DNA of 64,000 bases from Aureimonas sp. Leaf427 (lineage in GTDB: Bacteria; Pseudomonadota; Alphaproteobacteria; Rhizobiales; Rhizobiaceae), in NCBI RefSeq assembly GCF_001425485.1, contig NZ_LMQW01000023.1, positions 124,457 through 188,456 of the forward strand, given 5' to 3'. The position numbers were made by a program, and so were the translations under genes. The notes below the pieces were generated by a model. That model did not search any database. It saw only the letters and a program-made list of their open reading frames with translations, and had not been told where the DNA came from. This document shows positions 1 through 64,000 of this stretch, piece after piece (positions within the stretch are counted from its first letter, which is position 1; every line of letters starts with the position of its first letter).

Positions 1-98
1 TCCGGTTCATACCGATGTGTCGCTTGCGTGGCTCGTTTCTGACCGTATAGTCCGCCCCAACGCATCCTATGGATGCTGGCGGCGCGGGAGTTACGGAT

Positions 99-1196
99 AT
101 GGCGGGCAACAAGCCGAAGAAGCTTTCGGTCGATGGAACGGACGAGCAGCCGCAGGATGGCGCCGCCGAGATCGTCCGGACGCTTCAGACCTTCGAGGCT
201 CCGGCCCCGGTCGAGTTCACCAAGGAACAGGAGCTGCGTGCCTATGGCGACATGCTCCTCATTCGCCGCTTCGAGGAAAAGGCCGGCCAGCTCTATGGCA
301 TGGGCTTCATCGGCGGCTTCTGCCACCTCTATATCGGCCAGGAAGCGGTCGTCGTGGGCATGCAGCTCGCGATGAAGGAGGGCGACCAGGTCGTCACCGG
401 CTATCGCGACCACGGGCACATGCTCGCCACCGGCATGGAGCCGCGCGGCGTGATGGCGGAGCTGACCGGACGCCGTGGAGGCTACTCCAAGGGCAAGGGC
501 GGCTCGATGCACATGTTCTCGAAGGAGAAGAAGTTCTTCGGCGGGCACGGCATCGTCGGCGCGCAGGTCTCGATCGGCACGGGCCTCGGCTTCTCCAACG
601 TCTACAATGGCACGGACTCGATCGCGCTGACCTATTTCGGCGACGGCGCCTCCAACCAGGGGCAGGTCTACGAGAGCTTCAACATGGCGTCGCTGTGGAA
701 GCTGCCGGTGGTCTACATCATCGAGAACAACCGCTACGCCATGGGCACGTCGGTCAGCCGCGCCAGCGCGGAGACGAACTTCGCCCATCGCGGCATCTCC
801 TTCAAGATCCCGGGCATCCAGGTCGACGGCATGGACGTGCGCGCCGTGAAGGCCGCCGGCGATCTGGCGGCCGCACACTGCCGCTCGGGCGCCGGACCGA
901 TCATCCTCGAAATGATGACCTATCGCTATCGCGGCCACTCCATGTCGGACCCGGCCAAGTACCGGTCGCGCGACGAGGTGCAGAAGATGCGGTCGGATCA
1001 CGATCCGATCGAGCAGGTGAAGCAGCGGCTGATCGAGGCGCACGGCGTCTCGGAAGACGAGCTGAAGGACATCGACAAGAAGGTGCGCGACACGGTCGCC
1101 GACTCGGCCGATTTTGCGCAGAACGACCGCGAGCCCGACGTCTCGGAACTGTGGACCGACATCTATGCGGACGAAGTTCCGCAGGCGGCCGAGTAA
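99..1196 (+). CDS. pdhA: Pyruvate dehydrogenase E1 component, alpha subunit
   Basis: With PdhB it forms the E1 heterotetramer that decarboxylates pyruvate using thiamine diphosphate and passes the acetyl group to lipoyl-E2. The ThDP-binding signature runs from GDGASNQG (about residue 181) to the ENNRYAMGT segment some 30 residues later, and the phosphorylation-loop-like YRGHSMSDPAKYR follows near residue 280. An in-frame ATG lies 30 bases upstream at 69, but GGGAG sits 8 bases before the ATG at 99, so that start (365 aa) is preferred. It is the first gene of pdhA-pdhB-pdhC, 15 bases before pdhB. Bases 1-98 show no gene. Family assignment is secure; only the start is uncertain. Confidence 0.96.
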   Translation: MAGNKPKKLSVDGTDEQPQDGAAEIVRTLQTFEAPAPVEFTKEQELRAYGDMLLIRRFEEKAGQLYGMGFIGGFCHLYIGQEAVVVGMQLAMKEGDQVVTGYRDHGHMLATGMEPRGVMAELTGRRGGYSKGKGGSMHMFSKEKKFFGGHGIVGAQVSIGTGLGFSNVYNGTDSIALTYFGDGASNQGQVYESFNMASLWKLPVVYIIENNRYAMGTSVSRASAETNFAHRGISFKIPGIQVDGMDVRAVKAAGDLAAAHCRSGAGPIILEMMTYRYRGHSMSDPAKYRSRDEVQKMRSDHDPIEQVKQRLIEAHGVSEDELKDIDKKVRDTVADSADFAQNDREPDVSELWTDIYADEVPQAAE

Positions 1197-1211
1197 GGGG
1201 GAGCGACAGAC

Positions 1212-2630
1212 ATGCCCATCAATATCCTGATGCCCGCCCTCTCTCCGACCATGGAGGAGGGCACGCTCTCCAAGTGGATCAAGAACGAAGGCGACAAGGT
1301 CTCCTCGGGCGACGTGATCGCCGAGATCGAGACCGACAAGGCCACGATGGAAGTCGAGGCCGTCGATGAAGGCACGCTCGGCAAGATCCTCGTCGCCGCC
1401 GGCACCGAAGGCGTGAAGGTCAATGCGGCCATCGCGATCCTTCTCTCCGAGGGCGAGGACGCTTCCGCCCTGGAAGGCGGCGCCAAGGCCGAGGCTCCGG
1501 CCGCTCCCAAGCCCGCCGACGACGCCGGCGAGAAGGCGACCTCCGAGACGGTCGCCGGATCGAAGAGCGTTCCGGCCGAGGGCATGAAGCATCCCGAGCC
1601 CGACGACAAGGAAGGGGATGTCGAGCAGTTCCCCGCCGGCGTCGAGCTGGTACCGACCACGGTGCGCGAGGCGCTTCGCGACGCGATGGCCGAAGAGATG
1701 CGCCGCGACGGTTCGGTCTTCCTGATGGGCGAAGAGGTCGCCGAGTATCAGGGCGCCTACAAGATCAGCCAGGGCCTCCTCGAAGAGTTCGGCGCGCGCC
1801 GCGTCGTGGACACGCCGATCACGGAGCACGGCTTTGCCGGTCTCGGCGTCGGCGCGGCCTTCGGCGGCCTGAAGCCGATCATCGAGTTCATGACGTTCAA
1901 CTTCGCCATGCAGGCGATCGACCACATCATCAACTCGGCGGCGAAGACGCTCTACATGGCCGGCGGCCAGATGGGCTGCCCGATCGTCTTCCGCGGCCCG
2001 AACGGCGCGGCGGCCCGCGTCGGCGCGCAGCACAGCCAGGACTATGCCGCTTGGTACGGCCAGATCCCGGGCCTCAAGGTCGTCATGCCCTACACGGCGG
2101 CGGACGCGAAGGGCCTGATGAAGGCGGCGATCCGCGATCCGAACCCGGTCGTCTTCCTCGAGAACGAGATTCTCTACGGCCAGACGTTCGACGTGCCGAA
2201 GGGCGATGACTGGCTCGTTCCGATCGGCAAGGCGCGCATCCACAAGAAGGGACGCGACGTCACCATCGTCTCCTTCGGCATCGGCATGACCTACACGGTC
2301 AAGGCTGCCGAGGAACTGGCGAAGGAGGGCATCGACGTCGAGATCATCGATCTGCGGACCATCCGCCCGCTCGACATCGAGACGGTCGTGCGCTCGGTGA
2401 AGAAGACGAACCGCTGCGTCACCGTCGAGGAAGGCTGGCCGCAGAGCTCGATCGGCTCGCACATCGCCTCCGAGCTGATGGAGCGCGCCTTCGATCATCT
2501 CGATGCGCCGGTCCTGAAGGTCACGGGCAAGGACGTGCCCATGCCCTATGCCGCCAACCTCGAAAAGCTGGCGCTTCCGACGGTCAAGGACGTGATCGAC
2601 GCGGTCAAGTCCGTCTGCTACCGCGCATAA
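1212..2630 (+). CDS. pdhB: Pyruvate dehydrogenase E1 component, beta subunit, with N-terminal lipoyl domain
   Basis: Partner of PdhA in the E1 enzyme. The N-terminal 80 residues are a complete biotinyl/lipoyl domain with the lipoylation motif ETDKATME (Lys43). An Ala/Pro/Glu-rich linker leads to the E1-beta body from about residue 145 ([13 protein letters not shown], then GAYKISQGL and [14 protein letters not shown]). The total of 472 aa, about 140 more than a plain E1-beta, reflects the added domain, an arrangement known from rhizobial and other alphaproteobacterial PdhB proteins. AAGGGGAG precedes the ATG. It sits 13 bases before pdhC, clearly in one operon. Confidence 0.96.
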
Positions 2631-2643
2631 GGGAGGCACCGCG

Positions 2644-4038
2644 ATGCCCATCAACATCACGATGCCCGCTCTCTCCCCCACGATGGAAGAGGGCAACCTC
2701 GCCAAGTGGCTGGTGAAGGAGGGCGACAAGGTCTCCTCCGGCGACGTCATTGCCGAAATCGAGACCGACAAGGCCACGATGGAGGTCGAGGCCGTCGACG
2801 AGGGCACGATCGCCAAGATCGTGGTTCCCGCCGGCACGGAAGGCGTGAAGGTCAACGCCGTGATCGCGATTCTCGCGGCCGAGGGCGAGGATGCGTCGGC
2901 TCCCGCCGATGCCGCGCCGAAGGGCGGCGCCATCGCGGCCGATCCGAAGGCGGACAATGCCGTCGTCGGCTCGACCGCCGATGCCAAGGATGCCGATGCG
3001 CGGGGCGACGCCAAGCCCGCCGAGACGAGCACCGCCAAGGGCGGCTCGCCTGCTTCTTCTCAAGGCACGGGCGGCCGCGTCTTCGCCTCGCCGCTCGCCC
3101 GCCGCATCGCCAAGGACAGCGGTGTCGATCTCTCCGCCGTGACGGGCTCCGGTCCGAATGGCCGCATTGTTCGCGCCGACGTGGAAGCCGCCGCCAAGGC
3201 TGGCCCCGCCCCGAAGGCGGCCCCTGCCGCCGAGGCTTCCGTCGCGAAGGCCGAGGCGCCCGCCGCTGCCGCCAGCGCTCCGAAGGGGCAGAGCGACGAG
3301 CAGGTTCGCAAGCTCTTCGCGGAAGGCTCCTACGAGGCCGTGCCGCATGACGGCATGCGCAAGACGATCGCGCGCCGCCTGCAGGAATCCAAGCAGAACG
3401 TTCCGCACTTCTACCTGACGGTCGATATCGAGCTCGACGCGCTGCTGGCGCTGCGCAGCCAGCTGAATGCGGCCGCTCCGACGGTGAAGACCGAAAAGGG
3501 CGACGCGCCGGCCTACAAGCTTTCCGTAAACGACATGGTCATCAAGGCCATGGCGCTGGCTCTGAAGGCGGTGCCGGAGGCGAACGTGTCCTGGACGGAT
3601 TCGGCCATGCTCAAGCACAAGCATGCCGATGTCGGCGTCGCCGTCTCCATCGAGGGCGGCCTCATCACGCCGATCATCCGGCGCGCGGAGGAGAAGACGC
3701 TGTCCACCATCTCCAACGAGATGAAGGATCTGGCCCGGCGCGCCCGCTCGCGCAAGCTGAAGCCCGACGAGTACAATGGTGGCACGACGGCGGTCTCGAA
3801 CCTCGGCATGTTCGGTGTCAAGGACTTCGCCGCCATCGTGAACCCGCCGCATGCGACCATCCTCGCCGTCGGCGCGGGCGAGCCGCGCGCGGTGGTGAAG
3901 TCGGGTGCCGTCGTCGTTGCGACCGTCATGTCCGTGACGCTCTCGACCGATCACCGGGCCGTCGACGGCGCGCTCGGCGCTGAGCTGATCCAGGCGTTCA
4001 AGGGCTTCATCGAGAGCCCCATGTCGATGCTGGTCTGA
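2644..4038 (+). CDS. pdhC: Dihydrolipoamide acetyltransferase (E2) of pyruvate dehydrogenase
   Basis: E2 core that transfers acetyl groups from its lipoyl arm to CoA. Domains in order: one lipoyl domain (residues 1-80, Lys43 in ETDKATME) nearly identical at its start to that of PdhB, a long Ala/Pro/Lys linker, the peripheral-subunit-binding domain around residues 145-182 ([17 protein letters not shown]), a second Ala-rich linker, and the catalytic domain with HRAVDG near the C-terminus (His437, Asp441). The C-terminal SPMSMLV matches E2 trimer-contact tails. At 464 aa it is normal for a single-lipoyl E2. GGGAGG lies just upstream of the ATG. Confidence 0.96.
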
Positions 4039-4049
4039 GGAGAGGGGTC

Positions 4050-4694
4050 TTGAAGACCATCCTTTGCTTCGGCGATTCTCTGACCTGGGGCTACGACGCC
4101 GCGTCGGCGGGGCGGCACGCGATCGAGGATCGCTGGCCGACCCGTCTGGCGGCGGGCCTCGGCGCGGGGCACGTCGTCATTCCGGAAGGATTGAACGGAC
4201 GCACCACCGCCTATGACGACAACACCTCGGCGGCCGAGCGCAACGGCGCCAAGATCCTGCCGACGCTGCTCGGGACGCACCAGCCGATCGATCTCGTCGT
4301 GGTGCTGCTCGGCACCAACGACCTCAAGCGCCACACGGGCGGCGGTCGCGCCTTCGAGGCGCGGATCGGGATGGAGCGGATCGTCGAGATCATCAAGACG
4401 TATCCCTACCATCGCGGCATGGCGGCGCCGAAGATCCTGATCGTCGCGCCGCCATCCTTCGTGGCGACCGACGATCCCGACTTCACGCTGCTCTTCTCGC
4501 ACGGCATCGAGGAGTCCCAGGGGCTGCCGGTGGCCTTGGCGATGGTCGCGGACGAATACGGCTGCGACATTTTCGATGCGTCCGAAGTCTGCGAGACGAC
4601 GCCGCTGGACGGCATCCATCTCGACGCGGAAAACACCCGGCGGTTGGGCGATGCCCTGGTCGAGCCGGTCCGAACGATCCTCGCGCGGGCTTGA
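4050..4694 (+). CDS. SGNH/GDSL-family hydrolase (arylesterase-like)
   Basis: A 214-residue single-domain lipase/esterase of the SGNH fold, which hydrolyses ester or acetyl groups; the substrate is unknown. Block I is FGDSLTWG with nucleophile Ser10, block III is LLGTND, and block V is DGIHL with catalytic Asp187 and His190. No signal peptide is visible, so it is probably cytoplasmic. The start is TTG at 4050, 11 bases after pdhC, behind GGAGAGGGG. It lies between pdhC and lpd, so it is probably co-transcribed with the dehydrogenase genes, although no biochemical link is evident from sequence. Confidence 0.85.
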   Translation: MKTILCFGDSLTWGYDAASAGRHAIEDRWPTRLAAGLGAGHVVIPEGLNGRTTAYDDNTSAAERNGAKILPTLLGTHQPIDLVVVLLGTNDLKRHTGGGRAFEARIGMERIVEIIKTYPYHRGMAAPKILIVAPPSFVATDDPDFTLLFSHGIEESQGLPVALAMVADEYGCDIFDASEVCETTPLDGIHLDAENTRRLGDALVEPVRTILARA

Positions 4695-4730
4695 AGCCAC
4701 GGCGCCACACCTCCCATCAAGGACCTTGTG

Positions 4731-6185
4731 ATGGCTGAAACCTATGACGTCCTGATCATCGGCGGCGGACCCGGCGGCTATGTCGCGGCGATTCGCGCCG
4801 CCCAGCTCGGCTTTCGCACCGCCGTCGTGGAGCGCGAACATCTCGGCGGTATCTGCCTCAACTGGGGCTGCATCCCGACGAAGGCATTGCTGCGCTCGGC
4901 CGAGATCTTCCACTATGCCGAACATGGCGCGAACTACGGGCTGAACATTCAGAAGCCCAGCTTCGACATGGCGGCCGTCGTCAAGCGCTCGCGCGGCGTC
5001 TCGGCGCAGCTGAACGGCGGCGTCGCCTATCTGATGAAGAAGAACAAGATCGACGTCATCTGGGGCGAGGCGCGAATCGAGAAGGCGGGGAAGGGCGGTC
5101 CCATCGAGGTCTCCGTCGGCAAGATGAAGAAGCCGGTCGTCGAGCCGCAGAACCCGGTTCCGAAGGGGGTTCTCGGCGAAGGCACGTACAAGGCCAAGCA
5201 TGTGATCGTCGCGACGGGCGCCCGTCCGCGCGTCCTGCCCGGCATCGAGCCGGATGGCGACCGCATCTGGACCTACTTCGAGGCGATGAAGCCCAAAGCC
5301 ATGCCGAAATCCCTGATCGTCATGGGATCGGGCGCGATCGGCATCGAGTTCGCGAGCTTCTACCTCACCATGGGCGCCGACGTGACCGTGGTCGAGCTGC
5401 TGCCGCAGATCATGCCGGTCGAGGATGCCGAGATCGCCGCCGTCGCGCGCAAGCAGCTGGAGAAGCAGGGCCTGAAGGTCCTGACGGATGCCAAGGTCGC
5501 CAAGGTCACGAAGACGTCCGACGGCGTCTCCGTCGTCGTCGAGACCAAGGACGGCAAGGCTCAGACGCTGACCGCAGAACGCCTCATCTCCGCCGTCGGC
5601 GTCCAGGGCAACACCGAGAACCTCAACCTCGAAGGCGTCGGCGTCGCGGTGGAGCGCGGCACGATCAAGATCGACGGCGTCGGCCGCACCAATGTCGAAG
5701 GCATCTACGCGATCGGCGACGTGGCGGGCGCCCCGATGCTTGCGCACAAGGCCGAGCACGAGGGCACGATCTGCGTCGAGGCGATCAAGGGCCTTCATCC
5801 GCACGCGATGAAGAAGACGGAGATTCCCGGCTGCACCTACTGCCAGCCTCAGGTCGCCTCCGTCGGCCTGACCGAGGCCAAGGCGAAGGAGAGCGGGCGC
5901 GAGGTCAAGGTCGGCCGCTTCAAGTTCCAAGGCAACGGTAAGGCCATCGCGCTCGGCGAGCCGGAGGGCATGGTGAAGACGGTGTTCGACGCCAAGACCG
6001 GCGAACTCCTGGGCGCCCACATGGTCGGCGCGGAGGTGACCGAGCTGATCCAGGGCTTTGTCATCGCCATGGGATTGGAGACGACCGAGGAAGACCTCAT
6101 GCACACCTGCTTCCCGCATCCGACCCTTTCGGAGATGATGCACGAGAGCGTCCTCGACGCCTATGGCAAGGTCATCCACCAGTAG
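4731..6185 (+). CDS. lpd: Dihydrolipoamide dehydrogenase (E3)
   Basis: FAD-dependent flavoprotein that reoxidises dihydrolipoamide on E2 with NAD+. The N-terminal FAD site is GGGPGG (residues 11-16), the redox-active disulfide is CLNWGC (Cys42/Cys47), the NAD site is GSGAIGIEFAS, the second FAD segment is IYAIGDVAG, and the C-terminal catalytic motif is HPTLSEMMHE. At 484 aa it has a short insert after residue 100 (KMKKPVVEPQNPV...), seen in PDH-type alphaproteobacterial Lpd proteins. GTG at 4728 is adjacent and in frame; ATG 4731 has better spacing from AAGGA. A rho-independent terminator follows, closing the pdh transcription unit. Confidence 0.95.
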   Translation: MAETYDVLIIGGGPGGYVAAIRAAQLGFRTAVVEREHLGGICLNWGCIPTKALLRSAEIFHYAEHGANYGLNIQKPSFDMAAVVKRSRGVSAQLNGGVAYLMKKNKIDVIWGEARIEKAGKGGPIEVSVGKMKKPVVEPQNPVPKGVLGEGTYKAKHVIVATGARPRVLPGIEPDGDRIWTYFEAMKPKAMPKSLIVMGSGAIGIEFASFYLTMGADVTVVELLPQIMPVEDAEIAAVARKQLEKQGLKVLTDAKVAKVTKTSDGVSVVVETKDGKAQTLTAERLISAVGVQGNTENLNLEGVGVAVERGTIKIDGVGRTNVEGIYAIGDVAGAPMLAHKAEHEGTICVEAIKGLHPHAMKKTEIPGCTYCQPQVASVGLTEAKAKESGREVKVGRFKFQGNGKAIALGEPEGMVKTVFDAKTGELLGAHMVGAEVTELIQGFVIAMGLETTEEDLMHTCFPHPTLSEMMHESVLDAYGKVIHQ

Positions 6186-6226
6186 GCGGGTGGCGAGACC
6201 GAAAGCGTCTCGGATCAACGAGGAAG

Positions 6227-6269
6227 AGGCACCGGCCGGCGCATTCCGCGCTACCGGTGCCTTTTTTTA
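6227..6269 (+). terminator. Rho-independent terminator after lpd
   Basis: AGGCACCGG (6227-6235) pairs perfectly with CCGGTGCCT (6254-6262), and the descending arm runs straight into seven T residues. This is the strongest intrinsic terminator in the first 30 kb and ends the pdh-lpd operon. Confidence 0.9.
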
Positions 6270-6440
6270 TTGCCGGCATCAGGATCGGACGATCCGTGTC
6301 TTGAGCAACGGCAGCCGCGACGCACCCGCTCCAAAAGTTCCGCTCTCGACGGAAAGTTTTTAATTGCGGCGACATCTTGCCGCCGGCTCTCCGCACACAA
6401 TTTTGAACGCAGACGAAGTTGTCTGGTCAGGAGAGTAAAC

Positions 6441-6707
6441 ATGGATACCAACGGCGTAGGCTGGATCGGCGCGATCATCATCGGCGGCATTGCAGGATTT
6501 CTCGCCGAGCAGTTCATGAAGAGCAACATGGGGCTCCTCATGAACATCATTCTCGGCATCATCGGCGCGGTGGTGCTCAACGCCATTCTCGCGGCCCTCG
6601 GCTTCAGCTTCGGCGTAGGCTGGATTCCGTATCTGATCACCGGCTTTATCGGCGCTTGCCTGCTGATTGCTGTGGCCCGGCTGTTTCAAGGCCGCACGGT
6701 CCGGTAA
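6441..6707 (+). CDS. GlsB/YeaQ/YmgE-family small membrane protein
   Basis: An 88-residue protein made almost entirely of three hydrophobic glycine-rich segments (GWIGAIIIGGIAGFLAEQ, MGLLMNIILGIIGAVVLN, ITGFIGACLLIAVARL), the hallmark of the transglycosylase-associated GlsB/YeaQ/YmgE family. These are inner-membrane proteins of unclear function, often stress-induced. A longer in-frame reading begins at 6270, but AGGAGAG sits about 7 bases before ATG 6441 and the family begins here. It stands alone between the lpd terminator and lipA, so probably has its own promoter in 6270-6440. Confidence 0.85.
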   Translation: MDTNGVGWIGAIIIGGIAGFLAEQFMKSNMGLLMNIILGIIGAVVLNAILAALGFSFGVGWIPYLITGFIGACLLIAVARLFQGRTVR

Positions 6708-6770
6708 CGGAAGGCTTTCGAACGCCGTCAAGTGATGGACAGGATCGCGCCGCGCCCGTAAGATCGGGCC

Positions 6771-7742
6771 ATGGTCACGATCTTGGATACACGGAGCGCA
6801 GCCGGGGCCGAGCCTCGGCTGCGCCACCCCGAAAAAGCAAACCGGCCGGACTCCATTTCCGCGCCGAAGCCGGACTGGATCCGGGTCAAGGCGCCCGTAT
6901 CGCCGGGCTATTACGAAACCCGCGAGATCGTCAAATCGAACAATCTCGTGACCGTCTGCGAAGAGGCGGGGTGCCCCAATATCGGCGGATGTTGGGAGAA
7001 GAAGCACGCGACCTTCATGATCATGGGCGGCATCTGCACGCGGGCCTGCGCCTTCTGCAACGTCGCCACCGGCAAGCCGCATGCCTTGAACGCCGAGGAG
7101 CCCTTGAGCGTCGGCCGCGCGGTCGCCAAGATGGGCCTCAACCACGTCGTCATCACGTCCGTGGACCGCGACGATCTTCCCGATGGCGGCGCCGAACATT
7201 TCGCCGAGACCATTCGCGCCATTCGCGCGGCAGCCCCCGGAACGACGATCGAAATCCTGACGCCCGACTTCCTGCGCAAGCCCGGCGCGCTGGAAACCGT
7301 TGTCGCGGCCAAGCCCGACGTCTTCAACCACAATCTCGAGACCGTTCCCTCCAACTATCTGACGGTTCGCCCCGGCGCGCGCTACTTCCACTCCATCCGC
7401 CTTCTCCAGCGCGTGAAGGAGCTGGACCCGACAATGTTCACCAAGTCCGGCATCATGGTCGGGCTCGGCGAGGAGCGGAACGAGGTGCTTCAGCTGATGG
7501 ACGACCTGCGCACGGCGGACGTCGACTTCATCACGATCGGCCAGTATCTCCAGCCGACCAAGAAGCATCATGCTGTCATCAAGTTCGTGACGCCGGACGA
7601 GTTCAAGTCCTACGAGACGGTCGCCTATTCGAAGGGGTTCCTGGTCGTCGCGTCCAGCCCGCTGACGCGGTCGTCGCACCATGCCGGCGAGGATTTCGAG
7701 CGGCTGAAGCAGGCGCGTCTCGACAGGCCTGCAGCGGCCTGA
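6771..7742 (+). CDS. lipA: Lipoyl synthase
   Basis: Radical SAM enzyme that inserts two sulfurs into protein-bound octanoyl groups, making the lipoyl cofactors used by the PdhB and PdhC lipoyl domains encoded upstream. Both cluster motifs are visible: the auxiliary cluster [12 protein letters not shown] (CX4CX5C) and the radical SAM motif CTRACAFC (CX3CX2C). The conserved SSPLTRSS-type end ([12 protein letters not shown]) is present. At 323 aa it has normal family length. Its position just after the pdh operon is functionally coherent, though the lpd terminator separates the transcripts. Confidence 0.96.
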
Positions 7743-7759
7743 CCTCTGCCCGCGCGCGG

Positions 7760-7791
7760 CGACGTTCAAAAGGGCAACGACGTTCAAAAGG
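7760..7791 (+). repeat. Short tandem direct repeat before ratA
   Basis: CGACGTTCAAAAGG occurs at 7760-7773 and again at 7778-7791, an 18-base period, in the lipA-ratA intergenic space. It could be a regulator-binding pair or chance; there is no further copy nearby. Confidence 0.5.
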
Positions 7792-7925
7792 CGGGGGTGG
7801 ATCGATTCCGTTTCCGTTTTTCAGTCAATGTGACGATGCCGCCGCAGCCTCGTGCCGTGGTCGCGCGTTCGAGCGTCTGGAGCGCCCGGCAGGAGCGCTC
7901 GGAAATCCGATGAGATCGTAACGAC

Positions 7926-8399
7926 ATGCCGAAATTCCAGACGACCCGACCGGTTCGGCACGCGCCGGAGCAGATGTTCGATCTCGTGGCGGACGTCGCG
8001 AAGTACCCCGAGTTTCTGCCGCTCTGCCAACGGCTGGAAATCCGCTCCACCCGGGAGCGGGAGGGCAAGACGCTGCTGATCGCCGATATGACGGTCGCCT
8101 ATAAGATGGTCCGCGAGACCTTCACCTCGCAGGTTCTCCTGAATCGCGAGGATCGGCAGATCGACGTGAAATATGTCGACGGCCCGTTCCGCTATCTCGA
8201 CAACCGCTGGAGCTTCGAGCCGAAGGCGGGCGGCGGGTGCGACGTGACGTTCGACATCGACTACGAGTTCAAGAGCCGGACGCTCGGCCTCCTGATGGGC
8301 TCGATGTTCGACTACGCCTTCCGCCGATTCGCGGTCGCTTTCGAGACGCGGGCCGACGCGATCTACGGGGCGGCGGCGCCTTCGGTCGCCGCGCGCTGA
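7926..8399 (+). CDS. RatA/Coq10-family START-domain protein
   Basis: A 157-residue single-domain protein of the polyketide cyclase/START superfamily. Its beginning (VRHAPEQMFDLVADVAKYPEFLPLC) is the diagnostic RatA/COQ10 opening. Homologues bind ubiquinone or, in E. coli RatA, interfere with 70S ribosome formation; in alphaproteobacteria downstream of lipA a Coq10-like role in quinone delivery is the more cautious reading. No membrane segment. It converges with the cinA-type gene, overlapping it by 37 bases at the 3' ends. Family is clear, precise role unknown. Confidence 0.85.
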   Translation: MPKFQTTRPVRHAPEQMFDLVADVAKYPEFLPLCQRLEIRSTREREGKTLLIADMTVAYKMVRETFTSQVLLNREDRQIDVKYVDGPFRYLDNRWSFEPKAGGGCDVTFDIDYEFKSRTLGLLMGSMFDYAFRRFAVAFETRADAIYGAAAPSVAAR

Positions 8400-8869
8400 G
8401 CGGCCCAGTCGTTCAGTATCTCCAGGGCCAGCGCCACCGTCGCGGCGCGGACGCCCGATCGCCCGAGATCGCCGAAGCGCCGGACCTCGTGGCGCGTGCC
8501 CTCCGCGGTCGCCAGCGCGAAATGGACGAGGCCGACGGGCTTCTCGCCCGATCCGCCGCCGGGACCGGCAATGCCCGTGACGGCCACGGCGGCATCCGCC
8601 CCCGATCTGAGGCGCCCGCCCTCCGCCATCGCACAGGCAACCTCCCGCGACACCGCGCCGACACGGTCGAGAAGGTCTTCCGGCACCCCGACGAGAGCGG
8701 TCTTCGCCGCGTTCGAATAGGTGACGAAGCCCATGTCGAAGACCGCCGACGAGCCCGCGACATCCGTGATCGCGGCGGCGATCAAGCCGCCCGTGCAGCT
8801 TTCCACCGTCGTGACGCGTAGCGAGAGAGCGCGGAGGCGCTCGACGAGCCCGGCGGCCGGAAGCGTCAT
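8363..8869 (-). CDS. CinA-family amidohydrolase domain protein (PncC-like NMN amidase)
   Basis: A 168-residue stand-alone CinA C-terminal domain, the family that hydrolyses nicotinamide mononucleotide to nicotinate mononucleotide in pyridine-nucleotide salvage. Recognisable motifs are [21 protein letters not shown] at the N-terminus, [16 protein letters not shown], and [21 protein letters not shown]. The ATG at 8869 overlaps the ispDF stop (ATGA), so the two are translationally coupled; other in-frame starts further upstream would lie inside ispDF. The domain alone, without the N-terminal MoCF-like half, is common in alphaproteobacteria and is not a truncation. Confidence 0.88.
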
Positions 8870-10059
8870 GGGGCTTCTCCATAGGAGACGCTGGCGGTCG
8901 CAATGGCCGCGATGCCCTCGCGTCGGCCGACGAAGCCGATCGTCTCGTTCGTCGTCGCTTTGACGGACACGCGGGTGAGATCGAGCCCGGTCATCTCCGC
9001 GACGGCGCGGCGCATGGCCTCGCGATGCGGTGCGATCTTGGGCGCTTCGCAGATGAGGGAAATGTCGGCGTTCATGATGCGCCCGCCTGCGGCGGCGACG
9101 AGCTCGACGGCGCGCCGCACGAAGATATGCGAGGCCGCGCCGCGCCACTGCATGTCGCTCGGCGGGAAGTGATCGCCGATATCGCCGGCGCCGCAGGTCG
9201 CCAGAAGCGCGTCGGTGAGGGCGTGAAGGCCGACATCGGCGTCGGAATGGCCGGACAGCGCCTGATCGTGCGGGATGCGGACGCCGCAGAGGGTGACGTG
9301 ATCGCCGGCGACGAGCTGGTGAACGTCGTAGCCATTGCCCGTGCGCACATCGATCATGGGGGCTCCTTGCGAAAGCATGGCCGCGGCCCGAACGAAATCG
9401 TCGGGGCGGGTGAGTTTGATGTTGGCGACGGTGCCCTCGACGAGCGTGACGCGAAGGCCGCGCCATTCGGCGATGGCGGCATCGTCCGTAAAGTCTCGAC
9501 GGCCCGCCGATGCCGCTTGGCGATGCGCTTCGAGAATCGCGGCGAAGGGAAAACCCTGCGGGGTCTGCGCCGCGAACAGGCCCTCGCGCGGAACGGTTTC
9601 GGCGACATGGAGCCCGGACGAGCCGGCGCGTTTCAGCGTGTCGGTCAAGGCGAGGCCGGGCAGGGCGCCGCCGTCGGTCTCCCGAACGGCGTCGATCACG
9701 CCCTTGATGGTCCAGGGCGAGACGAAGGGGCGGGCGGCGTCGTGGATGAGAACGATGTCGGGCGCGTCGGCGGCCAGGGCCTCGAGGCCGAGGCGCACCG
9801 AATCCTGCCGCGTCGCGCCGCCGGTGACGACCCGAGGGCGCGGCAGGTCGTCGAGAGCCTCGGCGAAGAGAAGATCGTCATCGCGGTGTATTGCGACGAT
9901 CATATCCGTCAGCCCGGCCTCCGCGAAGGCTTCGAGCGTGCGGCGCAGGACGCTTCGGCCGGCGAGGCGCCGGTACTGCTTCGGCCCGAGGCCAGGATCG
10001 CCCGCTCGCTCGCCGCGGCCCGCCGCGACGATGAGCACGGCAATCGATGATGCCGACAT
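8866..10059 (-). CDS. ispDF: Bifunctional IspD/IspF isoprenoid enzyme
   Basis: Fusion of two steps of the MEP isoprenoid pathway. Residues 1 to about 225 are the cytidylyltransferase IspD ([11 protein letters not shown] near the N-terminus, [19 protein letters not shown]). Residues 238-397 are the 2-C-methyl-D-erythritol 2,4-cyclodiphosphate synthase IspF ([11 protein letters not shown], the metal-binding [33 protein letters not shown]). The fusion is typical of many alphaproteobacteria. ATG 10059 has AAGGG 9 bases upstream; a longer reading from 10104 lacks that support. It is transcribed divergently from dusB across 108 bases. Confidence 0.95.
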
Positions 10060-10167
10060 TGCGCTGCACCCTTGTCCCCATATTTCGCGCGATGGGAACC
10101 ACAACGGCGCCTGCTTCTCAAGCGGACATGCTTGTCATTTGGGCATGCCTCGGTAAATTAGCCGGTG

Positions 10168-11253
10168 ATGACGAAAGATTCGACAGAAGTTAAGGGTGCC
10201 CAACCTCTAGGCGGTTCAGCGTCGGCCGGTGTCGGGGAGCTGCGCCTTTCCGGACTGACGCTGCCCAACCGCGTCTTCCTGGCGCCGCTGTCCGGCATTT
10301 CGGATGTGCCTTTCCGGCGCCTGGCCCGCCGTTTCGGAGCGGGATTGGTCGTGTCGGAAATGGTCGCGAGCGCCGAGTTCGTCGCGGGCGACGCCGAGAG
10401 TGCGCTGCGGGCGATGCGCGACGGATCGGGGCCTCATGTCGTCCAGCTGGCCGGTCGCGATCCCGTCTGGATGAAGGCGGCCGCCGCGAAGCTCGCGGAT
10501 CTTGGAGCGGACCTCATCGACATCAACATGGGCTGCCCCGCCAAGAAGGTCGTCGGCGGCCTGTCGGGCTCGGCGCTGATGCGCGAGCCCGAGCTGGCGC
10601 TCTCCATCGTCGAGGCGACGGTGGCAGGAGCCGGCTCGGTTCCGGTGACGTTGAAGATGCGCCTCGGTTGGGACGAGCGCTCGCTGAACGCGGCCGAGAT
10701 CGCCGTGCGGGCGGAAAGCGCCGGCGTGCGCATGATCACCGTGCACGGGCGCACGCGGTGCCAGTTCTACGAGGGCCGCGCCGACTGGGCGGCCATCGCA
10801 GCGGTGAAGCGGGCGGTCTCCGTTCCGGTCGTCGCGAACGGCGACCTGACCGCGGCCGCGGACCGGCCCGACATGCTTCGGCAAAGCGGGGCGGATGCGG
10901 TGATGATCGGGCGCGGTGCCTGCGGGCGCCCCTGGTTCCCGGGCCGCATCGCGGGCGCGACGGGCGCCGATGGTCTCGACCGCATCGTCTTCGCCGATCT
11001 CGTCTGCGAGCATTACGAGGCGATGCTGGACCATTACGGCGCGCGCACCGGCATTCGCCATGCGCGCAAGCATCTCGGCTGGTATCTCGACACGTTCGAG
11101 GCCGCAGCCGGCACCGTCGCGAAAGCCGACCGCGCTTCCGTCATGACCTCGACGGAGCCGAAGGACGTGCTGGCACGGCTCCGTTCGCTTCTCGGACGGC
11201 TCAGCATCGCCGATATCGACCGTCCAGCACTTGCATTCGGAAAGGCGGCCTGA
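10168..11253 (+). CDS. dusB: tRNA-dihydrouridine synthase (DusB/NifR3)
   Basis: FMN-dependent enzyme that reduces specific tRNA uridines to dihydrouridine. The core begins at [21 protein letters not shown]; the catalytic cysteine lies in [10 protein letters not shown], and the FMN/tRNA motif [12 protein letters not shown] and the [16 protein letters not shown] segment follow. About 25 N-terminal residues precede the conserved core and are probably dispensable; GTG 10165 and ATG 10168 are both possible starts. Classic nifR3 position at the head of the ntrB-ntrC-ntrY-ntrX cluster of rhizobia; its stop lies one base before the ntrB GTG. Confidence 0.93.
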
Positions 11254-11254
11254 C

Positions 11255-12391
11255 GTGAGCCCATCCGACCTCGGCACGCCCGGAACCGGCCTCGAAACGC
11301 GCATCCTGAACGCCTTGCCTCATCCGGTCATCGTGATCGATGCGGAAGGTTTGTTCGTCTTCGCCAATTCCGATGCGGAACAGTTTTTTTCGGCCGGCTT
11401 CTCCTACCTCGCCAAGCGAAAGCTGAACGATTTCATCGCGGCCGACAGCCCGCTCTTCGGCCTGATCGACCAGGTGCGGGCGGAGCGTTCGCGCATCAGC
11501 GAGTACCGGGTCGACGTCTCGTCGCCCCGCCTCGGCTCCGACCGGATGGTGGATCTCTACGTGTCCGGCCTGCCCGATCGCCCCGACCATGTCGTGGTGA
11601 TGATCCAGCTCCGGTCGATCGCCGACAAGATGGATCGGCAGCTGACGCATCGCTCGGCGGCGCGGTCCGTCACCGGCCTCGCCGCGATGCTCGCGCACGA
11701 GATTCGCAATCCGCTGTCCGGCATCAAGGGGGCGGCGCAGCTTCTCGAGACGAATGCGACCGACGACGACCGGGCGCTGACGCGGCTGATCCAGGAGGAG
11801 AGCGACCGGATCGTGAAGCTCGTCGATCGGATGGAGATCTTCTCCGATCAGCGGCCGATCGAGCGCTCCGGCGTCAACATCCACTCGGTGCTGGAGCATG
11901 TGAAGACGTTGGCCCGCAGCGGCTTTGCGCGCGGCGTCAAGTTCAGCGAGATCTACGATCCCTCGCTTCCGCCGGTCTTCGCCAATCGCGACCAGCTCGT
12001 TCAGGTCTTCCTGAACCTCGTGAAGAACGCGAGCGAGGCGATCGCGGGACGCGAGGACGGCGAGATCAAGCTGTCCACCGCCTTCCGCCCCGGCGTCCGC
12101 CTCTCCGTGCCCGGCACGAAGACGCGGATGACGCTGCCGCTGGAGTTCATCGTCGAGGACAACGGTCCGGGCGTGCCGGAGGACATCCGCCAGCACATCT
12201 TCGATCCGTTCGTGACGACCAAGCCGAGCGGATCGGGACTTGGACTCGCGCTCGTCGCCAAGATCATCGGGGATCATGGCGGCGTCATCGAATGCGAATC
12301 GCAGCCGGGCCACACGATCTTCCGCGTGCTGATGCCCGCCTGGCGCGAGGGGATGGACCAGCGTCCAGGCTTCCTCTCGCGCGACCTGTAA
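11255..12391 (+). CDS. ntrB: Nitrogen regulation sensor histidine kinase NtrB
   Basis: Soluble kinase/phosphatase that controls NtrC according to nitrogen (PII) status. An N-terminal PAS domain ([21 protein letters not shown]) precedes the H-box [18 protein letters not shown] with the phospho-accepting His, then the N-box [13 protein letters not shown]1 [11 protein letters not shown]-box DPFVTTK and G2 [11 protein letters not shown]. Length 378 aa fits the family. The GTG at 11255 follows the dusB stop by one base and has AAAGGCGG in front; a TTG at 11231 inside dusB is a weaker alternative. No membrane segments. Confidence 0.94.
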
Positions 12392-12403
12392 AGGACAGAA
12401 CCG

Positions 12404-13849
12404 ATGGCTGCCGCTCAAATCCTGGTCGCCGACGACGACGCCGCGATCAGGACCGTCATCTCCCAGGCCCTGATGCGGGCCGGATACGAGGTGCGCGTGA
12501 CCTCGAACATCGCGACGCTGTGGCGCTGGATCTCGGCCGGCGAGGGCGACCTCGTCATCACCGACGTCCTCATGCCCGACGGCAACGCCTTCGACGTCCT
12601 GCCGAAGATCAAGAACAGCCGGCCCGACCTTCCGGTCGTGGTCATGAGCGCGCAGAACACGTTCATGACCGCGATCAAGGCGTCGGAGAAGGGCGCCTAC
12701 GACTATATCCCGAAGCCCTTCGACCTGACCGAACTCGTCTCGATCGTGCGCCGCGCGCTCGCCGAGCCGAAGGCCGCCGCCAAGAACGAGGCCGACGACG
12801 GGCAGGACAACATGCCCCTCGTCGGGCGCTCGCCCGCCATGCAGGACATCTACCGCGCGCTCGCCCGGATGATGCAGACGGACCTGACCGTGACGATCAC
12901 CGGCGAATCCGGAACGGGCAAGGAACTCGTCGCGCGCGCGCTGCACGATTACGGCCGCAGGCGGAAGGGGCCCTTCGTCGCCATCAACATGGCCGCCATC
13001 CCGCGCGATCTGATCGAATCGGAACTGTTCGGCCACGAGAAGGGCGCCTTCACGGGCGCGCAGAGCCGCTCCAGCGGGCGCTTCGAGCAGGCCGAGGGCG
13101 GGACGCTCTTTCTCGACGAGATCGGCGACATGCCGATGGAGGCCCAGACGCGACTTCTGCGCGTGCTCCAGCAGGGAGAGTACACCGTCGTCGGCGGACG
13201 CACGCCGATCGCGACGGATGTGCGGATCGTCTCGGCGACCAACAAGGATCTGCGCCAGCTGATCGGGCGAGGGCTCTTCCGCGAGGATCTTTTCTATCGC
13301 CTGAACGTCGTGCCGCTGCGCCTTCCCCCGCTTCGCGAACGCATCGAGGATCTGCCCGATCTCGCGCGTCACTTCTTCGCCGAGGTCATGAAGGAGGGGC
13401 TGCCCCGCAAGACGCTGAGCCAGGGGGCGCTCGACGTCATGCGGCGCTACTCCTGGCCGGGGAATGTCCGCGAGCTCGAGAACCTCGTCCGCCGGCTGTC
13501 GGCGCTCTATCCGCAGGACGAGATTTCGGCGGAACTAGTGGAGCACGAACTCTCCAACGAGTATTCGCGCACCCTCGACGGCGAGCCGGATCACAGCCGC
13601 CCGATCGATCTCAGTGCGGCGGTCGAGCGCTATCTTTCGGAGTATTTCGCGTCCTTCTCCGACGACCTGCCGCCGCCCGGTCTCCATGGCCGCATCCTGC
13701 GGGAGGTCGAGTATCCGCTGATCGCCGCGGCCCTCGCCGCCACACGCGGAAACCAGGTGAAGGCAGCCGATCTTCTCGGCGTGAACCGCAACACGCTGCG
13801 CAAGAAGATCCGGGATCTCGATATTTCCGTGGTGCGCTCCATCAGGTAG
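12404..13849 (+). CDS. ntrC: Nitrogen regulation response regulator NtrC
   Basis: Sigma54-dependent activator of nitrogen-scavenging genes, phosphorylated by NtrB. An N-terminal receiver (acidic DDDAAIR, phospho-acceptor Asp in [13 protein letters not shown]) is followed by an AAA+ domain with Walker A GESGTGKE, the sigma54-contacting GAFTGA loop, Walker [12 protein letters not shown], and a C-terminal Fis-type helix-turn-helix ([21 protein letters not shown]). Length 481 aa is standard. It lies 12 bases after ntrB with GGACAG upstream. All canonical residues are intact. Confidence 0.95.
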
Positions 13850-13871
13850 GCGTCGTTTTTTCTCCGCGGCT

Positions 13872-13910
13872 CGTTGCATTTTGAACACATTGCGTTGCAA
13901 TCTCGCAACG
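13872..13910 (+). promoter_or_regulatory. CGTTGC repeats in the ntrC-ntrY intergenic region
   Basis: CGTTGC occurs at 13872 and 13893 as a direct repeat, and the second copy forms an inverted repeat with GCAACG at 13905-13910 (6-base arms, 6-base loop). This lies 26 bases before the ntrY start in an 86-base gap and could be an operator for an ntrYX promoter. No terminator T-tract follows it. Confidence 0.35.
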
Positions 13911-13935
13911 ACAAGCAGCTGTTCGAAGTGACTCG

Positions 13936-16158
13936 ATGAGCCTGAATATGATCTCCTCGGAGGCGATGCCCGAGCGCGTGATCCGCCCGGATCGCCGGCG
14001 CTTCATGCTGGTGCCCGGCCTGATCGGCGTCGCAGGCGCGCTCGTCACGGGCGCGGTGTCCTTCGTCGTCCTGATGGGCCTGACGCCCATCAATCCGACC
14101 GAGACGGTCGTGACCGTCGCGTCGATCGTCAACGGCGCCTTCGTCCTTCTTCTCTGCGGGCTGATCTTCCTCGAAGTCCTGCGCATGGCGCGGGCGCGCC
14201 GACAGGGCAAGGCGGCGTCGCGGCTGCACGTTCGGATCGTCGTCCTCTTCGCGATCGTCGCAGCGCTTCCGGCTCTCTTGGTGGCTGTCGTCGCGGGCAT
14301 CACGCTCGACCTCGGCCTCGACCGCTGGTTCGAGATCCGAACCCGCGCCATCGTCGATTCCTCCGTCAGCGTCGCGCGAGCCTATGTGAACGAGAACGCC
14401 CGCAACCTGCAGGGCTCGACCTCCTCCATGGCCTACGATCTCGATTCGCAGCGCCGGCTCTACGATCTCGACCGGACCGGTTTCGAACAGCTCGTGACGG
14501 AACAGGCGAGGGGACGCTCGCTTCTGGGAGCACAGCTCCTGCGGATGGACGGCTCGCCGATCATGCGGGCCGATATCTCGACCGACAAGCCGCTTCCCGC
14601 TCCGCCGCAGGATGCGCTGGATCAGGCGAAGGCGGGCAATCTCGTCTTCATTCCGCCGGGCATCACCAATCTCGTCGGCGCGATCGTGAAGTTGCGCACG
14701 CTCGGCGACATCTATCTCTACACCGTCCGCGTGGTGGACCCGGAGGTCATCTCGGCCCTCAGGCTGATGGAAGAGCGCACCGCCGAATATCGCAGCCTCC
14801 AGAACAACCGCATCGGCACGCAGATCGCGTTCGCGCTCCTCTATCTCGGCATCACGCTGATCGTGCTTCTCTCGGCCATCTGGACCGGCATCGGCGTCGC
14901 AGATCGACTCGTTCGGCCGATCCGTCTCCTGATTTCAGCGGCCGACGAGGTCAGCGAGGGAAATCTTGCCGTCTCCGTTCCCGTGCGCGCTTCGGACGGC
15001 GATGTCGGCTCGCTTTCCAACACGTTCAACAACATGATCCGCCAGCTCGGGTCGCAGCGGGCCGAACTGGTCCACGCCAAGGACGTGATCGACGAACGGA
15101 GGCGCTTCACCGAGGCGGTTCTGTCCGGCGTCACGGTCGGCGTGATGGGCATCGAGGGCGACGGCACGATCTCGATGCTGAACCCGTCGGCCGAGCGCAT
15201 CCTCGCCATCCCGGCGGAGCAGGCGGTCGGGCAGACGCTCGTCGATCTCTTCCCCATGATCGCGGCGATCCATCGCGCGGCCGGCCAGTCGCGCCGCGCC
15301 GAGTTCCAGGAAGAGATCAAGCTGAAGACGCGCGACCGCGACCGCGTGCTGGCCGTCCGCGTCACGTCGTCGGAAGAGGCGACCGACGGCGGCCATGCGA
15401 GCGTCGTCACGATCGACGACATCACCGATCTCGTCGACGCGCAGCGCTCCTCGGCCTGGGCCGACGTCGCGCGGCGCATCGCTCACGAGATCAAGAACCC
15501 GCTGACCCCGATCCAGCTCTCGGCCGAGCGCATCCGCCGGCGCTACGGGAAGCTCATCGAAGGCGACCGTGAGGTCTTCGACCGCTGCATCGACACGATC
15601 ATCCGTCAGGTCTCCGACATCGGCCGCATGGTCGACGAGTTCTCGACCTTCGCGCGCATGCCGAAGCCGAAGATGGAAGTGCGCGACCTGCGCGAGGCGC
15701 TGAAGGAAGCGGTCTTCATGCGCGAGATGGGCGATCACGGCATCGCCTTCACCGCCGATTTCGGCGACGTACCGCTGGCGGGCGACTTCGACATCCGGCT
15801 CCTCAGCCAGGCCTTCGGCAATCTGGTGAAGAACGCCGTGGAGTCCCTCGAGACCTCCGAGGTGGAAGCTCCCCGCATCGCGCTCACCGCGCGGCGCGAC
15901 GGGACCGACCATCTCGTCGAAATCACCGACAACGGCCGCGGTTTTCCCAAGGAAGATCGAGATCGGCTGCTGGAGCCCTACATGACGACGCGAGAGAAAG
16001 GCACGGGCCTCGGCCTCGCGATCGTCCGCAAGATCATCGAGGAGCATGGCGGCTCGATCGAGCTCGACGATGCGCCGGGAGAGACCTCCGGTGCGCTCGT
16101 GCGAGTCAGGCTGCCCGCCTCCCTCGAAGGCCAGACCCAAGAAAGGACTGATGACTGA
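13936..16158 (+). CDS. ntrY: Membrane sensor histidine kinase NtrY
   Basis: Transmembrane kinase of the NtrYX system, linked in alphaproteobacteria to nitrogen, redox and envelope responses. The N-terminus has two long hydrophobic segments before residue 85, a third near 95-120, an extracytoplasmic region, and a further segment around residue 295 (IAFALLYLGITLIVLLSAIW), followed by HAMP, PAS (FTEAVLSGVTVGVMGIEG) and the kinase core: H-box RIAHEIKNPLTPIQL, N-box NLVKNAVESLE, G1 TDNGRGFP, G2 GTGLGLAIVRK. Length 740 aa is normal. Its stop overlaps the ntrX ATG by one base (TGATG). Confidence 0.94.
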   Translation: MSLNMISSEAMPERVIRPDRRRFMLVPGLIGVAGALVTGAVSFVVLMGLTPINPTETVVTVASIVNGAFVLLLCGLIFLEVLRMARARRQGKAASRLHVRIVVLFAIVAALPALLVAVVAGITLDLGLDRWFEIRTRAIVDSSVSVARAYVNENARNLQGSTSSMAYDLDSQRRLYDLDRTGFEQLVTEQARGRSLLGAQLLRMDGSPIMRADISTDKPLPAPPQDALDQAKAGNLVFIPPGITNLVGAIVKLRTLGDIYLYTVRVVDPEVISALRLMEERTAEYRSLQNNRIGTQIAFALLYLGITLIVLLSAIWTGIGVADRLVRPIRLLISAADEVSEGNLAVSVPVRASDGDVGSLSNTFNNMIRQLGSQRAELVHAKDVIDERRRFTEAVLSGVTVGVMGIEGDGTISMLNPSAERILAIPAEQAVGQTLVDLFPMIAAIHRAAGQSRRAEFQEEIKLKTRDRDRVLAVRVTSSEEATDGGHASVVTIDDITDLVDAQRSSAWADVARRIAHEIKNPLTPIQLSAERIRRRYGKLIEGDREVFDRCIDTIIRQVSDIGRMVDEFSTFARMPKPKMEVRDLREALKEAVFMREMGDHGIAFTADFGDVPLAGDFDIRLLSQAFGNLVKNAVESLETSEVEAPRIALTARRDGTDHLVEITDNGRGFPKEDRDRLLEPYMTTREKGTGLGLAIVRKIIEEHGGSIELDDAPGETSGALVRVRLPASLEGQTQERTDD

Positions 16159-17522
16159 TGGCGTCCGATATCCTGATCGTCGATGACGAAGCCGATATTC
16201 GCGAACTCGTCGCCGGAATCCTGGAGGACGAGGGACACGAGACGCGCATCGCCGCGAACTCCGACGCCGCGCTCCAGTCGATCGCCGATCGCGTTCCCCG
16301 GCTCGTCTTCCTCGACATCTGGCTGCAGGGGAGCCGGCTCGACGGGCTGGATCTTCTGGAGGCGATCAAGACGCAGCACCCGGAAGTGCCGGTCGTCATG
16401 ATCTCGGGCCACGGCAATATCGAGACCGCCGTCTCCGCCATCCGTCGTGGGGCCTACGACTATATCGAGAAGCCATTCAAGGCCGATCGCCTGATCCTTG
16501 TGGCGGAGCGGGCGCTGGAGACGTCCAAGCTGAAGCGCGAGGTCTCCGATCTGCGTCGCCGTTCGGCCGACTTTTCCGAACTCATCGGCCGCTCGCACCC
16601 GATGAACCAGCTGCGGACCACGATCGAGCGGGTCGCGCCGACGAACAGCCGCGTCATGATTCTCGGCCCGTCCGGCTCGGGCAAGGAAATGGTGGCGCGT
16701 GCGATCCATGCGGGATCGACGCGGGCGCAGGGGCCCTTCGTGGCGCTGAACGCGGCCGCGATCACGCCCGAGCGCATGGAGGTCGAACTCTTCGGCACGG
16801 AGACGCCGCCCGGCGTCGAGCGCAAGGTCGGTGCCTTCGAGGAGGCGCATGGCGGCGTGCTCTTCCTCGACGAGGTCGGCGACATGCCGCGCGAGACACA
16901 GAACAAGATCCTGCGCGTCCTCACCGAACAGACCTTCGAGCGCGTCGGCGGCACCAAGCGAGTGAAAGTGGATGTGCGCATCCTCTCCTCGACGGCGCAG
17001 AACCTGGAATCGATGATCGTCGACGGGCTCTTCCGCGAGGATCTCTACCACCGGCTCTCCGTCGTCCCGATCTCGGTGCCGCCGCTGTCGGACCGGCGCA
17101 GCGACATTCCGCTGCTGATCGAGGCCTTCATGAACCAGATCGGCGAGCAGACCGGCATCAAGCCCCGCGAGATCAGCCCGGAGGCGATGGCCGTTCTTCA
17201 GTCGAGCGACTGGCCCGGCAATATCCGCCAGCTCCGCAACAACGTGGAGCGGTTGATGATCCTGGCGCGCGAGGGCGATGCGGGGGAGCCGATCTCCGCC
17301 GACATGCTGCCGCACGAGGTCGGCGACATGCTGCCGAGAACGCCCAGCCAGTCAGACGGGCGCATCCTCGCTCTGCCGCTGCGCGACGCGCGCGAGGTGT
17401 TCGAGAAAGAGTATCTGATGGCGCAGATCAACCGTTTCGGCGGCAATATCTCGCGCACGGCGGAGTTCGTCGGCATGGAGCGCTCGGCTCTGCATCGCAA
17501 GCTGAAGTCGCTCGGAATCTGA
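16158..17522 (+). CDS. ntrX: Response regulator NtrX
   Basis: Partner of NtrY. Receiver (LIVDDEADIRE, phospho-acceptor Asp in LVFLDIWLQG), AAA+ domain (Walker A GPSGSGKE, Walker B GVLFLDEVGDM) and a C-terminal Fis-type HTH (GNISRTAEFVGMERSALHRKL). Unlike NtrC, it has no GAFTGA; the position is occupied by KVGAFEEAHGG, so sigma54 contact is not expected. This loss is known for alphaproteobacterial NtrX and is not a lesion. Length 454 aa is typical. Last gene of the dusB-ntrBCYX cluster. Confidence 0.94.
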   Translation: MASDILIVDDEADIRELVAGILEDEGHETRIAANSDAALQSIADRVPRLVFLDIWLQGSRLDGLDLLEAIKTQHPEVPVVMISGHGNIETAVSAIRRGAYDYIEKPFKADRLILVAERALETSKLKREVSDLRRRSADFSELIGRSHPMNQLRTTIERVAPTNSRVMILGPSGSGKEMVARAIHAGSTRAQGPFVALNAAAITPERMEVELFGTETPPGVERKVGAFEEAHGGVLFLDEVGDMPRETQNKILRVLTEQTFERVGGTKRVKVDVRILSSTAQNLESMIVDGLFREDLYHRLSVVPISVPPLSDRRSDIPLLIEAFMNQIGEQTGIKPREISPEAMAVLQSSDWPGNIRQLRNNVERLMILAREGDAGEPISADMLPHEVGDMLPRTPSQSDGRILALPLRDAREVFEKEYLMAQINRFGGNISRTAEFVGMERSALHRKLKSLGI

Positions 17523-17631
17523 ACCCTTTCGCTCCTTTCCGCGGTGGGCTCAGAGAATAGTTCGCAAGCGGGATCGATTTGGCGCGAGCCGGCTCTAGGA
17601 TGAAGCTCGGGCCGCATTTCGGCGCCGGGAT

Positions 17632-18906
17632 ATGTCGTTCATGATCGGGTCGAGTGCCTCTCTCTTCGTCTGGGTGATCTCCGCCCTGGCGGTTGCCGGC
17701 GTCATCACGCGGCCGTTCGGCCTGCCGGAATGGATCTTCGCCGTCGTCGGCGCAGCGGCTCTCGCCGCGCTCGGCCTCCTGCCGCTGGCGGAGGTCTGGC
17801 GTGGCATCGCGTCCGGCACGGATGTCTACCTCTTCCTCGCCGGCATGATGCTCCTGGCCGAGATCGCCCGGCGCGAGGGTCTCTTCGACTATCTCGCCGC
17901 CTTCGCCGCGAGGTCCGCCAGGGGCTCGCCGCGGCGGCTCTTCGGCCTCGTCTACCTCATCGGAACGCTCGTCACCGTCTTCCTATCCAACGACGCGACG
18001 GCGGTCGTCCTGACGCCAGCGGTCGCCGCCGTGGCACGGGCGGCGGAGGCGAAGAGCCCGATGCCCTATCTCCTCGTCTGCGCCTTCGTGGCGAACGCCG
18101 CCTCCTTTGTCCTCCCGATCTCGAACCCGGCCAATCTCGTCGTCTTCGGCTCGGACATGCCGCCGCTCGGCGACTGGCTCGCCCGCTTCTCGCTGGCCTC
18201 CATCCTGTCGATCGGGGCGACGTTCCTCATCCTGCGATGGACGCAGAGGCACGATCTCGTCGGCACGACCCGCACCGACATCGCCATTCCGGCACTCTCT
18301 CGGGGCGGACGCATCGCGGCGGCCGGCATCGCGATCGCCGCCCTCGTTCTTCTCGGCGCCTCGGCCATCGGGGCAGAACTCGGCTGGCCGACGGCGCTGG
18401 CCGGCACGGCGACGCTTCTCGCCGTCATGCTGGCCGAACGGTCGAGCCCCATCGCCGTCGTCCGCGAGGTTTCCTGGGACACGCTGCTTCTCGTCGCCGG
18501 CCTCTTCGTCATCGTCCGGGCGCTCGAGTTGAGCGGGCTGGAGCGACTCCTCGTCGGCGAGCTGGAGGCCTTCGTCGCGAGCGCCCCGTCGCTGGCCGCT
18601 GCTGCCACGGGCGCGCTGGTGGCCTTTGGAACCAACGTCACGAACAACCTGCCGCTCGGCCTCATCTCCGGCGCGGTCGTCGGCGGCGCCGAGGTGCCGT
18701 CCAAGGTGGTCGATGCCATCCTCGTCGGCATCGACATCGGCCCCAATCTCTCCGTCACGGGGTCTCTGGCGACCATTCTCTGGCTGACGGCACTTCGGCG
18801 GGAGGGGCTTTCCTTCGGCGCGATCCGGTTTCTGAAGCTCGGTCTTCTCGTCATGCCGCCGGCGCTGATCCTCGCCCTCGCGGCGGTGATCTTCCAGCCG
18901 TGGTGA
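17632..18906 (+). CDS. ArsB/NhaD-superfamily anion permease, arsenite-efflux-like
   Basis: A 424-residue polytopic inner-membrane transporter with about eleven hydrophobic segments. The internally repeated family signature is clear: [15 protein letters not shown] with [23 protein letters not shown] in the first half, and [21 protein letters not shown] with [19 protein letters not shown] in the second. This places it in the ArsB branch of the ion-transporter superfamily. No arsR, arsC or arsA is nearby, so arsenite as substrate is inference; another oxyanion or organic anion is possible. It stands alone between ntrX and hfq. Confidence 0.8.
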
Positions 18907-19130
18907 GACGTCTTCGACGCCGAGCGGCGGCACGGCGATGTTGCCGCCGGCGGGGAGAAAATGGTATCCGAAAGGATCGGCTCGGGACCGCGAGGGCGCA
19001 ACGCCTCGAAGGACCCGGACGGCACCTTTCCGGCGCTCGATCTTGAAGCACCGGACCACCGCGCATGCGGGATGACCCTGTTCGCGCAAGGTCGATTCCG
19101 CCAAAAACGAGAAAAGTCTAAGGAACCGAC

Positions 19131-19379
19131 ATGGCCGAACGCGCGCAGAATCTGCAGGACCTCTTTCTCAATACGGTCCGCAAGCAAAAGATATCCCTCA
19201 CCATCTTTCTCGTGAACGGCGTGAAGCTGACGGGCGTCGTGACGTCCTTCGACAATTTCTGCGTTCTCCTGCGCCGCGATGGCCACTCGCAACTTGTCTA
19301 CAAGCACGCCATATCCACGATCATGCCCTCGCAGCCCGTGCACATGTACGAAGGCGCCGACGAGGATGGGGCCAGCTGA
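19131..19379 (+). CDS. hfq: RNA chaperone Hfq
   Basis: Sm-like hexameric RNA chaperone that pairs small RNAs with mRNAs. All 82 residues match the alphaproteobacterial form: [13 protein letters not shown] at the N-terminus (proximal-face Gln), Sm1 [20 protein letters not shown], and Sm2 [17 protein letters not shown]. The short acidic C-terminus ([10 protein letters not shown]) is typical. It abuts hflX directly, the usual hfq-hflX arrangement. The 224-base region upstream probably holds the promoter; no terminator is visible there. Confidence 0.97.
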
Positions 19380-20762
19380 TTGACTGAATTCGACGAGACG
19401 AAACCGCGCGGGCCGATCGAGCACAAGCCGGTTGCCACGCGGGCAGGGGTGTTCGTACCGGTGCTTCGAGAGTTCGAAGGACGCGGCGAGGACCCTGCGA
19501 CGGCGGTCGTGCGCCGCGGCGATGAACAGCGGCTGGCGGAGGCCGTCGGCCTTGCCGCCGCCATCGACCTCGAGATCGCCGCCACCGGCATCATCCAGGT
19601 CTCCAAGGCCCGCCCTGCGACCCTCATCGGGTCCGGCAAGGTCGAGGAGATGAAGGCGATCGTGGAGGCCGAGGAGATCGGGCTCGTGATCTTCGACCAT
19701 CCGCTGACGCCCGTGCAGCAGCGCAATCTGGAAAAGGAACTCGGCGCCAAGGTGCTGGACCGGACCGGCCTGATCCTCGAGATCTTCGGCCGGCGCGCCC
19801 GCACCAAGGAAGGCCGCCTCCAGGTCGAGCTTGCGCATCTGAACTATCAGAAGGGCCGGCTGGTCCGTTCCTGGACCCACCTCGAACGGCAGCGCGGCGG
19901 CGCGGGCTTCCTCGGCGGTCCCGGCGAAACGCAGATCGAATCCGATCGCCGTCAGCTTCAGGAGAAGATCAAGCGCCTGGAGAAGGAGCTGGAGGCCGTG
20001 CGCCGCACGCGCACGCTCCATCGCGCCAAGCGCAAGAAGGCGCCCCATCCCATCATCGCGCTTGTCGGCTATACCAATGCCGGCAAGTCCACCCTGTTCA
20101 ACACGATCACGGGCGCCGGCGTGCTCGCGCAGGACCTGCTCTTCGCCACGCTCGATCCGACCCTTCGCCGCATTTCGCTGCCGCACGGCACGGACGTGAT
20201 CATGTCGGATACGGTCGGTTTCATCTCGGACCTGCCGACGCATCTCGTCGCGTCCTTCCGCGCGACGCTTGAAGAGGTCATCGAGGCCGAGATCATCCTG
20301 CACATCCGCGACATGTCCGATCCCGACGCTTCGGCGCAGGCGGCCGACGTGAACAAGATCCTGCGCGATCTCGACATCGACACGGGCGACGCGGACCATG
20401 TGATCGAGGTCTGGAACAAGGTCGACAAGCTGGACGAAGCGGGCCGCGAGGTGCTGCGCACGGCGGCCGAGACGCACACCGGCGGGCAGGGCGTCTTCCT
20501 GGTCTCGGCGCTGACGGGCGAAGGCATCCCGGCCCTTCTGACGGATATCGAGAAGCGGATCGCGGGCCAGCTCGGCGGCGTCACGCTGCTCGTGCCGCCG
20601 GAGGATCTCAGCCTCCTGTCGTGGCTCTACGAGAACGCCAATGTGCGCTCGCGCGTCGATCAGGACGACGGCGCGGTCGAACTCGTCGCGGACATGACGG
20701 TGCAGGCCAAGGACGAGCTACGCCGCCTCGTCGAGCGCCATCCCGGCCTGACGCTCAGCTGA
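19380..20762 (+). CDS. hflX: Ribosome-associated GTPase HflX
   Basis: GTPase that binds the 50S subunit and can split stalled or stress-inactivated ribosomes. The N-terminal HflX domain ([19 protein letters not shown]) is followed by a basic coiled-coil around residues 180-215 and the G domain: G1 [12 protein letters not shown] (about residue 230), G3 [11 protein letters not shown]4 NKVD. Length 460 aa fits. It starts with TTG at 19380 immediately after the hfq stop, implying coupled translation. The 3' end overlaps convergent mazG by 8 bases. Confidence 0.95.
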
Positions 20763-21630
20763 CAGCCGGTTGGACCTGAACGGCGGCGTCATTGCGCGCC
20801 GCCGTCTTCGCCTCGATCCAGAGAGCCTCCATCGTTTCCAGGTCGGCCGCTTCGAGGCTCGATCCGCGCCGCTGGAGTTCGGTTTCGATATGGCCGAAGC
20901 GCTGGCGGAACTTCGCGACGGTGCGACGGAGCGCGGCCTCGGCGTCGATCTCGTGAAACCGTGCCACGTTGACGAGCGTGAAGAGCACGTCGCCGAACTC
21001 GTCCTCCATGTGGTCGGTATCGCCGGCCGCCAAGGCTTCGTCGAACTCGTCGAGTTCCTCGATCAGCTTCCGGCGGATGTCGCTCGCATCGTCCCAATCG
21101 AACCCTACCTTCGCGGCCTTCTGCTGGACCTTCAAGGCGAGCGTCAGCGCCGGAAAGGCCGGCGAGACGCCGCCGAGCAGGCCGCTCGGCTCGGCACCGC
21201 CGCCCCAGCTATCTCGCGCGCCGCGCAGGCGACGGCGCTCCGCGCGCTCGGCCTTTTCCTCCGCCTTGATGCGCTCCCACTGGTCTTTCGCCGAGCGTGC
21301 CGAACGCGCGGTCTCGTCGCCGAAGACATGTGGGTGTCGCCGGACCATCTTGGTGGTGATGCGCTCGACGACGTCGCCGAAGGCGAAGAGCCCGGCTTCT
21401 TCGGCCAGCTGCGCGTGATAGACGACCTGCAGCAGGAGATCGCCGAGCTCCTCGCAGAGATCCTCGGCATCCCGGCGCTCGATCGCGTCGGCGACCTCGT
21501 AGGCTTCCTCGACCGTGTAAGGCGCGATCGTCTGGAAGGACTGCTCGATATCCCAGGGACAGCCTGTCTCGGGATCGCGCAGCGCGGCCATGATCTCGAT
21601 CAGCCGCTCGACGTTTCGCGAGGCTTCCAT
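20755..21630 (-). CDS. mazG: Nucleoside triphosphate pyrophosphohydrolase MazG
   Basis: Hydrolyses (d)NTPs to monophosphates and is linked to nucleotide sanitation and (p)ppGpp control. It shows two tandem MazG domains: the first opens with LRDPETGCPWDIEQSFQTI and has the metal-binding EEAYEV...EELGDLLLQVVYHA pattern; the second has RRKLIEELDEF and EDEFGDVLFTLVNVAR. At 291 aa it is slightly longer than E. coli MazG. ATG 21630 has GGAG 7 bases ahead; an in-frame ATG at 21654 is an alternative. Neighbouring hflX converges. Confidence 0.93.
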   Translation of the reverse strand: MEASRNVERLIEIMAALRDPETGCPWDIEQSFQTIAPYTVEEAYEVADAIERRDAEDLCEELGDLLLQVVYHAQLAEEAGLFAFGDVVERITTKMVRRHPHVFGDETARSARSAKDQWERIKAEEKAERAERRRLRGARDSWGGGAEPSGLLGGVSPAFPALTLALKVQQKAAKVGFDWDDASDIRRKLIEELDEFDEALAAGDTDHMEDEFGDVLFTLVNVARFHEIDAEAALRRTVAKFRQRFGHIETELQRRGSSLEAADLETMEALWIEAKTAARNDAAVQVQPAVS

Positions 21631-22274
21631 CCGCAGGCTCCGTTCCGTTCGCATCCGCACGCCATCGCTTAAGCCCGGGCATGGCGAGCCGCAACGTTCA
21701 TCTCGGCGGACGTCGCGCAATCGAGCCCGACGGCGCTCGCACGCCCATCGCGCGCTGTGTGTCGCCGAACGCACAAAGGCAGAGGCACGTCGCCGACATT
21801 GGGGAGATCGAAACACATCGTCGGCACAAAGAGGGACAGTGCCTCCGCATCTTTGATGCGGTGACCAGACAGGAACGAACACGAGACCCTCTTCTCCAAC
21901 CTCACCCCATATGTTCCATAATGTATATTATGCAACTGTCTCTCGTGTGATCCTGATCCAGTCCCCTGCTTAGTTGGCAAAGAAGGCCATTTCGAGCGGC
22001 TCTCCATGGGTTCGATCGATTGGGCTTGTTGGAATGCGCACTGGAAGAAACTGGAGAGCCGTGCGGAGGTGCCCGCTCCGTCCTTCGCCGTCCGCTGCGG
22101 AGTGTCGCTCTTGCCGGATATGGCGAACTGCATGTCATGCCGACGAGCTCAGCTCGATGAGATGGGAGCTTTTCGAACGATCAGGCCATCCGTCTGCCGG
22201 CCGACGCTTTCAGCTCGCTTGCTGCCCTCGAACACGCTCGGGCACGCCATCGCAGCGTTCGGCGGTGTTTCGCC
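21631..22274. other. Intergenic region between mazG and the MBL-fold gene
   Basis: About 640 bases without a recognisable gene; open frames here have unlikely compositions and no family resemblance. It contains an AT-rich patch near 21905-21950 with a perfect palindrome, CATAAT-GTAT-ATTATG (21917-21932), unusual in this GC-rich context. It also lies upstream of mazG, so could hold the mazG promoter and an operator. Confidence 0.4.
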
Positions 22275-23084
22275 TCAGTCGATCGGAAACTCGATTTCCA
22301 GGCCGTCATAGGCTGGCCGGATGTGGCTCGGCAGATCGCGGCAGAGCGTCTCGTAATCCAGCGGCGTATGCATATGGGTCAGCGTCGCTTCGGGCACGCC
22401 GAGCCGCTCGATCCAGTCCAGCGCCTGCTCGACCGACAGATGGCTCGGATGGCGCTTGTACTGGAGCGCATCGATGACGATGTGCCGGGCGCCCGAAATG
22501 GCCGAAATCGCCGGATCGGGAAAATGGCTGACATCGCTCGCATAGACGATCGGACCGCAGCGCAGGCCGAGCGAGGTGATCGAGCCATGGATCTGGCGGA
22601 ACGGCAGAATCTCCAGCGGCCCGCCCGGCCCGTCCACGCGAACCGGAATATATTCCTCCATCGGAACATGCCGGACGATCGATGGGTAGTCGCTTTTTTC
22701 AGGCCTGTGAAAACAGTATCGGAAGGCTTCGACCACGCGTTCATAGGTCGGCGTGTCCGCGTGAACGGGAATGCGCTCGTGCTGTTCGAGCATGAAGCCG
22801 CGCAGATCGTCGAGGCCGTGGGTGTGGTCTGCATGGGGATGGGTCAGGATGACCGCGTCGATGCGCGAGACCCGCCCGGCCAGCATCTGCTCGCGGAAAT
22901 CCGGGCCGCAATCGTAGACGACGGTCGTCGTGCCGCTCATCGAGATCCGCTGCAGCATGGCGGAGGCGCGCCTGCGCCGGTTGCGCGGGTTCGTGGGGTC
23001 GCAGGCGCCCCAGTCGCCCGTGATGCGGGGCACGCCCGGCGACGAGGAGCAGCCGAGAATCGTCAGCCGCAGGAGGTCGCTCAC
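22275..23084 (-). CDS. Metallo-beta-lactamase-fold hydrolase (PhnP/YcbX-type)
   Basis: A 269-residue MBL-fold metal-dependent hydrolase. The metal-binding motif is HPHADHTHGLDD, and the N-terminus (LTILGCSSSPGVPRITGDWGACDP) is the signature of the small PhnP-like phosphodiesterase group that accompanies TatD. Further metal ligands are suggested by ASDVSHFPD and THMHTP. The substrate is unknown; PhnP itself is a cyclic phosphodiesterase. The GTG start at 23084 overlaps the tatD stop (GTGA), so the pair is translationally coupled, a common alphaproteobacterial metG-tatD-MBL layout. Confidence 0.85.
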   Translation of the reverse strand: MSDLLRLTILGCSSSPGVPRITGDWGACDPTNPRNRRRRASAMLQRISMSGTTTVVYDCGPDFREQMLAGRVSRIDAVILTHPHADHTHGLDDLRGFMLEQHERIPVHADTPTYERVVEAFRYCFHRPEKSDYPSIVRHVPMEEYIPVRVDGPGGPLEILPFRQIHGSITSLGLRCGPIVYASDVSHFPDPAISAISGARHIVIDALQYKRHPSHLSVEQALDWIERLGVPEATLTHMHTPLDYETLCRDLPSHIRPAYDGLEIEFPID

Positions 23085-23890
23085 GCCGCGGCCTTCGTCC
23101 GGCGCGGATCGGGCACCTTGGAAAAGAGGCGGAAGAAGTTGTCCGACGTGGCGGCCGCCAGCGTGTCCAAATCGACGCCTTTCACGGCCGCGAGAACCTC
23201 GGCGGTCTGGCGGACATAGGCGGGCTCGTTGCGCTTGCCGCGGTTCGGCATCGGCGCGAGGTACGGCGCGTCGGTCTCGACGAGCAGCCGGTCGAGGGGC
23301 ACGGATGCCGCGATCTCGCGCAGCGCATCCGACTTCTTGAAGGTGAGAATGCCGGAAAAGGACACGGTGCCGCCGAGCGCGATGCCGGTCTCGGCCAGCG
23401 CCGGTCCGGAGGAGAAACAGTGGAGAATGAACGGGAAGGCGCCCTTCTCCGTCTCGGCCTCCAGAATGCGCCGCATGTCGTCGTCGGCATCGCGAGCATG
23501 GATGACCAGCGGCAGGCCCGTCTCGCGGGCGGCCGCGATATGGCGCAGGAAGACGGATGTCTGCACCTCGGGCGAGGCCTTGTCGTAGAAATAGTCGAGC
23601 CCGGCCTCGCCGATCCCGACGATCTTGCTCCGCTCCGCCCAGCGAACGAGCTCCGCAGTCAGCACGTCGGGCTCTTCGGCGGCGCTGTTCGGATGGGTCC
23701 CGACGGTCGCATAGACGCCGGGATAGGCCTCGGTCAGAGCGATCAGGCTCTCGATCCGGGCGACGCGGGTCGAGATCGTGAGAATCGTCCCGATGCCGGC
23801 GGCGCCCGCCCGCTCCACGATCGCGTCGCGCTCTTCCGAAAAATCGGGAAAATCGAGATGGCAATGGCTGTCGACGAGGAAGAGGCTCAT
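23081..23890 (-). CDS. TatD-family metal-dependent deoxyribonuclease
   Basis: TIM-barrel amidohydrolase-fold nuclease; homologues degrade DNA 3'-5' and may act in repair or quality control. Motifs: DSHCHLDFP at the N-terminus, GIGEAGLDYFYD, VIHARDADDDM, HCFSSGP, and ETDAPYLAPMPNRGKRNEP near the C-terminus, giving the full metal ligand set. Length 269 aa is normal. ATG 23890 matches the family start; an in-frame ATG at 23905 would add five residues. Downstream MBL gene overlaps by 4 bases. Confidence 0.9.
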   Translation of the reverse strand: MSLFLVDSHCHLDFPDFSEERDAIVERAGAAGIGTILTISTRVARIESLIALTEAYPGVYATVGTHPNSAAEEPDVLTAELVRWAERSKIVGIGEAGLDYFYDKASPEVQTSVFLRHIAAARETGLPLVIHARDADDDMRRILEAETEKGAFPFILHCFSSGPALAETGIALGGTVSFSGILTFKKSDALREIAASVPLDRLLVETDAPYLAPMPNRGKRNEPAYVRQTAEVLAAVKGVDLDTLAAATSDNFFRLFSKVPDPRRTKAAA

Positions 23891-24152
23891 GGGAGATCGA
23901 TCCATGAGAGCGCCGTGGGTCCTGAGGGACTCACGAGGGACGCTCTGTCGTTTGGGTTCGGGAGCATCGGTCTCCGATGGGGCGGGTCCGCCCGATCGGA
24001 GCATGCTCTCATGCGATGGCTCGCGGCGACCGGATGGCGCGGCGCCGCGAACCCTCATCTCGTTTCGCCGGAGATAGCGCATCGCAGCGCGGCGAACCAG
24101 TGCGGCGCCCCCTGCCCGCGTTCCTCTGCAGCGGCTTTCTCCCGCGAGGCGG

Positions 24153-25700
24153 TTACGGGGCGCTTGCCTCCGGTTCGACGATGCGCGGGAAGATCGCGCT
24201 CGGCGCGGGCATGGCGCGGCCGGGCACGAGCGCGATGTCGGGCGTCAGCTCCGTGAAGCTGCGCTCGGTCTCGGCGACGCCGAGAATGTCGAGCAGCTTG
24301 CCCGTCGCCGCCGGCATGATCGGCTGGAGCAGGATCGCGACCCGGCGCAGGGTCTCGGCCGTCACGTAGAGGACGGTGCCCATGCGTGCCATGTCGGTCT
24401 TGCGCAGCGCCCAGGGCTCCTGCGCCGCGAAATAGCGGTTGGCGTCGGCGACGGAGGCCATGATCGGCGCGAGCATGGCATGCAGCTCCTGCCGGTCGAT
24501 CGCCTCGCGGGCGCGGCGCAAAAGATCGGCCGTCGTCGCCAGCATCGTGGCATCTGCCTCCGTGAAGGCGCCGGGCTGCGGCACCACGCCGTCCAGATGC
24601 TTGGCGATCATCGAGAGCGAGCGCTGCGCGAGATTGCCGAGATCGTTGGCGAGTTCGGAATTGGCGCGGTTGACGATCGCCTCGTGCGAATAGTTGCCGT
24701 CCTGGCCGAAGGGCACCTCGCGCAGAAGGAAGTAGCGCAGGGGATCGAGCCCGTAGGTCTCGACCAGCGAGAACGGATCGATGACGTTGCCGACCGATTT
24801 CGACATCTTCTCTCCGCGATTGAAGAGAAAGCCGTGGGCGAAGACGCGCTTGGGCAGCGGCAGTCCAGCCGACATGAGGAAGGCCGGCCAGTAGACGGCG
24901 TGGAAGCGGACGATGTCCTTGCCGATGACGTGGAGATCCGCCGGCCAGAAGGCGCTGCGCTCGCCGCCGTCGAGATAGCCGGTCGCCGTCAGATAGTTCG
25001 TGAGCGCGTCGACCCAGACGTACATGACGTGCCGCTCGTCGCCGGGCACGGGAATGCCCCAGTCGAAGGTCGTGCGCGACACGGAGAGATCGCGCAGGCC
25101 CGATTTGACGAAGGAGACGATCTCGTTGCGCCGTTCGGCCGGGCCGACGAAATCCGCCTCGGCCTCGTAGAGCGCGAGCAGCCGATCCTGAAAGGCGGAG
25201 AGACGGAAGAAGTAGCTCTCCTCCTCCATCCAGGTCACGGGCGCCCCCTGCGGGCCATAGCGAATGCCGTCCGGGCGAAGCTCCGTCTCGTCCTCGGCGA
25301 AATAGGCCTCGTCCCGCACGGAGTACCAGCCGGCGTAGGAATCCTTGTAGATGTCCCCCGCCTCCAGCATCCGCGTCCAGATGGCCTGGCTCGCGGCGTG
25401 ATGGCGCGGCTCGGTGGTGCGGATGAAGTCGTCGTTGGAACTGCCGAGCACCTTGCCCATCTCGCGGAAGACCTCGGCATTGCGGTCCGCGAGCTCGCGA
25501 ACCTCGATGCCCTGGTCGCGCGCCGTCTGCAGCATCTTGATGCCGTGCTCGTCGGTGCCCGTCAGGAAGAACACGTCGTATCCGTCGAGCCGCTTGAACC
25601 GGGCGATCGCGTCGGTCGCGATCAGCTCGTAGGCGTGGCCGATATGCGGCCGACCGTTCGGATAGGAGATGGCAGTGGTGATGTAGAAACGTTCGGCCAT
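24153..25700 (-). CDS. metG: Methionyl-tRNA synthetase
   Basis: Class I aminoacyl-tRNA synthetase charging both initiator and elongator tRNA-Met. HIGH motif in [15 protein letters not shown] in [14 protein letters not shown], and the anticodon-binding helical domain in the C-terminal 150 residues. At 515 aa it lacks the C-terminal EMAP/tRNA-binding extension, and no CXXC zinc knuckle is visible in the connective peptide, consistent with the short zinc-free alphaproteobacterial type. ATG 25700 ([16 protein letters not shown]) is the family start. It is the enzyme that would have to charge the element-borne tRNA-fMet at 37.6 kb. Confidence 0.95.
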
Positions 25701-25824
25701 GCTGGCTTTCGACAAGGGTTCGCGTTCGGGAGCGTGACCGCCTTCGCCGAGATAAAGCATCGCGCGCAACGGCTCAATCCGTTCGCTGACCTCACGGGCC
25801 TTCGGATCACGCCGCGCGGCAGGG

Positions 25825-26856
25825 TCAACCCGCCGCCCGCTCCTCGTAGAGCCGTGCGAAGAAGGTCAGCAGCATCTGCTTGCGGTCGAGATTGAAGGCT
25901 GCGCCCTCGCGGAGCCTTGAACTTTCCGCGCTCCAGAGGCGCGAGAGGCCGGCCGCGCGGTCGAGGTCGCCGGCCGCCAAGTGAGCTTCCGCCTCAGCCC
26001 CGAGCCGGCGGAAGAGACCCGCCAGCGAAAGCTCCAGCGCGGTCTCCCGCCCCTTCTGCGTCAGCCCGTCGGCCAAGGCGTGGATGGCGGGCCAGTCCGC
26101 CTCGGGGCGGCTCCAGATCGTCTCGATGCGAGCCTCGAAATCGAGCCCGCCGCTCGCCAGGAGCGAGGCGGCGGTTCGCACGCTGCCCGCGGCGAGCGGC
26201 AGGACGGAGCGGATTTCCGTCTCGGTCACATCGAGGCCGAGCCCGAGAAGCACTTGTTCGAGCGCATCCGGCGCCAGCGGGTCGAAGCGCAGGAGCCGAC
26301 AGCGCGAGCGGATGGTCGGCAGAAGCCGCCCCGGCAAGTGGTTCGTTATGAGGAAGAGCGACCGGGCCGGCGGTTCTTCCAAAATCTTCAGAAGCGCGTT
26401 CGCGGCATTCCGGTTCATGTCGTCGGCGGGATCGACGATGGCGATGCGCCATTGCCCGCCGGAGGTCGTGGCCTGGAAGAAGCGGTTCAGCCGCCGGATC
26501 TCCTCCACGGTGATCTGGGTCTTGAAGCCCGGCGTGCGCTCGTTGGCGGGACGCGTCAGATGAATGAGGTTGGGGTGGCTCCCCTGCGCCACCTGCCGGT
26601 CCACACCGTCCCCACCGGGCACGAGGTCCGCCTCGGAATCGTAGCCGAGAAGCCGGCGGGCGAAGGCGAAGGCGGCGGTCGCCTTGCCGATGCCGCGCGG
26701 GCCCTGGAACAGCCAGGCGTGATGAACCCGCCCGCTGGCCTCAGCCGCCAGAAGCTCGCCCCAGGCCGTGTCCTGCCCCAGCACACGACGCGCCGAGGAC
26801 GGCGGCGCGACGCCCTCGATCGTGTCGTGCTCCTCGGCGACCTCGATCGCGCTCAA
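25825..26856 (-). CDS. holB: DNA polymerase III delta' subunit
   Basis: Clamp-loader subunit that opens the beta sliding clamp together with delta and gamma/tau. The AAA+ fold shows a P-loop-like [12 protein letters not shown] (the usual Thr/Ser after GK is Ala, typical of the non-hydrolysing delta'), then [32 protein letters not shown] and RSRCRLLRF, the SRC-motif equivalent. The preferred start is TTG at 26856, overlapping the tmk stop as TTGA and giving 343 aa; a longer reading lies inside tmk. Part of the tmk-holB-metG-tatD order common in alphaproteobacteria. Confidence 0.9.
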
Positions 26857-27536
26857 GGCGTGGCCGGCGCGCTGGCGCTGGTCTGGCGGCCCTTCGTCTC
26901 CAGCCGGCGGCATTCCAGCCGCTCGCCGACGATGAAGCGGATCTCGCGCGCGATCTCGTCCGCCGGCCGGGCGGCATCGACGACGACGCAGCGGCCGGGT
27001 TCGGAAACGGCGATGGCGAGGAAGGCCCGCCGGCGCTCGGTGTGCAGCGCCAGCCCCTCCGCCTCGAACCGATCGGCAACCTCCGCGCCGCGCCGCTTGG
27101 CCGCGCGCGCGAGGCCTTCGACGGGATCGATATCGAGAAGGATCGTCAGATCGGGATAGAGCCCGGCGATCGTCGCGGCCTCCAGCGTTTCGATCAGGGC
27201 CTCGTCCCGGCCGCCGAGACCCTGGTAGACGCGCGTCGAATCGTGGAACCGGTCGCAGAGGACGATGCGGCCGGCCTCGAGCGCGGGACGGATCAGCGTC
27301 TCCACATGGTCCGAGCGGGCGGCGGCGAACAGCAGCGTTTCGATCTCTTCGCCCAGAGCCTTGGCGGCGCCGGAGAGAATGACGTGCCGGAGCGCGTCGG
27401 CGCCCGGCGTGCCGCCGGGCTCGCGGGTCGTCACGACCGTCGAGCCATCCGCGCGAAGCGCCTCCGCCAGCCGGGCGATCTGCGTGGTCTTGCCGCTGCC
27501 CTCGCCGCCTTCGAAGGTGATGAAGAAGCCGATCAT
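26853..27536 (-). CDS. tmk: Thymidylate kinase
   Basis: Phosphorylates dTMP to dTDP. P-loop [11 protein letters not shown] at residues 8-18, the dTMP-binding DR motif in [13 protein letters not shown], and the LID region [12 protein letters not shown]. Length 227 aa is slightly long because of the C-terminal Arg/Thr-rich tail. ATG 27536 gives [10 protein letters not shown], the usual start. Coupled to holB by a 4-base overlap, with the dac gene ending 19 bases upstream. Confidence 0.95.
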
Positions 27537-27555
27537 GGCCGCACCTGAAGCGCCG

Positions 27556-28743
27556 TCAAAGCGCGCGAATCCAGCCGAAGGCCAGTTCGCGCGCCGCGCC
27601 CATGGCGCGCGATGCGAACGTGCCCTGCTCCACCGCGGTCGCGGCGAAGAGATCGGCGGAGAGACTCTCGCGCCCGTCGATGAGGATGGACAGGCGGCCG
27701 ATCTTCTGGCCGGCCTCGACCGGCGCCAGAAGCGGCCCGTCATAGACGAATTCGGCCTTCACGGCGTCCTCTCGCTCCTTCGGCACATAGACGACGATCG
27801 GTTCGTGCGTCTCCACGGGAACGTTCGAGACGACGCCGCCATAGACGCTCGCCGCGCCGAACGGCGTCTTGGCGGCGAAGAGTTCGGCGCGCTCGAACGT
27901 GTCGTTCGACCAGTCGAGCAGCCGGCGCGCCTCCTCGGTGCGATCCTTGATGCTGTCGAGACCGCCGAGCGCGAGGAAGGTCTTGCGCCCTGCCCGGTCC
28001 GTCACGCCCATCAGCGAATAGCCGGATGCCTCGGTGTAGCCCGTGCCCATGCCGGTCGCGCCGATCCCCATGGCCAGGAGCGGATTGCGGTTGCGCTGGA
28101 AGATCTTGTTCCACTCGAAGGAAGGCTCGGCGTAGATCGCGTAGAAATTCGGGTGATGCTCCTCGATATGGCGCGCGAGCGTCACGAGATCGCGGGCGGT
28201 GACGCTCTGCCCCTCCGCCGGAAGCCCGGACGGATTGACGAAGTGCGAACCGGCAAGGCCAAGCGTTTTCGCCGCCTCGTTCATCAGCCCGGCGAACCCC
28301 GGCTCCGACCCGGCCATTCCCTCCGCGATGATGATCGTTGCATCGTTCGCGGCCTGGACGATCGTGCCGCGGATCAGCGCATCGAGCGGAACGCTGGAGT
28401 TCAGCCCGGCGAACATGGTGGAGGTGCCGGAGGGCGCGCCGCCCGTGCGCCAGGCGTGTTCGCTGACGGGAAAGGTCTGGTCGAGCGACAGCTTGCCCGC
28501 TTCGAGCGCCTCGAAGACGACCTCCATGGTCATGAGCTTGGCGAGAGAGGCCGGCGGAAACGGCGCGGCGGCATCCTTCTCGAAGAGAACGGCCCCGGTC
28601 TCGCCGTCGACGATCAGCGCCTGACGCGCCTTGGTCTCCACCGGCGCGGAGGCACGGTCGGCCGCAGCGGCAGCCGAGACGAGCGCCGCGGGCGAAAGCG
28701 AGAGGCAGATCGCAGCGGCCAGCGCCGTCGTCACACGCCGCAT
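27556..28743 (-). CDS. PBP5-family D,D-carboxypeptidase-like protein with altered SXN and KTG motifs
   Basis: Exported penicillin-binding-protein-5-type serine peptidase, predicted to trim peptidoglycan stem peptides. A signal peptide (residues 1-27, hydrophobic [22 protein letters not shown]) leads to the peptidase S11 domain with the catalytic tetrad Ser-Leu-Ala-Lys ([10 protein letters not shown]). The second motif, normally Ser-X-Asn, reads Ala-Ala-Asn (VQAANDATI), and the third, normally Lys-Thr-Gly, reads Gly-Thr-Gly ([12 protein letters not shown]). A PBP5 C-terminal beta-domain and an amphipathic tail ([15 protein letters not shown]) follow. Activity is therefore in doubt. ATG 28743 follows AGGGGT; length 395 aa. 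Confidence 0.85.
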
Positions 28744-28911
28744 CGAAGACCCCTGCCCCTTCGAAGCCGGTTCGAAACCAGACGTTCTTGGATAACCGAC
28801 CATGTCATGGAGATAGCCGCACCGATGAAGCGCCGCAACGGCCGAAGGCCTCGCTGCACCGGCATTTGCAGGCGCCGAGACCCCACCGGCTGCGATGCGG
28901 CCGGTCGGTCG

Positions 28912-30126
28912 TCAGTCGCGCAGAACGAAGGCGTCGGAAGCGCCGGCCTGCCAGAGCTGGGCGAGAAGCGCGTCGGCGTCTTCGGAGGGCTTCAGGTCGA
29001 GCGCGAGGGTGGCGGCGCCACCGGCCGGATCGGCATCGGCGACGAGCTTGCCGTGTCCCTTGGCGAGATCGCGGATCGCGGCGACGAGAGCGGCATCCGT
29101 TATCGCGCCGATCTCGATACGCTCGCCCTTGCGCAGCGTCGCCGTGGCGCGGGAGGCCAGCGTGTCGAGCGCGCCGGCGGCGCCGCCGAACTTCGGCGCT
29201 TCGGCGAAGGAGCTGACGACCAGAGGCTGGATGCGCTGGCGGGCGGCGGGCTTGGGCACGATCGCGCCGATGCCTGGCTCCGAGCGGGCGGCCTGTCCGA
29301 TGATCGAGCCGACGGTGACCTCGTCGATCGTCGCGGGCTGGGTCTGGAGGACCGCGTCGGGGCGCACGCCCGGCAGGTCCGGCGAGGCGACCTTGCGGGT
29401 CATGGCGGGGAAGCGCGGGGCACGCTCCTCGTTCATCGCGACCATCACGCCGGAGGGAAGGCCGCTATCGATGGCGCGCACGTTGCCGGGGTGGTAGCTC
29501 GCCATCAGCATCTTGGTGTCGTCGCCTTCGAGGGGCGCCCGACCGGCATACTCGACCTTGATCTCGCCGATGCCGTCCTGCTTGTAGCCGAGAAGTTCGG
29601 CGGCCTTGGAGGAGAGGTCCATCACGCGGCCTTCGTGATAGGGGCCGCGATCGTTGACGCGAACCGTGATCTCGCTGCCGTTCTTGAGGTTCGTCACCTT
29701 GGCATAGGACGGGAGCGGAAAGGTCGGGTGCGCGGCGGAGAGGCCGAACATGTCGTAGACCTCACCGTTGGCGGTGAGCCGGCCGTGGAAGCTGGAGCCG
29801 TACCAGGAGGCCTCGCCGGTCTTCACGTAGCCCGGCTCTTCCTTGGGATAGTACCACTTGCCGCGCACCTTGTAGGGCTTGCCCACCTGATCGCGCCCGC
29901 CGCCCTTGCGGACGATGCGCTTGTTGGTAACGCGCGGGCTGGCGGAAACGCCGAACTCCTTGGACGAGAACGACTCGTTGGGATCGGAATGAATGATGTC
30001 GTCGGCGCCGCCCCCGTGGGTCGAGGAGCCCGACTGGCAACCGGAAACCGAAACGCCGGCAATGACGAGCATCGACAGAGCGATGCGGCGGCCGACTTTT
30101 CCTCCGGCAGTCATCATGCGTTTCAT
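28912..30126 (-). CDS. rlpA: RlpA-family septal-ring lipoprotein (lytic transglycosylase-like)
   Basis: A 404-residue lipoprotein with lipobox VSGC near residue 30, hence outer-membrane anchored. The central double-psi beta-barrel is unmistakable: TGEASWYGSSFHGRLTANGE, MFGLSAAHPTFPLPSYAKVTNL, and VRVNDRGPYHEGRVMDLS with the conserved Asp of RlpA transglycosylases. The C-terminal 80 residues (ATATLRKGERIEIGAITDAALVAAI to SDAFVLRD) resemble a SPOR domain that binds denuded septal glycan. It sits upstream of the dac-like gene with 168 bases between; both act on peptidoglycan. Confidence 0.9.
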   Translation of the reverse strand: MKRMMTAGGKVGRRIALSMLVIAGVSVSGCQSGSSTHGGGADDIIHSDPNESFSSKEFGVSASPRVTNKRIVRKGGGRDQVGKPYKVRGKWYYPKEEPGYVKTGEASWYGSSFHGRLTANGEVYDMFGLSAAHPTFPLPSYAKVTNLKNGSEITVRVNDRGPYHEGRVMDLSSKAAELLGYKQDGIGEIKVEYAGRAPLEGDDTKMLMASYHPGNVRAIDSGLPSGVMVAMNEERAPRFPAMTRKVASPDLPGVRPDAVLQTQPATIDEVTVGSIIGQAARSEPGIGAIVPKPAARQRIQPLVVSSFAEAPKFGGAAGALDTLASRATATLRKGERIEIGAITDAALVAAIRDLAKGHGKLVADADPAGGAATLALDLKPSEDADALLAQLWQAGASDAFVLRD

Positions 30127-30581
30127 TCCCCGGCTTCGGAAACGGCGCCCTGCGGCCGCTCCTCCCCATCCCTGTCGCCTCTAAAGGTAAACAGTCTCTT
30201 AATTCACGGGCAATGCGCCCTTCCCGGCCTGGACGCCCGCCACATTGCGGTCGAATGATTGACTGTGTCGTCGATGCAACAAAGAGGGGCCGGCGAGGAA
30301 GGGGGAAGCAGTCGTCCGGTTGGGACAGGCGCCAGGACGGTCGATCGAAGCCCTAAACCGCCTAGACTTCGGCGAATCTATCGCCGACGGCAGCTCAGTC
30401 GAGGATGTGGCAAATACCGTTCGGATCGGTCGAAGCACTGTGGCGCGATCACATTCTGGCCTTATTTCGACCGCGAGATCGCCGTAAGATTTTCGTCGAT
30501 CACGTTTTGTTACAAGCACCCTTTCGGGGCCGGCACGCGGGTCAAATTGCAAGACTCGTGCTTCGTCCCCTCCGTGGGTGC
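30127..30581. other. Intergenic region with a possible helix-turn-helix relic
   Basis: No intact gene. On the plus strand, frame beginning 30278 and stopping at 30482, the reading RSIEALNRLDFGESIADGSS is followed by VEDVANTVRIGRSTVARS, which resembles the C-terminal HTH of resolvases and Hin-type recombinases. No start codon or rest of the protein is present, so at most this is a fragment. The rlpA promoter should also lie here, reading leftwards. Confidence 0.3.
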
Positions 30582-31031
30582 CTATTGGACACGGACGGGC
30601 GGTGTATAGGGCCGCGGGCCTGCGCTCGGGGCCGGAGCTGGCGGGAGGGTCTTCGGCGTCTCCACACGCGGGCGCGTGCCCTCCTCCGAGATCCGGCCTC
30701 GTCCGGCGGCGGGAGCCGCGTCCCGCCGGCTCGCGACGTCCGCACGCCGGTCGGTTTGGCGCGGCTCCGATCGTCTCTCCTCCGACCGCCGGATGTCGCC
30801 GCGCTGCCGATCGACGCGATCGTAGCGCGATGGTCCCCGATAGCGGTCGCCGTAGACGGGACGATCGTCCCGGTAGATCGGGCGCGGACGGTACTCGTCG
30901 CGATAAACCGCCCCCGGCCGCGGCTCGTAGCCGTCCCAGTAGGGATCGTAGCCGCGGAGATAGCGGGGATTGTCCGCCACGCAGCCCGACAAAGCGACGG
31001 CGATCGCGCCCAGCAATAAAATTCGCTTCAT
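30582..31031 (-). CDS. Tyr/Arg/Asp-rich lipoprotein of unknown function
   Basis: A 149-residue predicted lipoprotein: signal peptide MKRILLLGAIAVALSGC with the lipobox ALSGC. The mature part is low-complexity, dominated by short Tyr-Arg-Asp-Pro units (RGYDPYWDGYEPRPGAVYRD, RPIYRDDRPVYGDRY), then an Arg/Glu stretch and a Pro-rich end. No domain is recognisable. Such proteins occur widely in Hyphomicrobiales envelopes without assigned roles. It stands alone, 115 bases from the SIP gene and on the same strand. Confidence 0.7.
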   Translation of the reverse strand: MKRILLLGAIAVALSGCVADNPRYLRGYDPYWDGYEPRPGAVYRDEYRPRPIYRDDRPVYGDRYRGPSRYDRVDRQRGDIRRSEERRSEPRQTDRRADVASRRDAAPAAGRGRISEEGTRPRVETPKTLPPAPAPSAGPRPYTPPVRVQ

Positions 31032-31146
31032 GAAGCCTCCCGTTTCCCCTGACTTGGGACGCTTCGTGGGCTCGTCGAGAGGGCGCCGCCTCGGGAGGCC
31101 TACATCGGGCCGACGCCGATCGCGGGAAAGCCCCCGCTACGGGCGC

Positions 31147-32208
31147 TTAATGGCCGGGTCGTCCGCGCCGCCAATAGGCGACGACGAGATGCCGGTCGCG
31201 CGACATGCGCAGCTCGCCCCGCAGATGGGCGCGGATGGCCTTGAAGTCCTGAAACTCGCAAGCCGCCCAGACGAAGGGATCGGGGCCGATCGCCTGCCAG
31301 TCCAGATCGCGCAAGGCGCGCGGCAAGGCCCCGAAGGTTCCGGGTTCGGCGCCCTGGCGATGGTGGAAGCGGATGTCGAGATCGGCTTTCGAGACGAGGT
31401 TCACCTCGTCGGCAGGCCCGTCCACTTCCACGATCACGGTTGCGCGCGTGCCAGCGGGCAGATCTTCGAGGATGCGGGCGATGGCGGGCAAGGCGGTGTC
31501 GTCGCCCATCAGAACGAGGTTCTCGCCCTGCGGCGCCTCGCCCCCGCCGGGCCCGGTAATGCCGACGAGATCGCCCGGTCGGGCCCCGAGGGCGAAGTCG
31601 GAGCCGGGCGTTTCGTCGCCGGGATGAACGACGATATCGACGACGAGTTCGCCCCGGGCGGCATCGATGCTGCGGATCGTATAGACGCGCCGGGTCAAGG
31701 CATCCTCGCCCTGCGGCCAGACCGGCAGGCCGCTGTCTCCCATGACCGGCCAGATCGGAGATCGATCCTTCGGAGGGAAGATCAGGTAGACGTGGTAGCC
31801 ACCCTGCGCGAAGCGCCCGATATCCTCCCCGCGCAGATGCACCCGCCGCATATGCGGCGTGAGCGCCTCCGAGCGGACGACCTCAAGCTCGCGGAACCAG
31901 GGAAGCGGGGAGCCGGCCGGTAAGCCGTCGCCCTGCCAGGAGATCTCCGGCAGTTCGCCCTCGTGGAACTCGGCCAGATGCTCTGCGATGCCGATCTTCA
32001 GATAGCTGAGCTGGATCGGATCGACCGATGCGACGTCGACCCGAAGCGTGTCGTCGTCGGAGGCGAGGACGGCGGTTCCGTACTCGAACGAGACCCGCCC
32101 TCGACCGACCTCCGACACGACCTCGCCATGCTCGGCGAAGTGCTCGCAGAGAAGGGTCAGGAGGCGCTCGGCGCCCGTCACGCGGATGGTGGAGTGAGCC
32201 TGCAGCAT
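31147..32208 (-). CDS. Siderophore-interacting FAD/NAD(P)H reductase with N-terminal DUF2218
   Basis: Cytoplasmic ferric-siderophore reductase of the ViuB/SIP family. The first 95 residues form a DUF2218 domain (STIRVTGAERLLTLLCEHFAEH). From about residue 110 the FAD-binding part begins (LEVVRSEALTPHMRRVHLRG) with the flavin-contacting RRVYTIRSID, followed by the NAD(P)-binding half (LMGDDTALPAIARILEDLP) and the conserved end EFQDFKAIRAHLRGELRMSR...VVAYWRRG. Length 353 aa. It diverges from the TonB-dependent receptor across a 310-base region with two iron-box-like palindromes, so the pair probably imports a ferric siderophore and releases the iron. Confidence 0.9.
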   Translation of the reverse strand: MLQAHSTIRVTGAERLLTLLCEHFAEHGEVVSEVGRGRVSFEYGTAVLASDDDTLRVDVASVDPIQLSYLKIGIAEHLAEFHEGELPEISWQGDGLPAGSPLPWFRELEVVRSEALTPHMRRVHLRGEDIGRFAQGGYHVYLIFPPKDRSPIWPVMGDSGLPVWPQGEDALTRRVYTIRSIDAARGELVVDIVVHPGDETPGSDFALGARPGDLVGITGPGGGEAPQGENLVLMGDDTALPAIARILEDLPAGTRATVIVEVDGPADEVNLVSKADLDIRFHHRQGAEPGTFGALPRALRDLDWQAIGPDPFVWAACEFQDFKAIRAHLRGELRMSRDRHLVVAYWRRGRPGH

Positions 32209-32292
32209 GGAGGACCTTCCCGGCCGTCTGAACCGTCACGCGCCGTTCGGGACGAATCCGTCCAAGCGCTCGCGACAGGAGGCATAGGATTG

Positions 32293-32309
32293 TTGAACTC
32301 AGCATTCAA
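32293..32309. promoter_or_regulatory. Iron-box-like palindrome 1 (TGA-N9-TCA)
   Basis: TTGAA-CTCAGCA-TTCAA is a perfect 5-7-5 inverted repeat containing TGA-N9-TCA (32294-32308), the consensus form of the rhizobial iron-responsive operator bound by RirA. It lies 84 bases upstream of the SIP start codon, suiting control of that gene. Binding is inferred, not shown. Confidence 0.5.
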
Positions 32310-32475
32310 GTTTTCGATGAAAGGCCGGCCGTCGCCGCTAGCGAGGGAGAAAACTCGAGCGCTTCGGCATCCGGTTGAAAGACGACAGGACCATCATCCC
32401 GCGTGATAAAATCGACACACCCATCGAACCGAGACCGCCGAGCATTTCGGAAGTGTTCCTAACAGTCAGGAAATA

Positions 32476-32498
32476 TGAGTAGAAAACTCAGGTTGAGT
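32476..32498. promoter_or_regulatory. Iron-box-like palindrome 2 with a third half-site
   Basis: TGAG-TAGAAAA-CTCA (32476-32490) again fits TGA-N9-TCA, and ACTCA-GGT-TGAGT (32486-32498) forms an overlapping palindrome, giving three half-sites in 23 bases. It ends 20 bases before the TonB receptor ATG, where a repressor would block transcription or sit on the leader. Confidence 0.5.
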
Positions 32499-32518
32499 CC
32501 CAGCCGAGAGTTCGTTCC

Positions 32519-34729
32519 ATGTCGCTTCCCACCCCGCGCAAACGGTCGTCCCGCCATGTCCGGAACGGTCTCTGGTTTTCGTCCACGGCGATCCTCGCGG
32601 GGCTGTTCGCCGTCGGCGCGGCCGCGGCTCAGGACGTGATCGAGCTTGAGACCGTCACCCTTTCCGGCACCCGGAGCGGCGACGGCACGGGCCCCGGCGA
32701 GGCGAACGAGCAGACGGGCTTCGTCGCCAAGCGGAGCGCGGGTGCGACCAAGACCAACACGCCGCTGATCGAGACGCCGCAGGCCATCACCGTGGTCACG
32801 GACGAACAGATCGAGCGCCAGGAGGTCCGCTCCATCCGGGCCGCCACCCGCTATTCCGCCGGCGTGACGCCCGAGACGACGGGCGGCGGCGACACGCGCT
32901 TCGGAGGCTTCGCCATTCGCGGCTTCGACGCGACGGCCAATTCCACGTTTCTCGACGGCCTGCGCTTGCCATCGAGCTCGGTCATCAACTTCCTCGGCCT
33001 CGATCCCTATGGCGCCGAGCGGGTCGAGATCCTGAAGGGCCCCTCCTCCGTCCTCTACGGGCAGAACGGCCCGGGCGGGCTCATCAACTACGTCTCCAAG
33101 AAGCCGACCGACGCGCCGCTGCGCGAGATCGAGGTCAATGGCGGCAGCTTCGGTCTGCTCGAAGGGCGCTTCGATGTTTCCGGTCCGCTCTCTGAGGACA
33201 GCCCCTTCGGCTACCGGCTGACGGGCGTGGCGCGCAAGGCCGGCAATCAGGTGGATCACGTCGACGACGACCGCCTCTTCATAGCGCCTGTCATCGACTG
33301 GAAGCCGGATGCGGACACGACGCTGACGGTCCAGGGCAACTACCAGCGCGACCGCGCGGGCTGGGGCCTCCAGTTCCTCCCCGCCTCCGGCACGGTCTTC
33401 GAGAACAACGGGCGCCGCATCCCGAACAGCCGCTTCCTCGGAGAGCCCGATTTCGACCGCTACGACACGGATCTCGGTTCGATCGGCTACCAGTTCGACC
33501 ACCGCATCGACGAGATCTTCACCGTCCGCCAGAACGCGCGCTACTCCTTCCTCCAGCATGAGGAGGCGAGCATCTATGGCGGGGGCTATGCCGACGAGGC
33601 GCTCGGCCTTCTCAACCGCAGCGGCGGAACCGGCGACACCGACCTCGACAGCTTCTCCATCGACAACCAGGTCCAGGCGGAGTTCGCCACCGGCCCGCTC
33701 GCTCATACGCTCCTCGGCGGGCTAGACTATCGCACGACCGGCTATTCCGACCGCGTCGACCTCTACGGCGCGGACCCGATCAACGTGTTCGATCCGATCT
33801 ACGGAAGCCCGATCACGGCCTTCGGCACCTACTACGACAACGACGTCGACCAGGATCAGACGGGCCTCTACCTTCAGGACCAGATCAAGATCGAGAAGCT
33901 CTCGGTGGTTCTGAGCGGCCGCTACGACTGGGCGACGACCGAGCTGCAGCGCCCCGACAGCGTGTTTCTGACGGCGGTGGACGCCGACAAGGATGCCAGC
34001 GCCATCACCGGACGCGTCGGCCTCATCTACAATTTCGACAGCGGTTTCGCGCCCTACGTCACCTATTCGGAATCCTTCCTGCCGCCGCTCGACGTCAGCA
34101 CGACGGGCGGCCTGTTCGAGCCCGAGACCGGGCGCCTCTACGAGGCCGGCGTGAAGTACCAGCCGCCCGGCTGGGACGCGACGCTGACGGCCTCCGTGTT
34201 CGACATCGTCCGCGACGATGCGATCCGCTTCGGCTTCGACCCGGTCGCCAACCGCTCGCTCGTCGAGCAGACGGGCCAGATCACCTCGCAGGGCTTCGAG
34301 CTGGAGGGCGTCGCGAGCGTGACCGAGGATCTGAACCTGCGCCTCGCCTATACCTATCTCGACGTCGAGATCACGGAGGATCTGGAAGGCGGGTTCGAGG
34401 GCAAGACGCCGACCACGGTCCCCGAGCACACGATCGCGGCCTGGGCGGACTACACGATCCACAACGACTCGCTCTTCGACGGATTGGGCGCCGGCCTCGG
34501 CGTCCGCTATGTCGGCTCCAGCTTCGGCGACGATGCCAACACGTTCAAGGTGCCGGGCGCCACGGTCTTCGATGCCGTCGTCAGCTACGAGAAGGACAAT
34601 TACGAACTCTCGGTGAACGCCAGCAACCTCTTCGACAAGGAATACGTCGCCTCCTGCGGAAACCGCGACTTCTACTGCTTCGCCGGCGAAGGCCGCCGCA
34701 TCACGGGCAAGGCGACCTTCCGCTGGTAG
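32519..34729 (+). CDS. TonB-dependent ferric-siderophore receptor (FhuA/FoxA type)
   Basis: A 736-residue outer-membrane receptor. A signal peptide (residues 1-38, ending AAAAQ) is followed by the plug domain with the family motifs TNTPLIETPQAITVVT, GFAIRGFDA and PYGAERVEILKGPSSVLYGQ-NGPGGLINYVSK, typical of hydroxamate siderophore receptors. The 22-strand barrel follows and ends in the aromatic C-terminus ITGKATFRW. A DRxxW-type internal segment is apparent in DWKPDADTTL. Ligand identity cannot be told from sequence. Divergent from the siderophore reductase; probably TonB/ExbBD powered from elsewhere in the genome. Confidence 0.92.
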   Translation: MSLPTPRKRSSRHVRNGLWFSSTAILAGLFAVGAAAAQDVIELETVTLSGTRSGDGTGPGEANEQTGFVAKRSAGATKTNTPLIETPQAITVVTDEQIERQEVRSIRAATRYSAGVTPETTGGGDTRFGGFAIRGFDATANSTFLDGLRLPSSSVINFLGLDPYGAERVEILKGPSSVLYGQNGPGGLINYVSKKPTDAPLREIEVNGGSFGLLEGRFDVSGPLSEDSPFGYRLTGVARKAGNQVDHVDDDRLFIAPVIDWKPDADTTLTVQGNYQRDRAGWGLQFLPASGTVFENNGRRIPNSRFLGEPDFDRYDTDLGSIGYQFDHRIDEIFTVRQNARYSFLQHEEASIYGGGYADEALGLLNRSGGTGDTDLDSFSIDNQVQAEFATGPLAHTLLGGLDYRTTGYSDRVDLYGADPINVFDPIYGSPITAFGTYYDNDVDQDQTGLYLQDQIKIEKLSVVLSGRYDWATTELQRPDSVFLTAVDADKDASAITGRVGLIYNFDSGFAPYVTYSESFLPPLDVSTTGGLFEPETGRLYEAGVKYQPPGWDATLTASVFDIVRDDAIRFGFDPVANRSLVEQTGQITSQGFELEGVASVTEDLNLRLAYTYLDVEITEDLEGGFEGKTPTTVPEHTIAAWADYTIHNDSLFDGLGAGLGVRYVGSSFGDDANTFKVPGATVFDAVVSYEKDNYELSVNASNLFDKEYVASCGNRDFYCFAGEGRRITGKATFRW

Positions 34730-34740
34730 CAACCGACGCG

Positions 34741-34757
34741 GAGGGGCCCAGCCCCTC
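34741..34757 (+). terminator. Hairpin after the TonB receptor gene
   Basis: GAGGGGC-CCA-GCCCCTC is a perfect 7-base stem with a 3-base loop starting 11 bases after the stop codon. No T-tract follows, so it may act as an mRNA 3' end stabiliser or a weak terminator. Confidence 0.5.
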
Positions 34758-34975
34758 TCCCGCCGAGATGCTGGAGGCAGAACGTTCTACCGCCGGACGG
34801 GCCGGGCTTCCTGGCTCGGCCCGTCGGCGCAGTGGCCGGTTAGCCTATCAGAGCAATGGCAAACCCGCGCGGGAGATGCGCCTGCAGGAAGGACAACTCC
34901 CCCGCAGCCAGTCTGCCGCCACGCAATTGCCAGCGACCTTGCGACCCCACGCCTTGCCCCGCGCCATCGCACGGT

Positions 34976-35056
34976 GCGGCGGAACAGGTTGACGCGGCGA
35001 ACCGCCGAGCGGTAAAGCCCAAACGAAACGACCGTTCGGTAGCAGACTGGAAGTAG
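34976..35056 (+). pseudogene. C-terminal relic of a tyrosine integrase, older element
   Basis: The reading AAEQVDAANRRAVKPKRN at 34976-35029 matches the extreme C-terminus of the intact integrase at the right end of the element (AAEQVDAAIRRAVKPQA). The DNA similarity continues beyond the stop, through GACCGTTCGGTAGCA (35030-35044) and on towards the tRNA fragment at 35110, paralleling 55091-55170 on the right. Everything upstream of the last 18 codons is lost. This is the remnant of an earlier element of the same family that had integrated at this tRNA-Ser. Confidence 0.75.
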
Positions 35057-35109
35057 CGGCCCTCCCATTGAGGCTCTGCCCGGCCAAATCTCGCTAGCGA
35101 TCACAGCCT

Positions 35110-35150
35110 CCGGATGGGTGGCCGAGCGGTTGAAGGCACCGGTCTTGAAA
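35110..35150 (+). repeat. Left attachment repeat (tRNA-Ser 5' fragment)
   Basis: 41 bases identical to 55171-55211, starting two bases before the tRNA 5' end and ending in the anticodon loop (CTTGAAA), the usual crossover place for tRNA-targeting tyrosine integrases. After base 35150 the sequence no longer matches a tRNA, so this copy is a non-functional fragment. Confidence 0.92.
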
Positions 35151-35458
35151 TTCGGTTGCGGCGGTGTCGGTTCGTCACGCCGAATATTGGAACATCCTAT
35201 ATCGTAAGGCTTTACGCCTCGCCTCGTCTCCTTTTGTCGTGCTGCATTCGTTCTCGTGCTACCGTGTTGGGTAGCAAAATGGTAGCAGCGTGTTCGGCGA
35301 ACGTTCCGGTCTCCAGAGTGCTCCAATGTGCGTTCTCACTTCGTGGCATTGCAGGCGGCGCAGACTGGAGCTGCGGATGTCGCTTCTATGACGAGGCCGC
35401 GTAATCCCTGCGGCGATAGTTTGCTCCGTTATCTGGATCGCGGCTCTTGGAAGGTACC
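35151..35458. other. Left-end non-coding region of the element
   Basis: About 300 bases with no supported gene. It contains the left arm-type repeat (35270-35287) and an inverted TGCTACC half copy at 35257-35263. The sequence is AT-richer than the flanking chromosome and probably holds the promoter of the 35459 gene. Confidence 0.5.
35270..35287 (+). repeat. Arm-type repeat, left end
   Basis: GGTAGCAAAATGGTAGCA, identical to 55101-55118 next to the integrase. The unit GGTAGCA occurs twice within it, and once inverted at 35257-35263. Identical short repeats flanking both att cores are what integrase arm-binding sites look like. Confidence 0.6.
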
Positions 35459-36019
35459 ATGAGAACATACATAAACTGGACTGCCGCCATCATTCTGGCA
35501 GAAGCCGTAACATGGAGCGGCTTAGCGGTTGCAGCCGGTGATAGTGAGATATTAAGTTGTCGAGCGGAAACCGATTCGCTTCAAAGACTTACCTGCTACG
35601 ATAAGATTACAGTTGCTGAGCCAGAACCATCAGCATCTACGCGCTCGCCGCACTCGGTCTCGTTTGTGTCAGGCGATCTGCGGATACAGTCAAAAGACTT
35701 CGAGAAGACGATATATAACGAGCGGGTTGAATTCATACCGACTTTTCGAAATGCTGGAGAAAAGACCGTCGTCGCACTTATGTTTGATTTCACTTTCAGT
35801 GATGCCTTTGACGAAGAGATAATCAAGCAATCTAGCAAGGTTGATGTGCGCATAGCCCCAGGAAAAACCGTTCAGAGTAGTTCGTTCTTCTATTGGGAGG
35901 ACAATCCTTTCATTGCTCGTGAACCATTTGACCTACTGTCAGGCCCGATTTCTGCAGGGACAACCAAGATTTCGGGTACCGTGACGAAGGTAGTGTATTC
36001 CGATGGGACTGCCGGTTGA
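35459..36019 (+). CDS. Predicted secreted protein, unknown function
   Basis: A 186-residue protein with an N-terminal hydrophobic signal (residues 1-29, WTAAIILAEAVTWSGLAVAAG). Just after it comes CRAETDSLQRLTCYDKI, the Cys-X12-Cys-Tyr-Asp motif seen at the mature N-terminus of several periplasmic proteins such as T6SS-associated VasI/TagO, and probably disulfide-bonded. The rest looks like a beta-rich domain. Base composition is AT-richer than the chromosome. ATG 35459 follows GGAAGG; TTG 35447 is a weaker alternative. First gene at the left end, a usual place for cargo. Confidence 0.6.
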   Translation: MRTYINWTAAIILAEAVTWSGLAVAAGDSEILSCRAETDSLQRLTCYDKITVAEPEPSASTRSPHSVSFVSGDLRIQSKDFEKTIYNERVEFIPTFRNAGEKTVVALMFDFTFSDAFDEEIIKQSSKVDVRIAPGKTVQSSSFFYWEDNPFIAREPFDLLSGPISAGTTKISGTVTKVVYSDGTAG

Positions 36020-36054
36020 TGTGTATCGATACGGTTATGCGGCGCAAACAGTAA

Positions 36055-36123
36055 GCGACCGTCGCACTCGATACGTTGGTCGCTGAAATAGAGGTAGCGC
36101 GTCGTCTAGGGCCGCTGAACTGA
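36055..36123 (+). pseudogene. 3' relic of a paralogue of the 36814 winged-helix gene
   Basis: In frame to TGA 36121-36123, the reading ALDTLVAEIEVARRLGPLN closely matches the C-terminus of the intact gene at 36814-37338 (ALDEAIAEMNEARRLGPLH). A stop codon precedes it directly, so only about 22 codons of the duplicate survive. Confidence 0.6.
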
Positions 36124-36283
36124 TTGTTGGCGTTCCGGTATACCACCCACCCATAGGCGGAGAGCGTATGCGTCCGCTGGCACTGGCACTCCGGCGATCA
36201 GTGGGACATGATTTGCAACATGATGGGGGCACAGCCGGCAGCTTGACCTGGTGCCTGAAACCCACCTCGAAGGGATCCCTACC

Positions 36284-36526
36284 ATGAGCATCGAGACTCT
36301 GATCGATACGGTGGCCAAGCAGACCGCATTCTACACCGAACAAGCGGACAAGTGTGCAAAGGACGCGAGAGACACGCCGCTGGAAAGCGTCCGCGGTAAG
36401 AACCTCGGCTCTGAGACGTCATGGCGCGGTATGGCCGACTTGAGCGCAACACGTGAGGCGACACTGCGTGAGGACGCGGCGAAGCTCGTGCTCGCCGCAG
36501 AGGTGAAGGCGAGCTTGAAAGAATGA
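36284..36526 (+). CDS. Small hypothetical protein
   Basis: An 80-residue protein, mostly helical and charged (TLIDTVAKQTAFYTEQADKC, EATLREDAAKLVLAAEVKAS), with no recognised domain and no signal. GAAGGGATCC lies in front of ATG 36284. Its stop overlaps the ATG of the next gene (ATGA), so the two form a coupled unit. Confidence 0.6.
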   Translation: MSIETLIDTVAKQTAFYTEQADKCAKDARDTPLESVRGKNLGSETSWRGMADLSATREATLREDAAKLVLAAEVKASLKE

Positions 36527-36771
36527 CCGCCCTTACCGCTCTCACGCCATGGGAAAATCAGATGCTCAAGCGTGTGATCGCTGGATCGCGAGATGGCGGT
36601 TTCGGCTTGAGCGCTAAGGCGGTAACAGGCGGTGATATGACGGTGATGTTTGAGCTGATGCGGCTCGGCTTTGTGGAAGTCACCTACCGCGGGCGCAGCC
36701 ATCGTTGGTACAGTCTGACGCCGGAGGGGCAGCGCGTGCGGGAGAACGGCTTGGCCGAGGCTGCATCATGA
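36523..36771 (+). CDS. Small winged-helix-like protein
   Basis: 82 residues. The pattern LTPWENQMLKRVI...GDMTVMFELMRLGFVEVTYRGRSHRWYSLTPEGQRVRENG looks like a single winged-helix domain with a recognition helix and a basic wing, similar to MarR/PadR-style folds, although no family is assigned with confidence. Coupled by a 4-base overlap to the preceding gene. A DNA-binding role in element control is plausible. Confidence 0.6.
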   Translation: MTALTALTPWENQMLKRVIAGSRDGGFGLSAKAVTGGDMTVMFELMRLGFVEVTYRGRSHRWYSLTPEGQRVRENGLAEAAS

Positions 36772-36813
36772 TCCTCCTCTCGTGCAAATCAGTCACCCGG
36801 GTTTGAGAGCACA

Positions 36814-37338
36814 GTGCGCTCATCGTTTCCTTGGAGAAAGTTCACCCCTGCGCAGATCAGCCTCATGGAGCGTCTCTCCGGCTCCGGGGGCGCCCTCCCC
36901 TATGAGGATCTCGCCTATCGGGAGATTGTCGCCTCCGAAGAGCTGCGAAAGCTGAGGCTTGTGGACCTTAAACCGAGCGGGCGCTCTAAGCTGGCGATCA
37001 TCGTCACCGAAAAAGGCCAGACATTGATTGCCGACGGCTACCGCACCGATCAGATCGTCGTCCGCGTGACAGCTCCGCAGATTGACCTACTGCGCCACCT
37101 CAATAATGCTCCTTCGGAAGACAGCGTTGGCCAGCCGATCAACGAACTCCAAGGCGTGACGCTTGACGTCTGCCGGCGGATGTCTCTGCGGGGCTGGGTC
37201 GAGTGGTATGACGGGTATTACGGCTCGCGCTGGGCTCGCCTTACAGCTGCCGGCCGAGAGGTGCTAGAGGCGATCGACGCGCTGGATGAGGCAATAGCTG
37301 AGATGAACGAAGCGCGCCGTCTAGGTCCGCTGCACTAG
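36814..37338 (+). CDS. Tandem winged-helix-like protein
   Basis: 174 residues with two similar halves, each opening with a segment such as FTPAQISLMERLSGSGGALPYEDL and VTAPQIDLLRHLNNAPSEDSVGQPINEL, then a helix and a wing-like strand ending in a LTAAGREVLEAI or VTEKGQTLIADG motif. This duplicated winged-helix look suggests a DNA-binding protein. GTG start at 36814 is the only reasonable one. A decayed paralogue end lies upstream at 36055-36123, showing local duplication. Confidence 0.6.
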   Translation: MRSSFPWRKFTPAQISLMERLSGSGGALPYEDLAYREIVASEELRKLRLVDLKPSGRSKLAIIVTEKGQTLIADGYRTDQIVVRVTAPQIDLLRHLNNAPSEDSVGQPINELQGVTLDVCRRMSLRGWVEWYDGYYGSRWARLTAAGREVLEAIDALDEAIAEMNEARRLGPLH

Positions 37339-37582
37339 CTGATCTCGTCGGCGAAAGAGTTTTTGACTTCGAGCCGACGACGCCAAGCCGACCAGCCAGC
37401 CCGACATGCGCGATACGTCTTGGGCCGAAGGGCAGAACGAGATGCGGCGCAGGCGGGCGGCAGCTGGATAAACCGTGGAAGCCGCTGCGCCACACCTTTT
37501 GGACCCGAGGCCCTATAGCCGCTCGTCGGTGCAAGGGCGGGCCTCCCAGCGGACAGCCAGGCGGGAGACTGGCACGACTTTC

Positions 37583-37659
37583 AGCAGAGTGAAGAAGCCC
37601 GGTATCTCGTCTGGCTCATAACCAGAAGGCCGCACGTTCGAATCGTGCCTCTGCAACCA
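37583..37659 (+). tRNA. Initiator-type tRNA-fMet (anticodon CAU)
   Basis: A full 77-nt cloverleaf with encoded CCA. The acceptor stem GCAGAG/CTCTGC has an unpaired 1-72 position (A opposite A), the D arm contains the A11-U24 pair and the loop AGCCCGGTA, the anticodon stem-loop is TCTGG-CTCATAA-CCAGA, and the T arm is GCACG-TTCGAAT-CGTGC. The 1-72 mismatch and A11-U24 are bacterial initiator hallmarks, and the overall sequence follows the fMet pattern rather than elongator Met. The usual three G-C pairs of the initiator anticodon stem are here reduced to two (T29 replaces G). It lies inside the mobile element. Confidence 0.85.
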
Positions 37660-37779
37660 GCTTCCCGTCCGGCAGAGGCGGGATAGGCCCACGACGCTTC
37701 CCGGCTTCGATCGTGGCAACCGAACAGAGGAAAAAGCCGGCGCGCACGGTCAGTCCAAGACGGCCAGAAGCGCGACAAT

Positions 37780-38106
37780 TCAGGATGGCTTGAACGCGTC
37801 GATCCACGTGGCAACGGCCATGATGATCACGGTGAGCGCCACCGCCACGGTTGATACTCGAGTCCAGTTCGCGGTGGTCCTGCCAGCCTTCGCGCTGTCG
37901 ATCGCCGCTTCGGCTGCGAGGCGAGCATACCGAGCCGCTTCGATCTGCGCTTCGGCCGCAGCGACCATTTTTGCATCGACCACCTGCTGGGATAGTTCAC
38001 GCCGCCGCTGCAGTTCACGATCCACCCAGTATGCAGCCTGTGAACCTGGCTGCTCTCCTGCGGTGAAAAGGTCTTCGAAGTCCTTATCGGTGAACGGATT
38101 CGCCAC
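37780..38106 (-). CDS. Small C-tail-anchored membrane protein
   Basis: 108 residues: an N-terminal charged part (FTDKDFEDLFTAGEQPGSQAAYWVDRELQRRR), an Ala/Glu-rich helix likely to be coiled-coil, and one C-terminal transmembrane segment (VSTVAVALTVIIMAVATWI). No family recognised. In phages such a protein next to tail genes can be a spanin or holin accessory, but nothing in the sequence proves a lysis role. Confidence 0.55.
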   Translation of the reverse strand: MANPFTDKDFEDLFTAGEQPGSQAAYWVDRELQRRRELSQQVVDAKMVAAAEAQIEAARYARLAAEAAIDSAKAGRTTANWTRVSTVAVALTVIIMAVATWIDAFKPS

Positions 38107-38180
38107 TGGCTGCTGCGCCTTCTCTGATCATGACGGGGAAGCAATCCCACGCCCTGCCGATCATGTGAAGAGCGCCGGCG

Positions 38181-38399
38181 CTAAGCCAGCGTCGCTTCCC
38201 TGATCCCGTGCAGCATCGCCAGCGTCATGTCGGACAGATCACGTCGGCCGCTTTCCATCGCCATGTGCAGGGCATCAGCATACTGGCCGGGTCGCAGGGA
38301 TCCGTTCTCCTCCAGGCACCGCACTAGCGCCAAGAGGGCGACGAGATGGGCTGTCATGTGGGCGTCGAGGACTTCGCCGTCGTGGCTGAGGTTCGCCAT
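38181..38399 (-). CDS. Small hypothetical protein
   Basis: 72 residues, helical (AHMTAHLVALLALVRCLEENGSLRPGQYADALHMAMESG). No domain recognised. GGAGGAACTC immediately before ATG 38399 is a strong ribosome site and fixes the start, rejecting a longer reading from 38441. Confidence 0.6.
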   Translation of the reverse strand: MANLSHDGEVLDAHMTAHLVALLALVRCLEENGSLRPGQYADALHMAMESGRRDLSDMTLAMLHGIREATLA

Positions 38400-38459
38400 G
38401 AGTTCCTCCGCTGATTGTCTGACGTGAGCATGGCGGCTCACCCTGTAAAGGGCGCCGCC

Positions 38460-38636
38460 TTACATGCGACGGTAATCGTCCCGGGTCGCCTTTCGCAGCT
38501 CGCTCTTCTGGTTCACCGGCGTAGAGCCGTAGACGCTGCTCTCGAAGTAGCCGCGCGGCCCGGCTTCGAGACATCCAGTGCATACGAAGCCAACCAGCCC
38601 GACTAGAGCGACGCGAACGATGGTGATTCTCGACAT
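38460..38636 (-). CDS. Small predicted lipoprotein
   Basis: 58 residues: a lipoprotein signal (VRVALVGLVGFVCTGC, lipobox VCTGC) followed by a 35-residue polar tail. GAGGAGGAAATC before ATG 38636 makes translation likely. Small lipoproteins in prophages can be superinfection-exclusion factors or outer spanins; neither is demonstrable here. Confidence 0.6.
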   Translation of the reverse strand: MSRITIVRVALVGLVGFVCTGCLEAGPRGYFESSVYGSTPVNQKSELRKATRDDYRRM

Positions 38637-38698
38637 GATTTCCTCCTCATGAGGAGTAACGCTCGCACGTGATGCTGAATCTGGGAAGAGCGTCGGAT

Positions 38699-39028
38699 CT
38701 ATGCCGCTTCGGACATCCTCATGGCTAATGTGTTGGATCGGTCCATGAGCCTCTCCATGATCAGATACAGCCACGCTCGCATGGTGCCGCGTACCGGCCA
38801 CGGTCGCAGCCTTAGGGCACGCTCGCGAAGCGCCTCGAGGTCGATCCGGTCGAAGATGGCGAGGAGCTCGTCAGTTCTCTCATGCCAGTCCGGTCGCTGC
38901 GCCAAGACATCGGACACCGCGGCGATTGTCTCTGACGACAGGGCCTCAGCGTTCGGCGCGGACTCGCGGATGCACCGGAGGGTGAGAAGTAGGTGCGCCT
39001 CGCCTTCCTCTTTCAGGATCTTCTCCAT
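38699..39028 (-). CDS. Hypothetical protein
   Basis: 109 residues, highly charged and helical (MEKILKEEGEAHLLLTLRCI to RAWLYLIMERLMDRSNTLAM). No family recognised. The start is uncertain: an in-frame ATG at 39136 would add 36 residues with AGGAAG about 12 bases upstream. It belongs to the run of small minus-strand genes downstream of the tail module. Confidence 0.5.
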   Translation of the reverse strand: MEKILKEEGEAHLLLTLRCIRESAPNAEALSSETIAAVSDVLAQRPDWHERTDELLAIFDRIDLEALRERALRLRPWPVRGTMRAWLYLIMERLMDRSNTLAMRMSEAA

Positions 39029-39215
39029 GGTGCCGCGAGCATGCGTCTCTCCGGGCCTTCGACGCTGCCTGGTCGGGACGGCTTGTACGGAGAAGAAGTC
39101 GAGAAGGATCAGCAATCTGCCAGCAGATCCAGCCATGTGGCGGTCGCTTCCTACGATAAATCGAGCCCCTTAGGACCTCAGCGGCTGAGGACATACACTG
39201 TTTCGTCCACCCACT

Positions 39216-39434
39216 TCATACGATACCCTCCGCAATCGCCACAGCGACAGCATGAGTGGGGTGCTGTGCTCCGAGCTTTCTGTAAATCGCTACCAAATTG
39301 GAAGACGCGGCCGTAGAGCTTATGCCGAAACGCCTAGCGACATCGGCCTCCGCTTCACCAGACAACAGCAGTTGGAGGATGTGAATCTCATGCTCTGAAA
39401 GACCCCGCTTCCTTTCGGCGGCCCGCTCGTCCAT
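39216..39434 (-). CDS. LuxR-type helix-turn-helix protein
   Basis: 72 residues forming a stand-alone GerE/LuxR HTH: LSEHEIHILQLLLSGEAEADVARRFGISSTAASSNLVAIYRKLG is the four-helix LuxR DNA-binding domain, with the recognition helix SSTAASSNLVAIYRKLG. There is no sensor domain. Likely a small transcription regulator of the element. It lies 8 bases after the 39443 gene on the same strand. Confidence 0.75.
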   Translation of the reverse strand: MDERAAERKRGLSEHEIHILQLLLSGEAEADVARRFGISSTAASSNLVAIYRKLGAQHPTHAVAVAIAEGIV

Positions 39435-39442
39435 GGATCACC

Positions 39443-39643
39443 TCACGGCTGTTTTTCAACTTCAGCCTGTAATATTCTGAGAGCCTTCTCGAAAACGTCA
39501 ACCGTTGCCAGATCGTTAATTTCAGAAGCGTATTTGATGGCGGCTTGCGCTTGCTCGATCGCTTCATCTCCATGTTCGTTCTTAAAGTAGCGAACCGCTC
39601 TCAACGTTTGCTCATCGAATTCATCCTCTGGCTGAAAGTCCAT
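39443..39643 (-). CDS. Small acidic hypothetical protein
   Basis: 66 residues, acidic and helical (FDEQTLRAVRYFKNEHGDEAIEQAQAAIKY). No family recognised; a TPR-like helix pair is possible. ATG 39643 is preferred over an upstream in-frame GTG. It is followed closely by the LuxR-type gene, suggesting co-transcription. Confidence 0.55.
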   Translation of the reverse strand: MDFQPEDEFDEQTLRAVRYFKNEHGDEAIEQAQAAIKYASEINDLATVDVFEKALRILQAEVEKQP

Positions 39644-39838
39644 GTTGCCTAGTCCTGATCCTGTGCAGCGCAGCACGCTTTGTAGTGCTGATAAATTACG
39701 ATCGATCGATGCGGTTCCGCGTTAAATGCTCAAAGAGTAGACAATCGATTGTTTTCGATGGACGTCGCCAGATTTCACGGCCGGCGCGATGCGGAAGGGA
39801 TACAGCTCCTGCGTTCCCGAACTGAGGGCAGGCGTGAC

Positions 39839-40597
39839 CTATGCCGGCTGAAGCTTCTGGCCCCGCAAAGCAGCATAAGCCGCGGCCCGCTCGTCGCAGA
39901 TTCGCTTGACGTCGGCCGTCTCCTTCGGCGTGGGGATCATCACGTCCCCTTGCACGTCGTCGTAGCGGTAGAGGACATGCGTCTGGCTGGTGTTCCGCCT
40001 GATGGTCGTCTCCTGGATGAAGCCGCCAGCGATAGCCCCGCCCTCCTCGATGTCGGACAGGCGAGCCGCATGGATGAACTTCGGCAAGGCCGAAGGGGTG
40101 AGGTCGAAGTTTCCGTCGTCGAGGACCAAGCCAAGGCTGGCGAGGATCTCGCGCGGCGCCGCGGGCGCGATGACGCACCATTCGATCGGGGTGACGACGA
40201 AGGCCTTGCGGGCCTCGCCGCCCTCATTCGTCTTTCGGTCGGTGGCCGAGATCGCATAGAGCTCGAAGCGCTCCCGGTCCTCCGACCATCCGCCGATGTA
40301 GATCGTGAAGTCGGGAAGCTGGCCCCGGATCGTGCTGACGAACTGCGCCGCTTGATGGGTGAGAACGTCCGCGCTCTCAACGATCTCATCGAAGCTGGTG
40401 AACCGATCATCCAGCGCTGCCTCGAAGATCGGCATGATGGCTGCGACGCCGCGATAGGTGAGGAAGCCGCTATAGACCGGCAGGAGCGCGACCTTGTGCG
40501 CGAGGCCGGCAAGTTCGAGCGTCTCCGGTCGATAGCTGGCGCCATCGCTGCAGATGTCGAACCCATGGTCGTGCATCGTGATGACGATCGCGGTCAT
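39839..40597 (-). CDS. Candidate proteasome/HslV-like Ntn-hydrolase fold protein of the tail module
   Basis: 252 residues, translationally coupled to the tape-measure gene by ATGA. After Met removal the protein would begin Thr-Ala-Ile-Val, with the pattern ICSDGASY placing an Asp at mature position 17, HKVALL placing Lys at 34, and YSGFLTYRG following. This spacing parallels HslV and proteasome beta subunits (Thr1, Asp17, Lys33, then a Gly-rich turn). The remaining 200 residues are not recognised. It could be an autonomous peptidase or a structural relative without activity. The assignment is by visual pattern only. Confidence 0.6.
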   Translation of the reverse strand: MTAIVITMHDHGFDICSDGASYRPETLELAGLAHKVALLPVYSGFLTYRGVAAIMPIFEAALDDRFTSFDEIVESADVLTHQAAQFVSTIRGQLPDFTIYIGGWSEDRERFELYAISATDRKTNEGGEARKAFVVTPIEWCVIAPAAPREILASLGLVLDDGNFDLTPSALPKFIHAARLSDIEEGGAIAGGFIQETTIRRNTSQTHVLYRYDDVQGDVMIPTPKETADVKRICDERAAAYAALRGQKLQPA

Positions 40598-43500
40598 GCT
40601 GCCTTCGGCCTTTCGAGAATGAGTTCTTCGCCGTCCTCGCCGGTGCCGGCGCCGATCGCGTCCGCCATGCTGGCGAAGCCGCCATGCGCCAAGGTCTTGA
40701 CGCCACCGCCGTTGATCGCCTCGAGGACGCCCCGATGCTTGGCTGTTGATGCGGCGTTGACGACGAACTCACCGTTGGAAAGCATGGCGTGTATGGAGTC
40801 TGACGTTCCCGTGCCGGGGCCGTAGACGCCGCCACCGCCGGCGAGGCGAAGCCCAGCCCAAGCGTCGCCGCCACCGGGCGCGCCCGTCATGCCGCCGGTG
40901 ATGTTGCCGGCCAGTGCGGATATCCACGAACCGCTGAACCCACCCTTGTTGCCGAGCCCCGAAGCGAAGGCGTCGAGGACCGACTGCAGGACACCGCTCA
41001 TCCGTGGCGTGAAGTCGTTCGCGATCTTCAGCATCTCCTGATCGAGCCCGCTGAAGGTGCCGGCGAGGCCGTCCGTCAGGCTCCTCGCGTTCGATGCGAA
41101 GGCAGAGACCGTGCTGTCGGTCGAGGAAGCCATCTTCTCGGCCGAGGCGTTGATGCGCTCGAAGGACTTCTCCGCGGCCGAGAGCCGGCCCCCGAAGTTG
41201 TGCGCGCCTTCCGGGTTGGCGAGGCTGAATCCCTGCGGACGCTCGAAGCCGGCGAAGGCTGCGGTGGCGCCGCGCACGTCCTTCGACGCGAGGAGGCGTC
41301 GGAACGCCGGGTTCTCCGTCGTCTGGAGTTCCTTCCAGGCGAAGTCGAGCTGGCTCTGGACGTTGCCGAGGTTCTGCTTCCCCCCGATCGACGCGAAGAG
41401 GTTGTTCTTCCGGTCGTTGTGCTGGAACAGGCCGAATGCCTGCCCTGCATCACCGACGGCCGTCGGGTTGAAGGCGCTCTCTGCCGACACGTTGCCGAGG
41501 ATGCCGGCCACCTGATGCGGCGCGAGGCCCTTGGCCGTGAAGTAGTTGGCGATCTGCGCTTCGACGGAGCCGCCCGCCATCTTCGCGCCGGCGCTGTTGC
41601 CGTTGGCCGGGTTGAGGAGCTTGTCGAGCGCGTTGGCAGCTCCGCCCTTCTCTCCGCCGCCTAGGAGCGGTGCGATTCCGCCCGCTCCGTTCAGATTCAC
41701 GACCGCCGCCGTCATCGTCACCGTACCGAGAGCGGAGGCACCGGCCCCGGCGGAGGACAGCGAAGGCGACTTCGTCCCGCCCATGAGATCGCCGAGCGTG
41801 CCGAGCGAGGTCCCAAGGAGCATGTTCTTCAGCGGGTTCGAAACCGCGAGCTGCAGGAAGGTGGAGGTGGTATCCTTCGCGACGCCCTTTAGGAGGTCTT
41901 TGACGTCCGCGGTGCCAGAGGCCAGGCCGTCCACGAGCGTGTCGATGGCATCGTCGCCGGCGCCCTTCAGCTCGCCCCACGCATCGGCCTGCCGACGGAT
42001 CGCGTCGCCATAGTCGGACAGCGCGCGGGTGTTCGCGATCTGCCCGCGGGCGAACTCGCTGTTGAGGTCGATCCCCTGCTCCCGGAGCTTCCGCTGCATG
42101 TCGTAGACGACGCCAGCCTGCCGGGCGAAATCCTCGCTCTGCCCGATCGTGCTGGCCTGCATGTCGAGGCCGCGGAGGTCCTCCATCTGCGACCGCACCA
42201 TGCGCAGCCGGTCGAGCTGGTCCGTCAGCGCGCCGGCGGCGGCCGTCGTGTCCCGGATGGCCTGCACTTCGGATGGATCGACCACTCGGCCCGCGTCCTC
42301 GGCTTCGCGGTAGAGCTGGAGGATCATCGTCTGTTGCTGGCGATAGGCCTCGGCCGCGCCGCGCGTCATGTCGAGGGTGGCCGCCTCGTCCTGGAGCGAT
42401 CGGATCATGTCGCCGCGGGCGCGGGCGCGGTCGCGGAGGTCGTCGGCTTGCTGCCTTGCGTCGGCCTCGTAGACCATGGCGGACGCATGGGAGATGCGAG
42501 CCTCGCGCTCCGATGCCTCCATGACCTGCCCGGAGAGGGCGAGCCGCTCCTGCTCGGCCGCGATGCCGGCGCGCTCGGCCGTCGTTCGGGCGTTGATGGA
42601 CCGGATGTCGAGATCCCGTCCGGCCCGGATGACGCCTTCCCGCCGCTCGATCTCCTGGAGCCCGGCGAGGTGCGTGGCGCGGGCGCTGCGCTCATCTGCT
42701 TCGGTGCGAGCCTTGCCGAGCGCGACCTGAAGGCTCTGGTCGAGACGGGACCGATCCGTGCGATTGTCCGGCACGAAGCCCCGGAGATCGCCCATGGCCT
42801 CCTTGAACTGTGTGCCCGCCAGGCGTGACCGAGCGGAGGCGAAGGCGTCGAGCTGTTGCTTCGCTGCCGCGGCCTCTTTGGCGAGTTCGATCAGCTTGTT
42901 GGCCGTGTCTCGAAGCGTCTCGTTGGTCGGATCTAGGTTGGCGATCTTCGCCACCTCGTCGACGAAGGCCCGCGCGTCCTCGGTCCCGGCCTTCAGGCCT
43001 TCCGCCAGCTTGACGAGCGGACCTTCGAACGCCTCGAAGCCGCGACGAGCTTCATACGTTCGGCCGCCGCTCTCTGTGCTGCGGGCTCGCGTCATGTCGC
43101 CACCGCCGGCGAAGCCGCTGTCGAGAAGCGACGTGCGAGAGGACAACTGCAGCTCCTCCGCACTCCGGCGAAGCTGGAAGGTCCGCGTGGCGCCAGAGGC
43201 ATAGGCCGACTGCGCATCGATCGCGAGACCGTAGGACTTCCCGATCTCGCCGATGATCTTCTTGTGGTCCTCCATCGCCTCGCTGAGGGGCTTGATGGAG
43301 CGCATGCCCTGGACGCCGTAGTAGATCGCGGCGCCCGCTATCGCGGTCAGCCCGACCACCGCAAGGCGCCCGGGAGTGATCAGGGAGGCAATCCCCTCGC
43401 CCACGGCTTTAAGCGAGCCAGCGAGGCCGCCAGGGCCCGACTGGAGGGCATCCACCACCTGCCCGATCTGGGAGGCGAAGATCTGCATGGGCGGGGCGCC

Positions 43501-43974
43501 GAGCGCCCACATGGTCGCGACGTCGTTGCCCTGCCGGCTGAGGTTCAGGAGCTGGTTGCTGGTCAGCTTCGCCTTGTCGCCCACCACGACCAAGGCAGCG
43601 GACTGCCTCTCGGCCGCCTGTGTCGCCTGAGCCCGGTAGGATGCCGCCTCGCGAGCGCTGAGGCCACCGGCGGCTTCGGCCTTCGTGATCGCGTCAAGGC
43701 TCGCCTGATAGCGCTGGGTGACCGCCAGGAGCGGGTTGAACTCCGCACGGAGCGACGCGACGGAGCGGGCGAGGTTGTCGTTCTCGGCCTGCGCCTTCTT
43801 TGCCGCTGCGGCCGTAGCGGACAGGCCATCGAATGCCTTCTTGCTTGCGTTGTTCAACCCCGCGGCCGCAGCCTCGGTTTTGCCCGCTGCGGCCGTCAGC
43901 TTGTCGAGCTGTGCAGCCGCGTCGAGGGCAGGCTTCGAATTGATCTCGAAACCAAGGGATGCGTACTGCGTCAT
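40594..43974 (-). CDS. Phage tail tape-measure protein with tail-lysozyme domain
   Basis: 1126 residues. The N-terminal third (to about residue 250) matches lambda-like tape-measure openings (TAAAKKAQAENDNLARSVAS, GLSAREAASYRAQATQAAE) with a hydrophobic segment GRLAVVGLTAIAGAAIYYG. Long Ala/Arg/Glu coiled-coil follows. Around residues 815-945 a tail-lysozyme-type domain occurs (PHQVAGILGNVSAESAFNP, AFGLFQHNDRKN), which would open peptidoglycan on DNA entry. By the usual rule of about 0.15 nm per residue, a tail near 170 nm is implied, characteristic of a siphovirus. Confidence 0.85.
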   Translation of the reverse strand: MTQYASLGFEINSKPALDAAAQLDKLTAAAGKTEAAAAGLNNASKKAFDGLSATAAAAKKAQAENDNLARSVASLRAEFNPLLAVTQRYQASLDAITKAEAAGGLSAREAASYRAQATQAAERQSAALVVVGDKAKLTSNQLLNLSRQGNDVATMWALGAPPMQIFASQIGQVVDALQSGPGGLAGSLKAVGEGIASLITPGRLAVVGLTAIAGAAIYYGVQGMRSIKPLSEAMEDHKKIIGEIGKSYGLAIDAQSAYASGATRTFQLRRSAEELQLSSRTSLLDSGFAGGGDMTRARSTESGGRTYEARRGFEAFEGPLVKLAEGLKAGTEDARAFVDEVAKIANLDPTNETLRDTANKLIELAKEAAAAKQQLDAFASARSRLAGTQFKEAMGDLRGFVPDNRTDRSRLDQSLQVALGKARTEADERSARATHLAGLQEIERREGVIRAGRDLDIRSINARTTAERAGIAAEQERLALSGQVMEASEREARISHASAMVYEADARQQADDLRDRARARGDMIRSLQDEAATLDMTRGAAEAYRQQQTMILQLYREAEDAGRVVDPSEVQAIRDTTAAAGALTDQLDRLRMVRSQMEDLRGLDMQASTIGQSEDFARQAGVVYDMQRKLREQGIDLNSEFARGQIANTRALSDYGDAIRRQADAWGELKGAGDDAIDTLVDGLASGTADVKDLLKGVAKDTTSTFLQLAVSNPLKNMLLGTSLGTLGDLMGGTKSPSLSSAGAGASALGTVTMTAAVVNLNGAGGIAPLLGGGEKGGAANALDKLLNPANGNSAGAKMAGGSVEAQIANYFTAKGLAPHQVAGILGNVSAESAFNPTAVGDAGQAFGLFQHNDRKNNLFASIGGKQNLGNVQSQLDFAWKELQTTENPAFRRLLASKDVRGATAAFAGFERPQGFSLANPEGAHNFGGRLSAAEKSFERINASAEKMASSTDSTVSAFASNARSLTDGLAGTFSGLDQEMLKIANDFTPRMSGVLQSVLDAFASGLGNKGGFSGSWISALAGNITGGMTGAPGGGDAWAGLRLAGGGGVYGPGTGTSDSIHAMLSNGEFVVNAASTAKHRGVLEAINGGGVKTLAHGGFASMADAIGAGTGEDGEELILERPKAA

Positions 43975-43992
43975 CAGCTCTCTCCTGCCTGA

Positions 43993-44436
43993 TCAGGCGG
44001 CCTTCGCCGCCAGCTCGACGGCAGCCGCTTCCGCTTCGGCCGCACGGCGTCCGGCTGGCTGGTACGGGAGACGGCTGGCAGCGTGGACGTCGACCTGGAT
44101 GCGGAGCCACGGCACCGTCTGGAGCATCTTCACGACGTTCTCGTGCGTACATTCGAAGGGCGCGTCGCCGTCCTCGAGCCCCTTCCAGTCGATGACGCTC
44201 CGGGCGAGGAGGTCGATCGTCATCGCTTCGTTGTCCTCGGCCGCCATGTTGCCGCGCCGATCAACCTTGTTCGCGAAGCGCTCGATGGTTTGGAAACGAC
44301 CCTTGCGCTGGCGCTCGCTGTCGGGCCCCGCGACGAGGAACTCGATGTCGGTCAGCTCGCCGTCGGGCTGGTAGATTTTCAGCCAGGAGCCCTCCTCCTG
44401 GAGCGCGATCGGTGCGATGAGTTCGTTGATGTCCAT
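43993..44436 (-). CDS. Phage tail assembly chaperone-like protein
   Basis: 147 residues located directly upstream of the tape-measure gene, the fixed position of the tail assembly chaperone in siphophages. Sequence supports it: VIDWKGLEDGDAPFECTHENVVKMLQTVPWLRIQV is typical of chaperone proteins that act on tail components, and the Ala/Glu-rich C-terminus is common. No slippery frameshift product was identified. Spacing to the tape measure gene is 18 bases. Confidence 0.65.
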   Translation of the reverse strand: MDINELIAPIALQEEGSWLKIYQPDGELTDIEFLVAGPDSERQRKGRFQTIERFANKVDRRGNMAAEDNEAMTIDLLARSVIDWKGLEDGDAPFECTHENVVKMLQTVPWLRIQVDVHAASRLPYQPAGRRAAEAEAAAVELAAKAA

Positions 44437-44567
44437 GGTCGGTCAGCTCCGAATGGCGAGAGAAAGGGGCGAGCGGACCTGCCGGACCAACAACCGACAG
44501 GCCCGCCTAAGCACCGGCTGGCGGACGAGACCACCGGCGCTATCGGGATGGGTGAAAAGGGCGCGCA

Positions 44568-45146
44568 TCAGTCGATCACCCGCGTCTGAGCGCCGTGATG
44601 ATTGGTGACGGCTGAGGCTTGGCTGCTCCAAAGGATGGGCAGGATCGGCTTGCGGTTGTTCAGGTCGCCGATGGCGTCGAGGCGAGCGCTTCGGAAGTTG
44701 CCGAGCTGCGGCATGCCGGCCTTCGTCTCGTGCGCGAGGTTGGAGGCCTGCGTCGTGAGGGCGAACGCCTCATCCTGAAGCTTTTCGAAGCGCTGCGTGG
44801 CGTTGACGAAGGCGTTCCAGCTCTCGACCATCTCATCGATCACGCCGTCGACCTCGGTGGCCGCCTCGTCGTGGCGCAGCTTGATCCGCACCATGGCCTC
44901 GGCGCCTTCGCGGAGGATCGCTTCCGGCAAGAGGCCTTCCAGGGCAATGCGTTCCGCACGCAACCGGCGCGCAACGCGCTCGGCCTCCTGTTGCGCCGCT
45001 TCGGTCGCGTCGGCATCGCCGCCGTTGCGCATCACGGTCGCCAGCTCGGCGTCGAGGTCACGGGCCGCAAAGGCTCGCTCGTCTCGGCCGATCGCCGCGA
45101 GCCGGTCGCGGATGGCCTGGACGGACATGGTGTTGATCGCGCTCAT
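44568..45146 (-). CDS. Hypothetical protein of the terminase-tail operon
   Basis: 192 residues, mostly helical coiled-coil (LDAELATVMRNGGDADATEAAQQEAERVARRLRAERIA), ending in a basic polar tail. Unrecognised. The ATG at 45146 overlaps the previous gene's stop by one base (TGATG). It occupies the position where portal or capsid genes would be expected but resembles neither. Confidence 0.65.
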   Translation of the reverse strand: MSAINTMSVQAIRDRLAAIGRDERAFAARDLDAELATVMRNGGDADATEAAQQEAERVARRLRAERIALEGLLPEAILREGAEAMVRIKLRHDEAATEVDGVIDEMVESWNAFVNATQRFEKLQDEAFALTTQASNLAHETKAGMPQLGNFRSARLDAIGDLNNRKPILPILWSSQASAVTNHHGAQTRVID

Positions 45147-45415
45147 CAGACGAGCACTCCCGGGAAGAGGTTCGGATTGACCGGCGCCTTGCTCCAGCCG
45201 GGATGCGCGGCGGCAAGGGCGTCCCGCTCCTGTTGCGCGAGGATCGCCTGATAGGGCCGCACCGCGTCCTCGATGGCCTTCGTCACCGCGACCGGGACGC
45301 TTCCAGCTGCCGTCATCATGGCCGCCTGCGCTTCGTGGATGACGGTCTCCATCCGGGCGAAGGCCACGTCTTCCGCATCGGGCTTGGCGCCCTTGAGCCG
45401 CCTCCGCTTGCCCAT
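45146..45415 (-). CDS. Small hypothetical protein of the terminase-tail operon
   Basis: 89 residues with a very basic N-terminus (MGKRRRLKGAKPD), a central amphipathic helix and the ending PVNPNLFPGVLV. Unrecognised. Start and stop overlap neighbours by one base on both sides, so it is tightly embedded in the operon. Confidence 0.6.
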   Translation of the reverse strand: MGKRRRLKGAKPDAEDVAFARMETVIHEAQAAMMTAAGSVPVAVTKAIEDAVRPYQAILAQQERDALAAAHPGWSKAPVNPNLFPGVLV

Positions 45416-45753
45416 CAGTCGGTGGCCTTCGGAAGAGCGAAGCCGTTGCCGCGGTTCTGTCCGAACGGCTGACGATCGGCGCCATCGGCCGCCGGCAGAC
45501 GGAAGCTGCTGCTCTGCCGTTTGTCGCCGCCCTGGAGCCGGTTCACGACGGCCTGCGCTTGGTTGAGCTCGATCTTGTCGAGCGTGGCCGAGACGTTCGT
45601 GAAGGCATCGGCGACGGCGGTGTTGAGCTTGGCCTTCTCGACATCGGAGAGGCCTTCCTCGATCTTCTTGAGGCGCTTCATCAGCTCCGGGATGGAACCT
45701 TCCTTCAGCTTCGTCGCCTCTCCGACGTTCTGCAGAAACGATATATTGCTCAT
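45415..45753 (-). CDS. Hypothetical protein of the terminase-tail operon
   Basis: 112 residues, helical (SIPELMKRLKKIEEGLSDVEKAKLNTAVADAFTNVSATLDKIEL) with a Gln/Arg-rich tail. Unrecognised; not a portal. Two starts compete: ATG 45753 behind CAGAGGATAAACCT, and ATG 45780 overlapping the terminase stop (ATGA). The better ribosome site favours 45753. Confidence 0.6.
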   Translation of the reverse strand: MSNISFLQNVGEATKLKEGSIPELMKRLKKIEEGLSDVEKAKLNTAVADAFTNVSATLDKIELNQAQAVVNRLQGGDKRQSSSFRLPAADGADRQPFGQNRGNGFALPKATD

Positions 45754-45776
45754 AGGTTTATCCTCTGTTGAGCGGG

Positions 45777-47213
45777 TCATCCCGCGGCCCTGGAAAGCCG
45801 GTGGCGGGAGGTGAGAAACATGGCGGCCGAGGCGGGTTGCGTTCCGACGAGCGAGACGAGGACACCCGCCGCGGCGTTGGCGACGTCGTCATGGGCTTTC
45901 GGCGCATGGTCGATGCTGTCCCGCCCGCCGCGGCTGGTGCGGCGCTCCAGGCCGACGAGCTGGGCGATGAGGCGGGGATGGTCGAGAAGATCGACGTTGC
46001 CGCTGTTCACGGCCGGGAGAAGGTCCCGATAGAGATCGGACTTCGGCTTGGCCGACTGCTCGAAGGTGATCTCGTGACGCCGGAATGCCTCTGGAGGCCA
46101 CTCGCCAGCGTATCGATCGCCCGTCACCTTGTGGACGCCGTAGCTCTTTAGAAGCGCGGCATACTCCGCGACGACGTTCTCCGGGCTGAGGGGCGGCTTC
46201 GCTTCCCGGATCACGTCCAGGATGCCCTTGCCGCCCTCTTCGTGCGCGATGGCGAGCGTGAAGCTGTCGGAGGCGCCGCCGGACGGATCGACGAAGCCGG
46301 CATATTCCACGCCGCTGATGCGCTTGCGCTCGAGGACGCCCGGCGACACCACGGCATCCACTGCCTCGCGCGTCAGGAAGGCCTCCACGTCCGTTCGGAA
46401 CTGTCCGAGGTATTCCGCGCGGGCCGAAGCCTCATCGCGCTCCATGGCCCGGTCGACGACGCGCTGCTTCAAGGTCGGGTTGAGAAGCCGGGACGCACCC
46501 TGCGCCACGAGGATCAAAGGATCGCCCGCCGTCCCAAAATGCCGCTTCCATGTCGTGTAGACCTCGCCGCGCCGAGCATACGGGCTGGAAATCACGACCA
46601 AGGGGCCGCCCGTCGTCGCAAGGCCAGGCCGAACGGCGTTCAGGATGTCGGTGTCCGGGTTCGCGCTGTCGTCCGATCGCCAGAAGGCCGCCTCGTCCGC
46701 GATCACTGCCGCATAGGTCGGGCCGCGCGAGGTCCGCTTGCTGGCAGGCCGGATCTGGAGGTCGATCCGGTTGGACAGGGCCAGAAGGCTCGCAGTCTCG
46801 TTCTGGATCATGCGCTTCAGCACGGGCGCGTTGTGGATGATGCCGTGCGCGTAGCCGAAGGCGACCTCCGCCTGATCTTGGCTCGCGGCCATGAAGGCCA
46901 CCATCGCCCGCTCGCCGACGGAAAGGATGTCGGAATAGTCGATCAGCGTGCCGAAGTAGACCGCCAGGACGGCCATGGCGCGCGTCTTGCCTCCACGGCG
47001 CCCGATGATGCCCCAGAACTCTTCGACGCGCTCTCCGGGCTCCTGTGGCCGCCCTGTCAGCGTCTCAAAGACGACGCGCTCCTCATCCGTCAGCTTCTCG
47101 CCCATGGCCGCGATCAGAAGGGACCGCCAGCCAAGCCAGCTATCGCCGGGCATGACGCGGCCGAATAGCTCCGGCTCGGCAAGGGCATCGCGCATCGGGA
47201 GGAGAGCCCGCAT
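45777..47213 (-). CDS. Phage terminase large subunit
   Basis: 478 residues. ATPase half: Walker A GRRGGKTRAM near residue 70, Walker B AAVIADEAAF, coupling motif LVVISSPYARRGEVY. Nuclease half: FVDPSGGASDSFTLAI with the metal-binding Asp, and HAPKAHDDVANAAAG, the second acidic site. Complete by length and motifs, so it should pump DNA. Downstream, however, there is no portal gene for it to dock on. It overlaps the small-subunit candidate (TGATG). Confidence 0.9.
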   Translation of the reverse strand: MRALLPMRDALAEPELFGRVMPGDSWLGWRSLLIAAMGEKLTDEERVVFETLTGRPQEPGERVEEFWGIIGRRGGKTRAMAVLAVYFGTLIDYSDILSVGERAMVAFMAASQDQAEVAFGYAHGIIHNAPVLKRMIQNETASLLALSNRIDLQIRPASKRTSRGPTYAAVIADEAAFWRSDDSANPDTDILNAVRPGLATTGGPLVVISSPYARRGEVYTTWKRHFGTAGDPLILVAQGASRLLNPTLKQRVVDRAMERDEASARAEYLGQFRTDVEAFLTREAVDAVVSPGVLERKRISGVEYAGFVDPSGGASDSFTLAIAHEEGGKGILDVIREAKPPLSPENVVAEYAALLKSYGVHKVTGDRYAGEWPPEAFRRHEITFEQSAKPKSDLYRDLLPAVNSGNVDLLDHPRLIAQLVGLERRTSRGGRDSIDHAPKAHDDVANAAAGVLVSLVGTQPASAAMFLTSRHRLSRAAG

Positions 47214-47605
47214 CAGGCAGGCTCACGCGAAGCGAGGAGCGAGGCGAGCGTCGGGCCCTCCTCCGCGGCCGCGCCAGCCTTCAAGCCGAGCTGACGCTGA
47301 AGGCGGGCCTGGAGGTTCGAGAGGCGCACGAACTGCTCGTGGTCGACCTTCTCGCCCTTGACGATAGCGGCCTGGATCTTCTCGCTCTCGACCAAGTTGG
47401 CGGCGAGCTGCCGGATCGTGGCGGACTGCGAAGTGGAGAGCTTGTCGGCCCCGCCAAGATCATCGGCGAAGGCCATGCACAGGTCACGGTAGCGACGCCC
47501 CGCGGCAGTGCGGTTGTCCACGCCCTCCAAGCGCCACGAACTGTTCGTGATCGCAGCCCGATTGCGCTTCGAAGTGGCGACGGAGTCGTGTGCAAGTGCG
47601 CTCAT
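47213..47605 (-). CDS. Candidate terminase small subunit
   Basis: 130 residues immediately upstream of the large terminase, with overlapping stop and start. Helical throughout: RYRDLCMAFADDLGGADKLSTSQSATIRQLAANLVESEKIQAAI, then LSNLQARLQRQLGL. The position and helical oligomer-like character suit a small terminase DNA-recognition subunit, but no HTH motif is clear. ATG 47605 is chosen by family-like length. Confidence 0.6.
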   Translation of the reverse strand: MSALAHDSVATSKRNRAAITNSSWRLEGVDNRTAAGRRYRDLCMAFADDLGGADKLSTSQSATIRQLAANLVESEKIQAAIVKGEKVDHEQFVRLSNLQARLQRQLGLKAGAAAEEGPTLASLLASREPA

Positions 47606-47697
47606 ACGGAGCAACTTGGACGGGGTTCGTCAGCGGATCAATGGCACTTACAAGGCCAGACCAAGCACGCGCGAGACCTCTGCAAGTCATCGCAACC

Positions 47698-47715
47698 GGT
47701 CGCATTTGGTCGCAT
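47698..47715 (-). promoter_or_regulatory. Repeated ATGCGACC box upstream of the terminase operon
   Basis: On the minus strand ATGCGACC occurs twice 10 bases apart, followed by a related TTGCGATG, 93 bases upstream of the candidate small-terminase start. It is a likely binding site for a late-operon activator or repressor. Confidence 0.35.
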
Positions 47716-47761
47716 GGTTGGTAATGCTGATATTTATTTTCGATGCCCTGTGGATAAGCCT

Positions 47762-48556
47762 TCAGGATCGCGATGGGATGGAGAACTGGCAATTAGTCCA
47801 GAGCTCCTCCGCGTTCCGACGAGACTGACCTTTGGCTTCGTCCCAATCGAAGGAGGTGCTGTTGATCGCCTTGTTCAGCTCCTCAACCAGCTCGATAGTT
47901 TCGCTTAGGAGATCAGTCTCACCGCCGTAGCGCCATCGGTCCGACTCGGTCTCTTCGCCCTCTGCCGGCTCCGGCAGATCTAGATTGTGCGCAATCGCTC
48001 GATCACGAAGATCCCTCAGCGCTTCCACTTTGGCGGACGCAGCGATCTCTCGGCATCGCTGTATGGCCCTCTGCATACCGGCTCTCGCAGCCTCGACGCG
48101 TTCCTCGGAAATGCGCTTCTGGCCGTGCCCGAAGAGTTCGCGAATTTCCTGTGCCGTAGCGGGGTCGAGATCCTCTTCGCCAACGATGTGCAGATGCGGA
48201 GGCTGTGCTTCCCGCTCTCTCATTCGGTTCAAGACAGCTTCGATGACGGCACGGTCGTCGATCAACTTCACCACAGTCGGGATGCTCTCTCGATCGCTGC
48301 CGTAGCCGTCCCACATGGCGGCAAGGCGTATGAGCTCGAAGAGATACATGCTCCGCTGAAACTGCCGGAAGGCGTGACCAGCATGGGACCGCGGGATCTG
48401 AGCAGTCAGCGTGGTGGAGTAGAGCACGATCTCGTTGGATGCATGCATGGCGACGAGGGCGCGTGCAAGATCGACCATCCTATCAGTCCGCACCATCGCT
48501 TGCTCTAGTCTTTCAGCGACAGAGAGCGCTGCGAGCTTCTTCTCCCACCTGCTCAC
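47762..48556 (-). CDS. AbiU2/HEPN-like protein, candidate abortive-infection factor
   Basis: 264 residues. The middle LYSTTLTAQIPRSHAGHAF, YLFELIRLAAMWDGYGSDRESIPTV and KVEALRDLRDRAIAHNL form the all-helical AbiU2-type HEPN pattern, ending in R-X5-H (RDRAIAH), the RNase-like active motif of HEPN toxins. AbiU2 proteins take part in phage abortive infection; that activity is inferred. GTG 48556 lies three bases after the recombinase stop, so the two genes are expressed together. No paired nucleotidyltransferase antitoxin gene is visible. Confidence 0.65.
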   Translation of the reverse strand: MSRWEKKLAALSVAERLEQAMVRTDRMVDLARALVAMHASNEIVLYSTTLTAQIPRSHAGHAFRQFQRSMYLFELIRLAAMWDGYGSDRESIPTVVKLIDDRAVIEAVLNRMREREAQPPHLHIVGEEDLDPATAQEIRELFGHGQKRISEERVEAARAGMQRAIQRCREIAASAKVEALRDLRDRAIAHNLDLPEPAEGEETESDRWRYGGETDLLSETIELVEELNKAINSTSFDWDEAKGQSRRNAEELWTNCQFSIPSRS

Positions 48557-48559
48557 AGG

Positions 48560-49234
48560 CTATGCTGCCTGCGCTAAGACTCGGGACACCTGCCCTGCCG
48601 TCCACGATGTTCCCCCGCGAGCCGTCGGAATGCCTCGCTCTGTCAGGGCCCGGGCGATACCTCCGAGGCTCGTCGTGCCAGCGGCCTTCAGTTCGGTGAT
48701 GATGGGCAGGAGATCGGACGCTCGCGCCCTGGCCTTGGCTGTCGCGGCTGCTCTGCCGGCCATACGAGCCTCAGGGCTGATGATGGAGCCCCGGTTGCCG
48801 CCAAGCTTGGTCCCACGCGCTTTCGCTGCCTGGAGAGCCGCCTTAGTCCGCTGAGAGATCATGCGCCGCTCGGCCTGCGCCACCACGGCCATGATGCCGA
48901 CGACCATCTCGTTCGCTTCCGGCATGTCGGCCGCTACGAACTTCACAGCGCCCTTCTGGAGGCCGAGGAGGAAGGCCGCGTCACGGGATAGGCGATCCAG
49001 CTTCGCAATGACCAGCGTGGCCTTGTGGAGCCGGCAGAGCGCCATGGCTTCGGCGAGCTTCGGGCGATCGTCCTTTCCGCCGCTCTCGATCTCGACGACC
49101 TCCTGGACGAGCTTCCAGCGGCCACCGTTCAGATAATCCGCGACGGCTTGGCGCTGCGCCTCTAGGCCGAGACCGGACTTGCCCTGCCGTTCGGTGGAGA
49201 CCCGGAGATACGAGATGAAGCGCCCGTCTGCCAT
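48560..49234 (-). CDS. Serine recombinase (resolvase/invertase family)
   Basis: 224 residues. The N-terminal catalytic domain has the nucleophile Ser in YLRVSTERQGKSGLGLE, then DRPKLAEAMALCRLHKATLVIAKLDRLSRDAAFL and the EMVVGIMAVVAQAERRMISQRT core. A short HTH of resolvase type (LGGIARALTERGIPTARGG) ends it. Such small serine recombinases act as resolvases or invertases on short DNA segments. It is a second recombinase in the element besides the tyrosine integrase and forms a unit with the AbiU2-like gene. Confidence 0.88.
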   Translation of the reverse strand: MADGRFISYLRVSTERQGKSGLGLEAQRQAVADYLNGGRWKLVQEVVEIESGGKDDRPKLAEAMALCRLHKATLVIAKLDRLSRDAAFLLGLQKGAVKFVAADMPEANEMVVGIMAVVAQAERRMISQRTKAALQAAKARGTKLGGNRGSIISPEARMAGRAAATAKARARASDLLPIITELKAAGTTSLGGIARALTERGIPTARGGTSWTAGQVSRVLAQAA

Positions 49235-49712
49235 CGCCCTATGCCCTCACGTTTCTGTCTACCTTCGTAGACTGTGAGGGGAACATGGGTGGAATGGCAA
49301 GCGCTTTCAACGTTCTGACGGGGAGAAAAATCAGCGGGATCAATGCGTTCGAACGTCAGGCTCTAGAAGCTGTTTCGCCCCATCTTCATGCTGCCACCGT
49401 TCCAGACGGGAACGCTGCCTCCCTCAACCTTTCGGCATGATCGAACGGTTGGCTTCAAGGTTCCGGCTGGGAACGTTGAAGGGGTAACGGCTGGTTACAC
49501 CACTGCCGGGGCTTCGCCCCTCTATCCGAAGAGGGCGCGCACAGCGTCTTGCTTCCGAGCGAAGAAGAAGCATCGCCGTGCGTGCCCTATCTGGATCCTG
49601 CGCACTGACGTACGCGAGATGCTCTACTAGACGTGACGATTGCATCAGGCACCTCCACTCGCTCCTATGGTGGACACCGGATGGACATGTTCGATGATTC
49701 GTCGGGTCAGGG
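49235..49712. promoter_or_regulatory. Divergent control region with GTTCC-N5-GGAAC palindromes
   Basis: No gene supported. CGTTCC-AGACG-GGAACG (49398-49414) and CTTCAA-G-GTTCC-GGCTG-GGAAC-G-TTGAAG (49453-49481) share GTTCC-N5-GGAAC; the second extends to 29 bases with one mismatch. A perfect CGTTCGAACG lies at 49346-49355 and a GGGGC-TTC-GCCCC hairpin at 49508-49520. The region separates the minus-strand recombinase-AbiU2 pair from the plus-strand SLATT gene and probably controls them. Confidence 0.45.
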
Positions 49713-49724
49713 GTGGGGTCAAAA

Positions 49725-50420
49725 TTGAGTACGACTGCAAATGAAGACGCTCCAGGACAGAGCAATATCATTGGCTCAGCGTTGCAGGACGCGCGTGATC
49801 AGCTATTGAAGGAGATGAAGCGCACCAAAGGCGCGCGTTTCAACGCCTCCAAAAGGTTGGAAGAGAGAGACCGCAAACGCACCGCGATTACGGCTTATGC
49901 CTCCGCAGCGGTGATCGTACTGACGCTGCTACCTGTCTTCTTCCCTGTTCCCAGCTTGCTCGCCAGTGCTCTCAATCTCACAACAGTTGCTTTCTCGCTC
50001 GTGATCCTTGCGTCATCGCTTTTGCAGTCATCCAGCGCCGACCCTGTGAAGGCTGATCAGTTTCAAAGGTGTGCGCTGGAGATTAATTCCCTCCGGCGGG
50101 ATCTACGTTCAACGGATCAACTCACAACGCCAGTTCTGCGCGACTACTCTACCCGCTTCGATGACATCCTACGTCGATACAACCTCAATCATGATGAAGT
50201 AGATTATGAGAAATTTCGCCTTGAGCATGCCGATGAGTTTCCTCCCGCGTCGACTGGAGAAGCGGCCTCAGCCAGAAAGGACGTCAAGGCGCAACGCGCC
50301 GCCTATGAATGGCTGACCGCGGTAATCGCAACTGCTACCGGTGCCCTAGCGGCCGCCGTCTTGGCGGCATCTTCGTTCGGACCCATCGTAAGAACCGTAC
50401 GTGAATTGATCGGCAACTGA
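49725..50420 (+). CDS. SLATT-domain two-transmembrane protein
   Basis: 231 residues. Motifs: FNASKRLEERDRKRTAITAYASAA, then two adjacent hydrophobic segments (VIVLTLLPVFFPVPSLLASALNLTTVAFSLVILASSLL), then the SLATT-type cytoplasmic part RDYSTRFDDILRRYNLNHDEVDYEKFRLEH, and a further pair of hydrophobic stretches near the C-terminus. SLATT proteins are proposed pore-forming effectors of nucleotide-signalling defence systems; here no SMODS/CD-NTase partner is adjacent. TTG 49725 has GGGG 8 bases ahead; GTG 49713 is the alternative. Confidence 0.7.
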   Translation: MSTTANEDAPGQSNIIGSALQDARDQLLKEMKRTKGARFNASKRLEERDRKRTAITAYASAAVIVLTLLPVFFPVPSLLASALNLTTVAFSLVILASSLLQSSSADPVKADQFQRCALEINSLRRDLRSTDQLTTPVLRDYSTRFDDILRRYNLNHDEVDYEKFRLEHADEFPPASTGEAASARKDVKAQRAAYEWLTAVIATATGALAAAVLAASSFGPIVRTVRELIGN

Positions 50421-50475
50421 ACGCTAAAGACGCAAGCTTGCATCCTCAACAGGTTGATGGTCGCGTTCTACCCTG

Positions 50476-50694
50476 TCACCCCCTCAGCATCTCCGCTTCA
50501 ACACGTTCGAGGAAGCCCTCCACCTGCACCTCGATCTCATCCTCGTTGACGCCGGCCACCGTCATGTCGCTCTTGATGAGGTCGGCATAGCTGAGGACCA
50601 GCTCGACCACGACTGCCGGCTCGACCGTTCGGTAGGCGTGGATGCAGTGGTGGACGCAGCTCTCGAAGTGCTCGTCGGGAAATTGGTCGGTCAC
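50476..50694 (-). CDS. Small acidic hypothetical protein
   Basis: 72 residues, strongly acidic (VAGVNEDEIEVQVEGFLERVEAEMLRG), with a Cys/His cluster (ESCVHHCIHAYR). The GTG at 50694 has GGAGGA 7 bases upstream, much better than the TTG at 50724. No family recognised. Confidence 0.5.
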   Translation of the reverse strand: MTDQFPDEHFESCVHHCIHAYRTVEPAVVVELVLSYADLIKSDMTVAGVNEDEIEVQVEGFLERVEAEMLRG

Positions 50695-50864
50695 CGCCGC
50701 TTCCTCCAGCTTGTCGCGGTGCAAAGGCTGACATCAATGCCGCCGCTTCGTTTGTTAAGGTGAATCGCAAGCCGACAGCACCTTTGAGCTCGTTTAACTA
50801 TGAGATGCCTAGAAAATCTGCTTAAATCCTTGTTAAGGAAGTGCTTCAACGCAACGGGCTGGGA

Positions 50865-51179
50865 ATGGAATTTCATCATTTCGAATTTCCACTGATGCTC
50901 CATACCAAGCATTCTTTTGCCCGGACGATTAGTACCGTTTCCCAAGCTTTGGCCTTCCTGACCATCTGCGAAATGCGTCATCGCAACGCGGAGTTCTATA
51001 TTGCCTTGGGCGCATGCCATGCTGCAGCGGATCGCGTGGCACCTGCGCAGTGGGCTCGAGAAGCTTTCCGGCAGTTCGCCGCGCAGAGGAACATGCTGAT
51101 GCTCTCGAACAGGAGAGAGCCCGTCGATCTGGACGCCCTCCTGGGAGAGACAAAGGCTCTTGCGGGCAGGGCGTCCTAG
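50865..51179 (+). CDS. DUF982-family protein
   Basis: 104 residues. HSFARTISTVSQALAFLTICEMRHRNAEFYIALGACHAAADR, followed by QWAREAFRQFAAQRNMLML, matches the DUF982 pattern common in rhizobial plasmids and accessory regions (short protein, an Ala-rich helix followed by an A-R-x-A-F helix). Function unknown. Start uncertain; in-frame ATG 50841 would add eight residues. It points towards the convergent AlpA-like gene. Confidence 0.6.
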   Translation: MEFHHFEFPLMLHTKHSFARTISTVSQALAFLTICEMRHRNAEFYIALGACHAAADRVAPAQWAREAFRQFAAQRNMLMLSNRREPVDLDALLGETKALAGRAS

Positions 51180-51193
51180 GACGAGCTCGCTTG

Positions 51194-51406
51194 TCATGCC
51201 GCCCTGCCCTCATCGCGCTCTGTGATGCGATCGCGGATCCACCCGTCCACCTCTGCCTCGATCCAAGCGACGGTGCCGCGGGAGGGCCGAACAGGCTTCG
51301 GAAACGCGCCCTTCTCGACCAGCGTCAACATCGTCCGTTTGCTGAGACCGACGCGATCGAGCACCGCGGCGATGCGGAGAAGACGTGGAGGGGTTGAGGC
51401 GCTCAT
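51194..51406 (-). CDS. AlpA-family DNA-binding/excisionase-like protein
   Basis: 70 residues: RLLRIAAVLDRVGLSKRTMLTLVEKGAFPKPVRPSRGTVAWIEAEVDGWIRDRI is the winged-helix AlpA/excisionase fold (recognition helix SKRTMLTLV, wing ending in VAWIEAEVDGWI). Such proteins regulate integrase genes or direct excision. ATG 51406 overlaps the stop of the initiator gene (ATGA), the last gene of the minus-strand early operon. Confidence 0.8.
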   Translation of the reverse strand: MSASTPPRLLRIAAVLDRVGLSKRTMLTLVEKGAFPKPVRPSRGTVAWIEAEVDGWIRDRITERDEGRAA

Positions 51407-52239
51407 GCTGCCTGTCTCCGATGAATGATCGCCGCGGCCCGATGCCGGAACCACTCGGCCGTGCTGTACGTCCGGCAGGCGAGGAGGTCCCGCCAGTGAA
51501 CCGGCATGAAGTCGTCTTGAGAACCCGTCGCCGCGTCGAACGCCTGTTGCGTGAAGCGCTCGATTGCCCCGGCCCCGATCTCGCCATCCCGCATCAGGTC
51601 GCGGACGGTCCGGTCGAAAGCGTCGAGGAAGTCGTGATCCCCTCCCCAGGACGGCGGAGGTGAAGGGTCAGGCCGGCGCGTCGCCGATGGGTCAGGTGAA
51701 GGGTCAGCTCTCTCCGATTGGTCCCTCGCGTGCGTGTGGTCACCAAGGGTTTTTTCTCCAGAGCGGATCTTAGAGTCAGGGGTAGTTCTGTCAGGTATAT
51801 TGGGTCCCCCGTATGACCCATCACCTACTCGTTTCTGACCCTTCACTTCGGGCTGACCCTTCACCTCCTGACCCTTCACCTCGACGGCTTTCTGACCCTT
51901 CACCTCGGGCATGGTGAGGAAGATGCGGCGAAGCTTGCCGGACGCTTCGCTCTTCTGGTCTCGCTTAACGATCGTATGGCGCTCGATCAGGTCTGCCATC
52001 TCCAGATCCTTCAGTCCCCGCTTGATGGTCTCGCGCGAAGCCTGCAGATCGCCGCGCAGATCGTCGTCGGTCGGAAAGGCGTATCCGAACTCGCGGTTGA
52101 CGTAGGTCGGCAGAACCGTCGCGATGCGCATGGCACTACGGGAAAGAGCGCGGCTTGCGGCCGCGCTCCTCCATTCGTCTCGAAGGGCGTTGAACCGAGC
52201 CGCGTCCACCGAGACGAAGTCGATGCGCTGCCCTGTCAC
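51403..52239 (-). CDS. Replication initiator-like protein with internal iterons
   Basis: 278 residues. Residues 30-105 are a winged-helix domain (RALSRSAMRIATVLPTYVNREFGYAFPTDDDLRGDLQASRETIKRGLKDLEMADLIERH), similar to phage O-type and plasmid initiators. A linker with four PEVKGQ-like repeats spans residues 112-130, and a C-terminal part (HDFLDAFDRTVRDLMRDG..., WRDLLACRTYSTAEWFRHRA) follows. The repeats coincide with DNA iterons, as in lambda O, whose gene contains ori. First assignment of function is by this analogy. Coupled to the AlpA-like gene downstream. Confidence 0.65.
   Translation of the reverse strand: MTGQRIDFVSVDAARFNALRDEWRSAAASRALSRSAMRIATVLPTYVNREFGYAFPTDDDLRGDLQASRETIKRGLKDLEMADLIERHTIVKRDQKSEASGKLRRIFLTMPEVKGQKAVEVKGQEVKGQPEVKGQKRVGDGSYGGPNIPDRTTPDSKIRSGEKTLGDHTHARDQSERADPSPDPSATRRPDPSPPPSWGGDHDFLDAFDRTVRDLMRDGEIGAGAIERFTQQAFDAATGSQDDFMPVHWRDLLACRTYSTAEWFRHRAAAIIHRRQAA
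51657..51905. repeat. Seven-copy 13-bp iteron array, probable replication origin
   Basis: The unit is AGGTGAAGGGTCA. On the plus strand its complement TGACCCTTCACCT occurs at 51854, 51869 and 51893, with one-base variants at 51814 (TGACCCATCACCT) and 51836 (TGACCCTTCACTT). The opposite orientation, AGGTGAAGGGTCA, occurs at 51658-51670 and 51694-51706. Spacings are 22, 18, 15 and 24 bases. The two groups flank a segment (51707-51813) with T-runs and TATAT, a possible unwinding element. The array lies wholly inside the initiator-like gene. Confidence 0.75.
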
Positions 52240-52433
52240 TCCGCCCTCCCCGCGATCAACGTAGCCTCGTGCAGCGCCGCGCAGGCCTCCACCGGCGTCA
52301 GGCCGAAGGTGCGGGTGAGATACGGCACGATCGGCCGCGGCTGCCGCAGGCGGGGCGTCATGGCCACGTAGCGCGCGGCTTCGTCGATCTTGGCGGAGTG
52401 CTCGTGCTCGGGAGGCGTGAGGGGCGCGCTCAT
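52236..52433 (-). CDS. Small hypothetical protein of the early operon
   Basis: 65 residues ending in a helix pair (RLRQPRPIVPYLTRTFGLTPVEACAALHEATLIAGRAE) that looks like a small DNA-binding or adaptor domain. Overlaps the neighbours by 4 bases on both sides (ATGA), so translation is coupled through the early operon. No family recognised. Confidence 0.6.
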   Translation of the reverse strand: MSAPLTPPEHEHSAKIDEAARYVAMTPRLRQPRPIVPYLTRTFGLTPVEACAALHEATLIAGRAE

Positions 52434-52675
52434 GCTGAGCCCTCCGGGTTGCGGATGTCGAGCGGCACGACCCGGCGAAAGTATTCCAGGCCGGCCGGCG
52501 TGATCTTCACGAGGTTGCCCTGCCGCAGCTTCCCGTCCGGGTACTCGGCCATGATCGGCACGTTGACCATGTAGCCAAAGCGTACCGGCTCGGCGGCGGC
52601 GATGAGGTTCGTATCGTTCCCTTCGGCGTCGATGCCCTTGCGATCGACCTTCACGATGTACGGGGTCGCGTTCAT
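52430..52675 (-). CDS. Hypothetical protein of the early operon
   Basis: 81 residues with the C-terminal pattern QGNLVKITPAGLEYFRRVV, like the wing of a small winged-helix or KilA-C-type domain, but the evidence is weak. It overlaps the 52672 gene stop and the 52433 gene start by 4 bases each. Confidence 0.6.
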   Translation of the reverse strand: MNATPYIVKVDRKGIDAEGNDTNLIAAAEPVRFGYMVNVPIMAEYPDGKLRQGNLVKITPAGLEYFRRVVPLDIRNPEGSA

Positions 52676-53037
52676 GCCGCCGCCTCGTCGATCGATGCGG
52701 AAGCCGCCACCAGCAGGCGCACTTCGGCCGCTTCGAGGAGCGTCACGAACGACCGGAAGAACTCGACGCTATGGCGGCAGTCCTCGGTCAGCCGCATCAT
52801 CATGTCCTGATGATCGACGAAGCCCTCGACGAGCTTCGCCTTGGTCGAGAACATCGTGATCCAGGCGAGCCGGACGATCGGCAGATGATCCTTGCCGAGA
52901 GCCTTCCACTCCTCATTCGAAGGCGGCTCGGCTGTCGTCTCGTCCCGAACCCATGGCTCGAACATCAGGCCGGCGATGCTTTCAGGGGTGGCCGTTGCCG
53001 GACCGGCCTCGGCAGTGGTATTCGTCTCGACGTTCAT
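52672..53037 (-). CDS. Hypothetical protein of the early operon
   Basis: 121 residues, an acidic Thr/Ala-rich N-terminus followed by helices (KALGKDHLPIVRLAWITMFSTKAKLVEGFVDHQDMMMRL and VEFFRSFVTLLEAAEVRLLVA). Unrecognised. ATG 53037 with GAGAG upstream is preferred to an in-frame start at 53145 inside a GC-rich low-quality stretch. Confidence 0.6.
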   Translation of the reverse strand: MNVETNTTAEAGPATATPESIAGLMFEPWVRDETTAEPPSNEEWKALGKDHLPIVRLAWITMFSTKAKLVEGFVDHQDMMMRLTEDCRHSVEFFRSFVTLLEAAEVRLLVAASASIDEAAA

Positions 53038-53144
53038 CGAGCTCTCCTGGTTGGGAATTGTTGAACCGTGGTCCGGGGGCGCGCCAACGCCTGCCGGGCC
53101 GTTTGCTTTCGGGGTTTGCGCGCCGGATGCGCAAACGGCGCCCA

Positions 53145-53351
53145 TCAGGCGGCCGTCCCGATCGTCGAGCGAAGCCCGAGCTTCTGCGCCAGCGGCGCAA
53201 CCGGGACTACGATCCGCCCCCCGATCCTGATTGTCGGTATGTCGCCGCGCTTGGCCGCGTCATAGGCAGCCTGCCGGGCAAGCCCAAAAAAGACCGCTCC
53301 CGCTTCCGGTACGGAGACCGTCGCCCTTGCCAACGCTTCATCAATCGTCAT
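53145..53351 (-). CDS. Excisionase-like helix-turn-helix protein
   Basis: 68 residues: VSVPEAGAVFFGLARQAAYDAAKRGDIPTIRIGGRIVVPVAPLAQKLG is the HTH_17/MerR-like excisionase pattern with a helix (RQAAYDAAKRGDIP) and wing (TIRIGGRIVVPV). First gene of the minus-strand early operon and divergent from the RHH gene across a 101-base operator region. Excisionase or lytic-switch regulator are both plausible. Confidence 0.7.
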   Translation of the reverse strand: MTIDEALARATVSVPEAGAVFFGLARQAAYDAAKRGDIPTIRIGGRIVVPVAPLAQKLGLRSTIGTAA

Positions 53352-53387
53352 GATGCACCTCGTTCTGTGAGTAACGTGCTGACGTTA

Positions 53388-53437
53388 TCACGATTTGAAT
53401 CGAAGGCAATCGTTTCGTACTAACTTTTGTCACGAAA
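53388..53437. promoter_or_regulatory. Divergent operator between excisionase-like and RHH genes
   Basis: CGATT-TG-AATCG (53391-53402) is a perfect palindrome, TTTCGT (53413) and ACGAAA (53432) form a spaced inverted repeat, and TCACGA occurs at 53388 and 53430. This compact set in the only divergent early intergenic region is a likely element switch, bound by the RHH and/or HTH proteins encoded on either side. Confidence 0.5.
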
Positions 53438-53452
53438 CCCAGGAGCGCATCC

Positions 53453-53944
53453 GTGGCAAGACCCAAGCTCGGTGAAGGCGATACGCAGAGACTTCAGCTG
53501 AAGATCAGCGATGAGGAGTTGAAAGCGATCGACGATTGGCGGTTTGCCAATCGTGTGGAGTCACGCTCCGAAGCTGTCCGCCGCCTCTGCCAGATTGGCC
53601 TTCAAGTCGATATCAACATCAGTCGTCTTGAAGGCATTATGGATGAAGCAGAGAAATCGCTTGCAGAGGACGCTCAAGATATAATCAAGGGCGCGGGCGC
53701 GGCGCCCTCAAAAGAACAGATGCAGACGTTCTTTATGACTTTAATAAAGGCGTACATGCGTTCGAACGATTTCGTGCATGATATATCGCAAACCATAAGA
53801 GATAGCTTTCAGAAGGCAACTACTTTCCGCGAACCTGGTCAGATGAATGAACTACTGAACAGGGCCGATGAATTAGAGGAAGCCTTCAGCAAATTCAGAG
53901 TTCTTATCGAAAAGGGCCGAGCTAAAAAGGAGGTTCATAAATGA
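53453..53944 (+). CDS. Ribbon-helix-helix-type regulator
   Basis: 163 residues. The N-terminus RLQLKISDEELKAIDDWRFANRVESRSEAVRRLCQIGLQ is a classic ribbon-helix-helix DNA-binding unit (strand, then two helices with S-R-S-E-A-V-R-R-L). A long helical C-terminal part may form the oligomer. AT-richer than flanking genes. GTG 53453 has CCAGGAG upstream. Its stop overlaps the integrase ATG (ATGA), so it is expected to autoregulate itself and the integrase. Confidence 0.75.
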   Translation: MARPKLGEGDTQRLQLKISDEELKAIDDWRFANRVESRSEAVRRLCQIGLQVDINISRLEGIMDEAEKSLAEDAQDIIKGAGAAPSKEQMQTFFMTLIKAYMRSNDFVHDISQTIRDSFQKATTFREPGQMNELLNRADELEEAFSKFRVLIEKGRAKKEVHK

Positions 53945-55092
53945 AGGGCTCCATCCGCGAACGCTCCCCCGGCAAGTGGGCCATCATCGTTGACGTCCAT
54001 GATCCGGAGACTGGCGAACGCCGCCGGAAGTGGCACAGCTTCGCCGGCACGAAGCGCCAAGCGCAGGAGGAATGCGCGCGGATCGTCACGTCGATCAAGC
54101 ATGGCGGATACACCGAGCCGACGAAGATCACCGTCGGCGAGTTCCTAGAACGCTGGCTTGAACAAGAGGCGTCCAACGTGGCGCCGAAGACGCTCGAGCG
54201 CTATGCCGAGATCGCCCGCAAGAACATCGTGCCCCTTCTCGGTAGGACGACGCTGGCGAAGCTGAAGCCGGAGGCGATCGACGGGGCGTGGACGAAGGCA
54301 CTCGCGTCGGGCAGGCGCGATGGGAAAGGCGGGCTCTCCCCGCGCACCGTCCATCACATGCGGCGCGTGTTGATCAAGGCATTGAACCAGGCTGTCGTTT
54401 GGGAGATCCTGGCGAAGAACCCGGCGACGCTCTCCAAGCCACCGAAGGTCGAGCGCAAGGCCATGAAGGCCTATGGAGCCGGAACGACGGCCGAGCTGCT
54501 CGACGCCATCCGGGGCTCTCGCATCTTCGTGCCGGTGCTGCTGGCGGTCATGTGTGGCCTCAGACGCGGCGAGATCATCGCCCTCCGCTGGCAGAGCATC
54601 GACTTCGCAAATCGAAGAATTGCCGTCACCGAGACCGCGGAGCAAACGCTCGGCGCCGTTCGGAACAAGGAGACGAAGACGGGCCGATCGCGAACCGTCG
54701 ATCTATCTTCGACCGTCATGGACGAGCTCCGCCGGCACAGGGCTGCGCAGGCCGAGGAGCAGCTGAAGCTCGGCATCCGGCCGGACGAGCGATCCTTCGT
54801 TGTCGCACAGATCGACGGTAAGCCTCTACAGCCCCGTTCGCTTAGCCATGAGTGGACCCGCGTCTTGGCGAAGACCTCTCTGGAGCGCATCCGCTTCCAC
54901 GATCTACGGCACAGCCACGCCACGCAGATGCTCGCTGCCGGCGTCCATCCGAAGGTTGCGCAAGAGCGGCTGGGCCATTCCACGATTGCCATCACGCTCG
55001 ACACGTATTCGCATGTGATGCCGGGAATGGGTGCTGATGCTGCGGAACAGGTTGACGCCGCGATCCGTCGGGCGGTAAAGCCCCAGGCGTAA
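53941..55092 (+). CDS. int: Tyrosine integrase of the element
   Basis: 383 residues. N-terminal AP2-like arm-binding domain (GSIRERSPGKWAIIVDVHDPETGERRRKWHSFAGTK), then SAM-like core-binding domain (TVGEFLERWLEQEASNVAPKTLERY), then the catalytic domain with Arg in CGLRRGEIIALRW, Lys in NKETKTGRSRTV, HDLRHSHATQ, LGHSTIAIT and nucleophile Tyr in TYSHVMPG. All catalytic residues are present. It ends 80 bases before the tRNA-Ser, the normal integrase-att arrangement, and matches the decayed copy left of the element. Confidence 0.93.
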   Translation: MKGSIRERSPGKWAIIVDVHDPETGERRRKWHSFAGTKRQAQEECARIVTSIKHGGYTEPTKITVGEFLERWLEQEASNVAPKTLERYAEIARKNIVPLLGRTTLAKLKPEAIDGAWTKALASGRRDGKGGLSPRTVHHMRRVLIKALNQAVVWEILAKNPATLSKPPKVERKAMKAYGAGTTAELLDAIRGSRIFVPVLLAVMCGLRRGEIIALRWQSIDFANRRIAVTETAEQTLGAVRNKETKTGRSRTVDLSSTVMDELRRHRAAQAEEQLKLGIRPDERSFVVAQIDGKPLQPRSLSHEWTRVLAKTSLERIRFHDLRHSHATQMLAAGVHPKVAQERLGHSTIAITLDTYSHVMPGMGADAAEQVDAAIRRAVKPQA

Positions 55093-55100
55093 GACCGTTC

Positions 55101-55118
55101 GGTAGCAAAATGGTAGCA
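55101..55118 (+). repeat. Arm-type repeat, right end
   Basis: GGTAGCAAAATGGTAGCA, identical to 35270-35287 near the left end, placed between the integrase stop and the tRNA-Ser core. A degenerate version (GGTAGCA at 35038-35044) accompanies the older relic outside the left end. Confidence 0.6.
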
Positions 55119-55170
55119 ACGGCCCAAATTGGGCACATCGCCAATCCAATTTCGCTAACGATATCAAGCC

Positions 55171-55211
55171 CCGGATGGGTGGCCGAGCGGTTGAAGGCAC
55201 CGGTCTTGAAA
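55171..55211 (+). repeat. Right attachment repeat within tRNA-Ser
   Basis: Identical to 35110-35150 over 41 bases and forming the 5' half of the intact tRNA. Because the 3' half beyond the anticodon loop is present only here, the native 3' half is on this side and the 5' half was supplied by the element. Confidence 0.92.
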
Positions 55212-55262
55212 ACCGGCGGGCGGGAAACCGTCTCGTGGGTTCGAATCCCACCCCATCCGCCA
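55173..55262 (+). tRNA. tRNA-Ser (anticodon UGA)
   Basis: 90-nt class II tRNA with encoded CCA: acceptor GGATGGG/CCCATCC, D arm GCCGAGCGGTTGAAGGC, anticodon stem-loop CCGGT-CTTGAAA-ACCGG, a long variable arm (GGGCGGGAAACCGTCTC), and T arm GTGGG-TTCGAAT-CCCAC. Its upstream sequence is now element-derived, so its promoter may have come with the element. Only intact copy in the window. Confidence 0.97.
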
Positions 55263-55263
55263 T

Positions 55264-55299
55264 AAGCCGCTGAAAACGTTAAGATTTTTGCGGCTTTTT
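55264..55299 (+). terminator. Terminator after tRNA-Ser
   Basis: AAGCCGC (55264-55270) pairs with GCGGCTT (55290-55296) and runs into five T residues. It begins two bases after the tRNA 3' end. Confidence 0.8.
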
Positions 55300-55497
55300 C
55301 GTTCATACCCGCCAACCAGCCCGCCATCGTTTATGAGACTAATTGCGACGGTAAAACTGGCTTCCGCCCTTCCCTACCGGCCGCTTCCTGCCATGATACG
55401 GAGGGACAGCAGCTGATGGATAACAGTTCGCTTTGCTGAAAATCGACCCGTAGCTGCGTTAGAATTTCCGCATTCAATCTCAAAGGCCTGGAAACCA

Positions 55498-56250
55498 GTG
55501 AATACTTCGAAATTAATTGAAGAGCTAGTCGAGAGCACAGAAGATCTAGAAAAAAATAAACAAATCCTACTGGCGGTTATTAGGGAAAAAGAAATTGCCA
55601 GGGCGGAAATGATAGATAAAACCCGCGCCGGCAGAATCGAATTAGAGAACGCAGAAAAAACCCTTTCCGAGATGCTTGAGCAAACGGGGGAAACTGCGAA
55701 GACGATTGAATTTCGCGAACGGTTGGTGCAGGTTAAAGCGCAATTTGACGTTCTTGCCGAAAAGATGAATAAGCTTATCGACTCTGACACTGAAGAAGAT
55801 ACTAAGTTAGTTCTCCAAAATACGGAGAGACAGCTAGACGCTTCTAAAAAAATGCTCGCTGCTTGGCGTGGAAATCAGAAAGATAAAAGACGATCATTAC
55901 TATTTGGATGGATAGTCGGAATAATTGCGCTAATATACGCAATATTCACATCAAACTATATAATTAATTTATACGGTTACGATTTATTTAGAGCAATTGA
56001 TGCCGTATTGAGCAGTATATCAATTATATCACCCGCGTCCGCACAAGGGCTTGATATACTTCCGGGAAAAGAAGCAACGAAGACACTGCTAGTTTTGTTA
56101 TTTACGGCTGTATTCATCATATTCTTTTTCTCAATGTTGCTTGTCGCTGTTTTGACAAAGAGTGACACAACGCGAGTTTTTGCAGTGGATCTCGTCAAGA
56201 CCGGTAGCGGTTTCATCATTGGAGCGTTAAGCGGATTTCTAGCTGCATAG
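55498..56250 (+). CDS. Coiled-coil membrane protein of unknown function
   Basis: 250 residues. The first 135 residues are a charged coiled-coil (LVESTEDLEKNKQILLAVIREKEIARAEM, ENAEKTLSEMLEQ). Two transmembrane segments follow (LLFGWIVGIIALIYAIFTSNYIINLYG and LLVLLFTAVFIIFFFSMLLVAVLT), then a short hydrophobic end. Base composition is far AT-richer than the surrounding chromosome, indicating recent transfer. It lies outside the 41-base att repeats, beyond tRNA-Ser, so belongs to another, perhaps older, insertion. GTG 55498 is the start. Architecture resembles membrane effector proteins, but no family is assigned. Confidence 0.6.
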   Translation: MNTSKLIEELVESTEDLEKNKQILLAVIREKEIARAEMIDKTRAGRIELENAEKTLSEMLEQTGETAKTIEFRERLVQVKAQFDVLAEKMNKLIDSDTEEDTKLVLQNTERQLDASKKMLAAWRGNQKDKRRSLLFGWIVGIIALIYAIFTSNYIINLYGYDLFRAIDAVLSSISIISPASAQGLDILPGKEATKTLLVLLFTAVFIIFFFSMLLVAVLTKSDTTRVFAVDLVKTGSGFIIGALSGFLAA

Positions 56251-56251
56251 T

Positions 56252-57214
56252 TCAGTTACTGCCTAACCTCACCGCCTCCTTCAGCGCCGACACCGCTCCG
56301 TAGTCGAACCCAAATCCGCCATCGATCAGCCATCGCCAGTAAGGCAGCGACGCAAACGGTGCGAGCCGGCGCACGGTCGCGATGTCTGAAGGCGTGACGT
56401 CCGCCGGCTGACCGCCGAGCGCTGCCGACGCGCCCCGGAGTGGGATGCTGCCGGCCGCAACCGCGTCGGTCGCCAAGCCGAACGTCGGCCCAAGGAACCC
56501 ATCCACCACGCCGCGCGTCGCGAACCTCGATGCCGGCTGACGAGCGTCGGCGCCCGGCGCGACCTGCCGCCCCGCCATCGACATGAGCGAGTAGACGCCC
56601 GGCGCTCCGGCCTTCTCGAAAGCGTTGTTCACCTCGAAGCCAAGCGCGAAGATGCCGGAGCGGTCGAGCCCTTCCGCGATCTAGGTGCCGGGGTTCGACG
56701 AGACATCGCGGCCGGCCTCCATCTGCTTCAGCCAGTAGGTGAAGGCGCCCATGGCTGTCATCGCGACGATCCCACCGACGAGGTTCGACTTGTCCTCCTG
56801 CAGGCCGCGCATCAAGACGCGCTGGTTCGAGGCAAGCGAGAACGTCTTGAATTGCAGGAGTGCCCGGCCGATCGGCTTGTGCGCGAACACGGGCACGTCG
56901 GCCACGCCCTTCGCAACGATCGTCGAGCGAACGTCCTTCAGCACCGCGGCATAGAAGATCCGCTTGGCGGTCTGGTCCGTCCATGCCTCGGTGTTCGCGA
57001 CCGGAACGCCGTTCTCGTCGAACCCGTAGCGCTTCACTTGATCCGCAACCCGCGACCACTGCGCTTCGTCGACGCCAACGAAGGACATCCACGCCCGCTC
57101 TTTGGCGGCCAATGCCGGCCATCCCTTCTCGACATTCCGAAGAAGCCGCGTCTGTGTGAGCACGGATGCGATCGTGTTCTGGAAATCGGTCCAGTGCGCC
57201 AAGCCGGTCAGCAC
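56252..57214 (-). pseudogene. Phage structural-protein relic with an in-frame amber stop
   Basis: One frame runs from 57214 to 56252 but is broken by TAG at 56681-56683. The readable parts (MLTGLAHWTDFQNTIASV, FKTFSLASNQRVLMRGLQED, IVAMTAMGAFTYWLKQMEAGRD, then FALGFEVNNAFEKAGAPGVYSLMSMAG after the stop) look like the C-terminal region of a large podovirus-type internal virion or ejection protein. The 5' part is missing. It is not inside the tRNA-Ser element and lies on the opposite side of the tRNA, so a second phage once occupied this locus. Confidence 0.6.
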
Positions 57215-57464
57215 GCCGAGCCTTCACGCGACCGGCATAGGCCCGGCGAGGCGAACAGACGTCTGCCGCCCGTTGCCTCATATCGCCGAAACCCGTCGAT
57301 GATCTCAAATAGGGAAAATCGATATCATCCTCAAATGATCGTGGTCGTGTCATGGTCGTCTTCGTCGGGCGCGGCCCGACCTGAAACATTGCAAATTTAG
57401 ACTTCAATTGGACGTCGTCGCCTGCGATCCAGATCGGCACCATTCAAGGCCGAGCCCGTTTCCG

Positions 57465-58019
57465 TCACTTCACCTGACGCTTTTCCAGCTTTCGGGCGAG
57501 CGTTCGGCGGTGCATGCCGAGGCGGCGGGCGGCTTCGGAGATGTTGAAGTCGGTTTCGACGAGCACTTCGTGGATGTGCTCCCATTCCAGCGTCTTGATC
57601 GAGGTCGGCCGCTCCGTCAGGGGCACGCGAACGTCGCCCTCGGCCTTAAAGAAGGCCGCTTCGATGTCGTCGGTGTTGGAGGGCTTGGCGAGGTAGTGGC
57701 AGGCGCCGAGCTTGATCGCCTCGACCGCTGTCGCAATACTGGCAAAGCCGGTGAGGACGACGATCAGCATGGCCCGGTCATGCGCATGGAGGCGGCGGAC
57801 GCAGTCGAGCCCGCTGGCATTGGCAAGCTTCAGATCGACGACCGCATAGCCGGGTGTCTGCCGCTCCAGGAGGGCCTCGAGCTCGGCCGGGGAGACCGCA
57901 ACCTCCACGCGGTAGCCGCGCCGCTCGAAGGAGCGCTTCAGCGAGGCGGCGAAGACCGCGTCGTCGTCGACGACGACGAGGCTTTTCTCAGTCGTCGGTG
58001 TCGTCGTCGGCATGGTCAT
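57465..58019 (-). CDS. regA: Redox response regulator RegA/ActR
   Basis: 184 residues. Receiver domain with acidic VVVDDDAVFA, phospho-acceptor Asp62 (AVVDLKL), signalling VLTGFAS and LAKPS, then a Pro-rich hinge (VPLTERPTSIKTLEWEHI) and a Fis-type HTH (NISEAARRLGMHRRTLARKLEKR), the near-invariant RegA/ActR C-terminus. It controls respiration, redox and energy-conservation genes, often including terminal oxidases such as the cyo operon encoded upstream. It overlaps the kinase gene by 32 bases. ATG 58013 is an alternative start. Confidence 0.93.
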   Translation of the reverse strand: MTMPTTTPTTEKSLVVVDDDAVFAASLKRSFERRGYRVEVAVSPAELEALLERQTPGYAVVDLKLANASGLDCVRRLHAHDRAMLIVVLTGFASIATAVEAIKLGACHYLAKPSNTDDIEAAFFKAEGDVRVPLTERPTSIKTLEWEHIHEVLVETDFNISEAARRLGMHRRTLARKLEKRQVK

Positions 58020-59385
58020 CGATCTCCTCCTCCTCCGCGTCCTCGATCAGCAGCGAGGCGAGCGGCAGACGCATCTCGATCTCGGCGCCGCCGGCCGCCC
58101 TGTTTCGCGCCGCGACCGTTCCGCCGAGCTTGCGCACCACGTTGAAGACGAGGAACAGCCCGAGGCCGCTGGCGGGCCGGTCCTTGGTCGAGCGATAGGG
58201 CCGGCCGATCTCGGACAGAAGCTCCGGCGCGAAACCCGGCCCCTGGTCCGTCACCCGCAGGACCAGGGTCCCGCTCTCGCAGGAGGCCGTGAAGCGCAGC
58301 CAGTGCGGCGAGACCTCGAAGGCGTTGTCGAGGACGTTGAAGACGCCCTGCCGCAGCGTCGATTCCGAGACGATCGGCACATCGTCCTCGCAGAGATTCT
58401 CGTAGGCGAGATGGGCCTGCGGGCGCGTGGCTTTCCAATCCGCGGCGAGACCGTCGATGAAGGCGAAGAGCGTCGTGACCGCCGCCGATTCGCCGCGCGC
58501 CTCGCCGGCCGCCAGGAGAACGTTCGTCACGATCGCCTTGCAGCGCGCGACCTCCGCCCGCATCGAGGCGATCTCGCCGGAGAGTTCGGGATCTTCGGTC
58601 AGCTGCGGCATGCGCTGCCAATCGCCGAGGATGATGGAGAGCGTCGAGAGCGGCGTGCCCAGCTCGTGGGCGGCGCCGGAGGCGAGAAGCCCCATGCGAA
58701 CGATGTGGTCCTCCTCCGCCGCCCGCTGGCGCAGGAAGGCCAGGCGCTGATCGCGCTCGCGCGCGTTGCGGTTGATTCGCGTGACGAAGACGACGAGGAG
58801 GACCGCGTTGATGACGAAGCAGACGAGGAGACCGAGCGACTGCGGGTCGATCACGGCGCCCTCGTCGCCCACAAGGTTCAGCGGGCGATGAAACCGCGTC
58901 AGCGCCGCTAAGCAGACGATCGCGAAGCCGAGCAGCGCGGCGGTCGACCAGGCTTCGAGGAGCACCGCGCCGACCGTGACCTGCAGAAGATAGAGCGGCG
59001 CGAACGGATTGTCGGCGCCGCCGCTGAGATAGAGCTGCAGGGTGAGCGCCGTGACGTCGAAGACCAGCCCGGCGAACAGCTCGACATTCGTCACCCGGAC
59101 GCGCCGGTAGAGGCGCAGGAGGCTGACGAGATTGAGCGAGATGAGCGCGCCGATCACGCCGGCCATCTCCATCACCGGCAAAGCGGTCCCCAAACCGTAG
59201 CGCACGATCAGGATCGACGCGATCTGCCCGGCCACCGCGATCCAGCGAAGCTGGATGAGGAGGAGAAGGTTCTTGCGGCCCGCATGGTCGATCGGCGCGG
59301 CCGGCGCGAAATTCCGCCGCTCGCGGGCGAGGAAACGCACGAGGCTGCCCGGCCAGCCGGGGATGCGCCCCTCCGCCGCCGTCAT
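57988..59385 (-). CDS. regB: Redox sensor histidine kinase RegB/ActS
   Basis: 465 residues with six N-terminal transmembrane segments (residues about 45-215). The quinone-sensing motif GGADNPF lies between the fourth and fifth. The H-box is ASGAAHELGTPLSTL, and the redox-active Cys follows about 42 residues later in EVARCKAIV, as in RegB. Kinase motifs: N-box FNVLDNAFEVSP, G1 TDQGPGFAP, G2 ASGLGLFLV. The ATG at 59385 overlaps the SURF1 stop (ATGA). Its place directly after the cyo-SURF1 genes links redox sensing to the oxidase. Confidence 0.93.
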   Translation of the reverse strand: MTAAEGRIPGWPGSLVRFLARERRNFAPAAPIDHAGRKNLLLLIQLRWIAVAGQIASILIVRYGLGTALPVMEMAGVIGALISLNLVSLLRLYRRVRVTNVELFAGLVFDVTALTLQLYLSGGADNPFAPLYLLQVTVGAVLLEAWSTAALLGFAIVCLAALTRFHRPLNLVGDEGAVIDPQSLGLLVCFVINAVLLVVFVTRINRNARERDQRLAFLRQRAAEEDHIVRMGLLASGAAHELGTPLSTLSIILGDWQRMPQLTEDPELSGEIASMRAEVARCKAIVTNVLLAAGEARGESAAVTTLFAFIDGLAADWKATRPQAHLAYENLCEDDVPIVSESTLRQGVFNVLDNAFEVSPHWLRFTASCESGTLVLRVTDQGPGFAPELLSEIGRPYRSTKDRPASGLGLFLVFNVVRKLGGTVAARNRAAGGAEIEMRLPLASLLIEDAEEEEIDDHADDDTDD

Positions 59386-60203
59386 CGACCGCCCTCCCCG
59401 GCGGGCCTCGATATCTTGCCGGATGAAAAGCCGGCGCGGCGTCGCTCGTCGCGCAGGACCCAGATCATCGCGCCGGCGAGGAGAGCGGCAAGACCGTACC
59501 AGGTCAGCGCGTAGACGAGATGGTGGTTGCGAAAGGAGACGACCGTCAGGCCGCCGACGGGCAGGCCGCCGGGGTTGGGCGTGGCGTCCGCGTCGACGAA
59601 GTAGGGCGCGACGGCCTCGCCGGGCAGACGGGACGCGGCGATGGCGGCGACATCGCGCGAGTACCACCGATCGCCCGCCGGATCGTTCGCCCGCAGGAAA
59701 CCGCCGCCGGGCTCGCTCATGCGAAGAAGGCCGGACACGGTCTGCGTTCCGCCGAGACTTCCTGCCGTGCGGCCTTCCCGATCGCGCCGATCGAGAGGCA
59801 CGAAGCCGCGATTGACGAGGAGGATGGAGCCGTCGTCGCGCCGCAGCGGCGTCATCACCCAGTAGCCGGACCCATAGGTCGTCAGCGCCTGGACGAGCGT
59901 TTCGCGATCGTTGAGAAAGGTGCCGGTCGCGCGGACTCGGCGGTAGGCGTCGCCGGGCTCCGAAAGCTCGGTCCAGGCGGCCGGGCCCGGCGCCTCGACC
60001 GGCTCGGCGGACAACCGCGCATCGACGCGGGCGACGAGGTCGGTCTTCCAGGCGAGCCGCTGGACCTGCCATGTGCCGAGGCCGAGAAGCGCCAGGAACA
60101 CGACGAGGCTCGCGGAGGCCAGAACCGCGAGCGCCGCGCGGGAGCGCCGCCGCTCGCGGACCGGCGGCGGCGACACGTCCTGCGCGTCGCCCGTCCCGTT
60201 CAC
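59382..60203 (-). CDS. SURF1-family oxidase assembly protein
   Basis: 273 residues with two terminal transmembrane segments (ALAVLASASLVVFLALLGLGTWQVQRL and LVYALTWYGLAALLAGAMIWVLRD) and a periplasmic domain between (GTFLNDRETLVQAL, GYWVMTPLRRDDGSILLVNRGFVPLDRR). SURF1 proteins help insert haem into haem-copper oxidases. Overlaps cyoD by 4 bases, so it serves the cyo oxidase encoded in the same operon. Confidence 0.92.
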   Translation of the reverse strand: MNGTGDAQDVSPPPVRERRRSRAALAVLASASLVVFLALLGLGTWQVQRLAWKTDLVARVDARLSAEPVEAPGPAAWTELSEPGDAYRRVRATGTFLNDRETLVQALTTYGSGYWVMTPLRRDDGSILLVNRGFVPLDRRDREGRTAGSLGGTQTVSGLLRMSEPGGGFLRANDPAGDRWYSRDVAAIAASRLPGEAVAPYFVDADATPNPGGLPVGGLTVVSFRNHHLVYALTWYGLAALLAGAMIWVLRDERRRAGFSSGKISRPAGEGGR

Positions 60204-60643
60204 GGCATCTGGCTCATGTCGTGGCCGGGCATCGTGCCCATCGTCTCGCTGTCCGGCATCAGCATCATGTTGGTGTTGAGGTGGTACATGACCCAGAGCG
60301 AGCCCGCGATCGTGATCACGACGAGCACGAGCGTGAAGATCAGGGCGAGCATGTTCCAGCCGCCTTCCGACTTCGTGTTCATGTGCAGGAAGTAGATCAT
60401 GTGCACGACGATCTGCACGACGGCGAGGCCCATCACGATGAAGACCGTGACGTTCCGGTTCGAGAACACGTCGCCCATGACGACGGCGAACGGGATGACG
60501 GTCAGTATCACGGCCAGCACGAAGCCGGTCAGGTAATCCTTCTTCGTGCCGTGGCCGACCTGATGCTCGTTGTGCAGGACGTGGACATCGGCGCTGCCGG
60601 CGGCCGTGGTCGCGGTCTGGTGGGACGTAGCCTTGGCGCTCAT
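60200..60643 (-). CDS. cyoD: Cytochrome o ubiquinol oxidase subunit IV
   Basis: 147 residues with three transmembrane segments (DYLTGFVLAVILTVIPFAVVMG, VFIVMGLAVVQIVVHMIYFLHM, NMLALIFTLVLVVITIAGSLWVMYHL). KSEGGWN and MYHLNTNMM are family features. The C-terminus is extended beyond the usual end by a Met-rich tail (SETMGTMPGHDMSQMP). It overlaps cyoC by one base and SURF1 by four. Confidence 0.93.
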   Translation of the reverse strand: MSAKATSHQTATTAAGSADVHVLHNEHQVGHGTKKDYLTGFVLAVILTVIPFAVVMGDVFSNRNVTVFIVMGLAVVQIVVHMIYFLHMNTKSEGGWNMLALIFTLVLVVITIAGSLWVMYHLNTNMMLMPDSETMGTMPGHDMSQMP

Positions 60644-61278
60644 CACAGGACCCCCAGGAGATAGACGAAGGAGAAGACGCCGATCCAGATGACGTCGAGG
60701 AAATGCCAGAAGAGCGAGAGGCACAGGAGGCGCCGCTTGTTCTCGGGACGCAGGCCCTTCGAGGCGACCTGGACCATCAGGACGACGAGCCAGATCATGC
60801 CAAAGGTGACGTGAAGCCCGTGCGTGCCGACCAGCGTGAAGAAGGCCGAGAGGAAGGCCGAGCGCTGCGGACCGGCGCCCTCCGCGATGAGGTGCGAGAA
60901 CTCGTAGAGCTCGATGCAGAGGAAGGCGGCTCCGAAGAGGCCGGTGATCGCCAGCCATTTCAGCACCGCGGCTTTGCGCTCCTTCTCCATCTCCAGCATG
61001 GCGAAGCCATAGGTGATGGAGGAGAAGAGCAGCATGGCCGTGTTCAGCGCCACGAGCGGCAGGTCGAAGAGATCGGCCGGCGTCGGGCCTGCCGCGTAGG
61101 ACCGGCCGTAGACGCCGTAGCAGGCGAAGAGGACCGCGAAGATGAGGCAGTCGCTCATCAGGTAGATCCAGAAGCCGAGCATCGTGCCGCCTTCGGCGTG
61201 CCCGTCCTCCTCGGCGACGTAGAACTTCAGCTCCTGATCGGGGGTCGCGGCCACCGCGGCGTGGGATGCGTTCGCCAT
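60643..61278 (-). CDS. cyoC: Cytochrome o ubiquinol oxidase subunit III
   Basis: 211 residues with five transmembrane segments ([112 protein letters not shown]). The conserved Glu of the CoxC/CyoC core lies in [10 protein letters not shown]. It is 3 bases downstream of cyoB. Confidence 0.95.
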
Positions 61279-61281
61279 GGA

Positions 61282-63288
61282 TCAGACCCCCGCCGCGAGG
61301 ATGGTGCGCGTGCGCCGGTCTTCCGCCGTCGCGACCTCCGCCGCCGGGATGTGGAAGTCCCGGTTGTAGTTGAAGCTGTGGATGATCGCGCCGACGACGA
61401 TCGCCAGGAACGACAGGGCCGCCAGCCACCAGATGTACCAGATCATGGCGAAGCCGAAGGCGACGCTGAGGGCGGCGAGGACGACGCCGGCGCCGGTGTT
61501 CTTCGGCATATGGATGGCCTGGAAGCCCTCCAGCGGCCGCTTGTAGCCCCGCTTCTTCATGTCGGAGAAGGCGTCGAGATCATGGATCATGGGCGTGAAG
61601 GCGAAGTTGTAGGCCGGCGGAGGCGAGGAGGTGGACCATTCCAAGGTGCGCCCGTTCCAGGGGTCGCCGGTAAGGTCGGCCAGCTCGTCGCGCTTGATGA
61701 AGGCCATGACGATCGACATCAGGAAGGCCGCGATGCCGAGCAGCACCAGGAAGGCGCCGAAGGCCGCGATGACGAAGAAGATCTGCAGCGAGGGATCGTC
61801 GAAATGCTGCATGCGGCGCGTCACGCCCATCAGGCCGAGAATGTAGAGCGGCGCGAAGGCGAACCAGAAGCCGGTCAGCCAGAACCAGAAGCTGACCTTG
61901 CTCCAGAACGGATCGAGCTTGAAGCCGAAGGCCTTGGGGAACCAGTAGACGGTGCCCGCGAACATGCCGAACAGCACGCCGCCGATGATGACGTTGTGGA
62001 AGTGGGCAATGAGGAAGAGCGAATTGTGAAGCACGAAGTCGGCGGGCGGAACGGCGAGCAGGACGCCCGTCATGCCGCCGATGGTGAAGGTCACCATGAA
62101 CCCGATCGTCCAGAGCATCGGCACTTCGAAGCGGATGCGGCCCCGGTACATCGTGAACAGCCAGTTGAAGATCTTGGCGCCCGTCGGGATCGAGATGATC
62201 ATCGTCGTGATGCCGAAGAACGAGTTCACGCTCGCGCCCGACCCCATCGTGAAGAAGTGGTGGAGCCAGACGAGGTAGGACAGGATCGTGATGACGACGG
62301 TCGCGTAGACCATCGAGGCGTAGCCGAAGAGACGCTTGCCCGAGAAGGTCGACACGACTTCGGAAAAGACGCCGAAGGCGGGCAGGATGAGGATGTAGAC
62401 CTCGGGATGGCCCCAGATCCAGATGAGGTTCACGTACATCATCGGATTGCCGCCGAGATCGTTCGTGAAGAAGTTCGTGCCGACGTAGCGGTCGAGCGAG
62501 AGCAGCGCCATGACGGCGGTGAGGATCGGGAAGGCCGCCACGATGAGCACGTTCGTGCAGAGCGAGGTCCAGGTGAAGACGGGCATCTTCATCATGGACA
62601 TGCCGGGCGCGCGCATCTTCACGATGGTGACGACGAGATTGATGCCCGACAGAAGCGTGCCGACGCCCGCGATCTGCAGCGCCCAGATGTAGTAGTCGAC
62701 GCCGACGCCCGGACTATAGGCCGCCCCCGAAAGCGGCGGATAGGCGAGCCAACCCGTGCGCGCGAACTCGCCGACGAAGAGCGACATCATCACCGTCACG
62801 GCACCGGCCGCCGTCATCCAGAACGAGAAGTTGTTCAGGAAGGGAAAGGCCACGTCCCGCGCGCCGATCTGCAGCGGCACGACGAAGTTCATCAGGCCGG
62901 TGACGAAGGGCATGGCGACGAAGAAGATCATGATCACGCCATGGGCGGTGAAGATCTGGTCGTAGTGGTGCGGCGGAAGAAAGCCCTCGACCTGACCGAA
63001 GGCCATGGCCTGCTGGGCGCGCATCATCAGGGCGTCCGCGAAGCCACGCATCAGCATGACGAGCGCCAGAACGATGTACATGATGCCGATCTTCTTGTGA
63101 TCGACGCTCGTGAACCATTCGGTCCAGAGATAGCCCCAGAGCCGGAAATAGGTGAGCGCACCCAGCACCGCGATGCCGCCGAGGGCGACGACGGCGAAGG
63201 TGACCAGGAGGATCGGATCATGAAGGGGGATCGCGTCGAGCGTCAGACGCCCGAAGATGAGCTGCTGGAGATCCGTGTTGGCGAACAT
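61282..63288 (-). CDS. cyoB: Cytochrome o ubiquinol oxidase subunit I
   Basis: 668 residues, catalytic haem-copper subunit with about 14 transmembrane segments. The haem b His and binuclear centre are seen in [17 protein letters not shown], in [21 protein letters not shown] (CuB His/Tyr crosslink), HHFFTMG (CuB histidines) and HFHNVIIGG (haem histidine). The D-channel entrance [17 protein letters not shown] is present. ATG 63288 ([15 protein letters not shown]) is the family start. It catalyses ubiquinol-driven oxygen reduction with proton pumping. Confidence 0.97.
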
Positions 63289-63326
63289 ATTGCGTCCGTT
63301 CTTCTGTCGATGCCGGTTCGGGCGAC

Positions 63327-64000
63327 TTAACGCTGGTTCAGCTGGTCGGGCGCGGGCGAGGATGAGCCCGTTTCCGTCGAGGGCTCGGCGCCTTCGCTCG
63401 CTGGCGCTTCGGCCGGCGCGTCGTGGTTCATTCCAGGCATGCTCTCGTGCGACATGCCGGGCATGGTCTCGCCGGAGGGCATGACATGGGTGCCGTTCTG
63501 GCCCGAGCCGCCTGCCGGCGCCTTGGCGGGGCCGCCCTCGTCCGGCTGCATGCCCTCGGGTTGCTCGTCCGACCTCGCATCGCGGCCGGAGGCCGGGAAG
63601 GTCGCGCCGGGCGCTTCCTCCGACTTGTGGCCGGAGCCATAGCCGAAGCCTTCGTGCGATCCGGTCCGGTCGTGGACCAGCCGCTCGCGATTGGCCTCGT
63701 GCCCTTCCGCGACGCCGCCCTTGGCGTCGATCATCATCATCTCGTGCATGCACATCTTGCCGGGCTCGACGCACATGCCGAGGATGGCCTCGTAGAGGCC
63801 GTTTTCGACCGAGGCGTAATAATGAACCGGCTCGGCCTCGCTCGGCTTCTCGACCTCGAGATAGCGGGCGCGATCGAGCGGCTGGCCCTCCGCCTTCACC
63901 TTGGCGACCCAGGCGTCGAAGCCCGCCGTGTCGAGGCCATGGAACTTGAAGCGCATCTTCGAGAAGCCCGAGCCGCTGTAGTTGGCCGAGAAACCGTCAT
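63327..64000 (-). CDS. cyoA: Cytochrome o ubiquinol oxidase subunit II, C-terminal part
   Basis: The reading frame continues beyond the window edge, so the N-terminal signal and transmembrane helices are missing. Visible: the periplasmic CyoA domain with [26 protein letters not shown] and [27 protein letters not shown]. The CuA ligands of cytochrome c oxidases are not conserved, as expected for quinol oxidase. The final 100 residues are an unusual low-complexity extension rich in Glu, Gly, Pro, Met and His ([20 protein letters not shown]). Confidence 0.93.

Follow-up and report, generated by a model that had tools for sequence, protein, structure and literature searches.

Our analysis of the window (i.e., the whole 64,000-nucleotide stretch of Aureimonas sp. 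Leaf427 DNA) revealed an integrated element of 20,061 bp that is probably a complete phage satellite, in which the element's own terminase (large terminase, TerL, and candidate small terminase, TerS) would fill the heads of a helper phage, and its own tape measure protein (TMP) and tail assembly chaperone (TAC) would make chimeric tails. We infer both self-packaging and tail alteration by analogy with work on the Vibrio PLEs.

Consistent with the 20-kb size given in an initial annotation of this DNA, both ends of the element are formed by an exact 41-bp repeat in tRNA-Ser. The left copy, attL (35110 to 35150, no strand assigned), corresponds to the 5' half of tRNA-Ser, and the right copy, attR (55171 to 55211, no strand assigned), overlaps the intact tRNA-Ser(TGA) gene (55173 to 55262). 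A wider imperfect repeat was also detected around the attL copy, which is adjoined by a relic of the 3' end of an older integrase gene, and 39 of the attL bases recur in a same-genus genome (G431), where they mark another element on its left side. Together with these defined att sites, the element carries, as an integrated satellite does, its own tyrosine integrase (383 aa; 53941 to 55092, plus strand; PF00589, E = 2e-29; phrog_1, E = 1.5e-71). The initial annotation had credited it with an origin as well as an integrase; the integrase stands, and in place of an origin we found only a weakly matching replication-initiator-like protein (lambda O-like; 51403 to 52239, minus strand; phrog_678, E = 3.6e-5), with a short tandem repeat (51835 to 51883) inside its gene. 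Further minus-strand genes encode an AlpA-type excisionase/regulator (51194 to 51454; PF05930, E = 1.5e-10), a small serine recombinase/resolvase (48560 to 49234; PF00239, E = 2e-27; matched 29 times by phmmer, at E ≤ 0.01, in gene calls from the loci surveyed below), an AbiU2-type HEPN protein that, judged by its sequence, is probably anti-phage cargo (47762 to 48556; PF18734, E = 5e-29), and a conserved end gene of the phrog_22699 family (38699 to 39136; matched 19 times by phmmer in the loci, at E ≤ 0.01). Several genes of unknown kind lie at the left end. No HNH endonuclease, a gene that accompanies the terminase in cf-PICIs, was matched by Pfam among the 20 element proteins scanned, a set that excludes other short open reading frames (ORFs).

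The packaging and tail genes form a minus-strand operon, initially placed at 39839 to 47605, where we recovered all of its members at the expected places: TerS, TerL, three small genes, TAC, TMP, and a TMP-coupled gene. The TerS candidate (130 aa; 47213 to 47605) is assigned by its position before TerL; Pfam gave it no match and PHROGs none better than E = 0.15, and it yielded 88 phmmer matches (E ≤ 0.01) in the loci, with all nine of the matches listed being directly upstream of TerL. TerL itself (478 aa; 45777 to 47213) matches phrog_2 (E = 8e-19) and barely exceeds the Pfam Terminase_6N cut-off (22.2 bits versus 22). Its alignment retains the conserved acidic and Walker residues, which we take to be the Walker A/B and nuclease acidic motifs. 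The junction letters agree with the overlaps reported initially, namely, TGATG stop/start overlaps at 47213, 45415, and 45146 and, given the longer start of small gene 1, a 4-base ATGA overlap at 45777 to 45780. The TMP and its coupled gene likewise share a 4-base ATGA overlap (40594 to 40597), and two junctions have gaps instead, one of 131 bp (from small gene 3 to TAC) and one of 18 bp (from TAC to TMP).

The TAC (147 aa; 43993 to 44436; phrog_313, E = 3.5e-16) is 30% identical to an Alteromonas phage tail assembly chaperone, and the sole locus with a relative, L066 (E = 5e-4), has it after the TMP rather than before it. The TMP (1,126 aa; 40594 to 43974; phrog_19487, E = 4e-78) contains a phage tail-lysozyme domain (PF18013, E = 9e-22), at odds with the original statement that no lysis gene is recognizable. 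The coupled gene (252 aa; 39839 to 40597), which overlaps the TMP end, has weakly similar counterparts after the TMP in L066, in L073, and in a second element of the same genome. Searching 60 genomes with this one protein yielded, apart from the window gene itself, two weak matches.

No portal or capsid was detected in the element, either by Pfam and PHROGs on the 20 element proteins or by genome-wide searches with PF04860 and PF05065, upholding the reported absence of both; like a satellite, the element lacks a complete virion gene set. In the free Rhizobium phage RHph_N28_2, whose TMP and TAC are related to those of the window, TerL and TAC are separated by ~10.2 kb that includes the portal and head genes. 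The corresponding distance in the window is 1.3 kb and holds three small genes instead of a siphoprophage head module.

Small gene 1 (112 aa; 45415 to 45753, or from 45780; minus strand) and small gene 2 (89 aa; 45146 to 45415, minus strand) have no relative in the loci, the latter showing a partial match to the unknown phrog_23855 (E = 7e-4). Small gene 3 (192 aa; 44568 to 45146, minus strand) has a single relative among the loci (L066, 37% identity) and is predicted to be a long-helix protein, all-helical and strand-free with one 97-residue helix (pLDDT 73, from an alignment of only two sequences); a Foldseek search of its model against the PDB gave no match at E ≤ 0.001. The check for head proteins hidden among these genes, proposed in the initial annotation, thus produced nothing resembling a portal or capsid, and we rejected that possibility for small gene 3, the one that was folded and came out all-helical, as well as for the other two, of 89 and 112 aa. 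Among the relatives of the window TerL, a family of coiled-coil proteins encoded after TerL occurs in 29 loci (one pair identical), a larger set than that of the window protein. Its predicted fold likewise consists of helices only (pLDDT 87), with no match at E ≤ 0.001 in the PDB or a viral library. Iterated HMM searching left the two unconnected, so that the window protein and the coiled-coil family are alike only in place and kind. As a factor that might act on head assembly, the long-helix gene after TerL is our best guess.

We confirmed 202 TerL relatives by scanning 84,980 species genomes and studied the best 80. After removal of the duplicates L064, L115, and L125 (near-duplicates may remain), 68 of 88 genome loci had sufficient flanks (≥5 kb upstream and 8 kb downstream). 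An integrase lies near TerL in 56 of these 68 and a TMP 1.1 to 4.4 kb downstream of it in 25, and our local detector, built from five portal families drawn from viral loci, found a portal downstream of TerL in none. Twenty-nine elements of 8.6 to 20.1 kb, that of the window included, lie between exact tRNA repeats of 40 bp or more, and 12 of them have a TMP downstream of TerL; the 18- to 22-bp repeats of L028, L059, L060, and L077 were not taken as att sites. Head-less elements with their own terminase and tail ruler were mainly alphaproteobacterial; Gammaproteobacteria and a few further groups hold different versions of the plan. The TMPs in the row table, which omits L030 and L032 (where TerL is on the minus strand), were seeded by hand and backed by PHROGs/Pfam (17 candidates, given as totals, one of which turned out to be a host enzyme), by phage annotation under tblastn matches, and by hhalign, which linked some TMP families to the window TMP and left others unlinked. 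The assignment is less well supported in L028, L030 (where a TMP match lies close to TerL), L054 (no PHROG tail match), L087, and L096. Genes were called with a home-made, GC-based caller that fails in the low-GC loci L068 and L113 and in part of L050, for which ORFs were re-listed.

These comparisons bear on whether the window holds instead a decayed siphoprophage, a fossil from which the head, lysis, and most tail genes have been deleted. Several left-end genes of unknown kind, the older integrase relic by attL, and the related free phage, which displays what could be gone, would all suit such an origin. In addition, L031 has a TerL interrupted by a transposase-like insert, so some copies of these elements do decay. 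In the window, however, the att pair and the overlapping ORFs are intact, and the same gap recurs in 25 of 68 loci whose TMPs belong to different families. In 85 of the 88 genome loci, TerL is open in one frame across 420 model positions or more, and the window TerL falls in a supported set of 33 rows of which only one bears a portal. Moreover, in the single relative pair tested (L094 versus L102), TerL (dN/dS 0.13), the coiled-coil gene (0.15), and the TMP (0.22) are under purifying selection. We therefore regard decay as unlikely. The satellite reading, favored from the outset, is supported over it at the sequence level by the recurrence of the head-less TerS-TerL plan in bounded tRNA elements, by the open TerL, and by the selection seen in that one pair.

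Of the observation named in the initial annotation as telling against a satellite, relatives with both portal and capsid genes between terminase and chaperone, only part was seen: a portal follows TerL in 31 of 80 viral (IMG/VR) loci; the flanked genome loci yielded none of 68. Additional genome-wide searches covered PF04860 in 45 genomes and PF05065 in 30, with PF06381, DUF4055, and other portal families outside their scope; in draft genomes whose contigs were unmatched to locus names, portal absence is that given by the local tests. Using tblastn against 91 loci, two real HK97-type portals gave no match at E ≤ 1e-3, and the matching capsid queries found six. A portal-like fragment in L096 (333 aa, 7.2 kb upstream of TerL) was missed, and the two portal queries thus cover only part of portal diversity. 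Among 115 downstream representatives, the survey covered the 25 commonest of 136 PHROG families and the 25 commonest of 56 Pfam families, and absence from these is weak evidence by itself. None of 29 further proteins, picked by size or place and scanned singly, was a portal. Three scanned loci with satellite-like surroundings among the portal-bearing viral ones (L143, L148, and L195) encode a protein of DUF4055, presumably a portal family, and L130, itself unscanned, was grouped with them by the same local cluster; the local detector saw no capsid gene in the DNA examined from these four.

Certain relatives have a capsid protein or a portal and lack the remaining head genes. The TerL tree shows at least 11 switches in portal state, so that portal-bearing and portal-less relatives do not form two clean clades, and at least 17 in TMP state (27 rows with, 44 without). 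We give roughly even chances to the idea that these elements constitute a widespread, unnamed satellite group, with a core of their own TerS-TerL lacking a full head module and a virion part that is a swappable cassette. Each lineage would swap one or a few helper virion parts: many the tail ruler and chaperone, a gammaproteobacterial set the major capsid protein with no further head gene, a few lineages the capsid together with a protease, and a few the portal; the window element would be the tail-ruler version. A same-genus element in the same tRNA-Ser has an integrase 81% identical to the window's and gave no meaningful match to TerS, TerL, or TMP (one spurious-looking TerL match, E = 0.004), indicating that the terminase is not essential to this integrase lineage.

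For the window satellite, we propose that growth of a helper phage in the cell would trigger excision and replication, that TerS would mark the element's DNA, and that TerL would dock on the portal of the helper procapsid and then fill it. The satellite TAC and TMP would replace those of the helper, giving a chimeric tail in which helper tube, tip, and fibers are built on a satellite ruler. Such a tail could set tail length, route DNA across the envelope through the TMP lysozyme domain, and protect the satellite from tail-directed interference. Alternatively, TMP and TAC could be weapons that poison helper tail assembly in a dominant-negative manner, the satellite leaving with helper tails only. 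Inhibition of tail assembly is known for satellites and prophages (Tai, PMC11364771; Rta in PLE11), and the AbiU2 gene suggests defense cargo. The window TMP nevertheless has its full length and its lysozyme domain, TAC is retained alongside it, TMP was under purifying selection in the relative pair, and the parts of those reports considered here do not call Tai or Rta homologues of TMP, which makes this reading very unlikely in our judgment.

Counting against the satellite reading, no helper was identified: in the host genome, the PF04860 portals and PF05065 capsids, the two families searched, are confined to a capsid-forming, satellite-like element and a gene transfer agent (GTA)-like cluster (C42). 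These two are themselves potential head donors. The former, the second element mentioned above (G000 C34, ~228.8 to 245.6 kb), resembles the window element in its integrase, AlpA-like gene, related TMP (43% identical over 470 aa), and two weakly related TMP-coupled genes; it differs in having a portal, a protease-like gene, a capsid, and, as read from its sequence, a different TerL, and is cf-PICI-like. That a GTA or such an element, rather than an infecting phage, supplies the heads is highly improbable, because the TMP candidate of the GTA cluster (assigned by position) is only 195 aa and a PF04860 portal match is absent from 16 of 45 genomes searched, so that a PF04860-type donor cannot be general.

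If the satellite reading is true, it would suggest that satellites are able to reconstruct a helper virion piece by piece, and it raises the question of how a satellite terminase engages the portal of another phage; ordinary annotation is expected to call such elements prophage remnants. In line with the initial view that the combination is unusual among described satellites, the open-licence PubMed Central literature we searched contained no head-less satellite with its own TerS, TerL, and TMP. Like the window element, PICIs and SaPIs have an integrase, a regulator, and a replication gene. To our knowledge, they have no TerL of their own and use the large terminase of the helper. In the portions of the literature compared here, the helper terminase is used or redirected, some SaPIs redirecting packaging by their own TerS, as might be compared with the TerS-bearing window; the window element differs in possessing tail genes and its own TerL, with catalytic residues conserved. 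PICMIs are also small satellites with an integrase, alpA, and a replication gene; unlike the window element, they sit at fis, and complete ones were found only in Vibrio. The word terminase is absent from the PICMI paper. The cf-PICIs share with the window element their own TerS and TerL (the window TerS by position and family only) and, in the part of their description used here, a similar size (14 kb on average), but excerpts of PMC10690885 describe a major capsid, protease, portal, and connectors, none of which was found in the window element. For some cf-PICIs, a putative tmp has been mapped (PMC12987554, within the legend of Extended Data Fig. 10).

In its tail genes, the window element resembles the Vibrio cholerae PLEs. 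According to sections of PMC12987554, PLE1, PLE4, and PLE11 have their own TMP and TAC, as does the window element, the other tail parts being phage-derived; a section of PMC10803314 gives a comparable average size of 18 kb. The PLEs, likened here by description, differ from the window element in host group, and the latter has a tRNA-Ser site, a TerS candidate, and a TerL, the word terminase being absent from the text of PMC12987554. The same sections state that, before the 2026 PLE work, well-studied satellites were thought to use helper tails, and that PLE11 particles contain the PLE TMP, with deletion of tmp lowering PLE transduction. Chimeric tails were thereby shown for the PLEs in 2026, whereas for the window element they are predicted from its genes.

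The element occupies positions 35110-55211 of the window, on contig C23 of the 5.43-Mb host genome, and is flanked by exact 41-bp repeats, the right copy of which overlaps an intact tRNA-Ser(TGA) gene and the left copy of which corresponds to the 5' half of the same tRNA. Ahead of the operon, it carries genes for an integrase, an AlpA regulator, a (weakly) lambda-O-like replication protein, a small serine recombinase and AbiU2. A 15- to 16-bp repeat occurs three times inside the replication-like gene (51835-51883), possibly representing origin iterons. The serine recombinase gene (48560-49234, upstream of the small terminase gene, TerS) is recurrent, with 29 phmmer matches among the loci compared, and its product perhaps resolves multimers ahead of packaging. 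A tRNA-Met (CAT) gene lies within the element close to its left end (37583-37659). Outside, to the left of attL, positions 34975-35062 share 81% similarity with the region at the 3' end of the integrase gene (55038-55125) and may be what remains of an earlier, related insertion.

The initial annotation described an operon running from terminase to tape measure protein (TMP) without head genes, and both this observation and the genes and overlaps reported in the operon were confirmed, on the minus strand of the sequence. In an alignment over 11 relatives, the large terminase (TerL) retains a Walker A (GRRGGKT) and a Walker B (DE) motif, together with acidic residues that are presumably those of the nuclease. 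Pfam and PHROGs scans identified no portal, protease or capsid among the 20 element proteins, and across the host genome matches to the portal family PF04860 and the capsid family PF05065 were confined to contigs C34 and C42, with none in the element.

Of the order's 397 genomes, 17 gave a match to TerL at E ≤ 0.001; the match is strong in 11 (E ≤ 4e-59, the window's genome included) and weak in six, the latter being probably other TerLs. Cultured phages yielded distant TerL matches only (4 records, 21-26% identity). In a species-level genome collection, a TerL relative was encoded in 202 of 283 candidate stretches (E ≤ 1e-3 among candidates); the best 80 of these 202 confirmed relatives come mostly from Alphaproteobacteria and also from Gammaproteobacteria, Nitrospira, Acidobacteria and Binatia. 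From IMG/VR, 85 of 122 TerL candidates were confirmed, and 80 of the 85 were used as viral loci. Genome loci typically begin with an integrase gene followed by small HTH genes, a primase or replication gene, TerS, TerL and often a coiled-coil gene, with TMP and a few tail genes further after TerL in part of them. Members of the TerL family were found as well on plasmids of Methylobacterium and Komagataeibacter (NZ_CP121649.1, NC_010373.1, NZ_CP019881.1 and NZ_CP134887.1; 44-50% identity), which are possibly satellite-plasmids.

With three duplicates dropped and two minus-strand loci left out, 88 genome loci were counted, 68 of which had at least 5 kb of upstream and at least 8 kb of downstream sequence. 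Among these 68, an integrase was located nearby in 56 and a same-strand TMP 1.1-4.4 kb after TerL in 25, and no portal was detected downstream of TerL in any of them by a local search using five portal families from viral loci; a single locus (L096) carries a 333-aa portal-like fragment, 7.2 kb upstream of TerL. The same search recovered a portal within 7 kb after TerL in 31 of the 80 viral loci, chiefly loci whose TerL shares less identity with the window's (contigs of 5-116 kb), and thus does find portals of these families. PF04860 was present in 23 of 30 and in 6 of 15 host genomes; in the 11 genomes of the order with a strong TerL match, whose contigs could be matched, no portal lay within 70 kb on the TerL contig. 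Precise ends were recognized by an exact repeat of 40 bp or more that a tRNA gene on one flank of TerL shares with DNA on the opposite flank. Among 89 loci examined, some of which have no tRNA in the sequence covered, 29 elements of 8.6-20.1 kb, the window's included, have such ends; 12 of the 29 encode a TMP and three a capsid.

Another species of the genus carries a different element in the same tRNA-Ser (L226; genome G431, contig C5, 100500-120400), with an integrase 81% identical to the window's, the same 39 bases at its left and an end gene common to both elements, and with no meaningful TerS, TerL or TMP match to the window. L226 also contains a 550-aa gene near small genes of the kind found after TerL in other loci. 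In a third species the tRNA is intact, and no second copy of the 39 bases was reported. The element ends are thus real, and modular elements make repeated use of the site.

The initial annotation read the operon as that of a possible satellite, with a decayed siphoprophage as the alternative. Rhizobium phage RHph_N28_2, whose annotation comprises terminase, portal, head and tail genes and TMP, has a TMP and tail assembly chaperone (TAC) related to the window's, and its TerL-to-TAC distance is about 10.2 kb versus 1.3 kb in the window. Decay is unlikely. In 85 of 88 loci TerL stays in a single frame over at least 420 model positions, and in the one pair compared (L094 versus L102) dN/dS was 0.13 (TerL), 0.15 (coiled-coil gene), 0.22 (TMP) and 0.30 (gene following TMP). 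In a 157-row TerL tree (FastTree, local support), the window TerL belongs to a group of 33 rows with 100% support, a single row of which carries a portal according to the local search; the whole tree requires a minimum of 11 changes in portal state, and the 71 genome loci labelled for TMP a minimum of 17 changes in its presence. Profile comparison separated the TMPs into several groups, those linked to the window's including L066, L073 and the L062 group, and the L022, L052 and L026 groups being unlinked. Such recurrence is not expected of deletion fossils, and together with the exact ends it supports the satellite reading.

In other lineages, an HK97-type capsid protein follows soon after TerL in six of 91 loci (L059, L068, L070, L071, L103 and L113; in L059, L068 and L113 also recognized by PHROGs), and no portal matching either of two HK97-type portal queries was found in the same 91 by tblastn. 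Four of the six (L068, L070, L103 and L113) belong to gammaproteobacterial genera. In L068 and L113, bounded at 9.4-9.7 kb by 58- to 59-bp tRNA-Leu repeats, no same-strand ORF of 90 aa or more other than the capsid gene lies from TerL to the element end; L059 and L071 have an additional gene read as a prohead protease. A DUF4055-type protein occurs on four viral contigs with satellite-like TerL, three of which were scanned. These cases suggest that single virion parts are replaced.

The host genome harbors a second integrated element, on C34 (about 228793-245562; L046 and L047). It encodes an integrase, an AlpA-like protein, a TerL, a portal and a capsid, as well as a TMP that shares 43% identity with the window's along 470 aa; this element is cf-PICI-like (capsid-forming PICI) with a TMP. 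Portal (PF04860) and capsid (PF05065) are also present at C42 (210988-225474; L208 and L209), which, from the gene order and its terminase, protease and tail genes, we take to be a gene-transfer-agent-like cluster. Two genes after the C34 TMP weakly resemble the window's TMP-coupled gene (252 aa), weak relatives of which also follow TMP in L066 and L073; a search of 50,697 phage records with the window's gene gave no match (E ≤ 1e-3). Its product may be a satellite-specific TMP partner. Judging from gene content, the satellite would package itself into helper procapsids.

Tail substitution by satellites is already known from Vibrio cholerae PLEs: as described in a recent report (Nature 2026, PMC12987554), PLE11 particles contain the satellite's own TMP to the exclusion of the phage TMP and baseplate hub, their tails are shortened by about 10 nm, in line with expectation, and tmp deletion lowers transduction by 96% in PLE1 and 99% in PLE4. 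The legend of Extended Data Fig. 10 in that report records tmp for PLE-like elements as well as for a selection of cf-PICIs. What is new here is the combination of tail substitution genes with the element's own TerS-TerL, and no head genes, across a large family. The window element is near cf-PICIs by its terminase and near PLEs by its tail genes, with membership assigned to neither, and is best regarded as a novel form of phage satellite.
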